DNA from: Colius striatus
Lineage: Eukaryota > Chordata > Aves > Coliiformes > Coliidae
Assembly: GCF_028858725.1 (NCBI RefSeq)
Contig: NC_084763.1
Location: 52,026,152-52,090,151, forward strand
DNA: 64,000 nucleotides
Reading direction: 5' to 3'
Under the pieces are notes generated by a model. The model made no database searches and had not been told where the DNA came from. It worked only from the letters and a program-made list of their open reading frames with translations. The position numbers and the translations under genes are program-made. Below, piece by piece: positions 1 to 64,000 of the stretch (its first letter is position 1; every line of letters begins with the position of its first letter).

Positions 1-441
1 GGAGTTTATAAAAAATATGTCAGAGAAGAGGCAAAGATCAGTGAATTTAGTGAGGAGAGAAAAAAGCCAAAGCTCCCGTTTATTACCGGTGAATTGGGCA
101 GAGCAATGAGTAATTCTTTGATTGATTGACTTCTTTAAATAAGTTTAACTGCAGGGCTTTTTTTGACGAGTCTTCAATGTTATTTTAAATGAAAGTGGCT
201 CCTAAGATTAGCCACTGATGGTCAAAGTGCTCTGAACTTAAATTCAGCTGATTAATGATCATACGAGATAGGCTGCAGCTAAGCAGAACTAATATGCTCC
301 ATCTATATTTAAGAGTCTCTTATCTTTACAACTCTTGAGTGAATGTCAACATCTGCTACATTATATTCATTTTGGTATTTTGCAAATTTAGTTTAAATGT
401 CTTTTTAATAATATATCATAATATATTATTATGATAATGTA
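1..441. other. AT-rich flank, no gene seen
   Basis: I see no coding or RNA gene here. The only structure is an AT-only inverted repeat at 407-430 (10-bp arms, 4-nt loop), just before the CR1 copy that starts at about 442. Confidence 0.6.
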
Positions 442-1170
442 TTGCACCAGTACAGGCTGGGGATTGACCTGCTGAAGAGCAGCTCTGCAGAGAGAGACCT
501 TCCCAGGTCCTGATTGATAATAAGCTAAACATGAGCCAGCAATGTGCCCTCATGGCCAAGGAGGCCAATAGCAGCCTGGGATGCATCAAGGAGAGTGTGG
601 CCAGCAGGTAGAGGGAGGTTCTTCTCCCTCTCTGTTCTGCCCTGGTGAGGCCTCAGCTGGAGTCCTGTGTCCAGTTCTGGGCTCCTCAGCTCAAGAGGGA
701 CAGGGAACTGCTGGAGAGAGTCCAGTGCAGGGCCACCAAGATGATCAGGGGTATGGAACATCTTTCATATGAGGAAAGGCTGTGGGAACGGGGGCTGTTT
801 AATCTACAAAAGAAGAGACTGTAGGAGGATCTTATCAATATTTACAAATACCTAAATGGCGGGTGTCAGAAGGTTGAGACATCCCTTTTTTCAATGGTGT
901 CTAGCAACAGGGCAAGGGGTAATGGGATGAAGCTGGAACACAAAAAGTTCCACTTAAACATAAGAAAAAACTATTTCACTGTGAGCGTGAAGGAGCCCTG
1001 GCACAGGCTGCCCAAGGACGGTGTGGAGTCTCCTTCCTTGGAGGTCTTCAGCACCCGCCTGGACATGTTCCTATGCGACCTGATTTAGGCGAACCTGCTT
1101 CTGCAGGGGGGTTGGACTAGATGATCTCTAAAGGTCCCTTCCAACCCCTACCATTCTATGATCCTATGAT
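442..1170 (+). mobile_element. CR1 LINE, 5'-truncated copy with intact 3' end
   Basis: The block reads as the end of a CR1 reverse-transcriptase frame. It opens at the 'CACCAGTACAGGCTGG' stretch, passes through the 'GCATCAAGGAGAGTGTGGCC' region, and ends with the diagnostic 3' tail 'GATGATCTCTAAAGGTCCC' plus an ATTCTATGAT-type repeat at 1153-1170. The reading frame is broken by stops (for example 'TAG' after 'CCAGCAGG' near 608), so it is a dead copy. CR1 is the dominant bird LINE and is typically 5'-truncated without target-site duplications, as here. Confidence 0.93.
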
Positions 1171-2213
1171 AATTCTTAATAATGACAACAAGCTAATGGA
1201 TGGACATGGATTACCACAACTTCATATTGTCTCTAACTCATGTCATGTTGTGTTCTTGCAAATGAGAGATACAATACATCATGCTCAGAGCAATTAAAAA
1301 CAACTATTATTTTGGCAGAACATAATTGTGAGGTGCAAATGTTTAAAATCCATTTATTGCATGGCAGCTAGTCTTAAACAGAAGAATTCCCTTCATATAG
1401 TTCTGTATGTTTTGTCCCATTCTGTGTGGTCTGACAGCAACTGAAAGCAACATGAGTTTACCATCACTAGTGTAATGGATGTTTGAAGACAAGGATGTAT
1501 TAAAATAGTACTTTCCAGTGATTTTTTTTCCACCTTATTAAAATCATATATCAGCTTCATTTGCAAGAAATTCAACTCTCAATGTGAAACATGTACAGTT
1601 CAGGTACGGCCAAGTTAAAACACATTCTGCTGATTTAAGACTGATTATACAGTGACAGCAATTCCATATTCATTTAGAGTCAACAAAATGTTACATCTTA
1701 TAAAAAATCTTTTGCAAATGTGGATTTCTCTCATTTCTTCACTTGCATCTTCTTGAAATGTGTTTAGTATGTGATGAACACATTTCTTACAGGTGGCTTG
1801 TCCTGTTTTCATTGAAAAAGAGACAAGAAGTATGAAGCAATTCAGGGTATATTTGCCTTCGACTTTGGTATGTAACGACTCTTTTTTTTTTTCCTAAACA
1901 TAATGTCTAAATATGTTCTGTATTTGACAATATTTTTGGCAATTTAGTGATGCATAAGATAAAGCTTTTATATATCCAAGAGTCAACATCTATCATTTGT
2001 GTAACGGAAGATTGTTTCAGTGTTCAGTAGGAGAGTTTCTATGTCAGACTGACTTACTGCAGCCATATATGGAATTTCCCATCTCTTTACAATATTAATT
2101 GTGATTATTTACATACATTTTGCGTCATTGTTTTTTAAATGTTGAATATATTCAGATCTTCTGGGTTTTGTTTTCAAGTGCATGCAGTAACAAGCTTTTG
2201 TGAAAAAGCTTAC
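1171..2213. other. Intergenic, AT-rich, no gene seen
   Basis: This is unique AT-rich sequence. Short open frames do not resemble any protein I know, and there are no obvious repeats. Confidence 0.5.
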
Positions 2214-2279
2214 TTCAGCAGGGGGGATTGGACTAGATGATCTCTAAAGGTCTCTTCCAACCCTTACCATTCTATGATT
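2214..2279 (+). mobile_element. CR1 LINE, 3' tail fragment
   Basis: About 65 bp matches the terminal segment of the copy at 442-1170: 'GGACTAGATGATCTCTAAAGG', then 'CTTCCAACCC', then 'CCATTCTATGATTC'. It is an extreme 5' truncation of the same kind of element, in the same orientation. Confidence 0.9.
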
Positions 2280-5200
2280 CAGTTTTAAAGTCAACTCTAA
2301 TATAAAATATATGTATGTAGCTGCAATTGTAATCACCTGCATAGGAACTGAAGTATTATTGTCTCAGTGGTTATCAAGGCCAATGTAAGCCTGATTCATC
2401 CAGTGCTAGAATAAATGGGAAAGCCAAAATTACTTGAATAAGAAGTGAGTGAGATTCTAAAGTTGTGAACACTTTCAGTTGCCTAACTGAAAGAGTTCAA
2501 TTTCTTTTGCTGCCTTTTAAGCCTAATACCTCAACCTCGGTGGATACATTATCAGATTACTTCAGGGGATGGAGTCTTCTATAGCCAATTTGAGAGCACA
2601 GGTAGAATCTTTATGAGAAATACATGATACTCAATGGGAATTATTGTCCAAAATTCTGCTATCTGATATAATGTGAACAGAAAGGCCTATATGTTGCAAT
2701 TATTTATGACAGAAGATGATAGGGATGCAGGAGCCAACATAGCACCAGAAGATATTCAAGTGGAAGAATAAATGTATTTAAGTAAAGGATAGTGAAGAGT
2801 AAGACATCATTCAGGCTGCTATAGGTAATTACAGAAAAGATATCAAGGTTACAAAAATAATGAGCTTTCCATTTTAACCATCAATCCACATAAAGTTAAG
2901 AAAGAACGATTTTCAGTGGAAAAGCATCGTGAAGCATCTCACTTCAATTCTCTAAACAAGTCTGCAAATAGCAAAGGATGAATCGATTTTCACATGCTTC
3001 TCTCAGAAGAGAACATAGAAGTAGCTTAGCAAATCTTTTTAAAAAGTGAAATAATTTAAAAGCAGTATTGGATGCTGAAGTGCTTCAAATTATAGGTATT
3101 AAGAGGCTACATAGTAGCCTAGCGTGTCTGTTTCTAACAGCAGTCAAGTCCACTGTATCCGTGATTACATGGCCACTAAATTATTAAACTGAGTAAAACT
3201 ACTTTCTTAAGGAAGATGAAATAAAGGTGACTTATTCATGTCATAAAAAATCGGGGGACAGATTTTTTTTTTTACAGAAATGGTTATATGCAGAAATGCA
3301 AACTTGTCAGTATATATTTGCCTGTTTGAAACATTTCCAGTTCTCAAAACTCAGTGCAAATATTTATGCTTCTTTTAATTAAAATTAAGTGGGGCCCTAA
3401 AATAGTTTCTCAAGAATTAAGGCCATATTAGGTTTGACCTAAAAGCTGGTACCTGAAATATCTCTCAGGGAGTTTTCCTCAAGCACTCATTACTAAGCTA
3501 AACATAAGAATAGTTTGTATTTCTGTGTTTTGTGGTGGTTTTGTGTTTCTTGTTTTTAAGATCAGTTTTAATTTCATTTCTCTTTCCTGGATTTCAGATG
3601 AACTTAACTGTAGCTTGGCTTTCTATTTACTTAGACAAATCACAGATGAACTTGATTCTGTTTCAATATTGAATTCTAATAATATCACCGTGGAATTGTG
3701 CATTTGAAGAACATTATGAGAACTTTTTTAACCTCTGTTTTTGTTTGTTATGGGGTAGATGTCAGCACAATACTTCAACAGCAACACATCAAAATTGTAA
3801 TATTACCTTTATTTTCAGTATCTTTGCTATTAAAAAATTGTTCACTGTTCATTATGTTTCTTTAGTTACTGGGGGTTTTGGTTTGATATACAGCACCACA
3901 CTTTCTTTACCTGAGCCTTGTGATTCTTTCTCCAGCAATATGTTTTAAAACATCTGCTTAATATCAAGAGTTTGGATAAAACTCTTTTCATCCAGTGTCT
4001 TTTCATCTAGTGTTTATTCTTATGGCTAAAACCAAAACTTAAAAGTTTTGGTATAAGTAATTCTTCAGATGTGCATTTCTCAGTGACTTTATAAATGTAA
4101 AGAATTGCTACCTTTTCTACCTTTGTATTTCTGAAAGATGATCAGATGAGTTGTAGCTGTGGAAGCAGGAAGAAATCACACCTTCAGAAACAAAGTTACT
4201 GAGTTTTGCTAGTGGTTTAAAAGAACTGTTACCAGCTTCAGTGGAGCAATGTGGAGCACAAAGGGAAATAATGTGATTGAGAATATTCTTATTTCTGAAA
4301 TACTTCAGTAATTGTTTCCTCAACAAGACCAGCATGTCTGCTCATCTTCTTCTGATGGTACTCGATGTTTAGAGTATATGAAGCTATCCATAGCACTTAT
4401 AGATACATTGTAAATGTCTTCTTTAACTATTACAGACCTCTTACCTACCAAGGTTCAAAGTTAGAAGTTCAGGTTACTTTTGGAACTTGCTGGAGTACAC
4501 AAAGTGAACAACTTGGGTGGAAGATGAATTGATCCTACTGTTTTTAGGACCCACCTCTGGCATTGTAGCAGTCTAGAACCTAAGATGTCAAGGGTGCTTT
4601 GCTCTGATTTTCCCACTAAGTAGTAGTGGAAAATAGTCCTGTAACATGAATTCTTTAATTGGAAATTGTTTCTAAGGTCTGAGAAAGTGTGGGTTTTCTA
4701 TATGTCACTCCAGGGATTGGTTTTGTTTGATGTTGTACTGTGCTTTGTTTTCATTGCTTAATTGTTTTTTAAAGGCATTAGTTAGCCTAACAAAAATCTT
4801 CACTGCATCATCAAATTTATTGAAAGCAAAATATTCCCTGAACTAGAGAAAATTATTAGAAACAAAGTTCTTTATCAATTCCCTTTGAAGTAATCCTAAC
4901 CCTGATTCTTTAAAATGAATGAAAATAGAATAAATCCATCAGTTCAGTTATGCAAAGCGATATGTTGAAAACTGGGACTCAACAGAAGGCTCCTCCAACA
5001 TACAGTGATGTTTTGTCTTCTGCATAGAGCTTGATGTCTTTCTCATGAATAGTTGATTAGATTGCAGGGTGTAATGACTACATGCATAATTGAAGCCATA
5101 CAGAAATAATTGTCCCGATTACCAGTGCTGCATAGTGTCATTCCAGGTATAGACCTATACCACTGGGTGATGTCTGCCCTACATTTTCCCCTCAAAGAGG

Positions 5201-5572
5201 ATAGGAATAATTCTAATGAATTCTTAATATTTTCAATTGTTTTTCTGCCCTGCAAAGTCTCTTTTTGACAATTGATCTATTCTGTGTTGAATATTCTATA
5301 GTAATCAACCTCAGCTGTGTTTCCATATCTGAGTGAAGTATTTGAAGGTAATCTGGTATATTTGGCCATATTTGGCTGCTTTGCACCTCTATGCCCTCTC
5401 TTGTTTGGATACTGCTGCTAGTAGAATAAGCAAGACACAAAAAGTACTAAGAAAATAAACAATTCAGTGGCTTCTTTGCAGTATATGTGTTTTCCACCTG
5501 TATTATTGCTGAAGTACTGATACATGGTGCTGCAGCAATGCACGTTGGCAGCCCAGAAAGCCAGTTATATCA
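2280..5572. other. Intergenic, AT-rich, no gene seen
   Basis: About 3.3 kb of AT-rich sequence with only short random-looking frames. I see no splice-flanked exon, RNA gene or recognisable repeat. Confidence 0.5.
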
Positions 5573-6180
5573 TGACTGTATCCTGGGCTGTATCCAAAGA
5601 AGCATGGCCAGCAGGTTGAGGGAGGGAATTCTACCCCTCCACTCCACTCTACTCTGGTGCAACCCCATCTGCAGTCCTGCATGCAGCTCTGGGGCCCCCA
5701 GCATAAGAAAGACAAGGACCTGTTCAAGTGACTTCAGAGGAAGACCATGAAGATGATCAGAGATCTGGAGCACCTCTCATGTGCAGACAGACTGAGAGTT
5801 GGGTTGTTCAGCTTGCAGAAGAGAAGGCTCTGGGGAGACCTTATAGCAGCCTTCCAGTACCTAAATGGGAGCTACAGGAAAGCCAGAGAGGGATATTTTT
5901 ACAGGTCCATGCAGTAATAGGACAAGGAGTCCTATTTAAACTGAAAGAGTGTAGATTTAGATGAGGTGTAAGGAAGAAATTCTTCCCTGTAAGGGTGATG
6001 AGGCACTGAAACAGGTTGCCCAGAGAGGCTGTGGATGCCCCATCCCTGGAAATGTTCAAGGCTAGGCTGGATTGGGCTTTGAGCAACCTGGTCTAGTGGA
6101 AGATGTCCCTGCTGTGTTAGGGCAGGTGGAACTAGATTATCTTTAAGGTCCCTTACAACCCAAATCTATGATTCTGTGAT
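5573..6180 (+). mobile_element. CR1 LINE, 5'-truncated copy of another subfamily
   Basis: The sequence follows the CR1 3' region in order: 'TGTATCCTGGGCTG', 'GCATGGCCAGCAGG', 'GAAGATGATCAGAG', 'GGGAGACCTTATAGCAGCC', 'GGTTGCCCAGAGAGGCTG', and a tail 'TCTTTAAGGTCCCTTACAAC' ending 'CTATGATTCTGTGAT'. Wording in the middle and tail differs from the copy at 442-1170, so it belongs to a different CR1 subfamily. Frame-breaking changes mark it as inactive. Confidence 0.92.
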
Positions 6181-8299
6181 ACAGGAGGGACAGTCACAGA
6201 GTCCTAATTCAATATTGACTGCAATGAACCTTCTGTGTCTATTTGGAATTTTAGGAGATGTACTGCTTGGAGTCACAAGCTTCTTGGAGTCAGACCTCTG
6301 CCCATCCCATGCCCTTCCCCACCAGTCAGCCCCATGGACACACTCTGTGCCCATGGGCACCTCCATGATCTATCCTGCCTAGAGGTGGCCCTGCAGGACC
6401 CATTGGTCTCGGACTGGGTTTGGATTTAAGCCTGGGAAGCCACAACCTTGTAGCTCCTGTCTTATCCCTCCAACAGGCCACCAACCACCTTGACTGGGCA
6501 GCTGCTCTGAGAGACTCCATCTCGATCACTCAGATACACGTGACAGGAGCAGGCTCTGACCTGTGCTGGTGGCATGAGCAGATTGCCTGAGTTCTTGGCA
6601 CAGGGACATTATTTCCTGACTTCTGCTATATTTCCCTTTTAAAAATACCTGATAAACAGACACATTTTGTAAGCACATGACAGGATTAGCTAAATATCCT
6701 TTCCAAGTCCATAGATTCCTTGCTTCTTCTTGGCCATGCAAAACCTCAAAAGCATGTGAGTGAGTGTCCCATCCCCATGGCCACCAACCACTGGGCCCAT
6801 CACCAACAGCAGCAGTGCTGGTGCAGACAGCAGGTTCCTCTGGAGCAGCTCCCCACCACAGACATACCAGTACCCACAGGAATGCTTTTGAAAATCATCT
6901 TTCTTTAACCTGTTTTTTAAAGATGGTCCAAAATACAGCTTGCAGGTATTTAAAATAGTGTTCTTGAAGTTAACACTTGTTTTTCAAAAGCTTGGCATCC
7001 AGCTGTGCACTTCACTCATACCTAAGTGCCCTCTCATAGATTGAGTTAAGGCTGAGAGTTTTGACTGTATCTTTTATTTTTCTCTCACTTTAAGGAGTGA
7101 GCACAGAGGAATATTGGGGATGTGTCTATTGAAGCATCAAAACAAAAACCCACACAAAGAATAAATTGGACATATTAGGAAAGGAAATATTGAAAAACCT
7201 GTGCCCAGAGGCACCTCCCAACAACTGAAGGAACCTGTCCAGGGCCCAGAATCCCTCAGTTGTTTAATGAAGTGAAAGAGTTTCACTGGATTCAGTCATT
7301 TCTTTACAGGATAATCCATAAAAGCAGCTATAAAGTCATCTTGTCCATGTCCACCACTTAGTAGGTGGACTGATAGTCAGCGCTGTAGTTATGAGTAGAA
7401 AACTCAAAACACTTGTCCACTCTATTCCACTTGTCTGCCGTTAAGAAATGATAGCGCACAGAGATCCACCTTGAAGAATGGCAAAAGGAAGTGTGCAACA
7501 CTGAGAGCTGAAGTTTTGCCACAGTATTTACTCTCTTCCTTGTTTAAAGATGATAAAACCGAACACCTAAAAACATCTATGCTTTCCATTGTATAGCATC
7601 CACTGCAGTTGATTTTTATGTACTCAGGGAGAGTTTTCTCACAGTCCGGTGTTTGCATCTATTGACTTTGTAATCTGTAGACAGACTCTTAATGAGCAGA
7701 AAGGACAAGTATCTCAGAGATAAAACCTTGGAATAACAGTGAGCCTTTACAGCTTGTCAGGGAGAGAAAGCTCAAACATAAATATCTGATTTACAGAAGT
7801 AACACAACTTATTTTGATAGATTACATTGTTTCTGTTTCAAATTACTCTGTCAATCGTGGAAGAAGAGGTTAAGAGGTCATATTTTCTTTTAAAAAAATG
7901 CTTGAAAGGGCTCTTTCAAGGGATTTTTCATAATTTTCAACCACATATTCAATGACTTATTTGTGATGGTGGATCAGCTCTACTTTGCCAGTCCAATAAG
8001 CTGATTTTGTTCAATGTTGTTTTATGAATCCCCTCAACTAGTCAGGAACAGGATCAGCAGACTGCAGTGTGGTGATTTGCCCCACACAGTAGCTCCTGGC
8101 AGGACCTCATCACATTTTTGTTTCCAGTTTGTTCTTTTTTTCTCTGTTGGGTGAGGTGTTGCTGTTTGGAGCTGCGCTACTGAGAGTAGAGGATGCAGAA
8201 AATGACATGGGCTTTTGAAGCAGAAGCGAGGCCGAGGTTCAGGCCCACCTGGATTGAAACAGTAGTTACCCAACAAGAGATAGGGAGAGAGATGGCTTA
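6181..8299. other. Intergenic, no gene seen
   Basis: Mixed-composition sequence with short overlapping frames on both strands, none of which I recognise. It forms the left boundary of the GC-rich PTF1A domain. Confidence 0.45.
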
Positions 8300-8880
8300 G
8301 GGTTTAAAACGTTGAGGAAAATATCCCATTGGCCACAGTGGTGCTTAAGGCTTCTGCTGAGCAGTAGCGCAAAGCCCCGTGCGAGCCTCTGTGCGCAGGA
8401 TGAACCCTTCCGCCTCTCCTACGTCCCTTACGTGTTGCTGCCACCCGTGGGGCACCCGGGGCCGGTGCGGACGCCTCTACACATCCCCGTGGCTGGCGCG
8501 GCGGGAGGGCACCGGGAGGGCACGGCGGCTGCCGGGCTGCGGCTCCGCCACCGGCGCGGGCAGGGCGCGACGCACGCGGCATTGCGGGCAGCTCCGGCCC
8601 CAGGCAGAGCCGTCCGTGTGCCCGCGGGCGGCGCTGCCCGGAGACGAGGCACTGCAGGCCGGCGCGGGCGCTCCCCGCCAGCCCGTCGGGGGAAGGAGGG
8701 AGCTGCGCGACGGCGATGTTTGCCGGCGGCGTGTGCCGGGCTCCCTGGCCACGCGTGGGCCGGGCGAGGGCTGCGTGGAGCGGGCAGCGGCCCCGGGGCG
8801 CGGGCTCTGGCGCGACGGCCCGCGACGGCTCCGCTCCTCCGAGGCGCTCGGTCCCCCGGCAGCAGCCGGCAACACGAATA
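8300..8880. promoter_or_regulatory. CpG-island block, left edge of PTF1A domain
   Basis: About 580 bp with very high G+C and frequent CpG, and long stop-poor frames in most phases. Such frames follow from composition and do not indicate a gene; none shows protein-family similarity I recognise. It lies about 12 kb downstream of the PTF1A start site. An unannotated CpG-island promoter cannot be excluded. Confidence 0.55.
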
Positions 8881-9880
8881 AATTACAAACCCGCATTTCA
8901 TGTTAGTGACTCTTTAAATGGAATTTTTCATTCAAACTTTGTCATTAAAATAGAAAGGCCTTTTGGCTGTGACCATACAAGCATAATAAATTGTATATGT
9001 TTGCGATACTGAATGAATCTTGCCCATATGCTGCACTGCAAGGCTACATGAATGAAGCATTTACCAAATCAGGCCCACCACATTAAACAGAAAAACAATC
9101 TTTATTCATGGTAACTTATCAGTTTCAATTAATCAACCTCAACAATAGAAATTCTGATGTGTTCAAGCAACTTGAAAGCAATAGGTCATCTCCAGGGCAG
9201 CCATGTTGTGTCTTTGTGCCTACGGTTTCTAACAAAGCAACATCTCCAATAAATGTACATCCCCACACACAGATGTGTGCCTATATGTGTATAAACATCT
9301 CGGCGCGCACAGGGCCGTGGTGTCCACGTACAGCCGTACGTAGAAGTGTTTATCTTTTTGTCATACAAAAAGTAATTGTTTTCTAGTATTTTTTGGGGGA
9401 GCTCTGCAAGTTTAAACAAAAGAAAAGAAATTTCCATTGGATGACCATCCTTTCAGTTTCTCTGCTGCTATGTGAATAGCATTGTGCAAACCATTCCAAC
9501 GGTATTGAAAAGGGGTAACCATTGGTTTGATTTGGTTACACGGTTTCGTAAAGAGCTCCCTCCCACTGCCTTAGGGTCTGTGAAAGGTCCGTGACCTGTT
9601 TAGAACTGCCAAGTGAAATGTCATGTCGCCCCTCCCAAATGGGAGTATCTGCATTCATTTGATCAGTATAAAAAATGATTGGGGATGGCGAGATCAGGGC
9701 TTTTGAATTGCAATTTATAGCAGTTTACAAAAATGCACATTGTTGGAAAAGAAAACATGGAAGTGTTTCTTTCTAAATTGCATTACCTGTGAAATGTCAT
9801 TAGTCTTTTTAGGATATCGCATCCTATTTTTTATGATCTCAAAGAGGGACTTAAATGAAGAAGTTGAGTGTTTGCTCGAG
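8881..9880. promoter_or_regulatory. Candidate PTF1A downstream enhancer island
   Basis: An AT-rich kilobase between two CpG-rich blocks, about 11-12 kb beyond the PTF1A start site. It contains a forkhead-type core TAAACA at 9084-9089, a homeodomain-type ATTAAT at 9128-9133 and several other AT-rich homeodomain cores. Mammals have a distal pancreatic PTF1A enhancer about 25 kb downstream of the gene, bound by FOXA2 and PDX1; a shorter distance would fit a compact bird genome. The assignment is inference from composition, position and motifs; no conservation comparison was possible. Confidence 0.35.
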
Positions 9881-11219
9881 ATATGAACGTATCCAGCGCT
9901 ACCTATAGCCGCGGGCTCGGTTTTGCCGTCGGCTGCTGCAGGGAACGTTTCCCCGTTCTTCTCGAAGTTGTGTTCATAGTTCTGCTGTCATCACTCGGTT
10001 ACACAAGTGTATTTCACTAGATCTTGTCCTTTCCGAGAAATGCCACGAGGCTGCTGCTTTCCGGGAGGGTGGTTTGTGCATGTCCGAAGCTCAGCATCCT
10101 TCCACCCCCCGCCGAGCGCTTTGACCACCGCCGCCTTGTCCGGAGACGGAGTCACTGAACGCTTAATTTGTTACTCTGGCAATTGTCCTTCGCCGCCCTG
10201 CACCTAAAAAAAACCCCACCGAAACACGAGGGAATGGTTACACTTATTTTAAACTATCTGCCCTTGAATTTGCCGTCTCTCGCACGCCGGTTCCTCTGGG
10301 GGGCTGCGCCTTTTATCGGCAGCTCCTGGTCCCTGGGAGATGGGGTACGCGGAGTGCGCAGCTTGCGCAGGGTGAGAGGATTTGGGCATCGACGGTCCCT
10401 CCCATTTCCTGCTCTGCGCTGCCGTCGGGCCCGCACTCCTCGGCACTAATTTAGGAGCGCTGGCGTTGCCAGTCACCAGTGGCATCGACGGGACAAAGTG
10501 GGAGGCAGTGGGGCCAAGCGGGGCTGCTTTGGAAGCGATGCGGGAAGGAGAAAGGCGTCGAGGAGGAAAGAGTGGGGCGGCCCGGATGGGAGCAGGTGCA
10601 TGTGAGAGGCAAAACTGAGGGTGAAGGTGCCTCGGGTGCGCCCGGGACAGCGGAAGCCCTTGGCTGGGCTAGGGTCAGGCCCCGCGGGAGGATGCGGGCA
10701 GGGATGCGGGTGGCGGGGCCAGCAGATGGGGCGGACGGCCCGGGGCTGCTCCTTCCTCCTGCAGGCGCCGAGACGGGGGCGAAGTCCCCCACTCATCACC
10801 TCTTCCCTTCACCTAGCAGGTGACACCTCTGCCAGAGACTCAAGAGGTGGCGGCTTGCTCTGAAAATACCACCCTATCCTCCGGGCCAGCTCAGCGCGGC
10901 CTTGACTGGGGACCATGTCTCCATGGGATTTGACTCCCCGGCGTAGATAGTGTGCTTAGGAGCTAAACGTTGCTCGCTTAAAGCTGAAACCTCAATAAAA
11001 ATATGCCCCCGCCGCGCTGAGGTCCTCCGGAGTGGCACCGCCGGGATCCTGGGCAGATCCGCGCAGGCACGGGGGTCTGTCCCTGTGTCCCTCTGTCCCT
11101 GTGTCCTCTTGGGCTCGTCCGGACCCCGGAGCGAGGGGAACTGGAGGTATCAAAGCCAACACTGGGCAAAAGTTTCTACAACTGTGTTGACTGCATGCCG
11201 GCAGAGATGCTCTTTGTAG
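9881..11219. promoter_or_regulatory. GC-rich, CpG-dense block
   Basis: GC-rich sequence with no recognisable exon. A near-palindrome at 10810-10822 (CACCTAGCAGGTG) gives CACCT/AGGTG sites of the ZEB/Snail/E-protein type. The long frames on both strands are composition artefacts. Confidence 0.45.
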
Positions 11220-11600
11220 CTGTCGCCCAAGGCTGAAACGTTTAAACTGGGCAGATAAATTATTAGGAGTAAAAGCCTTGAGCGGCTTAATTGGGAAAAG
11301 CAGTCCTGGTTCCAACCAATGTCCGTACAATTGCACACTGCAGTCCACCATTATTCGAGCTTCATCTACTATGCACTATATACCACCGTCTCCAAAGGAT
11401 TGTTGCCCTAGAAACTTGTTTTAAATCTCCAGCTATATATCAACACCTTGTTTTAGCAGTCCTTGGCTGAATTACAGTTACACAGTTTGGCGCTTCTTTC
11501 AAATTTCCTCCCATCAGTTTGGCCAAAGAAAGGAATTTTTCTCCTTTAGAAATGAATTGGCTTAATTAGTAAGTAGATTAATGGCAATTGCTGGTGAGTT
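11220..11600. promoter_or_regulatory. Candidate regulatory island (AT-rich, X-box-like)
   Basis: AT-richer segment inside the GC-rich domain. It carries an RFX X-box-like sequence at 11402-11415 (GTTGCC-CT-AGAAAC, one mismatch to the GTNRCC/RGYAAC pair by my reading). Homeodomain cores follow ('TTAATTAG' near 11563 and 'ATTAATGG' near 11577). No coding potential is seen. Regulatory function is inferred only. Confidence 0.3.
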
Positions 11601-12789
11601 GGTTTCCAGCAGAGTTTCACCAGAGAGGGTTAATCGGAGTCAGGTCTGGAATCTTTCCCAGAACTGGCTGCCAGCCATTTCCGTCAACCAATCACCCCGT
11701 AAACAGCCGCGCCGGCCGCTGCCACCGAGCCTGTTGCGCCCTGTCACCCCGTCGGAGCGGGTCCTCCAGAGCCGTTGCGGGCTGGCGACCGCTCGCCCTC
11801 AACGCGGGGCTGAAGGTTTCCAGACATTTCCAAAAATACTTGGGTTTCCCTGGCAAGAAAAAAAGAGAAGAAGACATGCTGGGAGCATCGGCATTCAATA
11901 AACGTGTAACCTGCTTTCGACAGCCTCCGGCTGAGATTTTTTTTCTTCCAAGATGCCTCTAATTCGAGGCAAAAAAAAAAAAATGAACGCCACAGGGCGA
12001 TAGAAAATTCTTTTGCAAAGCTGCTGCACCAAATACGGGGCAAGCAAAAGAAAACCCCCACACAACAACAACAAAAAAGCATCAGTAGAGACTTTGACAT
12101 CTTTTTCATCCTTTCCACTTATTTCTTTCTATCCCGATAAAACGCATTCATACTTCCACTTGCAGCTGCATTAGTCTTGCAAATAAGGAAAAAAAAAATC
12201 CCCGCTGAGAAATGCATATAATAGGAAAAACAGATCGGCTGGACAGCAGCGTAATTAATGCCAGAAAGGGCTGAGGCCGGTTTCATAGTTTGTCTTTTGA
12301 GGATATCAAGACGAGACCTGGTGAAAAATGACGCATGCTTTAACATTTCAGAAAGCTGGCAACTAGCAGCGCTCCCCCCACCCCCCTCCGCCCCTCCTCT
12401 TTTTTTAACTTTATGCCTCTGAACAAAGGGGTCGGCAGAACTAGCTAGGTTGTAATGAGTTCTGTGTCCCTAGCACATTAAGTGCATCATGGAAACATAT
12501 TGTATCGAAATAGTTTGGAGGAGAATACTGGGGATGAAAGAGAAAGGGTGCTTTGATCAGCTCCCTGGGGTCCTGAGTGCGCGCAGACCGACTTGCAAGG
12601 ACTTATTCAGCTCCAGCGAGACACACTTACAACGCCATTCAAAGAAATTTGCATATCTGTAATTTATCACATTTGTCCCCAACATTTTTGCAAGGTAAAT
12701 AAAAGTTGGCTGAATAAAAAATATCAATCATCACAGAGTGAGGGAGAGCGGGAGCGGGCGAAGGGCGAAGTGTTTGTTTAACCAGACTC
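11601..12789. promoter_or_regulatory. Mixed block; candidate regulatory island 12.1-12.8 kb
   Basis: The first part is moderately GC-rich with poly-A/poly-T runs. From about 12100 to 12789 it is AT-rich with many TAAT and forkhead-like cores, bordering the large CpG island. No exon is visible. This is another possible PTF1A-domain cis-element, without direct proof. Confidence 0.3.
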
Positions 12790-15270
12790 CGTTTGCAAAA
12801 CTTTTGCTGCACGCGGGGTAAAACCGACCCCGGAGCGCTTTGCAGAGTTTCTTTCAAGGCGGAGACCGCGTGTGTGTCTGCGGCCGGAGCTTCGTGTCCC
12901 GACCCGGCCCAGCACGGCCCGGCCCGGCCTTGCGCACGCCCCGCAGGGCCTGGAGCTCCGGCACTCCGCGGCACTCCGCGCCTCTCCGCACCGCGCAGCG
13001 CCCCGGCGTCTCCGGCCGCGCCCCGCAGAAACGCCTGGCAAACACCAAGGGGAGAAGGGGAAGGGCGGGAGTGGGTAAAAAATATAACGTCGGGGAGGAC
13101 CCTCCCTCGAGGGCCCCGCGCCGGCCTTTGTTCAACATCAACCGGCGCCGGACATAGCACCACCGGCATCTTCAACTTGACCTTGGTGAAGGCTCCGCGC
13201 CTTCGCCTCATCTGTCAGCCGCGCCCGGTGACAGTGATGCATTTCGCGGCATTGTCGGGGCAGAGCACGGAGAGAGCCGTCGGGGAGGGGATGGGATGGG
13301 ACGGAACGGGACGAGCTGGCGGCATAGCGGGCGCCGTGTCTCTGGCCGGTGGCGGGGAACAAAAGTCGTGGCGAGACGCCTGTGCGGCTAATTCCGTGAA
13401 AGGCGCATTCCGGTCCCCCCCGCCGGAAGGTCAGTGTCGCGGGCTGCGCTTCGCAGAAGGAGGGGCCACAGGGCTCCGCGCAGCCCACGGCACCGCCGGC
13501 CGCGCCGTCGGGGCGCGAATGCCGCCGCTTCCCGCACCGACGGGCACGTCTGGTCCTGACACAAGCCGAGGCCCTGGTGCTTTCCCCCTCTACCTAAAAC
13601 TCTGCCGGCCAAGGCCACTGGCAGTGAGCATGCACCCACGGGGATGTCTGAGCCTTGCGGGCCCACCCAGTCTACTCCTGGTCCACCTCTCGCTTCAGTG
13701 GTTGAGGGGCAGCTCCCCGAAGTCTCGTTCGGGTGGGAGTCGGCGCCATCGGGAGTGCCTGTCCCATCCCGACAGCATCCCGCCGCCCGCCATCTGTGGA
13801 GGAGTCCTCCGACCCAGGGCCGGGCGGCGGTTCTCTCCCGACACGTCTCCCTCCTCGGGACCGGAGCGCGGAACGCTTGGGCGATGAGCGGCCGCCCATA
13901 ACCAGCCCCGGCCCCCGATGCACTCCGGAGCCGGGCAGCCGTCGAGGGGCCCGGGGGAGACATTTCCCAGAGCGAGGAACAGCCTCTGCTGTCGCAGCGG
14001 GTGCGGATCTCCGCCACCGAGTGCTGCCCTCCGCCTGGCCCTGTCCCCGCGCCCCGTGGCGACGGGCGGGCTTAGGGCCACGTCGGGGTGCGGGGCGGTG
14101 GCGGCGGCACGCGCCCGTCCGTGCGACCCCTCGGCGCTACCCGTCCGCGGGAAGCGTGCAGTCCCCGCCCGGCGGGGCCGCGGTCCCGGGCCGCGCCGCT
14201 CCAACCGGAGATCCCGGAGCGGCGAGAGTCGAGGGTACCGGGGCGGCCGTAGCCCAACCGAGCTGGGCAGAACCGGACACAGTGCCTGAGGCTTCTCTGG
14301 ATGCCCCGGGGCCGCCCTGCGGGATGCCCCGAGCGGGGTGAGTGCAGCGGGACAGGGCCTCCCCTGTCCTCTCCAAGCCGCTCGGCGTGACAGGTTGCGC
14401 GGAGCAGGTGCACGGGGAAAGCAGGAGGCTGTGGCGAGCCGGGACAGCGGGCGGAGGCTGGGGGCCCGGCGCCGGGGCGGGATAGGGTGCAGGCGCTGTC
14501 GCGGGGTCCCTCTCGGAAGCCAACGCTGCGCTGCCCGGCCGGGCGCCACGCCGGCGGCCAGAGAGACGAGCGCTGCCGCCGGCGCCTCCGCCCCAGGGGC
14601 CGCCCGGGGGGGAGCCCCGCTCCGCTCGGCGGGGCCGCCTCCAGAAGGAGGCCCGGCGGCGCTGCGCGGCGGCTCCTCGTGGGGGCCCCCCCGGGGCCGC
14701 GACCGGCGCGGCCACCGCGCCGAGCCGGCGTCGGTCTCGTCCCCGGGGACGCCCGGCAGCCGGGCCCCCTCTTGGAGACCTCCATGCGCAACGCGGGCCG
14801 CCGGGCGGGAGAGCCTCGCCGTCGCCGCCCGCCACCGCCCACCGGGGCCCCGACGGCGGCGGGGCCGCGGCGGGGGCTGCGGCCGAGAGCTGCCCCCGGA
14901 GCAGGACCGCCCCTCCCGCCTCCTCCCGGCTGCGGCGGCGGCGCGGGGAGCGGCGGGGAGCGGCGGGGCGCACGCGCGCCGGCGCGGAGTCCGGCCCCGC
15001 GGCGAGGCGCGCGGCGGTGCGGGCGGCGGGGGCGGCGCGGCGCCGGGGCGCGGGGGTGCGGAGTGGGCGGCGCGAGGGGCGCGGGCGGCGGGGAGGGAGC
15101 GAGGGGGGCGAGCGGCCCCTCCGTGCCCGCTGGGGCGGGCCCCCGGCGCGGCAGCGGCTTGCAGCGGCGCGCCCGTCCCCGCCGGGCGGTCTCCGGCGAG
15201 GGCAGCGGCGGCCGGGCGCGCCTGGGCTGCAGCCGGAGCCATTCATCCCCCGCCCCTTTGTTCGCCCTGA
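12790..15270. promoter_or_regulatory. Large CpG island (2.5 kb), no gene assigned
   Basis: The largest GC-rich block in the window, about 5-7 kb downstream of the PTF1A stop codon. It is so CpG-dense that all six frames stay open for hundreds of codons; the longest, on the minus strand at 13695-15242, is rich in Arg, Ala, Pro and Gly and shows no domain. I therefore call a CpG island, not a gene. It may be part of an unmethylated, Polycomb-type domain around PTF1A, or the promoter of an unannotated transcript. Confidence 0.6.
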
Positions 15271-16290
15271 GAGTAACGCCGTGAATTAAAAGAAATGACA
15301 ATATTTCGTATCTGCTCGCCCGGCCCGGAGAAGGGCCCTTGAGCCTGGCAAAAATCAGGCGGATCATTCATCGTGCCACCCCGCACCTGTGGGCTTGGCA
15401 TTGAAAACCCCGCGGACCTCTTCCTATTCAACTTAATTATTCCCTCAAGGCGCACAATGGTTGAAATGGAGCAGGTTGGAGTCTGTTTATTGGTCGTAAA
15501 TGTTTTTCTGAAGATCTTCTGAATCTCATTGTTAGCTCGTTGTTTGAGGCTGCCCTCTTTCTTTCAGACGAGAGTAGCCTTGGACTTTTCAATTTTCAAT
15601 CGTAACATCTGCTTAATCGTACGGATCAAAATATGGAGACACAAAACATATGTAATGGTTGATTTGTTAAATCCTGGTAATGAGTTATTAACAAGGGAAA
15701 ACAATGGGGCAGGATGGTGAGAGCCTTATGGTAACAGAGTCACTTTATGTAACGCCTGACGTTTCCCTTCTTGATAAATGGAACTAAGGCCTGAGCGCCA
15801 GGTGATAGCAAGAAAATCAATGTCTTTAGGGGCCGGCACTGAGACTTTTTTTCTATGTGAAAAATTAGGAGACATAAAATTTAATTGGCTGATCAGGGGA
15901 AAGCAGTGGTCTTAAGTTTAATTGCCAGTAGGCTTAGCGAGGGAGACAAAACAAGATTTGGGCCTGTTTGTTTGCTTGCATCCCAGCTCCCAGTCCAAGT
16001 GTATCGTTGAAAATGTGTTTTATTATAACACATGTCATGCTTTACAGTTCCCATATTGTGTAAAGACAATGGTTAATGGTACATTAAAGACAAGCAAACC
16101 ATGCCAACACGTCTTGGACACATTGTAAGGGCCTCTCTCTTTGCTCGCTTTAGGCAGCTGCAGTCCAGGACCCAGAAGCACAAAAAGAACAAGTTTGAAA
16201 TACCAGGTGCATCCGAGAGAACCACGACAGGGATTGATATGTTATAGCCCAGGACATGAACCTAGCAATAAAGATATCATTGCGATTGTT
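15271..16290. promoter_or_regulatory. Candidate downstream enhancer island with twin TTTAATTG sites
   Basis: An AT-rich kilobase between CpG islands, centred about 4-5 kb downstream of PTF1A. It has two near-identical homeodomain-type sites, TTTAATTGGC at 15880-15889 and TTTAATTGCC at 15917-15926, 37 bp apart, with a palindromic TGATCA between them. A forkhead-like 'TGTTTGTTTGC' lies near 15968. No coding potential. It is one of two best positional candidates for the distal pancreatic enhancer known in mammals; this is inference. Confidence 0.35.
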
Positions 16291-17640
16291 TGCGGCTTCC
16301 ACGCCATGTAAAGCCGGAGGCGCCGGAGCAGGGCTGCTTTCTGGCAGCGGCGGCTCTGCCTCCCCGGGCTCCCCCGGCGCCCTCCGCCAAACTGAGCACC
16401 TGTTGGCCAGACCCCGGCCCCGTCGTGGGAATCGCCTCCCGCCCACGCTTCCAGGTTTCGGCAGCGCGGTTTGTTGTGGAGTTATTTAGGACCATTCCCA
16501 CCGGCTGCGGGTTGCTTTGGAAAGCGGGAGGTTTACCAGGGGACACTCAACTGGTGTTTGTTCGGCCTCGCAGCTGGTACTCGGTGCCAGCGAGAGATGC
16601 GTGAATGAAAGAGGGATGGGATCCCGGGCCGGGGAGGCTTCACGCCCCGCGCCTCGCAGGGCGCTCGCCCGACTGTCGGCAGATGAGAGACCCTGGGAAC
16701 CGCGGCGGGACGGGTTCACAGTGCCCACGGCAGCCCCTGCCCGCGCACGACGCGGCTCGGGAGGCACGCACGCCTCCCCATCCCAGGGTTGGCAGTGCGG
16801 GCGGGCAGGATGATGCCTCCGCTCTTTTGGGGTTTGGGTTTCGGGGGGGGTGGTGTTTCTGTTGGTGTTGTTTTGGGGACTGGGTTGTTGGAGTTTTTTT
16901 TAACGGACAAACGTCCACTTCGGACAATTGTCTTTTTCACCTGGAGCACCACGCGTGACGCAGGTCCCAGGAGGAGAGAATCAGCCGCACACCCAGGGTC
17001 CGCACCTCCCTCCTAGGAGCCTGCGGGAAGTTATCAGCCAAAAAGTGTCCCTGACACCCCCTCCCATCCCAATCTGGGCTAGGGACTTGCCCCTCTTTTG
17101 TTATCCCCTGCCGTACTTTGTAGCTGCCAGCCTCCGTAGGGATGCGGGGGGTTTGGGGGGAGGGGGGGCCGCTGGGGCGGAGGGCGGGGCGGGCCGGACA
17201 GGGCCCGTCCCGTCGAGGCAGAGCGGCCGTGAAGAGGCGGCCCCAAGGAAGCCTGTGAGAGGCTTCAGGCTGGCGGCAGGGGCTCCGGGAGCAGGACAAG
17301 GACTTGGGGGGAGGCGGGGAGCCGCTGCTCAGGGCGTCCCGGGGCAAAGCTGGAAGGTGCAGCCATCACTGCGATTCCTGCACTCACGGCCGCAGGGAGG
17401 AGCAGGGGCAGGCGTCTGGGAATGGGAAGCTGCGTGGCGGGCAGTCACGCCTGCTCCACAGAAATCCTTATCGCGCCGAACCATGTTCCCCACCAGCACA
17501 CCCCCATCCTCCCGCCCCCACCCCAGGTTGCCGCACAAGCTGCGGGACGGGCTTACGGGAGCCGCCGGGTCCCTCCGGCCCCGGGGACCTGCGCGGGCAC
17601 TTTCCTCCTGCCCTGTGCGGCGGGATCTTGTCGCAGGAGC
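16291..17640. promoter_or_regulatory. CpG-rich block with G/T-rich tract
   Basis: GC-rich with abundant CpG and no recognisable exon. A strongly strand-asymmetric G/T-rich tract at about 16825-16905 has several G-runs and could form a quadruplex. Confidence 0.45.
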
Positions 17641-18480
17641 GCGGCGCTGGGGTGAATGGATGATGAGTCGATCAAAAGGAGCTGTCAGTCTCTTTGAAGA
17701 TTGCGTTTAAAGGGACTTGCCAAGTCAAGACGGGAGAGTGACAAGATAGAGACCCTGGTGTTTTACATGCGAAGGCCGGCTCTTCCGCTTCATCTGCACC
17801 ATACTAAAGGATGTGTTGAAGCATTGAATCACAAAAAAGTGGCACGCCAAAGAAAAGGTGCCACATAACAATGATTGTAGTGTTTTAATTGTGGGGGACC
17901 GCATCGCCAAAGCCAATTGAGACGGACGGGGCTATACACAGAAGGAAGCGGTACAACACTTCCATAACTTATAATTAAGCTGAAGTCCAACTAACATTTG
18001 ACTTTCTAATGAGTGTAATGAGATTACATGCCTGATGGAAGCATTTGTGCAAAAGCGACTTTCTGTGTTTAATGAGGTCCTAATACAGGACAAGATCGAA
18101 TTATCGGTCGGCTCTTTTTCTCTCTCAAAGAGCCCCGTTTAAGTTCAATGACACCGGTGCCGCAATGACACCGAGGCTCGCAGCCGGGCAGCCCCGCCGG
18201 CAGCCGGGGCTCACGCGAAGAATGAGCACAGAAATAGGCAAAGCTACCCCCGTCCCCACCCCCTCCCTGCCATCCCGGCCCTGCCTCGGCGTGTTTGTGT
18301 GGGTAAGTAGCTCCTCTAATTGCTATTGGAATAGATCCATGCCATCCGCGCTAGGGAACTAAATGTGTTTAACTAGGTTAATGCAATTAGCATGCATGCA
18401 ACATATTGCTCCCACTTCGCGGCAGCTTTGAAAAAAAAAAGAAAAATGAGAGGGAGGGAGAGATGTACACTATATGATGA
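17641..18480. promoter_or_regulatory. Candidate regulatory island with TCF/LEF-like sites and hairpin
   Basis: AT-rich segment about 1.4-2.2 kb past the PTF1A stop codon. ATCAAAAGG at 17671-17679 and TCTTTGAAG at 17691-17699 resemble paired TCF/LEF sites on opposite strands. An inverted repeat at 18110-18134 has 8-bp arms, GGCTCTTT and AAAGAGCC, around a 9-nt loop; the same arms recur near the upstream element at 27035-27058. No coding potential. Function is inferred. Confidence 0.3.
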
Positions 18481-18626
18481 GCCATAATTATACCTTGGCT
18501 CACCCGGGCCGTTCCCATCCGCCTGGGCACCGCGCGGGAACAGCGCTGCTCCGGCCCCGGGCCGGGCCGGGCATCTGGGGCTCTCCTGGGGCTACGGCCG
18601 AGCCGTCGGGGCTGAGTCGCGGGTGC

Positions 18627-18646
18627 CACGGGAAAATCAGCACCTG
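18627..18646. promoter_or_regulatory. PTF1-like composite site: CACGGGAA-N6-CACCTG
   Basis: An RBPJ/TC-box-like CACGGGAA (18627-18634) and a perfect CACCTG E-box (18641-18646) are 14 bp apart start to start. This is exactly the spacing found in both copies of the upstream module at 27.2 and 28.0 kb. The PTF1 trimer binds an E-box plus a TC-box about one helical turn apart. The TC-box half is one base off the usual RBPJ consensus. The site lies about 1.2 kb beyond the PTF1A stop codon. Confidence 0.4.
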
Positions 18647-18658
18647 CAGCGCCGGGCG

Positions 18659-18675
18659 CCCCCCCCCCCCCCCCC
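18659..18675. repeat. C homopolymer, 17 bases
   Basis: Seventeen consecutive C within a GC-rich block. The length of such a run is unreliable in most assemblies. Confidence 0.9.
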
Positions 18676-19553
18676 GTTCCGCCCCCGCCGGTAGCACTTG
18701 CAGCCCTCCGGCCCCGCCGCCCCCTCCCCTCGCCCCCGGGCAGGTGCAGCCCAGCCGCCGCCCCCCCTCCTTCGCCCCGCCAGCACTCGGGCACGCTGAG
18801 CTGTGGCTACCAGAGTGACTCTGCCACCAGTTGCACAGTAGCTTTACCACCTCTCCTCCAGCCTCCTCGCTCCCTCTGACTCGGCATACCCAGGGCGAGG
18901 AGTTGCGGGGCTGTTTCCCTTTTATCAGGCTCGGGGGGTGCGTTGGATGACGACGAAGGAAGGTTGGGGGCAACAGGCAACAGACAATCTCAGCAGCGGG
19001 GCCATTCACCCGCTGGGGCCAAAATTGCCCGGCCCTCAACTTGGTTCCCCTCCTCCCTGGGGATTTCTGGGAAGAGCTTTGTCGGGCTCCGGGTAGCGCG
19101 CCCATCCCCGTGTCAGCGGGGCCAGGAGTACAAGGCAGAGGCGGGGAACACACACCCTCGCAAAGGCTGGTGTTTCGGGGCTCCGATCTTTCATCAAGAA
19201 GCCAGAGCAGACGCACTGAAAGGAGGGGACCTTCTAGAAATAGACAAAGACATCAATTGGAGGCACTTCAGAAGAGGACGTCAAAGGGGGTGGAGAGAAG
19301 GAGACAGTGTGGCCCCGCACGTCCCCGTCCCCCTGTCGCTGTATAAGAGCTTCCCGAGCCGGCGATGGGGCAGAGAGGGGCAGGCACCTGGGCGGAGGGC
19401 GGAGGGCTGGGGCTAGCTCCTGGCCCCGTGGGGCTCACTCCGCCTGCCCGGGACCGGAACGAGCGGTTACCGCAGGGCTCCTTCAAGGATGGGATGGTCC
19501 TCTCGGCAGCCGCTTCCCAGAAAAAACACTCCTCCACAAGGTACAATCCGGGT

Positions 19554-19559
19554 TTTATT
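19554..19559 (-). terminator. PTF1A: PTF1A poly(A) signal
   Basis: AATAAA on the minus strand (TTTATT on plus), 318 bp past the PTF1A stop codon. Cleavage would fall near 19530-19540, giving a 3' UTR of about 340 nt. The UTR is AT-rich, in contrast to the GC-rich coding exons. I saw no other minus-strand AATAAA between this point and the stop codon. Confidence 0.75.
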
Positions 19560-19876
19560 ATTAACAAACATAGGAAGAGTCCACGTGAGACAATAAATTA
19601 TTTTCACAGGTTCTGCCATTTTTTTTCCCCCAAAAATAAAAGAAGGAAAAGGTGCTGGTGGAATAAAACTATTGCATATCTTTTTAAAAAATCATGATAA
19701 ATTATATAAATTATATATTCAAAACAGATGATTCTACCTCATTACCACTACTCCGTAATAAATAGATAAATAAAGTTGATTGCCCTTAAAGTCTGAATCT
19801 TAAATTACATTTACAATATAGGTCTCTACATACAGTATGTACAGGGCGAGGGGGCGGGGACCACCCGCGCGACGCT

Positions 19877-20796
19877 TCACGCCACGAAGTCGAAGGGGGG
19901 CTCGTTCTCGATGTCGTTGCGGGACGGCTGCTTGTTCACCTTCCGTGGATCCTCGGGGGTCCATACTTTGGCTGTCCTGATGATGTTTTGTTCCTTGAGC
20001 TGCTTTTCGTCAGTCCACGACAGCGAGTGACCGGCCAGAGGGGGGAGTCCGTAGTCGGGGTCGCTCGGGGAGGGAGATCCTGGGGGACAGGGGGGAGAAA
20101 GGCAGGGAGTTATTGCTGGGTCCGGCATTCCTGCGGAGCGCGGAGCCGGGCCGGGGCGGACCGCCACTTACTTGTGCCGCGGTGGCAGATGATGATTTTC
20201 TTGGGCTGGCTGGGGCTCTCGCTGCCCGCGCTGCGCAGCGGCAGGTCGGACTGCACCAGCTCGCTGAGGAAGTTGATGTAGCCGATGGCCAGGCGCAGCG
20301 TGTCCACCTTGGAGAGCCGCTTCTCGTAGGGCAGGGTGGGGATGTGCGAGCGCAGCCCCTCGAAGGCGTCGTTGATGGACTGCATCCGCCGCCGCTCCCG
20401 CACGTTGGCGGCCTGACGGAGCTGCTGCAGCTCCGCCTCGGAGCGCACCCGCCGCCGCCGCTTGGCCGAGCCCAGCGCCTGGAGCCGCCCCCCGGGGGAG
20501 AGCAGAGCCGCCCCCGCCGCTCCGCAGCACTCGTAGGCGAAGCCGGGCGAGGCGGGCGACGGCGGGAAGGCGGCGGCCGGCGCCGGGCAGCGGTAGCCGC
20601 CGTCGGACTCGCCGCCGTCGCGGTAGTACTCCTGCAGCTGCCGGCTGAGGAAGTCCACGTCCGGCTCCAGCAGCCCGTCGGCGGCCAGACCGTCCCGCGG
20701 GGGCGGCTCGGGGAAGAAGTCCTCCTCGTCGAAATAGGGGGGTGACGAGAAGGAGTCCAGCCCCCCGGGGAAGTGTTCCAGTAGCACCGTCTCCAT
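19877..20796 (-). CDS. PTF1A: PTF1A, pancreas transcription factor 1 subunit alpha (complete, 2 exons)
   Basis: Spliced CDS is the complement of join(19877..20079, 20172..20796): 828 nt, 275 residues. PTF1A is a nuclear bHLH activator that joins an E-protein and RBPJ or RBPJL in the PTF1 complex, which drives pancreatic progenitor and acinar fate and GABAergic fate in cerebellum, retina and dorsal spinal cord. The N-terminus [14 protein letters not shown] and acidic YFDEEDFF match mammalian PTF1A. The bHLH spans about residues 127-182, with the basic motif [15 protein letters not shown] and helix 2 [19 protein letters not shown]. The exon-2 tail holds LSWTDEKQ and [10 protein letters not shown], whose tryptophans are in the family's RBPJ-contact boxes, and ends [11 protein letters not shown]. 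The start has a strong context (A at -3, G at +4). At 275 residues it is about 50 shorter than mammalian orthologues; the loss lies in the Ala/Pro/Gly-rich linkers on either side of the bHLH. Confidence 0.97.
20080..20171 (-). other. PTF1A: PTF1A intron 1 (92 bp)
   Basis: The donor GTAAGT follows codons for CHRGT (20166-20171 on plus reads ACTTAC). The acceptor is a C/T-rich tract ending CCCCCAG just before GATCTCCC. Splicing splits an Arg codon as A|GA and joins ICHRGT to [11 protein letters not shown], the junction seen in mammalian PTF1A. The intron is very short. Confidence 0.95.
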
Positions 20797-21014
20797 CGTG
20801 CGCCCGGTCCCGGACGGGACGGGCCGGGACAGGCTGGGACGGGGCAAGGGGTGGGTGAAGCCTCGCCGGGACGGGCCTGCAGCCTCTCCCGCCGGCCCGC
20901 TCGGGGCGGCGGGGCGCGGGCCCCCGCCCTGCCCGGCCCTGCCGCGCCCTGCCCGCCCCGCCCCGGGGTGGCCGGCAGGTCGGGCCGCTGCCGCGCTCTC
21001 CGGGGAGGCCGGAC

Positions 21015-21100
21015 CGGCTGGCGCGGCGGCCCGGCACGCGAGGAGTCTTATAACGACATCCCCGGGCGCGTGCCGCTGACCGCCGCAGCCAGCCAATCAG
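21015..21100 (-). promoter_or_regulatory. PTF1A: PTF1A core promoter: TATA box and CCAAT box
   Basis: On the minus strand a TATA box (GTTATAAG) lies at 21047-21054, which predicts transcription start near 21015-21025 and a 5' UTR of about 220 nt. CCAATC reads on the plus strand at 21093-21098, an inverted CCAAT box about 75 bp upstream of that start. GC boxes such as CCCCGCCCC (near 20950) lie between TATA and start codon. A TGACGTC CRE-like site is at 21244-21250. TATA plus CpG island is the expected promoter type for a tissue-restricted developmental regulator. Confidence 0.75.
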
Positions 21101-21579
21101 CGAGCAACGGGGGGGGGCGGGGGGGCCGGGCCTCCCCCGTCGGGGGGACCCCGCGGCTCTCCCGCCGGCAGAGGGGCGGGGCCGCGGCGAGGACCCGGCG
21201 GGGGACGGGGGATGGGGGGGCCCTGGGGGGGGAGCCTCGCTGGTGACGTCCCCCCCCCCACCCGGTCCCGCCGCCCCGGAACGGCTCCGGCAGCTCGAGG
21301 AGTCGCTGAAGCCGACTCTCTCCGCACGTCGGGCGAGCAGCCCCGGCACCTCTCCCCACAAGCCACTGACCGCAACGCGCCTTGGCAGCGACCAGCTTTT
21401 AGCCTTCCTGCAGGTTTAGGCGGGGAGGGGGCACCTTCGCGGATCTACCTACCCCCAAAGTCCTTTTCTCGCCCCTCAAAGCCCACCAGAGGACTCGGAG
21501 CGGGCATCGAGTGGATCGATGGCGCGGGGTGTCTCGCGGCGTTTGAAATTAAGACAATTCCGCCGTAACATCACAACAC
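21101..21579. promoter_or_regulatory. PTF1A upstream CpG-island sequence with G/C runs
   Basis: GC-rich promoter flank with several runs of seven or more G or C (21109-21125, 21221-21231, 21250-21260). These can form quadruplexes near the promoter. No gene is seen. Confidence 0.5.
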
Positions 21580-22020
21580 ATCACGACAGCTCCTCTCGCC
21601 AGGCCGCGCATCCATTTTGACAGCATCGGGCCCTGTTGCGGTTTTTGTTTTCCCACTCCCATTGCCCTCTCCGGACGAGGTCGCTTGGCGGAGGTTCAGT
21701 TAATAATTCCCTAACTGACTCTCACTGATTAAAGCCTTAAAAATTCTCACTGGCTTGAAATGGATTACTAGGCAGATTAGGGGAAGGATTATCTCTGTCA
21801 TTAGCGCTGCAACAGTTTGTCCGGCAGAGTCTGCCGAGGTTTATCGAAAGTGACTTTCCAGCGTGCCACCAGCATGGTCAGAGATCAAACCCCGAGTGGA
21901 AACGTACCCCACTCTATCAGCAGAGCAGGACAGGGCCAGCTCCGGGAAAATAATAAATGACTCGACTTCAAAGCCTCTGACAACGCCGTGATAACGGCAG
22001 GGAAACGCGTGAGTCACTGG
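21580..22020. promoter_or_regulatory. Candidate proximal PTF1A enhancer island with HNF1-like site
   Basis: AT-richer segment 0.6-1.0 kb upstream of the predicted start. GTTAATAATT at 21699-21708 matches the first ten bases of the HNF1 palindrome. TTAAAG/GATTA cores follow at 21725-21765 and a 'GTCATTAGCGCTG' near 21797. HNF1B acts upstream of PTF1A in pancreatic progenitors, so the site is plausible. Function is inferred. Confidence 0.35.
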
Positions 22021-25000
22021 AGGGAACAAAGAGCTTTGCAAGAATCGCTTCTTGGAAAGTCCTGCCTGCAGATGGACCACGCGAAAAAAAAAACCGCGAA
22101 GGGGAGGAGGAAACCTTCGCGCGAAGCCAAGAACGCGCCTACGCGTGGCCAAGGGACCGCTAGCACCGTCCCGGGACAGGGAAATTGAAGTCACCCCATT
22201 AAGGGATGATGGGACGGGAAAGCAACTCCCTGTTCACATCCAGACGGGGATCGGGGACCTCGGAGAGAGGCATCGTCGTCCGGGACCCTCCGCTGCGCTG
22301 AGAGCCGCGACGGGCGAGGCTCGACGGGCCCCAGTCCAGCTCCCCTGTGGCTCCGCAGCCTGCCCGTGCCAAGAGTCCGCGGCCGGGAACCCCGCGGGCC
22401 CTGCGGTTCTGCTCACTCCTCGCTGAGTGTGTGCCCAGATTGAGAGAGGCCCGAGGAGGGCTCCAGCACTACTTCCCACTCATAGGCAGGGCAGCTGCCA
22501 CACCGGGCAGGTCCCTCAGTCTGGTGCTGGAAACCTCCGTGGACGGAGCCTTCACAGGCCCCCAGGACAACCTGTGCTGCTGCTTGGTGAAGCCCACCAA
22601 GTCTAAAGGAGGTGCTGTTTTCTTATGGATAAAAAGTTTGAACCGCTTCTATTTCACGTCCCCAGGCAGCGGCAAGGTGCTGCGGGGTCCTCCGCACATC
22701 ACTCTGCCCTACTCCCGCAGCCCTTCTGTCCCGAGTAGATGCTCCAAGCCCTCACGGCCTCGCCTGCCCTTCGCCCCTTCTGGCTGCGCTTCCAAAGCCA
22801 GCCGCAGTACTTCGACACGGTCTCATAAATGTCGAGCGCGGGGAATAATCCCTTCCATCGGTTCCTTGGGCTGTGCCCGTGTTGCTGCAGCCCGGAGGTG
22901 CTGCTGTCATCCTGCGCAGCCCAGGTTCCCGCCCACCAGCACTCCCAGTCCTTCCAGCGGTGCTCGGTGGGCAAGAGGCACCTCGACGCTCTAAAGCGCA
23001 GCTTGGCAGAGGCACCTCTCGCCCTCCGACCGCTCCTCTCGAGCAGCCCTGTCCCGTCGAGTCGAGGGACACATCTGGGCGACGAAACACGGCTTTGACA
23101 CCTCATGGGAACTGCGGTGCTCCTCTTTCTCCCCGCTGAGACTCTCCGAGGGGCCGCACTGCCCCTTCACACCGCGAGCATCCCTTATTGCCCCCTTTCG
23201 GCTCCCCAGCACGGGGAGAGTAAATGCGTGGCGGACCCACGGCAGACGGGCATCAGGCGCCCGTGGGAGGGCAGAGTCTCGCTCTGCTCGGCCCCTGAGG
23301 ATGCTGGGGAAGCCTACAACCGCCCCTGCATCTCCATAGTCCCCGTGACCTGCCAGCTCAACCTCTGTTCTGTGTCATCCCCCAGCAGCCCGGCACCCTC
23401 TACTGTGCAGAGGCAGGGGCACAGGAGCCCTGCCCACCGTCTCTCCTGTACCTGCTGCCTCATCCGGGGTACACGTGAACGCTTGCCCGATCCTTCCCCA
23501 CTGCTGCCCCGAGCGGGCACGAGTGTTAATAAATCCAGCATATACCATACATGAAATCCTACTGTCTAGTACCTATGTCGTTTCGACGTCAAAGTACCTG
23601 GAAAAAGAAGAAAGCAAAACTCTAAATGCCACCAAGGCTAAGGTGATATGGAGGGGATTTCCTGGCTACCGAGCTGGCTCTGTTCCCTTTCCTGCATGCC
23701 CAAGGAGTCATCACCCATGGGATGTTCAAAGCCGATGAGCAAACCACGTCGAGTGGCCCCTGTTACCACCGCACCCACTCGAGATGCACACATACACATT
23801 CACAGACACTCATGTTCCTACGCTCCCCCACTCTTGCCTTTCCCTAGCGCTTTCCCTAGGTCAAACAGTGCCGACAGATCCAGAGGAAGGGAAAGCCCCT
23901 GAAATAGGCTCCCTTTTCCCCCAAAGCCTCTGCCACCAGCCTTCTCCCAGCCTCGCTTTTTGACCCCGGTCTGTCCCCGTCCCCGAGAGGGAAGCTGGGG
24001 CCGGTACATCTCTCCTTAACCTGGAGAGGGAAGCATCTTCCCAACCGCCTAGTCTGAAGACTTGGAGGGATGATAAGGAAGGAGATGCAGAATATCGGTT
24101 CTTGCTCTAAGGACAGTGTGTGCCAGAGAGGCTCGAGAAGTCCATCCCATTTACAATGTCCGAAGGAGCCTTTCCCCCTTCCTTAGGGCTAATGGTACTC
24201 TTATTTGCTCTGCTGAACGTTGGTGCCGCAAAGCTGGAGTGGGTCCTGCAGCACTTGGGCAGCCAATGTCACATTGTGGAGAGAACATCATCCCAGGGGG
24301 CCACAAGATTCGGACAGGTGGTCTTGGAATCCAGTCTGTACGGTATGCCCGTACCCTGCGAGGCAGCTATGTCAGGACCGAGGGGCATTTCGCGGTGCCG
24401 TTGTGGCCGTGGGTCTTCCGCGGCTCCCGGGGATGGGGGGTAGCAGTTCGCACTGCTGGGGGAAGCAGAGGAGTATTTTGGGAAGCCGCTCATTCCAAAC
24501 TCGTGCGGACTCGGAGCCAGTCTTGAAACCGTTTACAACTAGCAGATCTCTTGACAGTTCGCGAGAGGTACCTAGAGGAGGGAAGAGATATGTGGAGCTG
24601 CTTCGTAGGACCAAGGTCTCCTCCTCTCGCTGGACACGGCAGGCGCTCCGGCTGCGCCCTGGGGTGCGAAGGCAACGAAACATAGTTGCCCCCGGCTTCC
24701 CGGCGCGCAGTGCCCGGTCCGGCCCCCGGCACAGGGACAGAAGTGATTTCCTCACCTGCCTTTGAGGAATGGGCACTGACCGTGCCCGAAGGCACCGCCC
24801 GAGGAGCGGGAAGGCTCCTTTCGAGTTGCCCAAGACGTTACGAAAAGTAAACGCGAAAACCGGGAGCCGGTCTCAGAGTGGTCCGGGCCACGGCAACACA
24901 CCGAGGTCAGCAAATGCCTGTGTCGCAAAGATGACTTTTTCAATATTTGTCCTACCCAAGTGTCTCATCCGCCCTCCTCTCGCCCGTCCGGAGGGAGCGG

Positions 25001-26049
25001 CGTGCTCACGGGATCGTCACCTCCTCGCACCGCTCCTCAGCCAAGAAAATCTATCACCAGCATCTGACACTTCGCTCATTCAGTTCCTCGGGAGCAGGAA
25101 CCAGTGTGGGGGGATCCCAAGTAGCACATGGCCTCCGGAGTCAATGACCACACAAGTCCAATCCGGCAACCACCTTCACGGGGACTAGGAGTCGCTAAAG
25201 GTGCAGAGATAGGGCGAGACAAGGGCCAGGGCAGGGCTGCATGCAGGGTCTGTCCTGCCGGCCCTCACTCTGGTCCTCCGGTCCTGCCTCTGCCCAGGTG
25301 ATCGGCGTTGTACGCGCGTCGTCCTGAGGAGAACGAGCTCTCAGGGAGCGATGGGGCCCTACCCTAGCTCCGTGGGCGAGGTGTGCCGCAGCACAGCTGG
25401 GAGAGTGCCTCTGCTTCTCCAGAGCAAGAAGAGCACGCGGCCCGTCGGTGCCCATCCCTTCCACTTGACAGGTTTCATCTCGACATCTCTCGGGGCCGGA
25501 GCGGGCAAGGACAGCAGTACGCGTCCCTCGGCCCGACGGGGCTGCAGGGCGCGCAGAACACTCGGTGATGATCTTCATGGAACGCAAACGGATGCCAGTC
25601 CCGGCTGCTGGCTGCCCCAGCGCCCGTGGTGCAGAGGTCGGCGGGGTGCGCCCGAAGGATTGGGCCCCGGTAGGCTTTGCACTACCCAGGGATCTGTCCA
25701 ACGAACACATTTTTTATCCGCACATCCATGCACCCGGATGGCTGAGCGGCGAGTGGCTCCCTCCGGCACCCACGAAGAAACATGGGCGCGGACGCTGCTC
25801 CCCAGCCCCCCCGCCGGGATATGAGCCCCATGGAAAGAGGCAGCACCGCTTCTCTTTGTTGCTCTCTGCGCCCGTGGAGTCCCGGGGGATGTGCTCGGGG
25901 AGTGCGGCCCTGCAGCCGCGGCCCTGGCCTGATCCCATGCTGGAAGAGGCAGCCGGGACCCCTGAGCCCCCTCACCGTCTCCATCGCTTCCAGTCCAGAG
26001 TCTTCTGAAGTGGCTCCAAACTGTTTCCCCTTCCTCCATGCACGTGCTA
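22021..26049. other. GC-rich upstream region, no gene seen
   Basis: About 4 kb of CpG-bearing GC-rich sequence upstream of PTF1A. Many frames of 60-180 codons overlap on both strands, lack family similarity and change phase freely, so I reject them as genes. I do not see a clear regulatory motif cluster. Confidence 0.45.
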
Positions 26050-26460
26050 CCCAATACTCTTCTCAAATCTCCATCTCCATCCCGTCAGTGTTCGGTTAAA
26101 CAGGAGAGTCACAAAGAGTAAAGTTGGGCAAGTATGGCTATTTTCCCCCAAGACTGTAAAACCCACCAGCTCTCCCATGGCGATTCCTCGGTGTGCGGCA
26201 CCTTCAGAGATGCAATGTTTGATGCAGAAGAGAAGCAGAAGACTTCTGAAAGACTGGAGCAAAGGTGGCAAAATATGTATGGAAATGATATTTTACTAAA
26301 GATTAATAAAAAACCCCAAAACAACCCGATTGCTATTCCGGATTTCAAATGCCACTTTATTTAATTGAAACGTTAGGCATCTTCTCAGGTCTTTTTACCA
26401 TTGAAAGCATAATTTAAACTAAGCTTTGCTCAGTACAAGCTTGGGAAACTGTATATGTCT
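26050..26460. promoter_or_regulatory. Candidate upstream regulatory island
   Basis: AT-rich segment about 5 kb upstream of the PTF1A start, between GC-rich blocks, with AT-rich homeodomain cores (AGATTAATAAAA near 26301, TATTTAATTGAAA near 26358). No exon seen. Function is inferred from composition and position only. Confidence 0.3.
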
Positions 26461-27154
26461 GGTGATAAACTTCTACGCCACTTTCCTGCTCTGCAGGTGA
26501 GGGGAGGAGAGCCGCAAGGCTCGCTCGGGATGGGGGTCAGGGTGTCCCTCCGTGCGCCTGGCACCGGGCAGGTCTGTGCGCTGCCAGACACCGTAGGACG
26601 GAAACCGTTTGCGGGGACGTCTGCGGGAGCTCTTTTGCGTCCCGTGGGCCAGGGAAAAGCCCATCAGCCCTCTCTGCCTCCGGGCTGTGCTCCATGGCAC
26701 TCCCGGCTCCCGGAGGCAGGTTGCCGGGACTCGTGCGGCCCCGCGGGCGGTGCGGAGGGAGTAGAGCTGGCTACCGTCGCCGAGCTGCGGCGAGCCCGTC
26801 CCTTCTCCCGCCGCCGAGCGAGGCACATAAATTGGGCACTCGCCCCTCCTCCCTTCTCCGCGCCGCTGCCAGGGCGAGCGCGGCGCGGCGGGACGGCGGC
26901 CCCACAAAGGCAGCGGCGCGGCCCCGGGCCCTCGCACGCCCGGCGGCGGAGGCGGCACCTGCAGCCGGGGTCGTCCCGGCTGCGCGCCCTCCCCTCCGAG
27001 CTGGTACCTGGGCGCTGGGCCGGTAATGCACCATAAAGAGCCTCCTTTCAGGCTCTTTCAAGCCGAGATCGCGAGGTCACCGTGTCTACAAACCCCCCTC
27101 TGTCGGCCGCGCCGGCCGGGGTGCCAACGCGGCAAGCTGGAGAACAGGCACAGC
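26461..27154. promoter_or_regulatory. CpG-island block with inverted repeat
   Basis: GC-rich block leading to the duplicated module. At 27035-27058 it has an inverted repeat with arms AAAGAGCC and GGCTCTTT around an 8-nt loop (a ninth T-A pair can close inside). The same arm sequences form the inverted repeat at 18110-18134. Confidence 0.45.
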
Positions 27155-27292
27155 CCATGGGAATCCCAACACTTGTGCCGCCGGCTCCCCCGGCCCGCCC
27201 TGCTCCCCCCTCCCCCGGCCCGAGGAGCCGCTGAATGTAACAAATGAGCTGCAATCGATCTGCGGGCACGGGGGAAAATCAAATTATATGGT
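27155..27292. promoter_or_regulatory. Duplicated PTF1-type enhancer module, copy A
   Basis: CATGGGAA at 27156-27163 fits the RBPJ consensus and is followed 14 bp on by the E-box CACTTG (27170-27175). TGCAATCG at 27250-27257 and AAATCAAATTATATGGT at 27276-27292 follow. All four elements recur in the same order in copy B (28014-28163), with the first pair and the last pair at identical spacing. RBPJ site plus E-box is the composite site of the PTF1 complex. The mouse upstream PTF1A autoregulatory enhancer is, from memory, described with two PTF1 sites. Copy A sits about 6.2 kb upstream of the predicted start. Enhancer function is inference. Confidence 0.6.
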
Positions 27293-28013
27293 GCGGCTGG
27301 GCGGCCGCGGCCGGCCAAAGGTGCGGGCGAGCGGCGGGCGGGCGGAGAGCGGCTGCCCCAGCCGGAGCGTTCTCCGCGCAGCGGAGGAGCCGTCGGCCCC
27401 GCTCCCGCCGAGCCCGGGCCCGCTCGGCTTCGCCTCCCGCTCTGTGGAGGGGTCCGAACTGCGCCGGCTGTGCCCCGGCTGGAGGTGGCCGGCTGCGGGG
27501 GGCTCGCCCCGGTCCCGCTAAAAGCGTCTCCGCCGGCCGGTGCCTCCCTTGCCCCGAGGCGCCCGGCAGCCGCCCGGCCTCGCCGCCGGCTTGCGCGCAG
27601 GTTGCGCGGCGTGCGGAGGCGCGACCAGCTACAGCAAAGCATCTGGGGTGCACGGGACGGGAGCAACTCCAGCAAGGTCGTGCATCAATGGTCTTTCCTC
27701 CCCTTCTGGTGCCGCCTTCAGGTCTCCTACCCGAGCTCCTCGGGTTGGCGGCGGGCAGCGGCCCCGTCCCGGCATCAGTGCCGCCGGGCCTGCCCCGTGT
27801 CTGCGAAGCACAGAGACGCACCGGCCTGGCCAGAGGATAGACGGTCACCCGCTAGCCGGGCTAGGCCAGGCCCATCAGCACCTGCCCGAAGCGTGGGAGG
27901 CGGGGGGTCGGACGACGAGCTCGTACCTGAGCCCTTTTTCTCGCCCCCCAGACGCGTGTGGGGACGGCTCCGCTTGGGAACAACTCCGTGCGGGGCCGGC
28001 GCTGCCGGCGGGT
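27293..28013. promoter_or_regulatory. CpG-rich spacer between module copies A and B
   Basis: GC-rich sequence separating the two module copies. Open frames of 180-205 codons here are composition artefacts. I saw no further copy of the 17-mer. Confidence 0.45.
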
Positions 28014-28163
28014 CCATGGGAATCTGACCACTTGCGCCGGCGCCGCCGGGAGGGGGCTGTGCTGCCTTTACAAAAAGAGACACAATTAAGCAAAATGCTC
28101 AATGAACATTATAAATGATGTGCAATCGCCTCGCAGATTGCTTAGCAAATCAAATTATATGGT
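28014..28163. promoter_or_regulatory. Duplicated PTF1-type enhancer module, copy B
   Basis: CATGGGAA at 28015-28022, E-box CACTTG at 28029-28034, TGCAATCG at 28121-28128 and AAATCAAATTATATGGT at 28147-28163. The RBPJ-like site to E-box offset (14) and the TGCAATCG to 17-mer offset (26) equal those in copy A; the distance between the two pairs is 106 bp here and 94 bp in copy A. Between TGCAATCG and the 17-mer this copy has a C/EBP- or MAF-like palindrome TTGCTTAGCAA (28139-28149) that copy A lacks. About 7 kb upstream of the predicted start. Confidence 0.6.
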
Positions 28164-28560
28164 TGCTCACGGATGATTTCCATGTGCTTTAAAAGGCAAA
28201 CAGGTACTTTCTGATTTGGGAGGGGTGTTGTTGGTGTTGGGGTTTTTTTTTCCTAAACAAAACAAAACACAACAACAACAAAAAAAAGCACAGCCCTTTA
28301 AACATTGCAGAGCAATGCCACATGCTGAAAGGAGGCTGTGTGAATATTCACGTTCTCCTTTGTTCGCCCCTCTATTTCACAATGGCCCGGGGAGGGCACA
28401 TCCACTGCATTCTTGTAAATTTACCAATCCTTGACTAAAACCGCCAGGCACCTGCTTGGCAAAGCACAAAGCTGCCCGCGTTTCCACCAACAATTTACTG
28501 TTTCATCGGCTTCTAAACTGGCCAGACAACAGAGGAACTCAAAGCTAATATCATTTAAAT
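28164..28560. promoter_or_regulatory. Candidate enhancer extension with E-box/TC-box pair
   Basis: AT-rich continuation of copy B. A CACCTG E-box at 28449-28454 and TTTCCACC at 28481-28488 are 32 bp apart, about three helical turns, which could be a wider-spaced PTF1-type pair. A poly-T/poly-A/CAA-rich patch lies at 28240-28290. No gene seen. Confidence 0.3.
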
Positions 28561-28830
28561 CAACGGAGATGGCCGAGTTCAAGGCTCTGCCGGCTGTGGA
28601 GGCGGCAGGGCCGCGGCTACCGCCCGGCTTCTCCGACGGGAGCGGCTCAGGTGCGGGCGGGCGGGCTGAGCCCTGCCCGGCACGGCCCGGGGCGAGCGAG
28701 GGCTGGAAGGAGGGCAGCCGCGGGGCAGGGGGAGATGCCGGACGGGTACTGGTTTTGCTGCGCGGTGACTCCTTTAGGCCATCGCAGGGGATTGTCCTTC
28801 CTTGCTCCCCCGGGGGGAATCTGTGAGCAA
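28561..28830. promoter_or_regulatory. Small CpG-rich block, right edge of PTF1A domain
   Basis: The last GC-rich stretch of the domain. Composition falls to AT-rich immediately after. No exon seen. Confidence 0.4.
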
Positions 28831-30839
28831 GGCCACTGGAGGAAAGCAGCATGTAAAAAGTGCGTTTGGTAAGGAGTGCGTTATGGTCCAGTACACAAAA
28901 CCACTCGTGGTGAGGGCAAATGGTTCCTCGAAGCCAGGCCCTGGCAGCAGCCTGCTCTGACCCAGAGGATCACTCCTTTGAGCAGTTCCACAAGATTGTT
29001 GTAGCTGCAGACGGGTAAGCTGGATCAAAGCAGGGCAGATGATGGGTAGTGAAATCCTAGCAGTGCACTGCACAGTTCCTGCTCAGTTCTAGAAAGGTTC
29101 CCTATGGCCAGCTGGCAGGAGATGCTGGGACTAGGTTTTTGGGTTTTTATTCCTGACACCTCACAAGGACTAACAGTCCTCTCCCAGTGGACAACGGGAC
29201 ACTACATTCTGGTGAATAACCATGCTACATTACCTCTTCCATGAATATATCCAGATCTAGATTAAATAGAAAGGCTTTCCAGTCATTACTCCTTTTTGTG
29301 GGTTAGAGACTCATTTTGTGCTCTAACCTCCTCCCTCTTGTGCAACTGTGGGTTCCCGTGAAAGACCTCAGTCTCCATGGGATTGCCCCTGAGGTTTGTG
29401 TACAGTTGCCATGTTCCTCTCCAGCTCTCAGTTTGCCAGGGCCAGCAAAGTAAGCTCAGAAATAAACTCCTTGTCTCTTTATCATCCAGACCACTTTTCT
29501 CTGCCCTTTTCTCTGTATGAGTTAATCTGCTGGGACAACCAGAACTGTAGCTGTATGCTGCTGTCCAGGAGAGTCCTCATAGGTCCTTGGGGAGTGCTGT
29601 CGCCTTTCTGCCAAACCCCACACTTCCTGCTGCAAGGTTTGTGTTTACTCTTTTCATGGTCATGTTCCTTCAGCTGCTCATGACCATTTTGTCACTAATT
29701 ACTGCCCCAAGGTCTTCTTCCTCCTCTATCTGGCAAGGACGACCAAGACCACAGCCATAGCACATGTTCCTACTTTACGTTCTGAATGTGTGACCCCTCA
29801 ATGCTGGATTTCATTCCTTCTTTGCCACTCTGGTACTCACAATCCACAGCTTCCTCCTGATTTTTAAACCCTACTCCATGGTGGGATGTCCTTCTTATGG
29901 CTTTGTCAGATGTTATTAGCAGAGCCTCTCTTTTCTCATAAAACTGTTCATGGAGATTTTCTGTAGAGTCCATAAGAGCAAAATAATGATGATGCTGGAC
30001 AATAGCACAGGTCTATACAGTTCCTTCATCCACCTGTGCCAGTGGTAAGAACTCAGGGACTTCTTTTGCATGAGACTGTTTCTATTATCCAAGAGTTTTT
30101 AATACATTTCTCCTCTTCTGAACTCAAGCAGCTGGTTGCTTTCTTTAAATTATTAGGTACAATTTAGCAGAGCTGAGTTTTAAATGAATGATTCCTGTCT
30201 TGGCAAGAGGTGCAACACTTGAGAGCTGCAGAGGCTTAAAAGCACCTTAGCTGTACCTGTTCTTCAAGAATCTCTCCTCAGTTGCCGTCTAACCCCTCAA
30301 GAGTCTCCCCCAAGGAGACAGCCTGCATTGTTGGTGTTTTGTGGAATAGTTTTGGCTATAACACGATGTGAAAACTATGTTGATGATTTTTAACTAGGAA
30401 GAGTTGACCCACCCCATGGTTGTTTGGTTCCAGGAAAGGATTTCCAGTGGAGATCCCTCAGTCCCCACTTCTAAGTGCAGTAAGGCTTTCCTCCAGCCCA
30501 GAGGTGGACATTTTACATTTGTTGGCTCCTCACTGGGCCTGCTGGCTCACTCTTGAATTCTTTGTTGATCATCCTCCTTTCACCACACCAGAAGCCTTGG
30601 GGCTTGGTGCCCAGCACCTACAATTTAGGCATTGCAAAACCACATCTCTGCATCCATTTAGCCCTGAGGCTTTTATCTTTGTGGCAAATGATTAACCAAG
30701 TCAGGGACATGAAAAACATCTATACAAGGAGATGCTGCATTTTCTTTGGAAGCTGTCCACACATGAAATGTACTGTTTTACCCAGGCTGGTAGCTCTTCT
30801 ATGCTCAGGTTCAAGTAGGAATGGGAGAACATTGTTCAT
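28831..30839. other. Intergenic, no gene seen
   Basis: Unique-looking AT-rich sequence. Short frames only. Parts near 30480-30700 could be further decay products of the antisense CR1 copy that follows, but I cannot align them with confidence. Confidence 0.4.
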
Positions 30840-31930
30840 TCCACTCTATGAGAACCTTTCTCACAATGAGGAGTGTTTTCATGTCTCCTCTCAAAGATCT
30901 CTTCCTGAGACGAGGCAAATCCACATCCCTTCAGTGTGTGCTTTTTAAAGATATGTATTTGCTTTCCGATCACTGCTAATTTCCCCGTAGCTTTTCTTCA
31001 AGGGTAATGTCCAAAACTGGACACTGTACTTAGGATAAGCTCCACCAGTGCCAAGTAGAGCAGAATAATTACTGCAGTGTTTTACCCAAGACGCTGCTGC
31101 TAATGTATCTCCAAACGCTGCTTGTTTCTCTGCATGGGATTTACCTCGCCTTGCCCAGTGCACAGTTCACAACAGCCCGTCGATTTATTCCTGCACTACT
31201 GCTGCCTTGTCAGTTACTCCTCGTTTTGCAAACCACACATTTGATCTGTCTTTTGTCCCAAGACTGCATTTTGTACTTGTCTTTATTACAGTGCAGCTTA
31301 TTGATTTCAGGCAAGCTCTCCAATCTGTGAGGATCAATGTGAGTCCTGATCCTGTTCTCCAAATCAATCTCACCAGCCTCTCCCAGCCAGTGCTCACAGG
31401 AGTTGAATTAAGTGCTCTCTTTTCCAGTAGCCTATTTGTTGTTGAAAACATTGGGGCCACAACAGATGCCTGCTGGAGCCTACTTGGCATATCCAGCTTT
31501 GACAGTGAACTGCAGACGAGTGCTTTGGTACTATTCAAATCTTATGTGCCCGTTCTAATTCATTTCTATTTCATTACAGATTTTCTTTATAAGAAAGAGT
31601 AAGGCTTTTGATACTAACAAAGTTGACAGATATCACATCTATCTCTTTACACACTTGGCTAGTTAGTCCTTCAAGTAAGGACACTGAATTAATTTGAAGT
31701 GATTTGTTCTTGATTAATTCATGTTGATATGTTCTACTGCCTTCTTATCACTTACGTGCTTACAAATTGATTAATAATTGACTTTCATTATCGTGGTTAC
31801 GCTGATGAATTTATACTTCCCAGGATCCTCCTCTTTGCTCTTTTTTTTCTGGGCTTGTAAACACGTGCCTCTGGCATCAATGTCCTCAAGCAAATCACTT
31901 TGGGTGTGAATCATCATTGCCTCTAACTCC
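30840..31930 (-). mobile_element. Ancient, highly diverged CR1 LINE (RT region)
   Basis: Reading the plus strand, phrases of old archosaur/turtle-type CR1 appear in antisense order: 'CATGTCTCCTCTCAAAG', 'TCCAAAACTGGACACTGTAC', 'CACCAGTGCCAAGTAGAGCA', 'TTTGTACTTGTCTTTATTAC', 'TGTTCTTGATTAATTCATG', 'GTGCTTACAAATTGATTAAT' and 'CCCAGGATCCTCCTCTTTGC'. Indels and substitutions are heavy, so the insertion is old. The 131-codon plus-strand frame at 31207-31602 is an antisense reading of this element, not a gene. Confidence 0.8.
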
Positions 31931-34329
31931 AACCAGGCAAAAGATGGACACTAATTATGAGAGGGATTCAGTTCCTGACACACAGGGGTGTGACAGACAT
32001 GGTTCAGTACCATGTTAAGTACTACACAGTATCCAAGACATTTCTTGGGGCTCACAGGTATTGACATGGGAATTGCAGGAGATCTACACCTCTCTGGAAG
32101 CTCAGCTGGAGCTGCCATGCAGGCTATCGCCACGGGACACCTGAGAGCATTGGTCTCTAAAACTATGCTAAAGCATCTGCATCCCTAAGTGTAAAGTGGT
32201 CATTAATAAGCAAGGGGAGAAGATGACTATGATGTCTTCCTCCGGAGGGAACTGGTGTCTGCTGGACTTTGAAGATGCCACTCTTGTTTCACTGGCAGTA
32301 GAAGGAACCAAAAACTTTTCACTTCATATTTAGGACTAGCATTTTGGCAGGACATGCTTTTCAAAGCATTCTCATATTTGAACGATTCATATGTCTGGCA
32401 AGAGATTTGAAGTACCTATGTGCCTTGCTCTTAGACTGGCCCATGGTTATTCTGGCTGATTTTCAGTGCTACCAAAGATATCCAGTGTAGGCAACTAATT
32501 ACTCCAAAACCTCCCAAAGTCTGGAGTGCCCTCTTTACATGCTTATAGCTCTAACAATTACCAAGAGACCGACTCCACACTGATTAAACTTTAGCTTGCA
32601 TGTTTTTGTTGATTGAGAGGAATCCAAGGTTTTATAACTCAGTCATCTATTAAGTGCAGAAAACAGCCTTTCACTCACTCTCGGGCACTGTGAAGATTTC
32701 CACATGAAAGCCAGCAGGGCACTCTGATCTGTGGTAAATAGAGTCATATGCACCCAAGGTTTTGATGCACTGTGTAGTACAAACTGCAGCATTGGAAATT
32801 CACCCAAGCTGGCCACAGCCTCGAGCTGTGTCAAGAACTTCCTCCAGATCTACGGGCAGGACGCTGATGGGAGGACACATCTAACACAACAACAAATGCA
32901 GAAGACATCAAAGATCACATCAGATGACGACTGCTTCTGTTTATTATTACTGAAATGCACAAGATCTCTTCTGGACATAGCGAGTCCCAACGGTACGGGA
33001 GCAGTGTAAATCCATGGCATGTACACTGTCGTGCTCATCTGATGTACAAGATCTTTATGATCAATTATAGCTGAATGAACAAATGAATGACATACGTGAC
33101 CCCTTCCTGGTAAGGAAGGGATATCTGGGGAAAGCAGCTTCTGCCTTGTCTGTGCCTTTATTTGCAAGCTGTCGGAAATGTGTAGGAATAATTCCACTGC
33201 CAGTAGTTTACAGGCTGTTTGAGATAATCCGTGCCTTCATCAGCTTCCCCATCAACAGAGCCACAAGGGGTTATCATATAATAATTCACATCCAAATGAG
33301 CTGCTGCAGTTTCCCGCCCAGCGTGATGACTGGACCGGAATTACCCTGGGCCACCTGTCCCCGCTCACCACTGCAATGTACAGTAGAGGGATTTATCCCT
33401 TATTTGTGGTCTTTTGTCCGCAGCCGTGTTGTTTGGGTGGGGCTGCACCTGTTGGTGCCAGTGGGAATCCCTTAATTGCGGCCGCAGGGCTGGGCAGCGG
33501 AGGCTGGCCCTGCGCGCTGGCACACAAAGGCTTAGGGGAGCGCGTGAGAACTCAGTGCCCTCTTTGTGCCATGCCAACATTTGTTGCAAATCCTCTGCAG
33601 GTCTTCACGGCTCAGCTCCTGCATTCCCAGGGCTTCTGCCTGGTATTTCACATGCCAGATTGTCCTCTCTTTAGAGGGCAGAGATGCTGCCTTCCTATAT
33701 TTGGAATTCTTGGGGCCTGCAATTGTTTAAGAATAGCAAGTGAGGGACAATAATGCATTTTAAGGTGTGCTTTTGCGGACAGCATCACCAGTTCCCTTCT
33801 GTTGTAAAATGCAACTTGCGTTTACTTGGTGAGCATTGCTTTGCAATGGAGCATTACTTGCCCCATTGCTTTGAAGAGTAGTGTTAGTAATGACAGCTAA
33901 AGCCATAGAACAGGTTATATACTCTACTGAATGTGCAGAGAAGACACAACCTTCCTCTTCCCTCATAAATCACAGTTACCATGCCACCTCACTTCAGGGA
34001 GTGTCTCATTCCCTCCCTCCCCTGCTCTAGATTCCCCTTTTCCCCTAATCTCCTGGTGTTCGGAATCATCATTTTTTGCTCCCTCGTCTTCCTCCCTCCC
34101 CAGTCTTTGCCTTTCAAGTCAAATGTTACCATCTCCCACTAAAGTGCCAACTGAGAAGCCACAGATGGCACGTCCAGCCTCCACCTTTTAACTCCAGAGA
34201 CCTCTCAAGCCCACCAATAAATGTGTGCCTAGACCTTGCATTCCCAGGCTGAAGTGTGACCTGTTCATAGAGAAACTGCTTGGCTGCCCAAACCGACCGA
34301 GCGTCTGTTGGGAATCAAAGACATTCCCA
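31931..34329. other. Intergenic, no gene seen
   Basis: No exon or RNA gene recognised. A plus-strand 92-codon frame at 32731-33009 has no family resemblance. Composition becomes locally GC-richer at 33300-33560 around a NotI-type GCGGCCGC sequence. An inverted repeat TTGGGAAT/ATTCCCAA sits at 34308-34330, at the edge of the next CpG island. Confidence 0.4.
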
Positions 34330-34630
34330 AGACTCTCAACACAACAGTTTATTCCGGCATTTCCCCGTCCCGCTCCCCAGCCCCTGCCAGCTCTGGCGAT
34401 CCCTCTCGGCCAACGCCACCCAGGCGCCGGCGGCGCTGCCCGCCCGCCATCGGGGCTCTGCCGCCATCTTGTGCCGCCGCGCGGAACGGCGCGGGGAGGG
34501 AGCGACGCCGCCATGACCCGCGGGGCCTTCGTGCCGCCGAGAGCCCCGCGCTCGGCGCCTTCGTGGCCAGCCGCGCCAGCCCCTCCCACAGTGCACACTG
34601 CCGCCACGGAGCACACTGCTCCAAAACCGC
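34330..34630. promoter_or_regulatory. Isolated CpG island with YY1-type motifs
   Basis: About 300 bp of dense CpG surrounded by AT-rich DNA on both sides. GCCGCCATCTTG at 34460-34471 is an excellent YY1 consensus and GCCGCCATGAC at 34507-34517 a second partial one; YY1 motifs in this setting usually lie at or just after transcription start sites. A plus-strand ATG at 34513 in strong context opens 52 codons, and minus-strand ATG at 34466-34468 opens 43; neither resembles a known protein. It lies between ARMC3 and PTF1A, where mammals have MSRB2, but no MSRB2 sequence is visible. Confidence 0.55.
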
Positions 34631-35039
34631 CTCGCAAAGGCACAGCAAACATCAGCATTGCGGTATGACTGGAATGGCCCCGGAAAGAGCTGAAGTTGGC
34701 TTTCTGGCTAATTGTCTGCACTGGCCGGTTGCGGGGCTGCAGCCTCAGCGGCTGCTGGGCCGGGCTGGTGAGCATTGTACCCCACGTCGGCTCAGCATGA
34801 GGACTGACGTTGGTACCAATAACAAACACCGAGTTGCACCGTGAGCGACTGTGCGAAGGGAACGAGAAGGGGGCCCGGCTGGTGTCCCCTCCATCGCGCT
34901 GCAGCGCGGTGCAGCACCTGTACATCCTTCTCCTCCCCTTGCCCCACGGCAGCGTGCGGATGAGGACCCGGCATCCGGACCCCTCTTTGAACCTGTCGTA
35001 ATGGCCGTGAGGATAACCAGAGTTGAGAGCCAGCTGTTG
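34631..35039. other. Flank of the isolated CpG island, no gene seen
   Basis: Moderately GC-rich sequence falling to AT-rich. A 245-codon minus-strand frame crosses it and the island (34188-34925), with no recognisable domain and a random-looking composition. Confidence 0.4.
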
Positions 35040-35220
35040 TTGAGTTTATAAATGAGAGCTTCAGATGTAAGATTGATAGCAATTAGATTGCCACCTGCTA
35101 TCACTTTAATCCGTATCCCGCATTTTTAATTGTTAAGGGGAAGGGGGGGGCTGTTGGCACATGAATACATAAGGCCCATCTTAAAAGGCACAAAACATTA
35201 GGATTGCATCCCAGTCATTA
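35040..35220. promoter_or_regulatory. Candidate distal upstream element with E-box
   Basis: AT-rich stretch about 14 kb upstream of PTF1A, with TAGATTG, a CACCTG E-box near 35092 and CTTTAATCC/TTTTTAATTG homeodomain-type cores close together. No TC-box partner is seen. Position resembles that of the mouse autoregulatory region, but the duplicated module at 27-28 kb is the better match. Confidence 0.25.
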
Positions 35221-38200
35221 CAAGTAGGGCTGCCTGTTTTTCAGTTTTCGCCTCTACTGTTAATTTTGGTCTGATTTTTGATCAGTTTCATCCCGAGCTT
35301 TCTAGGACTTCTGTACTCTACACTTCCATCCATGATTTCATGCATTTATTTTAGCAAATGCAGACCGGTTAATTTTAGGCCTGGATGGTTCTCTCCAGTT
35401 TGGCTTCCTGACAACCTTCTGCTGTCAAGTGGCCTGCATTCATTTGCGTTGTGTCTGATTTTCAGCAGGTCCCTGTCTGAAGCCTTTTCCTCCTGGCCAT
35501 TACCCAGGTGAGCAGTCCTGTTGCAGTCAGAGTGATAATAGCTGCCAGTAATTGGTACTTTCGCAGGTTTGTAGGGTCAGGGCTTTGCTTCTTCCCTTGC
35601 TTTGGATAGCTCTAATCTGCTTTCAAGTCATGCTTCATCAGAAAAAGGGAATGCCAAGAATTTTGAAAGGTTTGCTATCATGTCCCACAAAGGGATATTG
35701 CTTGGGAGAAACACGTTGATTTTGTTGGAGAGATATACAAAATAGATTCTGATTTGCATAAGGAGCTACTGAGAGAGGGGGAACTGAATGAGAGGTCAAG
35801 GGAAAGGTTTTCATTGACTTCAAAGAACATTGGATCAGATCCATGTGGAGCATCTGCAACTTCCTTTGATGTACCAGCAAAGTGGAGGCAACAAGCCTCT
35901 CATCTCGGTGCATGCTCTACCTAAGGCTTTATGTGGAGAAAAGACTTTGAGTCGAGTACGAACCAGTCTTAGAAGACAAAGTAGATCCATGTATCGTATT
36001 TGGGAGAAGCTGTGTTTCCTCCGTGTCTGAGGTTGCAGCAAGATTGAAAGCAAATGTACCCTAGAGGTCACTGCAGAGCAGCCATTTGAGCTGCTCTGTT
36101 TTACAAGGGAGAATTGTAAACGTATTCTGGATTATTTAAGTGGTTTTGGTTCCTTTGTTTGCATTTTGAGGTGATTCTTGAGTGGTCACCGTCCATCCCT
36201 CTCCAAAACCACCCAACTGTATGCCATATGTCTAACAGGGCAGGGTCCCCAAACCACAACCCATTACCTTTCTCAGACAGAATGTCACTTCTTCACACTA
36301 CACCCTCCACCTCATGTTCCCACCTACTTCCTTCACCACACCTCACCACTCAGAGGTCTTCCTGCTGCAGAGTAGCCCAGCCTCCTCACCCTGTCTGCAT
36401 CATGTCTCCCCAGCACCCACAAGCTGTGCCCAACCTTGGTCTCACCAGCAGATAGTCTCATTTGTCCTTCTCCAGACAGAAGAATGGTTCTGATAGCAGT
36501 TAGGTCCCTGCAGCCATTGCTGTGGTTGCCACAGGCTAAGACCTTCATCACAAGCGCAGCTCTACACCTCTGATCAGCTGTAGTTATCTGTGGAGAGATG
36601 ATTCATGGACTTAGTCAAATACCATGTCAGGGGCAGAGTGGAGGAGTTTGACTGAGTTTTACTCTTTGGAGCAGTTCACCTGCTATCAATGTTTTAGACA
36701 GCGTTTTTGTACTGGCAAATTCTGCCCATTCTTGAGGCAGGTGTAGAGCAAGAAGGCGAAATCTTGCCGAAAAGAAGACAAATTGCCATAGGAGTCCTAG
36801 AAATAAGAATAGCAACAGGGCCAAAATAGTGAGCCATCATAAGCATTTCAACAGCCCTTTTCATCTGTGGATGTCAAACAATTTGCGAGAGCTGAAACAA
36901 TTAAGCCTCTCAGCAGTGCTCATACGTCAGTGATACGCAGTTTCTTTACCTATTGCTTAACTGCTGTCACCCCTGAATTAGGACAGAGGAGCTGTTCATT
37001 GCTCAAGGCGACGCTGCCTCGCAATTGAGGGTGTGAGAGGCTAACTCAAACTGTAAGACAAGGCAGCATTTAGAGTCTAGAGTTGGTCAGGCCACTGCCT
37101 TACAAAAAGAGCCATGGTTCTTTAACACCAAGTGGTCAGGCCCTCAGTTTGACGTCTCAGCTGATAAAACAGGAAAGGTGAAAGCAGGGGCAGAACCAAT
37201 CTTTTAACAGCTGGCTATAGGAGAAGACAAATTTGTAAACTGAAAGAGGGACAAAGGAAAAACATTTACCCCCCGCTTTTAATAGAGATTCATTCATAAA
37301 AGTAAAGCAAAGGCTACAAGGTCACAGAAAGTTACATGTGATCCAGTTTTGGAAAATGCCCTTCTTACAGACCCAGCCCAGAGGCAGAGTCTATTTGGGC
37401 TATTGCCAAGGAGAAGTGTCGAGAAGCCCCCTTTTTTTTTTCCTTCTGGGGGCCTAAGGAAACTCCAGCTAGACATATTGTACATGACAAGGTTTAATGA
37501 CCTTTGTTCATAATGGACCCAAGTGTGAATACCCAAGTGCATTCAGGAGAGGCCCAGGACTAAGAGGTAATGTAAAGCCTGAAACAGGGAGGGAACATTT
37601 TCTGGATTGGGAATAGGGTCATTCCTGGGGCAGTGAATGTGTGAGGGTTCATTTTGCACCTGGTATTCTGATTTACAGTGCGGTCAATCTCCTCAACTTC
37701 CCTTCCCAAGCATGAACACCTGCTTCTGGCTCTGCTCAGATCCTAACCCTTCATGAGGCTTTCTGCTTCAGAAATCCAAGAAAGCACATAGGCATCCCAT
37801 GGCTCTGTCAGAGGCATGTCACACCAGGGACTGTCACACCAGGGAGGGTTATCTCAGCTCCCCCATTCCTGAGAGGTCACACTCAACTCTTTAGCTGCTA
37901 CCCTCTACGTGCTTTTGGCCTAACAGTTGTGTTCTTGTCCTTCAGTGCTGGCTATTTCTGGAAAAGAAAACATGAATTCTCATCACCTCTCTGACTCCAG
38001 CACCTTCCTCTCTGTTGCCTTTGTCTCTTTCCTAATGCTATCCTTTCCTGTTCCTTCCCTCTATCATAAAATGCCTGAATATATCTTCTGGTCTTCCAAA
38101 AATGACACCTGAGCAAGGATGACCTGCCTGTGGCCCACATTTCTACATCCCATACATCAGTAATGTGTCAGGGCAGCACAGTCTTTGTTTCCAGAACTGA

Positions 38201-41200
38201 GCAGGCTACTCGAGCATATCTGATGACTTTTTGTTTACCTGACTTCTGTGAGAGCTTCTCTGTCTTTGACATGTTTTTCTGTAAGCCACTTTGCAAATAC
38301 CGTCCAACTGTGTGCAGAAAGGAGAGCTGGATGAGCACAGCTGATGATTGCTCTGCCACCCTCCCCAGAGCCTGCAGGCCAGAGCCCTGCAGTCACCTCC
38401 AGCATGTACCTCCAGCTGCTGACTCTGATGTGGGCATAGGACTGTGTGTTTGATCGTATCTGTGGGAAGTGGAAGGGTTTAGGCACAAGGTGAGGTTGGG
38501 CGCAGTCAAGAAAGCCAGAGCCTGGGGGATGTTACAAGGGGATTTCTGAGGAGGAAAGAGGAAGGATACCACACAGCAAGGTAAAAGTGAGGACAGTAAC
38601 AGGGAGCACAATAATGGGCATGAATCTCTCTTTCTTCTGCCCCAAGGCAAGCTGCCAATGCCTTCCACACACATTCTTCAGAGCTACTGGAACTGGTCCC
38701 CATGGACACACCTGCCTTGAGACAAATTCTTTTAGTCTTGAAAAAATCTGAGCACTTCTTCAATAAAGATATTTGCTTATAAACCTCTTTGCCTTTGTGA
38801 ACTTTGGCAGCAGCTCACACTTGGAGAGCTTTTGAGAACCCTTTCTGTAATCAGATTTCTCTGTCCTGCCCTGGAGGGACTGTGGGCAAGTCACTTCCCA
38901 CAGCTGTCTCTCAGCTTCCTATTCTGTGGCATGTGGCTCACCACTACCTCAGAGGGCTGGGGCTTGGCATCATTTATGTGTCATGAGCTGTGAAATCCAT
39001 GAGGTTAATGGGCTGCTGAGCATTACAAGACATGCTCTGAGGGTTGCTCATCACTTTGGTAAAGCAGGAGGTGGGACTGGCACAGGAGTGTGGCTTAAAA
39101 CACTTCACTGCCCAGTACAAAAAGTCATGAAGTGAATGGAAGAGGAGACAGTTCAGTTGTGTGGTGATGGGATTCTTCTACATAGCAGGGACAAGGTTGA
39201 AGACCAGAAAATACAAACATGCTTAGGAAGACTAGCTAAGTCCTCACCACCTTCTTAAAATCCAGAAAAAAAGCAAAGCTCAAACTGAGACCTTTTCAGT
39301 TCCTTCTCATGCAGGCAGCCTACTGAGCCAACTCACACTAGAGATGTTCTGGGCTGGCAAAATCCTGTCTTTGCTCTGAGAAAAGTCCCTCTTCTCTTGT
39401 TCTGACCAGAATCAGACTAGGTTGTCAACAATCTTAAAACAGAAACCACATGATTTGCAGTGTAGTGCAGCAGAAAAAAGCATCAGTACAATCCTGTGAG
39501 TACATGGTGAAAATAATGGGACTATCATTTCTGGTGAAAGGATCATGAAGCTGCTAGTAATATGAGTAACCTGTTCCTTCTTTGCTGTCTTCTCTCTGTG
39601 CTCCCATGAAAGCTATGCTGGCTCCCAAGCAAACAAGTTACTGTTTGCAAGCTGCCCTGTGTCATTCCTGCCTAAAGCTCTCTTGGAACATGAGAGACTT
39701 TTAGACTCATTTTAGACTGTGTGGCAATAGGCAGCACAGCCAGAGAATGCAGCTGCTGAATTCCTAACCAAGCCTGTACCACCTTTCCTTTCAGAAAGAG
39801 GTTAAGTATGGCACTTTATGTGCCAAAGTTGCCCTACTTGTCTTAGCTTAGGTTCTAATACCATAGCTAGAAAAATATAGACTAACTTCACCTCCTCTGT
39901 TTTGGTAATTTACCTCCCCAAACAATCAAGTACCAAAACAAGTTTTAGAAAAAGCAGGGCCTGAAGATCTGGATGCTGTTAGGAGTCATGCACAGTCTAA
40001 TTCTGGCTTGGCTGCAAATTTAATTTGTAGTCTTGAACAAGCCAATTGAATTCTTCTCATCAAGTCTTCCCTCAGTAAAATTGAGAGTAATTACTTGCAT
40101 TGTGGAGATGCTGCAAAGACTAAGAAGGCCTTTAAATAGTTTATTTAAGATGTTAAAATCTCTTTAGAATTATGTAGAAACCTCGGTTAGGATTTATAAA
40201 AAGGTTATTTAAAAACACAATGGGATAAAAAGTATCATAATTGAAACTAATTAATGGAATGAGATGTGAAGGATGGAACATAAATCTGCAGTTGCCTGTT
40301 AGGATGTATTCAGCTCAGAGAAGGAGCTGCTCTTTATTCACTGTAGCAGAACAAAATCGATGCAGATACATGAGGAGATTCTTGTAGTCTGTGATACTCT
40401 CTAATAGTGTCTTCTGTAATTATTGGTCTTTATTATTCATGATCTTGGAACACTTTGGGTCTTTAGCTGGGATCTGTCCCGGTGTGTTTGGTGCCACAGA
40501 CACAGAAGACAATGAAGTTCCCTGCCCCAAGAGCTTATGGTCAGAGCTCCTGAATGTTCATCAGTTTCCTTCAGACAAGGATGTGACCATAAATGTCAAC
40601 AGCTCTGACTACAGACATAAAATTAGTGTGTGTAAACACATCATCATGGGAGACAAGTTCAAATACATGATGAGCAACATCACATGAATTCCCCTGGCAG
40701 ATGCCTGAAGCACGAGGTAACAGTGGCATCGTGATGGCTGGTGTAACTATCAGAATACACCAGTGGCCTAGGTGTGCTCTAGGTGTGTACTGAGAGGTGT
40801 GAATGTCAGGGAGGAGGCTAGGGAGAGGCAGGGTGGTCACTCTCCTTTCTGAGACAACCCTCTCCTGATGGGAAAAGGGAGAGCAGCACACTACCTGACC
40901 AAACAATGCTTCTAAGGGCCAAACCATCTTTCCAGTAGCTGTGCAATAGGTTTTAAGAAAAAAACCCAAACAACCAGTCAATTAAAATACATCAGTACAT
41001 GAATTCAGAGCATGTGAGGATGGTGGTTTCTGTACCCCCTTTGAAGATTCTTGTGGGTAGAGACCCAAGCAGACTGAACATGTGGATCCTGATCAGAACA
41101 GGGAGGTGAGAGCCATGGGCAATGCAAGGGCATCTCTGCATGGCAGAGTGTGATGCAGCACAGGCAGATGCAGCTCAGGCAGAGGATACAGCACGCTGTT

Positions 41201-43249
41201 GCATTAACAGTCACCTCTGATGACAGTGTCACCGTCAATGGCACAACCTCAAACCTGGGGCAGCAAGTGTCTGCTTCATTCATTCTGCTTCACAGCTCTG
41301 ATGGCCTTTGGGCCATTCCAGCTGCAGTTTGCTGCAGTGATCTCTGCCTTTGTACGATGTCTCTAAAAGTTATGAAATTGTAGAAAGCATGGGAGAATGA
41401 AAAACTGCAGGGACAGATCAAGCAAAAGCAAATCCAATGCAACAAACATCAATTTTCTGAAGACATAGAACAGTTTTAAGACTGCACTAGTAAATGAACA
41501 CACCCTTTTTATTACTGAGGCAACCAAAGTGGGGAGAATGGAAACTGCCTGTTATAGGTAAAGCCAAATGAGCTGTTGCCTAGTAACTCTCAGCAGGGAA
41601 GCATTTAAACCCAGGCAGTTTAGTGAAGCTGGTGTTCTGACTCAGGGATTATTTTCTCTGGAAAAAAAAAATCTGAAGGAAGGAAAGCTCAGTTTAACAA
41701 ACATGAGATTTCTTTTCCTATTACAGCAAACCATGGTGACAATATTTGGGAGGATACAGAAATACATGAACTTGTACAAGGAAGAACAGGCAAGGCATGT
41801 TTTCAACACAGGCATCACTTTACTGAACATGTTTTTTGTTACTGATGGGTTTTTTTTTTTGCCCCAAGTACAGTAAATTTCACATTTATATTTGGATTCT
41901 GAAATACACAAGTGATAACTGAGGTCTGGAGATATTGCACAGATCATTACTATAATACCATTTCTGTTAGAGGAAGTTCCTGGAGTTCCCTACTTCAGCT
42001 CTGCTATTGGACACAGAATCAAAGTCATGGATATAAAAGAAGAAAGACTCTGTCTCCACTGGTCCATTGCCTGGAGTAGTTTTAATTCAGACCTCCTTCA
42101 GGACTTTGCTTTTATGGGTTCATGGAAAAGTCACTTAGCTTGGCTAAAGGTCTCTCACATCAAGGGGAACTCCCTCCCTCCACCTCCAAACCTTATTTGG
42201 AGATTCAGGTTATTCTTGCTTTCCTTTAGAAGGGTGTGATTATTTAACAGAAGTAAAAGCTCTGGCATGATCAGCCATGTCTCTGTATTCCTGGGTGCCA
42301 CAACTACTGTTCAGCACAGGGAAAGTCAGTTTCAGGAGGGCACTTCATGTGAGCTGCCTCAATATAGTGAGTGATGATGGTTATGAACATGAACTATTGC
42401 ATGGGTTGTTTGTAAAAATAAAATCATTACAATAAACAGGTCAACACTTAGGTCACACTGACCATGAAAAGGCAAATTGCCAAGGAGTTATTACCACAAA
42501 AATATGTATTTCATTGATGCTGATACTAGCTGGGAAGCAACACTACAATGGCCTAAGTACTAAAGTTTGAGTTCTATATTAAAAACATGAGAGTTTTTCA
42601 GAAGCCTGTTGTATGAGCTATGAAAGGAAGTTTTGTAAGACACAGAGATCCACTTCTTACTGGCCAGAGCTTAATTTGAAGTTTAATGAAACGCTGCTGA
42701 TACAGAACCTCTGGCCAGAAGATGTGGGACCACTATGGCCTAGCTGGGTGTCACATTGCAACAGAAATTATGTCCCATTAACACTATTGCAGTTATGGCC
42801 CCATATTATACTGGTACCTACTGTGCTATCCTGAATTAAGAAACTCAGGTGATGAATTCACTGTTGACTTGTGTGGGTGCAGGAGCCTTGGGGAGAGACT
42901 AGAAATACATCCTGGAGTAATCATCTCTGAGCAGTGAGTAAATATCTGTCCCCAGACAAGAAGATCTCAGAAAAGGAAGTAAAAGAGTGCTAATGCCGGA
43001 AAGTATAGGAAGTAAATGAGAGAATCTGGATGTCTCAATATATAATGAAAGTTTCAAGTTCATTGAGACAGTCACTGTACATCCTTCTCACAGGTCAACT
43101 GAGGACTTCCCTCCCAAAATTACTGATTGAAGAAAATGAGACTCAGAAAATCTCGAGTGGCTCATTATAAACAGGAAGGTTGTCTTCAGCTGGGGTTCTT
43201 TAGAGGTGATTACTGGATATTACTGTGGGTATGAACTCTACATGATAAT
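35221..43249. other. Intergenic, 8 kb, no gene seen
   Basis: AT-rich sequence without recognisable exons, RNA genes or young repeats. Open frames are short and unlike known families. MSRB motifs such as GTGWPSF or CxxC-pair exons were looked for on both strands by eye and not found. Confidence 0.45.
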
Positions 43250-44080
43250 AGACTGCAGTGAAGACTCGTTACGTTTGCAGATAATACCCAATCCTGCTAG
43301 AAGGGGCTGGAAGCACGCTGGAGGACAGTATTAGCAAGCTTAACAGTATGGAAAAACAGACATACACACAAAAGAAAAGCCCAAGATGCAATTCATGAAG
43401 CTCAATTGCATACTTTTGTACCTTAACAAAAGTAATAAACAGCACAGTTTTAGGATTGCAAAGAAATGATTAGAGGTGGTAGTTCTTTAGAAAAGGACTC
43501 AGGTATTAGAGCAGGTCAGAAAACAAGGTAGAGATGTAAGCACAGGAACACTATAACACACCCTGAATCAGGCTCTAGTCTCTGCTTCAGGCTAGGACCA
43601 GCTACAGCACTGTGTGCAGCCTTCCTCTGCACTTCAAGGAGGAAAAGGATCAATTAGGAGGAGTGCAAAACAAGGACGTCACATAAAAAGGAATGGTTGG
43701 AGGAACTGGCCCTTTCTTGTCTAGGAAAGAGATGATTGAAAGAGCCAAAGCAGCTATCCAAAATAGAAGAGTGGCTTCTGTGAAATAAGAGAGCACACAG
43801 AAGATAGCTTTGAAGATGCAGGGCACCATTGCTACCATACAGGGCTGATGGTAAATAAGCTTCAACTGCTCCAAAGCACACTTAGTGTTTTCCCCAGTTT
43901 CTAACCAACAGTAGGAAGACATGAAAGTTGCAACTCTTTACCTAGTAAGGCTGTGGAATCTCCATCACTGCATGTTTTAAGAACAGCTTCAGCAAGCATT
44001 TAGCTGGACTGAGTCAGTTGCTCCTGTGATGAGGCAAATGCAGGAGCTAAATCTAAGTCCCTTCTACTGTCATAGCCTGC
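43250..44080 (+). mobile_element. Ancient, highly diverged CR1/L3-type LINE fragment
   Basis: Phrases in CR1 order are visible through heavy decay: 'GTTTGCAGATAATACCCAA', 'AGCACGCTGGAGGACAGTAT', 'GGTAGTTCTTTAGAAAAGG', 'GGCTGTGGAATCTCCATCAC', and a tail-like 'CTAAATCTAAGTCCCTTCTA' at about 44050. Large gaps and indels lie between them, so the copy is old, comparable in age to the antisense one at 30.8-31.9 kb. Confidence 0.65.
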
Positions 44081-46322
44081 AGTTCCTTTGAGCTCAATTG
44101 AATTTTCTGTCTCAACTCCAGCCCTTGGCTATACTTGCACAACTTCTTTCCCCAATCACATAATTTTCTTCACCTCAAATCACCTGCCCTATACCTGATC
44201 CTTCAAACTCCATTCATGTTTTCATACTAAGAAGTGAGACAGAATGGTTCCAGTGATACCATAATTCTCACTGCGGTATTCAGGTAGATTCATTCCTGGG
44301 CACAAAGAAAAGGTATTTGTTAAGGTCTGGGTCTTTGAGTATCACCTTCAAAATAAACCTACTTGTTTGCAGATGACTTCAGCTCTAGTTGATCCTAGAA
44401 CGTTGTGTGGTCATCTCATGATATTGGTACTACTTTCATCTCTACCACAAGTACCATAAGCCTCAGAAAACGATGGCCATCCAGTCCCAGAGTTGTACTT
44501 CTTTCCTGAGCTCTAGTGGAAGTCAGATCTTGTTAATTAATAACAGAGATGTTACAAAAAAGGCTGGTTTTAATAAGAACTTTGGCCTTTTTTTTCCTCA
44601 TCTCTGTCATATACTACTATTAATAACATTTGGCACAGTAGAAGTTTTTTTGGAAGCTCTTTTCTAAAGGGAATTCTTAATCAGCTCACAACAGGAGCTT
44701 TTGCCTCATCATTTGACTGACAGGCTGGCATTGTATAAAGTTTTTTCCAACAACTGAGCACATTATTTAGCTGAATTACACCTGCAAACTTACAGACAAG
44801 AAAGTTTACAAAAAGAAATGAAGTGTGGAAAATGTCTGGGGTTGGTCCACTGAACCAGCCTCACATCTAATTGCAGGCTTCATCCTGCAGCCAGACATCA
44901 AACCACTTTGGAAAATCAAATAGAGCCTTGCTCAAACTATCAGTCAACCAATGACAGATCCTCACAGCACAAAGATCTGCTTTTCCTAAGAGATATTTGC
45001 AGTCATCAGAAGCAGTCAGCTTGTGGGTGCTCCTGGTAATGCCCAGGATTACCAACCTGGTTAGTTGCATGTTAGAGCTTAGAGCATATTGTAAAATATG
45101 ATCAGGAACTATTTTGTGGATTTTGCTTACAGAAATGAGATAACCCCTCCTATTTAAAGCCGTGAAAGCTTTGATAGCCGCAAGCCCCTTCTCCTAGCAA
45201 TGAGTGACCTAGTGAGGATTAGAGTGAGAAATGAAGGCAGCACCACTCGGTTGAGGGATCTGGAGACTCACCACCCTTTCCTCCCCGTTTCCCGTTTCAG
45301 CCGTTTCACAAACCCAATGCTCTTGCTGGCATCTAGTGGTGGATGGAGACACCAACACCGGCAGCAGCTTTCCTGTGATCAAGGGGATTAGTCCATTAGT
45401 CAATACAGAATTTAAAGCAAAATGGTTAGTATATACCACGTGTATTTTGATGGAATATTAAAAGAGTGAAGAAAAATCTTATAATCTTTCTTGCAGTGCT
45501 GTTTAGAAAGACAATACAAACAGACTGGGCAAAAAGCTTAAAAATCCAACCCAAAGAATGGGGAGAGCATCCATTTTGTAGTTAACTGTATAGGACTACC
45601 TTTGTCAATGCAGCTGTGGAAATACAAGAGGACTGGCAAACACAGAATGACCAAAGATTAGTTTTTGTGCAGGCTTTGCTCAGTCCTTTGCATCAGTCCG
45701 TGAGGACCCAGGAGAAGTGCTCTCCCACCTCCTGCCCTCTGTAAAGCTGGGGAGGGATAGGGCACAGCATAGGCACAGGCTATGTCAAAGCAAATGCAGT
45801 TTGCAGTCTCTATGTTTGTACAAGAAGGTGTTTAGGGCTCCAGGCTCATGTCTTTCCATTGAAAGAGGACTCCTTGCCTTCCTTGCTGCGAAATCACATG
45901 AACACTGTGTTGTCAGGCACAGAGTCCCAAAGAATAATCTGACAGATGTCAGATGTCATGTGTGACACCTGAGTTTCCCTGGCCTGTACCTGTGCTGTTT
46001 CTTTCTTTACTTTTCAAGGGATTTGAATTGGAACTCTTCATTTTTTGACACAGGGATCCTTGTGCTTATTTATACATACTTACAAGGATCTTCTCTGAAA
46101 CCCTGTAGAGTCAAGAAAGGTCTTTGATGCTATGTGGGGTCTGCATTTGACCTTAACTGACTCCGTCTCTTACACGCTGCTTACAATATCTAAGTTTATT
46201 GTAGATGTTTTCCACTGCTAAATGATCAATCTTTTGAGCTGTTAAACTGGCTCTCAACAGAAATGGTCTCTGTGTGGTTTTTACTAACAGTAATACCACT
46301 TAGATTCCCTAATAGAAACATT
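44081..46322. other. Intergenic, no gene seen
   Basis: AT-rich unique sequence. Short frames only, no recognisable repeat or RNA gene. Confidence 0.4.
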
Positions 46323-46727
46323 TTAGTACCCCGAAATATTGCTGTTCAAGATCATATTTGTCCTTTGAAGTGTTTCACCACTTAATTTATGGATAAATGG
46401 ACTTTCTCTAACCATATGCATTAGATTAGCCTTCGACACACCATTCCTCCAGCACATGTCATTTACTTTGATCCCTATTTCAGTCGTCCTGGATGGAATC
46501 CAGATAATTCTGAAAAGTGCTTTTTGCTGTATGAATCTCAGCTGTAAGTTTATGGTTCGCTGAAGGTTTGAGATTTCATTAAAGCACCACAATTTGCTAT
46601 CTATAAAGGTTAAGGGTTTGTTCCTCAGCTTCCTATTTGAAGTTTTGATCTGTGGTGCATCCTTTAAAGTTTTCATAAAAACAGCCACATTCCACTGAAC
46701 TCTCAGTTGGGAATAAATAAAGGCTAT
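46323..46727 (-). mobile_element. L1-like LINE remnant, ORF2 C-terminal region (open ~134 codons)
   Basis: A minus-strand frame stays open for about 134 codons in AT-rich DNA where stops are frequent. Its latter half reads QLRFIQQKALFRIIWIPSRT, then CWRNGVSKANLMHM, then a hydrophobic stretch with LQRTNMILN. That order (RF.Q.K.L.R..W.PSR, C-W-R, a few residues, L.HM) resembles the C-terminal cysteine/histidine segment after the reverse transcriptase in L1/Tx1-type ORF2 proteins. The second Cys of CWRC is Asn and the later C-P is S-P, so the motif is decayed. L1-type elements are rare and old in birds. The match is from memory of the family pattern and needs a profile search. Confidence 0.5.
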
Positions 46728-48101
46728 TTTCTAGATCAAAAATATGAGAAACTGTCTTTTCTGGTTCAGTTACAGAGACCAGAACACCCTCTGCACATCC
46801 TACTCCAAGGCCCTCTATTTCCTTTTACTTGGAGTTTAATGAAGTTGCAAAATGGATAGTAATGTAAAGTGCACAGAACTTAATAGCTCAGTCATTTGCA
46901 GACAGGTTTTGAAAAGTAGATGTAACTAAAAAGGCAAAATGAGTGGAATTTAATTTATTGAACAAGAAGCAGGTGGGTGTGAAGAGGAGGTTTCAGCTCC
47001 ACTATGAGGGACCTAGCAATGAGAACATAACAACAGCTGGACCAGGGCAGAGCAAAAGGTCTCTCTAGTCTAGTAACATGAGTGGCAAAAGATGACTGTG
47101 GAACAGCACAAGAACAGAGCAAACATATACATAAATACATGGACTTCATGCCAGCTTGTGGCGTAGGGACCTCTTAAACAAAAAATTATCAACCAAAGAG
47201 GACAGTGTGTGTGGCAGGAGAAAAAGGCAGATCTTAATGGTGCAGCCACTGCCTTGCTGGCCACTGGAGATCCCCATGTGCTGAGGAAAAGGGCATACTG
47301 TGTATTTGTGTCACCACAGGCATCCAGCAAATCTTAGTGCTCTGGCACCAAGGGAGTGCTCTGGCCTGCACTTTCCATCTCTCTCAGGAAAGACACAGCC
47401 CTTTCTGCCACAGTTAGGACATTTTAAGGGTGCTGTGAGATCTAAAGGATCTTACCTGAGCAGTGGGGCATCGCAGCACATGCAGTAATACATTCTCAGC
47501 TGTGTGTCCCTCAGATCGATCTCACGAGATGGCTTTTGAAAAAGGAAGAAAAAAAGAGACGTTAATAATGCAAGTCTTTAAAGGCTCACCATCTGGAACA
47601 AGCATGTAGGAATCAGATTCAAAACAGGAGAAAAACCATAAAAAGAAGGCTTCACAGGGGGGCTTTGAAGAACAAACATTAGCAGCCTAAAGAAATGAAG
47701 GGGAGGATGCCTTTGGATTAATAGTGAAGACTACCCCCTGCTCCCAGAAACTTCGAGACCAGTCAGATGCATAAATCATCCAGGTACCAGGGCCAGAGTC
47801 GTGACCTCTGAGGAACTTGTGAAATGTGCAGGATCCCAAAGACCAGAGCTCCGCTATGGAGTGCCACAACTTCAAAGTGTCTCTACAAAGGGACTCTCCT
47901 CCATCCTGCACAGTCTGAAATTGGAACCCTTATTTTACAGATAAGGATTTGGGCCTGGTTCACATGGTTGAATACTGTGCCATGGTTGAATCCTTTGCCA
48001 GGAGGCAAAGCCGGGGACAGGACCAGTGTGGGACCCAGCACACGAGAGGTAACTTGGCTCCTGAATGGAGAGCCAGCTGTAAGGCTTCCATGGCTAACCT
48101 A
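46728..48101. other. Intergenic, no gene seen
   Basis: AT-rich sequence, no exon recognised. Upstream parts of the L1-like remnant could continue here in a broken frame, but I cannot trace them. Confidence 0.4.
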
Positions 48102-48275
48102 TATCACAGAATCACAGAATGGTAGGGGTTGGAAGGGATCTTTAATGATATTCTAGTCCAACCCCTCTGCTAAAGGAGGTCCACCTAGATCAGGTCACAC
48201 AGAAATGTGTCCAGGCATGTTTTGAAAACCTCCAATGAAGGAGACTCCACACCCTCCCTGGGAAGCCTGTGCTCA
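48102..48275 (-). mobile_element. CR1 LINE, 3'-end fragment
   Basis: On the plus strand it starts with the reverse-complement CR1 tail 'ATCACAGAATCACAGAATGG', then 'GGGGTTGGAAGGGATCTTTA', 'CTAGTCCAACCCC' and 'CACCCTCCCTGGGAAGCCTG'. It is a 5'-truncated insertion on the minus strand, only moderately diverged. Confidence 0.92.
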
Positions 48276-51200
48276 TGTGCCCATGCTCCAGGCAGAGGGC
48301 ATCTCTACCACCGTGGAGGAGGAGGGAGCAGTGGTTTCTGAGCATCTTCCAGAGCAGAGGATCCACTGTATTGGTGACACAGGACCAGGGGAGATGTCAG
48401 CCACAGTCAAAGAACCACTGCCAGTGCCTCCCCTGATCCTACCCTGCCAGCTGCAGATCTGCCCATAGAATATTTTCTTGTTCTACCTTGTTTTTTAAGG
48501 AGAAGTCAGGGATTTGCAAGCAAAAGTGTTCCTGCTCTCCGCAATGCATGTTGTAGGCACTGCTTGTCATTGCCTTGATGCAGTCAATATGGACATGATG
48601 TGTTATCTGAGAGGCTCCTTGCTCACACACTGCGATTTGCAGTCAATATTCCCATAAATATTCCCATACCTGCAATAGGACCCAGATTTTAGTGTGACCT
48701 TACAGGGTATCCTAAAGCACAAGTCAGTTTGTAATGTTAAGCCTTAATGCTCTTTGTTTTTTTTCTCCAGTAGCTCCATTTCTGATTTGGAATTAGTTCA
48801 TTGTTACTGGATTATATGAAAGGAACTATTTTGATTGCATCAGACAACATGTTTAATGCAAAATTACTTTCCTTTTGAGCCATATTCTTCAAGCCTCGTT
48901 TTAAAACTGAAGCTGATAAACAGCATTAGTGATCAGTCCCATGTGCATACTCACCCTTATTAAACCATCCTCATGTCTAAGATGACGAGTTCAATGGCAG
49001 CTGAGGGGTCCTCTAAAAGCATGTCTAGGAAAACTCTTAAGACTCGGTTTTGGAGTTTTATAAAGCAAACATTCCTTATTGCAGTTCCACCTATTGTGCA
49101 TATTGTCTGTTGCATCTGGTAACGTTTCTGCTACCCTGTTGCATACACATACAGTAATTTTATCAGAATGCATATGCATATCCATAATTTCCTCAGAATT
49201 CATTTACACAGGGGCTTTCCCTTTGGGCATGCACTTTTAATCTTTGGAAGTTGTCAGGACCCTCTGGTGGTTGTTGTCTTGATGTTCCTTTGGTTCTGAG
49301 TCTGCACATCATCAGTTTATTTATATAACTCGTTTCTTCTTTTCAGAATTACTAACTCTTGACCTCAAAGTTCTGATATTTTAGTTTGTGTCTTTGCATC
49401 TGCAACTACATCTTGAATGTCTCAAGATAGTTAACATCTGTATCCTGGATGTTTTAACATAGTTGGAGCTGAAGCAAGTATAAGTTAAACTTGTATAATT
49501 ATGGTAAGAATGAAACCTTCCATTTTAAGATCATCTGCATCATGAGGACATCCAACACAGTGTTCGACTGTACCACAGCTGTAATGAAACCCTCTGCTCG
49601 ACTCCACAAAGCTGATGTGCCACAAGCTGGGCAGCAGCAAGGCTCATAGGTTCTCACATTCATGTGGCAGCAGGGGATGGGGGGCACACAGTTGATTAAT
49701 GGCTTTGTACTACATAATAAGATGCAGTGGAGTGAAGCTGGAGTGCCTCAATCAAAATCCTGGTGATGTGGTGTCTGTGAGTCCTCAGGACCGTGATTTG
49801 GGATGACAGGAGAACAGTGCTGCTGGACAGGGAGGAGAGGGCTTCATCAGGTCTCTGGGTGCTGGTGGAAGGCAGCATTTGTGCTGTGGGCTGAGGGACA
49901 ACATTTTAGCATATTCAGACACTGGGAAGTGATGATAGAGAAAGATCTTTCCAAACCCCTTCCATATTACTCATATGGCATCTTATATCAGTCATTTAGC
50001 CACAGTTTAGGAGGCAATTGGAATGTGTAAGGGATCCTTTGGAGAGGAAGGTCCAATTTGACACTCCCCCATTTCTGGCAAATGGCTTAGGGCTGGGAAA
50101 TAGTGGCAGGCAATGGTATCACTCCTGGGGCTTGCTGCTGCTGTCTCCAGCTCAACTGTGGAAGAGACAGATTTCCCTCTTATTCGTGGCCTTGATCTCA
50201 GGCAGTGTTTGTTGCTGAGGAGGACAGGTAATCAATGGCGTTCTCCCTGAAGTAGCTGGGAAATGAAGGAGGGTGAGAGCAAGTGATTCGTCCTGAAACT
50301 TGCATATTTTAATGTAATTGAGGTTGATTTAACTGTTGCTTTTTTAAAAGACAAAATTGAATAAAAAAAAGAACTGTCAATATGTTCCTTACAGCTCTCT
50401 GTATTATCCCAAAGCACAGCAGTTTTGAGGCAGTGGGAACTGAGCCAACACAGGTCCATTGCTGTGCCACCTTCCTTGGGCTCTGGAGGAGGGGAGCTGG
50501 CACCTGGGCCATGCAGTCTGGGGAGCAGCCGGAGCAATCAGCCACAGCCTTCTCATCCTCTCATCCAGTTTATTGCAAGCTGCTCCATGATTACCATGAG
50601 TATGGTGGTGGAAGAGGCTGATCCTGTTCATCCCCATGCCTGCCATCCACATTTGGGATGGGGCACTGGTAGGTCAGATCCTCTATTTTTCCGTCCAACA
50701 GAAGCCTTTGAACCTGCAAAAGAGATCTTCCTCAAGCAGAAAACAGCTCCCTCCTAGATGGAGATATTTCATTTTTCAGATCTTCAGGGCTGAAAATCCA
50801 AGTCATTGTCCTGTCATGCCTGTAATATTGCCTCCCATGGTTACAGCACATACCAAGCTTCGTAGCTAGGCAGAGGACCGGCCTGCATTTCTCCCCACAG
50901 ACTGTTATAAAAGCCAATTAGACTGTTACTTAATTTTCCTCCTTTTTTTTTAGTCCCTTATGCACAGGGGGAAGCAGTTAAAATCTCCCCTAAATACAAT
51001 ATGTACATTTTCAAGTAAATTCTCCCCGACATATAATTCAGTGGGTTTATTATTAAAAACGCTGCCTGACTCCAGCACATACACAAGTTGCACCCAGTGA
51101 AGGGTCACTGCTCAGAAGCACAGTGTCTTATTAGGTGTGTGTAGATGAGGGATGCTCCTCAGCTCCTCCCATAGTGTTGCTTTGCACTGAGGTGGCAGCA

Positions 51201-52342
51201 GCAGCAGCATGTGTGTAGATGGGTGAGGGCACGAGTGAGATCTGAAGCAGTCACAGTCCAGAATATCCTCCTAATGTTTATTTGGCCTCTAACCGTTTCC
51301 CAGCCCAGGCTCTGTCTTTACTGACAGCTCTGGGGAGAAGCAGAGCATTACATAATGCCCACGATGGCAGATACTGAGCAGTCAGCCAGGAAGCAGTGAG
51401 GTGCAGAAGTCAAATGAGCCTTGCTCAAATCCAAACATCTGCTTAAGCAGCTTTTGCTAATAAAGGCCCTCGACATGACAGTGTGAGGAAGAAATGGTGA
51501 CATTTTTATTTTACGTGCCTTGGCATGCAATTAGTTTTCCTCTGGTCATTTTGTCATACTTTATGTATGTCCCCTCCTATGGGTATGTTCCTATTGAAAC
51601 ATGAGAGCTCAGCACCCAACAATTTGGCTTGGACCTGCCATATGCAACGGTACCATGTGCTCAGGTCCTCAGAAAAGGAAGGGAACTGGAGTGAGCTCTT
51701 TGGTGGGGAGACTATAACTGTTGACACAATTTTCCCCACAGAAATCCTCACTGCTTTTGTAGGAGATGGTTGCAAGAGCTCCACATCCTTAGCAGTCTTC
51801 CCTCTCCTCTAGCACAGCTGATACAACACCACAGATAGTTTCTAGCCACTCACATGCAGTGAAACTCTGAGCTCCTGGTATATGGAGATACAGTTTCCAC
51901 ATGGAAATGCTGACCAAAGATACATGGTAACGCTTCAGCGCTGAATTCCAATGATGACAAGGGATTTCAGAAAGAAAAATATTAGTAGTGGAAGTGCCAA
52001 AGCATCTTGGAAAAGAGTATTGCTGGTTTCCAGAGACACAGAGAGACTGCATGCAGATCTGAACCTCTCTGAAGCTGACCCACAGATTCTGCTGCAATTT
52101 GTTTGTGGAGTAGCCTGATGTGATTCAGGTCAAAGGCATGATCACAAATAATGAACATAAAACTTCTCACCCTGCTTGCTTGATGGTTCAATACTTCTTT
52201 TTGCTAGCCACAAGCTACAGGATACTTCATTATTCTGACCTCTGCTTTTAGAAAAATGCAGGTTATATTTGTGGACAAGCTTAAGCAGGAGCCTTCTGCT
52301 GAAGTCTAAGGATGCGATCTGAATGGGGCAGAGAAGAACAGA
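48276..52342. other. Intergenic, 4 kb, no gene seen
   Basis: AT-rich unique sequence with short frames only; no recognisable RNA gene or repeat. Confidence 0.4.
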
Positions 52343-52445
52343 GTGGAACAGAACAGAATAGAATAGTTCCAGTTAGAAGAGACCTACAGGTTTAGTCCAC
52401 TGTAACAAGTGCTTTGAGTTAGACCAAATGCCCTCCATAGGTCCT
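52343..52445 (-). mobile_element. CR1-type LINE tail fragment
   Basis: Plus strand shows an AGAAC/AGAAT pentamer-like run followed by 'TAGTTCCAGTTAGAAGAGAC', 'GTTTAGTCCACTG' and 'AGACCAAATGCCCTCC'. This is the reverse-complement layout of a CR1 3' end (TTCTATTCT-type repeat next to a TCCAACTGGAAC-type segment). It is short and diverged. Confidence 0.55.
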
Positions 52446-52710
52446 GCCCAGCATAAATTACTCCAGGATTTGAAATGCTTTGAGAAATTTAAAGTGAATT
52501 TAAATTTGAGTGAAGACGTGAATTCAAGGAGAAATGGATATTTTGCAATCACTCCTTGATAGAAAATTCTGCTCTGTGATTGGGCCACCTGTTCAGCTAG
52601 ATTTCACCCACTTTGAAATGCAGACCTCCACTCTGGGGTAGAGTGAGTGTATCTGCAGGGGCAGCTGTTGGGAAGCAACAACTCCAGGCTATTTCCCATG
52701 GATCCCCTAT

Positions 52711-52780
52711 ACCATACCATACCATACCATACCATACCATACCATACCATACCATACCATACCATACCATACCATACCAT
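52711..52780. repeat. (ACCAT)14 pentanucleotide microsatellite
   Basis: Fourteen perfect tandem copies of ACCAT, 70 bp, with no interruption. It makes both strands open (GMVWY-type repeats on minus, IPYHT-type on plus), which explains frames of about 105 codons here that are not genes. Confidence 0.98.
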
Positions 52781-55700
52781 CCAAGTTGCTTGAGCTGCAT
52801 AGACAATAGTAGTGTATTCCCCAAACTCGATGTGATTTCTAGTCGCTTGTACCTCAGGGCAGTGAAGAACTGTGATGGTTCTTCTTTCACATGGTACCTA
52901 GAGACTGAACAAAGCATTGAATGAACAGTTATTTGGCAGCAATCATGGTAGCAGTAGCAGCAGCTTTTGGTGGGTTATCTTAATGGATTTATCACCCTGA
53001 ACTAAGCCCTGACCATCTGTTCAATCCTCTAATTACAAATGCAGAAAAAGCTAATTCACGCTTGCATCATAAAAAGGTGAAATAGAAATGATTTAAGAGT
53101 AGAGTATGTCATGCTTCACACTCTGATTGGGAGAATTACTCTCCTTTCATTAGACTGACTTCCCTGATAACAGAGTTTGCCTCTTTCCCAGCAAATGGGA
53201 ATTCCCCAAGAGTAGTACTCACAGGTACTACTGGTTTTATTCAGGTTTTATCTCCGCTCATTCATCATTGGCATTCACAGAAGTGCAGTTATAGACCTTC
53301 TTTCTTTCTTTCTCTCTAAGATGAACCCCAAAAATACTTATTTTTCATGCATTTTCTGATCAGTGAAAGCACAACATCATGCTCCTTAAAAATTCCACAC
53401 CCCCCTACCTCTGTGTTTCCTCCAGCCTCTAGTATTCTAGATTCTATGATTTTATGATCAGGAATTGCTACCATGTCGGTTAGCATGCACTGCTTTAATT
53501 TTTGCGTGGCAAGCAAAGACACTTTCCCAGCATACCTAATGTTCAATGGCATTTCAGTACCAAAACTGAGAATAGATTGGAAGCTATGCTCCTGTCTACT
53601 ACCGTGTTTCTGTGGTTGGCAAATACACAACAAGTGGCAAACACACACTGAATTGGCAGTGGCCCCTTTCTTATAATTCTAAGCTCATTCACTGTTTGGT
53701 CTTAAGCCCTCAGACTTTTATTTTTCCGTGTATTTATACCTGAGAGACAGCCTTTAGTCGTGTAGGCTTTGGTACTACAGCTCCTGTTAATAGCAGGTGG
53801 GTTGAGGATTTAACTCACAAGTCTGCATCAAAAATAGCCTAATGGAAAGAAATTGCTGCTCATAGCATGACCCTTCTGTGTGATCTACCACAAAACTGTG
53901 TCTTAGGAGTGTCTATTTGTCAGAGAATACTCTGATTTTCCAACTTTGGAAATTAGATATGGTTACCAAAGTCTTTTACATCTTGGGACACTGAGCAAAT
54001 CTCCACCTTTCCATAATTTGTTCCCTAATGCCAATTAAGACTAATGACTTGGTATTTTGAAAAGCTTTTTGACTCTTGAATATCTTTTTGACCCCTGGCC
54101 TTTAAGGAATCTTCCCTCAAACACTGTCACTAAAAGCATCTTGTTCAGAGAAGTTCATATAAAAGAAATTAAACACATGCTATGGTATGTTTTGTTTCCA
54201 AATCCTTCTTGAAACTAGGAAAAACTGCTGATCTCTATAAGGATGTAGGTTAGAAAACAAGAGATGAATATCAGAAACAGTAAGTCAAGGACATCTCCTG
54301 GAAACAGCAAGAGAGAGCAAGGACAAAAACACCAGGGAACACTGAGTCCCTGTAATTGAGATGTGGGACCAGACTGTGCTGAGGTGTCTGGTTGGGTAAT
54401 TAGGTCAATTTTTCTGGCAACAGAAGGGTGAAGTGGTTTTGGAGCAGTTTCCATTCAACAAGAGCTTAGCACCACGTTCTAAAGCAAACCTGCACACCAC
54501 TGACACCAAATAAGTGAAAGATGTTACACACTATGGAGCCCATGGAGGAGTTACTTTTGATCATTGTATGTGATGTGGATGAGGGAGTGAGAAACAGCAG
54601 TGAACAGCTCTAAAGCTTTATGTATACTAGAAAAGGATTTGCTCACAGGTAGAACTCCATGCAAAACCTAATGGCAGTGCACTTTTGCTGAAGAGCCTTT
54701 CTTTGTCTCTTATTCTGAAACAGGCAAGGTGTTCTTGCATAGATCAAGTGTTAGGACTGTTGGAAGACAGGGTCAAAGAAACCCTCTGCCGTGCTCACTT
54801 GCAAGGTAAGACTAGAAAGAGAAGTGCTGGTTGTAAATGGCATTTGAGTAGATGAGTATATCCTTGGCAAAGGGCTGCATGAGTGACAGGATCTGCTGCC
54901 TGCTTTAATATGTTTGCTTTTCTCATCCCCAACATTTCCCCAACTTCAAGCAAGAACTGGCTTCAATTATGCTTTGTACATTGTTTCCATAGATGGCATC
55001 TCAGCATGTCAGCGAAACATCAATGAGCTGGAAGAACTAGCTGGTTCATTAGCATGCAAATAACCTCACTCTTTAATGACAGAAAAGCTCATTGTGTCTC
55101 CAATACACTAATTTCTTGCATGTCCTACAAATAACATATTTATAGGTACAAAATATGCATGTGTGTATGTACCTCCTTCCATGTTTCTCTCATTTCTGCA
55201 CATCATCTACCTGTACCTGAACTCCAAATTCTACCAGGGTGATGGTGGACAAGGAAGGCCAGATAAAATGATTACAATATTTGTGATATCTTTCAGTGTC
55301 AGAGGCAGCATTTGTATAATAGAAAAATAATTGGCTCATTAAGAGGGATAAAGATCTGTTAATCTATCTGCAGAGTTCTGTTGTAATAGCTGCCCTGGTA
55401 AAGACTGTAAAAAAAACCCATGACCCAAATCCTCATGGCTGTATTGCAAAGCCAATGGCAGGATGCTGGAGCAGTCTCTTTTGGTCATTTCCTTCTGTGC
55501 TGTCTGGGGAGAGGTGCAGCTGCCTGGGAAGAGAGCAGACACCTTGACACAGCTGTAATGGCCAAGGGTTTTCTTTCTGGGTGTGCAAGAAGGCGTTTTT
55601 ATGTGTGTATCAGTGCTGTGTTACATATTTTCATCTCTCTTTGAATGTGTGGATCGTCACCCAGCAGTTCACACGTTTTAGCTGACCCCTGATTCCCAGC

Positions 55701-55809
55701 CCTACACAGGCATAGTCCTCTCTCCCAGAGCTCACTTGCATGACCAGCTCCACTTCTTGGCACGTGGGTGGCATCCTGCTGGTCTGTAGGGCTGCAAATT
55801 CCTCATTGT
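52781..55809. other. Intergenic, no gene seen
   Basis: AT-rich sequence with a short TTTC run near 53300. No exon or RNA gene recognised. Confidence 0.4.
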
Positions 55810-56135
55810 ACCCTCAGCAAGTTCCCTGATGACACCAAACCAGGAGGACTGGCTGATTCCCCAGAAGGCTGTGCTGCCATTCAGCGGGATCTCGATCAGC
55901 TTGAGAGATGGGCAGAGAAGAACCTCATGAGATTCAACAATGGCAAGTGCAGAGTCCTGCACCTGGGAAGGAACAACCCCATGCACCAGTACAGGCTGAG
56001 GATTGACCTGCTGGAGAGAGTTCTGCAGAGAGAGACCTGGGAGTTCTGGTTGATAACAAACTAACCATTATCCAGCAATGTGCCCTCCTGGCCAAGAAGG
56101 CCAATGGCATCCTGGGATGCATCAAGAAGACTCTT
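55810..56135 (+). mobile_element. CR1 LINE, internal RT fragment lacking its 3' end
   Basis: A readable CR1 RT frame runs through [19 protein letters not shown], then [17 protein letters not shown], then [16 protein letters not shown], and on nucleotide level through 'CAGCAATGTGCCCTCCTGGCC' to 'GGGATGCATCAAGAAG'. It stops there, without the 3' UTR and ATTCTATGAT tail that retrotransposed CR1 copies normally keep. Its end overlaps the region where the copy at 442 begins. Confidence 0.92.
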
Positions 56136-59100
56136 GCATAAACCAGCAAGAGAGTTATGAATATAATAAATGATTAGTGCACTTTTCTGCTTTAACCAAG
56201 TTGACACAGTACCCAGTAAAGGTCTATTGCCTTTGCTCAGTCTCCATTTTGACACTGTGTTGATAATGAGCTGGATTTATGGAGAAGCAAATCATGTAGC
56301 AGAAGAGGTGCAGATTCAGGCAAAGGAGCTATGGATAAAATGTCACCATTCAAAACCCATATTTACTAATAAAAGGCTTTTTGTTTTTCCCTAGAGGCAA
56401 ACCTGATGTCAAAAATACCATAATAGAAGTTCATCTTGGATCTGAAAAGAAACACCTGTTTTGCTCTAAGAGCCTGTATTCTTCTCAGGATCCACAGTTA
56501 ATCAGCAACAGAGATTTAGTGGAGGAAAAGTTCATTTCAATTCCTATTGTGCAAGAGAGTACACAGTTTGAGGGAATGATGTTGTGCCATTGCTGTAGTT
56601 TAGCAGTGGGTAATCAGAAACTATTTGAAATGTGTTAATTCTATAAATTGCACTGCAGTTGTTCCCTGCCAGCATAAAGGTAAAACAAATCTAAGTTAAC
56701 CTCAGTGCTCTTACTGCTCAGGGATCAAGGTCAGCAGAAGGGAAGCATGGAAGCACTGGTACCGCTGCCCCCAGCAATCTCTACTGCCTCTGCATCTGCG
56801 CAGGGGAAACAGAAGAATCCACCTATGCAGCAAGGTGTTTACCAGAAGCACCCCTTAGAAACAGGTCTCAGACAAAGACTTGTCTGAAGGGCCTAGAATT
56901 ATGCACTTAGAATGCTCTTAGCCACAATGATCCTGGCATACACCAAACAAGCAAAGGCAGAGAAGTGTGCAGGGTCAAAGCATTAGACTCTCTCATATCA
57001 AAACTTCCATTGCAACTTGAAGTCATTTTGACAGCACCACCAGTTTTGGTTCTGCTGCTTTGCTGGTTCACTTTCACTAGAAAGGCAGAAATCATGCCTG
57101 ACCTTTTATCATCTCAGTCCAATTTTGTATTTCTTGATATCCACATGTACATGAAGCATTGTGTTTTTCATTGCCAAATCAAAACAAAAAGATGTTTTTA
57201 AAATAAAAATGAATGTCAGGGGGCTGTGTATGTGTGTGTGTGTGTGTGTGGTGTGTCAGTTCCAGATGCCTTTGAATAGAGCCTGCAGGAAGCAGCAAGC
57301 TGAGCAGGGTGCTACGTAAGCTCAGCACAGTCAGTGCTGGGTAGTTCCAGTGAAAGGGAGGAACAGTGTCTTCATGCTAGCTTCTCTCAGAAGTGCAGAC
57401 ATGACCATAAAGATGACTTAGAGGTGTCTCTTTCAAGTCAGGATCTACAGTCTACATCACTGTCCTGGGATTATCATCTACATATCCTCTATTTAAAAAA
57501 GCTGAGCATGTCTCATTTGGTTTTCATTTTGCACAGCTGCTGGCCGTGATGCTTACTGTTGTGAAATTGGCCAGTGCTTACAGCTATGGAGTAATGAACC
57601 CTGTTTCACTTCCTACCTTTGCTTAAGACAGCTTTTCACCTTGCAGGAGAGCACCTAACTAGGAAGGTGTTGCTTTAAATAGAGCACAGTTTCTACATTT
57701 TCCAGCAGACATGCAGTAAATCGTAAGAACATTTCTGTCCAGTGGGCACTGGAGACCCAGACACTCTTTTCCAAAAGGGAAAACCTGACTGCTACCCCTA
57801 ATATTAGGCTGAAGAGGTTGTTTAACATTTTTGTTTCTATAGACTATGAATCCTGCATTCTTTTCTACATGATAGTAGAACTTCAAAATGAAGGATAAAG
57901 CATGCATAGTGGCTAGAATATATTCTGGCAATTAGGTACCCACAGCCTGTTTTGTTCATTCTTAGGAATGGATTCCTTCTGTGTCCTGAGTGACTCATCT
58001 GCTTATTGAACGATAATGTAAAAGGATATCTGAGGTCTTTCCCCATCTGCTCCTTAAAAGAAGGTAGGTGATCACTCAGGCATGGCCCAAGCCAAATGGT
58101 ATATGCTGGGCATGTTGTGGGAATATCCACCCCGCTGAGCCCTACGGAAACTTCCCAACATTTTGATTTTTGATCCAGATCTGGAATGAGAGCGACCTGG
58201 GTTACTCTTGTAAAGGCTGGGGGGATCCTTCACCAGGGCCCATGGGAAGAATTACATTAAAAAGTGTGGCATCTTTTGACTTATTTGACAACTAAACTGC
58301 AGTTTTCAAAGTAACAATTTGGCATTTAAGTGTTTATATTCTACCTATGTCTTATTTCTGACTCTCAAGTGCATTACAAATTTGAAGTGATAGAACTCAG
58401 TTAATACCAAGCTAAAAAATGTAAAAGAGATAAACCAAATCTCATTCAACAGTTTTGGATCAAAAAAGTCTGCTTTATACAGGATTGTGTAGTATTTATT
58501 GATTTTTTTTTAGCTGATCACTTTATGCAAAGCAAGCTTCTATGTCTAGAATAGTTTCTACATTTTTATTTTGAAACCCTTCCATTTTATCTTTTTTTTA
58601 ATATTTATTTTATTAGAAACAACAGAAATTGCTTTGTTTTTCAAGACTTCCTCAGGAAGAAGGTCACACTTTAACATTATGGTTATGGTTATTATAGTGA
58701 AATTCCAATGTAGGAAAATGACACAAAATGATAGCAAGCAGGAAAATAATGCCTTTTTTAAAATTCCATTTACTTTCATTACCTTCATTTACTGCACTTT
58801 CAAAGTTGTAGGTTTCTGTACCCAACCATGCCTGCCAGTGAGAGCATACCACTTTTCATCAGTGCCCTACCTGCTACGTAGTAAGAAACAGATCCTCACC
58901 TTCCACTCAGTCCTGCTAGCATATAATGTATTTTGTTTCCAGTATTCCCTTTCATTCTGATGTCTAGATCACTGCTGAACATAAGGGAAAACACATGAAC
59001 ATGAGGCCATTTAAGTGAATTTACAACAGAAAGAGAAAATATTCCCCAAAGGGCCACCAGAAAATCATGCTGCATGTCAGAGTAGGGAGGAGAGGGAGTA

Positions 59101-59942
59101 GTGGGATCATGCTGATAAGCAGTAATGAATGCCACCAACGTAAGCCTCAAACCAAAGTGGACTATAAAATCATCTGTGCTTTTACAAACTTTAAAAAACT
59201 AAAAGAACACAGACCCATATATTTTTTTTACCATGTTTTTGGTGTGCAGGAAGTAATGCTTTGTTGTTGGTGCTCTGGTCTTCTGAAATTCAGTTTTGCA
59301 CAATGTTGTCTGCATTGGCCCAACTTGTATACAAGACTTTTTCCCAGTTTTCCACAGCCAACTCACTTGATGGTGGTGCTCTGAATTACTCCATTAGCTG
59401 TACATTCCTGACAGCTTCAACAGAAAGCATTTACTGGCGTGTTCTAGCCAGTGTTTTACCTCTCTTAGATGCCCCACCACACTTCAGCAACACCACACTA
59501 CCCAAGGCTGTAAAGAACACAAACTCTCTCTCAACATCTGTTGTCTTCTCAGAGCTCATTTTATCTTCAAGTGAAGAACAAAGAAATTAAATGGAGATTG
59601 CAAGCAATAAGTTATCAATCATCTATCTTCCCTATGCCAGGATCAACAATATATTTAGTTTCATCTAGATTATGTTGTTATCTGTACTTATTAACTCTGT
59701 CAAGTTCCAAGAAATAGACATGTTTCCTACAGAGCCTGAAAGTATACTGTTACCCTAGCTTTTCTAATTCTCTGCTCTTGGGTTATTTCATACATAAAAC
59801 TGCCTAGTTGTTTTTAGGTGACATTATTTCACCAGGTTACAATTTCTTCCTACATGGGCATATAATTCCTATAAACATGCATAGGAGTTGAAGGAACATA
59901 AAAAAGGAGAATATACTACCTTTTGGAAATAATTTAAGCTTA
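56136..59942. other. Intergenic between CR1 fragment and ARMC3 3' end
   Basis: AT-rich, no exon recognised. A (TG)n run lies at about 57226-57250. Minus-strand frames at 57659-58130 are not flanked by convincing splice sites and resemble nothing I know. Confidence 0.4.
57226..57250. repeat. (TG)n dinucleotide microsatellite
   Basis: About 12 TG repeats with one TA interruption at the left end. Confidence 0.9.
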
Positions 59943-60001
59943 TTTAATAAGTTTTATAACATTACCACATACCAAAAATTCTTCATCTACCAACTTTTAA
60001 T
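59943..60001 (-). terminator. ARMC3: Candidate ARMC3 poly(A) signals
   Basis: Two ATTAAA variants on the minus strand, at 59996-60001 and 59943-59948, lie 209 and 262 bp past the ARMC3 stop codon. I found no AATAAA nearer. Which one is used cannot be decided from sequence. Confidence 0.35.
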
Positions 60002-60209
60002 CTGTAGTTTTACAGTTGAGTCCTAAAATAGTACCAAAATAGTAACAAAATTTCTAAGCATTGAAAGAGGATACCTAAAATGTTTAACTAAACTCTTAGG
60101 ACAATACACCAAATATGCTTCTTTTTGATAGCTGGACCTGAAACTCCTTCAAAAATATGCACACTGCAAACATTATTAGAAGTTCTTTTGTTGAAATTTG
60201 TCAGGATGA

Positions 60210-60419
60210 TTAAATACGTTTGTACTGATCTGCCTCTGCACTTCCCTGTTTTATCAAAAAGCCTGGCTCAAACATTAGGTCTACAATATACTCTTGAGGA
60301 GGAAGCAGAAGCCCAGCAATTCCTTGAGGAGAGTCATCAACCAGTTCCACTTCATTCCACGCTCTGTTATACTCGCCACGAACTAAACTACAGCCAATGC
60401 CAATTCTGTCTGCTATCAC
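60210..60419 (-). CDS. ARMC3: ARMC3, terminal coding exon (EDR1-like domain, second half)
   Basis: The exon begins after an acceptor TTTTTAG and reads in phase 0 from GTG: VIADRIGIGCSLVRGEYNRA, WNEVELVDD, then PPQEYIVDLMFEPGFLI, ending at a TAA stop (60210-60212). ADRIG..CSLVRG and the YIVDLMF.PG strand are hallmarks of the EDR1/CTR1 transglutaminase-like fold that ends ARMC3 in animals and also occurs in plant EDR1 kinases. ARMC3 is an armadillo-repeat protein expressed mainly in testis and ciliated cells. The phase matches the upstream exon's phase-0 end. Only the C-terminus lies in this window; the armadillo repeats would be beyond the right edge. In mammals ARMC3 is a near neighbour of PTF1A on the same strand, as here. 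Confidence 0.88.
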   Translation of the reverse strand: MIADRIGIGCSLVRGEYNRAWNEVELVDDSPQGIAGLLLPPQEYIVDLMFEPGFLIKQGSAEADQYKRI

Positions 60420-61932
60420 CTAAAAAGGAAAGAAAAAGGAGTTAATTACAGTTCATACATGTAGCTTCTGTAATATTCAGCAAGGCCAAGACATGCTTAA
60501 AAGGAAAACAGATACCCTCAAGGCCAAGAGCTTTCTTGAAACAGACTTTGTAAATCTCTAGTGTTCCAAACTGAAAATCTTTATTGATATTTCTGCTTAG
60601 AAAGCAAAGTATAGGCTTTTAAATGCTATTTCTACCATGTTCTATGCATAACATGAAAACTATTGAACTCTTTTCAGACACTGATACATTTGTTTATCAG
60701 CCAGTCCTTCAGATCCAGTCCTTCAGATCTCAACTAAGTGCAACACCCACAGCATCTAACTTTCTCCTAGTTGGAAAACTCATTTCTGAATAACGCTTTG
60801 CAGAATTGTCTATTCAAGCCATGAGGTAGAGGTACATTGCACACATATAGACAATATGATATATTGAGTGTGAAAATGCAATACTTTTATCAGCATAAGG
60901 TTAGTACTGCTGCTTCATTCTGGAGCACACTGTTGCTTTTCAGCCCCACAAATGTGGGAAGCAGTGATATATAAGGAAAGCGTCTGCTAGATGAAACACC
61001 TGCCTTTGTGCTGCACTGCCACTGACAGACATATAATGGCTTCCAGCTACAAAACTGCTTTCTCAGAATGCATCTGCTGGGACAGAATAAAAACCTGAAA
61101 GATTTTTAGCTTGTTACAAATAGACAAGAATATCTATTTGTTAGACTGCAGTGGCTTTAAGAGAGATGAATCGTCCCTACAAAGATTTCTTAGGATAGTA
61201 GAGGATATGTGAATATCAGTGCTGCTTTGGAACAATTTATGTCCTCAGACCTCCATAAGATATGTTTGGAACTTTCTCTCCCCATGGATACAATAAATTC
61301 AGGATTGTACTCTTTTTCCTGTGTACTATTTCTTCAGTCTTTCCTGCTTAAGTCCCACACTAGTCCCACACTTCGCTTTTCATTTCCTTCAAAGAAGAAG
61401 AAAAGTCCAGCTACCCAACCACCAAAGAAAAAGGAGGGGACAGATAAGCAAGCAGTACCAGCATGTCTTCACATGAAGACAAAAGAAATTAATCTTCCCA
61501 GTCTAAGAAACTAGAACACAAAAGCTATTATGTACTATCACAGAATACTGGATAGATATTGAATAAAAATTGTCCCAACAAGTTTACATTTGCAGCATGG
61601 AGAAAAAGGAAGCTGCAAGATTTAATATTTTACAGTTTACAGAAAATGTAAAATGTTTTGACTCTCAATCAAATATTTTGGCTTTTTGCCATTTATCAAG
61701 TATTCTGCTGATATCACTTAAGACAATTTAATGACAACAAGAATGTTTACAAAAAGAAGCAATGCTGGCTTTCATTCACTGGGAAACCAACTCTGCCAGT
61801 GAAAAATGACTTCAGCTTATACAAAAGATTTAACATAAATATTAATATTATACTTTGCTGATGCAAGTATACTTTAGTTTATAATATCCATTCAACATCA
61901 ATATGTTACGCTGCAAAAAAATGTTAACATAC
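60420..61932 (-). other. ARMC3: ARMC3 last intron
   Basis: A GTATGT donor (61927-61932 on plus reads ACATAC) and a TTTTTAG acceptor ending at 60420 define a phase-0 intron of about 1.5 kb. No feature is visible inside. Confidence 0.85.
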
Positions 61933-62137
61933 CTTGAAAAGTAAAGCCCTGTGGCAGAACGTCCCTTTTTTGACTTTCCCAATAGGCACAACATTGCATT
62001 TCAGCTCAAATTCTATTTCACTTATGTGAAGTTCCCAGCTGAAGTCATGTAGTTTGTCTCTTTCAATCGGGCCACCCATCTTCTCTGCAACAAACCTGTT
62101 CCAATGTATACCAGGATCCATTACATCTACAATTCCT
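61933..62137 (-). CDS. ARMC3: ARMC3, penultimate coding exon (EDR1-like domain, first half)
   Basis: The exon reads GIVDVMDPGIHWNRFVAEKM, GGPIERDKLHDFSWELHISE, then ELKCNVVPIGKVKKGTFCHR, and ends ALLFK just before the donor GTATGT, in phase 0. It joins directly to VIADRIG in the next exon, which gives the continuous ALLFK-VIADRIG-GCSLVRG core expected of the EDR1-like domain. The 5' boundary is uncertain: AG dinucleotides at ACAAG|A, AGAG|G and GTAG|A (about 62127-62138) all lie near a weak pyrimidine tract, and I took about 62137. Strand and order fit a minus-strand ARMC3 whose remaining exons lie to the right. Confidence 0.82.
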
Positions 62138-64000
62138 CTTGTATTTATCACAAAAGTGTAGCAAACCAAAATGTATATAAGCAATAAGGCAATGGCATAT
62201 AAGACTTTAATACTTTTGCTCTGTTTGCCTAGTTTTACATTCAGTATCTGGTATTTTAGATATGCTCACTGTTAAATACAGATAATGATAACTCAGGTCA
62301 TTGACATTTATTACAGACCTAAACCCAAGGTGCAACAGTGGTCAGCAGAGACTCTGCAGGGGTCTACTATAGGCACAAAGTTCTCACAGAAAATCATCAA
62401 TAACAGTGTAATTACTGAGGAAGTGGCTCAGAAGCTAGTGTTCATCTTCACAGCTAACAGATTATGTGAGCTATGGGTTACAATATTCCATCCCTCCCCC
62501 ACTTGTAACACTAATAAAGGCATGAGAATATATATGACACAAATAAAGCCATAGGTAGTGGTCCCAACATAGGAAAGCAACTATATCCGTAAAGGGCATT
62601 TGAACTTCTATATCTGCTTTCTTACATGGAAGCCAGTATTTGTGTGGTGAGAGGTGTGTATTTATCCATTAGAAATAATGTCTCAGTCAAAGAAAAAGAT
62701 CAGAACTTGCAATCTGTGCAAATGCTGCCAAAACCATGCCTTTTGTGTGACTGTTGCACACACTGGATCAAGACCTAATTTTTGAGTCCCTACCTCCTCA
62801 TGTATACACCATCATCTCCCTTAGACATGGCTCCTGTACCTAAAGCCCCTTGTTCCTCACAGTACCCCCAACCACAGCACAACTGTTATTGAGGGCTCTC
62901 ATTCTGGACAAGGTATTGCAGAGCTGCCATGGGAATCACAAGCCACTGCTTCAGACATGGAGCTAAAATCCGTATTACCTCCTCTGAAGTAACTGTGAAC
63001 AGGTTCTATCTGCACAGGATGTGCAAGGCAACCTCAGAGGCCTCATTTCTCAAAACCTATGACCTGAGGAGGTGCTGGTTGCAACAGCATGGGCACAGTG
63101 AGTTACCACCAAACTGGCTAGAGATGGTGTCTTCAAGTAGGGAATTAATGGGTGAACATAAAGAAGATGGGGGCTCCAGAGAATTCCTTGTTGCTGTCTC
63201 CTGACAGCCCTCAGTAAAGAGAGCAAAGCTTTTTGATCCCACAGGCACTCCCACATGTGCACAACAATGAGCTGCGTTTGTGTAACAGGAGCCAGAACAG
63301 CACTATCGCCTGCTCCTCATCCCCCTGGCTTCCTCCCCAGGGAGCACAGCAGGAACTCTGCTCGAGCTGCCAGGCTGCCGAGGGCTGCTGCAGCTGCCTC
63401 CTCCTCCCCTTCCTATTCAACACACGCTATTCAGGCAGATGCTTCAGATGCAACCTACACATAAAAATCCTCACAGAAAACATCCTACTTAAATTTCCCC
63501 TCATTGTTTCACTGCGTTGTGTGTCTGCAAGTATTTCATTGGTGTGTTTGAAGAGTGGATTTGAAAGAGCATTTTATGGATTCCACCTTGAGGAAGGCAG
63601 CATGATTTATACACAGCTGGATAGTTAAGGATGTATATCTATCCTGTCAAATTTTGCAATCAACAGAAAGTCATTCTTTGTATCATATTAGACCACTGCA
63701 TTGAAAATGAGAGTGGGTAGAACAAGTTTTGTGAGACTCAGTGGGATCTGACGCCAAACTCTCCAGGTTCAGGAGTCAGCCAGGAAACTGCTAAGGTAGT
63801 AAAGGTTAAATTAAGGAGAAAATGAAAGCAGACACACTGCTTGGAGATGACAGTGATTGGTGCCCAGGCTGAGTAGTCGGTGTAACTAATGAATCACACA
63901 TTGACAACAACAGTCTGTACACGCACCATTGCAATATGCCGGCACTATTAAATCATCAGGATATTAATTACAATAGCGCCTAAAAACTGCCTGAGAAAAA
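62138..64000 (-). other. ARMC3: ARMC3 intron sequence, no exon recognised
   Basis: Sequence upstream of the penultimate ARMC3 exon. I do not recognise a further exon before the window ends. The frames at 63050-63423 on minus and 63233-63628 on plus lack family similarity. Confidence 0.45.

Follow-up and report, generated by a model that had tools for sequence, protein, structure and literature searches.

What are the two similar non-coding modules that lie upstream of PTF1A in Colius striatus, and why do they agree so closely at some bases and only at random levels at others? We analyzed a window of 64 kb (C7:52026152-52090151) from the 1.21-Gb genome (191 contigs), and all positions given below are those of the window unless a contig is named. 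The presumed target gene lies on the minus strand at 19877..20796, with its start codon at 20796, a bHLH exon that is open to 20110 and a second exon with its stop codon at 19877. The bHLH domain was recognized by Pfam (HLH, E 2e-21), and the best match of this sequence among solved structures was TWIST1. The N- and C-terminal peptides are encoded on the minus strand as well, the C-terminal one in the second exon, and from its likeness to the PTF1A protein sequence we take the gene to be PTF1A. Because the gene is on the minus strand, the modules, whose distance from the start codon is 6,359-7,367 bp, lie upstream of it, where the preliminary description of this DNA had placed them.

The two copies of the module span 27155-28163, and their elements follow one order: CCATGGGAATC, CACTTG, TGCAATCG and the 17-mer AAATCAAATTATATGGT. 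These start at 27155, 27170, 27250 and 27276 in copy 1 and at 28014, 28029, 28121 and 28147 in copy 2. The first half of each module is a candidate PTF1-like composite site on the minus strand (27155..27175 in copy 1, 28014..28034 in copy 2). The remaining elements, for which no strand is given, are TGCAATCG (27250..27257 and 28121..28128) and the 17-mer (27276..27292 and 28147..28163). The offset from CATGGGAA to CACTTG is 14 bp in both copies and that from TGCAATCG to the 17-mer is 26 bp in both, while the copies are unequal by 12 bp in the linker that joins their halves (inter-copy offset of 859 vs. 871), giving present module lengths of 138 and 150 bp. The collinear arrangement of four elements that had been described, including both internal offsets, was thus recovered in full. 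The common start of the copies, originally given as 8 bp, is present and measures 11 bp (CCATGGGAATC). Absent from the earlier list of elements is TGAA-N6-AAATGA, an additional common stretch that sits before TGCAATCG in register in both copies (27232..27247 and 28103..28118).

The twin module is real, statistically strong and locus-specific. The local alignment score of its two arms was 27.1, compared to a mean of 11.1 (sd 1.7) and a maximum of 22.1 in shuffles of 50-bp blocks, and none of 2,000 shuffles reached 27.1. The margin is smaller against real sequence, where the best unrelated tiles of the window, both GC-rich, scored 23.2 with arm 1 and 22.3 with arm 2. In genome-wide exact counts, for which parts of the genome were masked as N and very common words were skipped, the 17-mer had two matches, and these were the twin copies. 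The same was true of CCATGGGAATC-N4-CACTTG and of TGCAATCG-N12..24-AAATCAAATTA, with two genome matches each, both in the twin.

When compared position by position, the copies agree at 18/21 positions of the first half, 8/8 of TGCAATCG and 17/17 of the 17-mer. Identity falls to 4/18 in the 18-bp spacer between TGCAATCG and the 17-mer (4.4 expected), to 16/60 in the 60 bp before the module (18.8 expected) and to 7/40 in the 40 bp after it (9.1 expected). With gaps allowed, the sequence linking the E-box to TGAA is identical at 28 positions, compared to 28.6 on average in shuffles. The claim that the intervening sequence had diverged freely therefore describes the spacer, flanks and gapped linker well, but not the stretch directly before TGCAATCG, where 15 of 30 bases are identical (7.9 expected) and where TGAA-N6-AAATGA is found. 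Identity in the 30 bp following the E-box was 16/30, compared to 10.7 expected. In a gapped alignment of all sequence between the outer blocks, 67 bases were identical and 31 mismatched, with 36 gap positions; shuffles averaged 60.9 identities and reached 67 in 13 of 500 cases, an excess that goes with the short common elements inside.

In the orientation that points to PTF1A, both copies have CAAGTG-N5-ATTCCCATGG as their first half. PTF1 sites consist of an E-box and a TTTCCC TC-box separated by one or two helical turns (PMC2586380 and PMC4880809). In the twin, the E-box lies at 27170-27175 and the TC/RBPJ box at 27159-27164 in copy 1, and at 28029-28034 and 28018-28023 in copy 2, all on the minus strand. 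The centers of the two boxes are 11 bp apart in both copies, and the E-box, CAAGTG in each, is of the CANNTG form found in PTF1 composite sites. The TC-box, ATTCCC, has one mismatch to TTTCCC, with the RBPJ core TGGGAA intact. The one-turn spacing fits the composite-site geometry proposed for the module. CAAGTG is not known as a usual or preferred E-box of PTF1A. In the PTF1 sites of acinar enzyme promoters, the E-box is likewise separated from the TC-box by one helical turn (PMC2586380, PMC4880809), whereas the twin has ATTCCC rather than TTTCCC, CAAGTG as its E-box and a fixed, AT-rich second element.

How much weight the first half can bear depends on its pairing. With both strands of the window considered, TGGGAA-N4..8-CANNTG pairs occur only in the two copies of the twin, where simple arithmetic predicts about 0.6 for the window; with the shorter core TTCCC, the window has seven one-turn candidates (N3-8, twin included) and five two-turn candidates. 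Taken by itself, CATGGGAA-N6-CACTTG has 28 genome matches, compared to three for its reversed control, so that the PTF1-like half without its pairing is weak evidence. The window's only strict CANNTG-N5-TTTCCC site, CAGGTG-CTGAT-TTTCCC, lies outside the twin on the minus strand (18630-18646), 1.2 kb downstream of the PTF1A stop codon. As a 17-mer, this site occurs three times in the genome, the other two occurrences being 19 kb apart on contig C1.

The second half of the module, TGAA..AAATGA..TGCAATCG..AAATCAAATTATATGGT, is AT-rich with fixed internal spacing. It contains a homeodomain-type core, TAATTT, on the minus strand at 27281 and 28152, together with an ATCAAA core similar to TCF or TALE sites. 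No match to WWCAAAG, TGATNNAT, TGACAG, CArG or octamer motifs was found in this half, and ATCGAT, an ONECUT-like motif, occurs in copy 1 at 27254 and is missing from copy 2. A general role of this half as the suggested, undescribed co-factor module was not supported: when up to one mismatch is allowed, the genome has 26 matches to the 17-mer vs. 34 to its reversed control, so that the 17-mer is not enriched elsewhere and can be discarded as a genome-wide motif. Moreover, TGCAATCG stands beside AAATCAAATTA nowhere in the genome but in the twin copies. The second half thus looks locus-specific rather than like a recurrent motif, and is perhaps a compound of several contacts. A literature text search with 14-base pieces of the 17-mer, which covered running text apart from figures, supplements and most subscription papers, returned one cyanobacterial paper that we take as a chance hit, and scans of prokaryotic and viral sequence collections with the second-half pattern gave no matches.

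With regard to possible partners, PTF1A-PBX2 motif pairs with a fixed 12-bp spacing occur in conserved endoderm elements of human and zebrafish (PMC7619044). The likeness lies in a bHLH site that keeps a constant distance to a homeodomain-type site, but in the twin the 17-mer lies ~100-120 bp from the E-box and the linker differs by 12 bp between copies. The PBX consensus, TGATNNAT, was not found in 27100-28520. Three Fox-like TGTTTR matches were found in this interval, near copy 2 only. About 140-190 bp past copy 2, there is an inverted repeat, CATTGC-AGA-GCAATG (28303-28317), and a perfect palindrome, GTGAATATTCAC (28340-28351), and this stretch, in which an RBPJ-like TGTGTGAA starts at 28337, could be part of the same element.

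A described element that resembles the twin is the mouse Ptf1a upstream enhancer. In mouse, an autoregulatory enhancer of 2.3 kb, described as highly conserved, is located 13.4-15.6 kb upstream of Ptf1a (PMC3578747), with two PTF1A ChIP sites that each comprise an E-box and a TC-box, and motif perturbation abolishes its activity in chick and mouse reporters (PMC5576485). The enhancer is reported to be active in every neural domain of Ptf1a (PMC5580440) as well as in acinar and central nervous tissue (PMC9426562); for its E1-E2 region, the latter report cites the same work, namely Masui 2008 and Meredith 2009. The autoregulatory enhancer with two PTF1 sites to which the preliminary description appealed is thus documented (PMC3578747; PMC5576485). 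Both the mouse element and the twin lie 5′ of PTF1A and have two sites with an E-box and a TC-type box, and in the bird these PTF1-type sites fall within ~2.3 kb, as pairs 859 bp apart. The twin is 6.4-7.4 kb upstream, compared to 13.4-15.6 kb in mouse. A shorter distance is plausible in a smaller genome, and we do not regard absolute distance as defining across genome sizes. The mouse element is also bound by FOXA2 and GATA4 (PMC10553828); in contrast, the GATA consensus WGATAR is absent from 27100-28520. In the literature text searched, which excludes the original Masui 2008 and Meredith 2009 papers, no statement was found that the mouse sites are duplicated modules with a common second half. 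Two CRISPR guides bordering the downstream PTF1A enhancer of mouse gave no matches at up to three mismatches.

Taken together, the interval is probably the avian form of the autoregulatory enhancer known upstream of mouse Ptf1a, and would go back to an old duplication within the element that selection has preserved. The retained short blocks, the upstream location and the spacing support in part what was first proposed for this DNA, namely selection on binding sites of a PTF1 enhancer after duplication; protein binding, enhancer activity and orthology to the mouse element are predictions. According to this scheme, an old tandem duplication of one module would have produced both PTF1-like sites, and CAAGTG-N5-ATTCCCA in each copy would be occupied by a trimer of PTF1A, an E-protein and RBPJ (or RBPJL). 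Trimer binding may then sustain PTF1A transcription in the neural tube and pancreas. Selection would have retained the PTF1-like half and the AT-rich half with their internal spacing while the linker and flanks decayed, and one or several partners of the homeodomain type probably dock at the second half. If the copies are duplicates, their unconstrained bases are at saturation, which at avian neutral rates corresponds to well over 100 million years; the retained blocks would then have been under selection in both copies. Gene conversion could hardly keep 17 bp identical beside random neighbors. An ancient duplication, if it occurred, predicts that both copies will be present in other amniotes.

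Other explanations have to be weighed against a duplicated autoregulatory enhancer, and one is that two GC-rich stretches with AT-rich islands resemble each other by chance. In its favor, when two-block chains were sought with loose settings, 13 of 100 block shuffles of the window contained one, and exact pairs reached a length of 17 among the shuffles, which makes this a weak test. At up to three mismatches the window contains the 17-mer twice, and at least two matches were also present in 4 of 100 shuffles; unrelated real tiles scored as high as 23.2. Chance is nonetheless the least credible account of the twin, given that no arm shuffle among 2,000 attained the observed score and that four ordered elements with two fixed internal spacings are involved, whose exact blocks occur twice in the genome and both times here. 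It is also very improbable that the copies derive from a transposable element, or from a local duplication or conversion that selection did not keep. Such an origin has in its favor that local chains are no rarity: in a background sample of 20 stretches of 10 kb, taken at arbitrary round positions of the same genome, chains of at least 27 matching bases were found in 4. A whole-genome BLAST search with each copy as the query found only the query itself and missed the known twin. A search that is blind to its own twin rules out close copies only, and diverged copies elsewhere could have escaped it. However, similarity continues between the blocks in all four control chains (contiguous in two, and 13/15 and 40/52 aligned bases in the others), whereas the twin linker is at the level of shuffled sequence, and the exact blocks occur only at the twin genome-wide. 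A dispersed repeat is therefore unlikely, and is ruled out for the exact blocks, each with two genome matches, both at this locus.

The copies could also be conserved duplicates with another function, such as an alternative promoter, a silencer or a non-coding RNA. The region is GC-rich (71% GC in 27001-28000) and sequence alone does not disclose activity, yet the PTF1A start codon is more than 6 kb away, no Rfam family reached its gathering score in the window and not one of the six reading frames stays open through both copies, which also dismisses a protein-coding origin; we consider this explanation improbable. Somewhat better placed, though still unlikely, is a duplicated and selected PTF1A enhancer that is not PTF1-autoregulatory, in which RBPJ would act on TGGGAA as a Notch effector and CACTTG/CAAGTG would be read by another bHLH protein or an NK2-class homeodomain protein. 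CAAGTG, an unusual E-box for PTF1A, resembles the NK2 consensus TNAAGTG. In addition, the TC-box is off by one base and the strict PTF1 site of the window is elsewhere, at 18630-18646. Against this stand the one-turn spacing, which is the same in both copies, and the two PTF1A-bound E-box/TC-box sites of the mouse upstream element (PMC5576485).

Returning to the duplicated autoregulatory enhancer, what is new about it would lie in the duplication and in the second half that both copies retained. A bolder version, which we hold only tentatively and consider doubtful, is that the PTF1A autoregulatory enhancer goes back to an ancient internal tandem duplication, with every PTF1 site coupled to a second, obligatory module that an unnamed partner recognizes, and that the two-site architecture in mouse is the same duplication. 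If so, the loop would fire only where PTF1 and the partner coincide. PTF1A levels matter for pancreas formation and the identity of inhibitory neurons, and their maintenance depends in part on an autoregulatory loop. A natural duplicate, which retained its two halves and little else, marks important bases without alignment of species; here it likely singles out the 17-mer and TGCAATCG as essential parts with no assigned protein, and it narrows an interval of 1 kb to a few mutants.

Several other repeats were observed in the course of this work. The control stretch C12:15000000-15009999 carries an ungapped local duplication (6364-6451 and 7272-7359 of that stretch, 908 bp apart), with 40 of 52 bases identical between its exact blocks. 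In the window itself, two CR1-like tails, repeats of a kind that fits a bird or other sauropsid, lie in direct orientation at 1112-1162 and 2228-2278, another repeat pair is located at 443 and 55982, and a perfect (ATACC) tandem array of 14.4 copies occupies 52709-52780.
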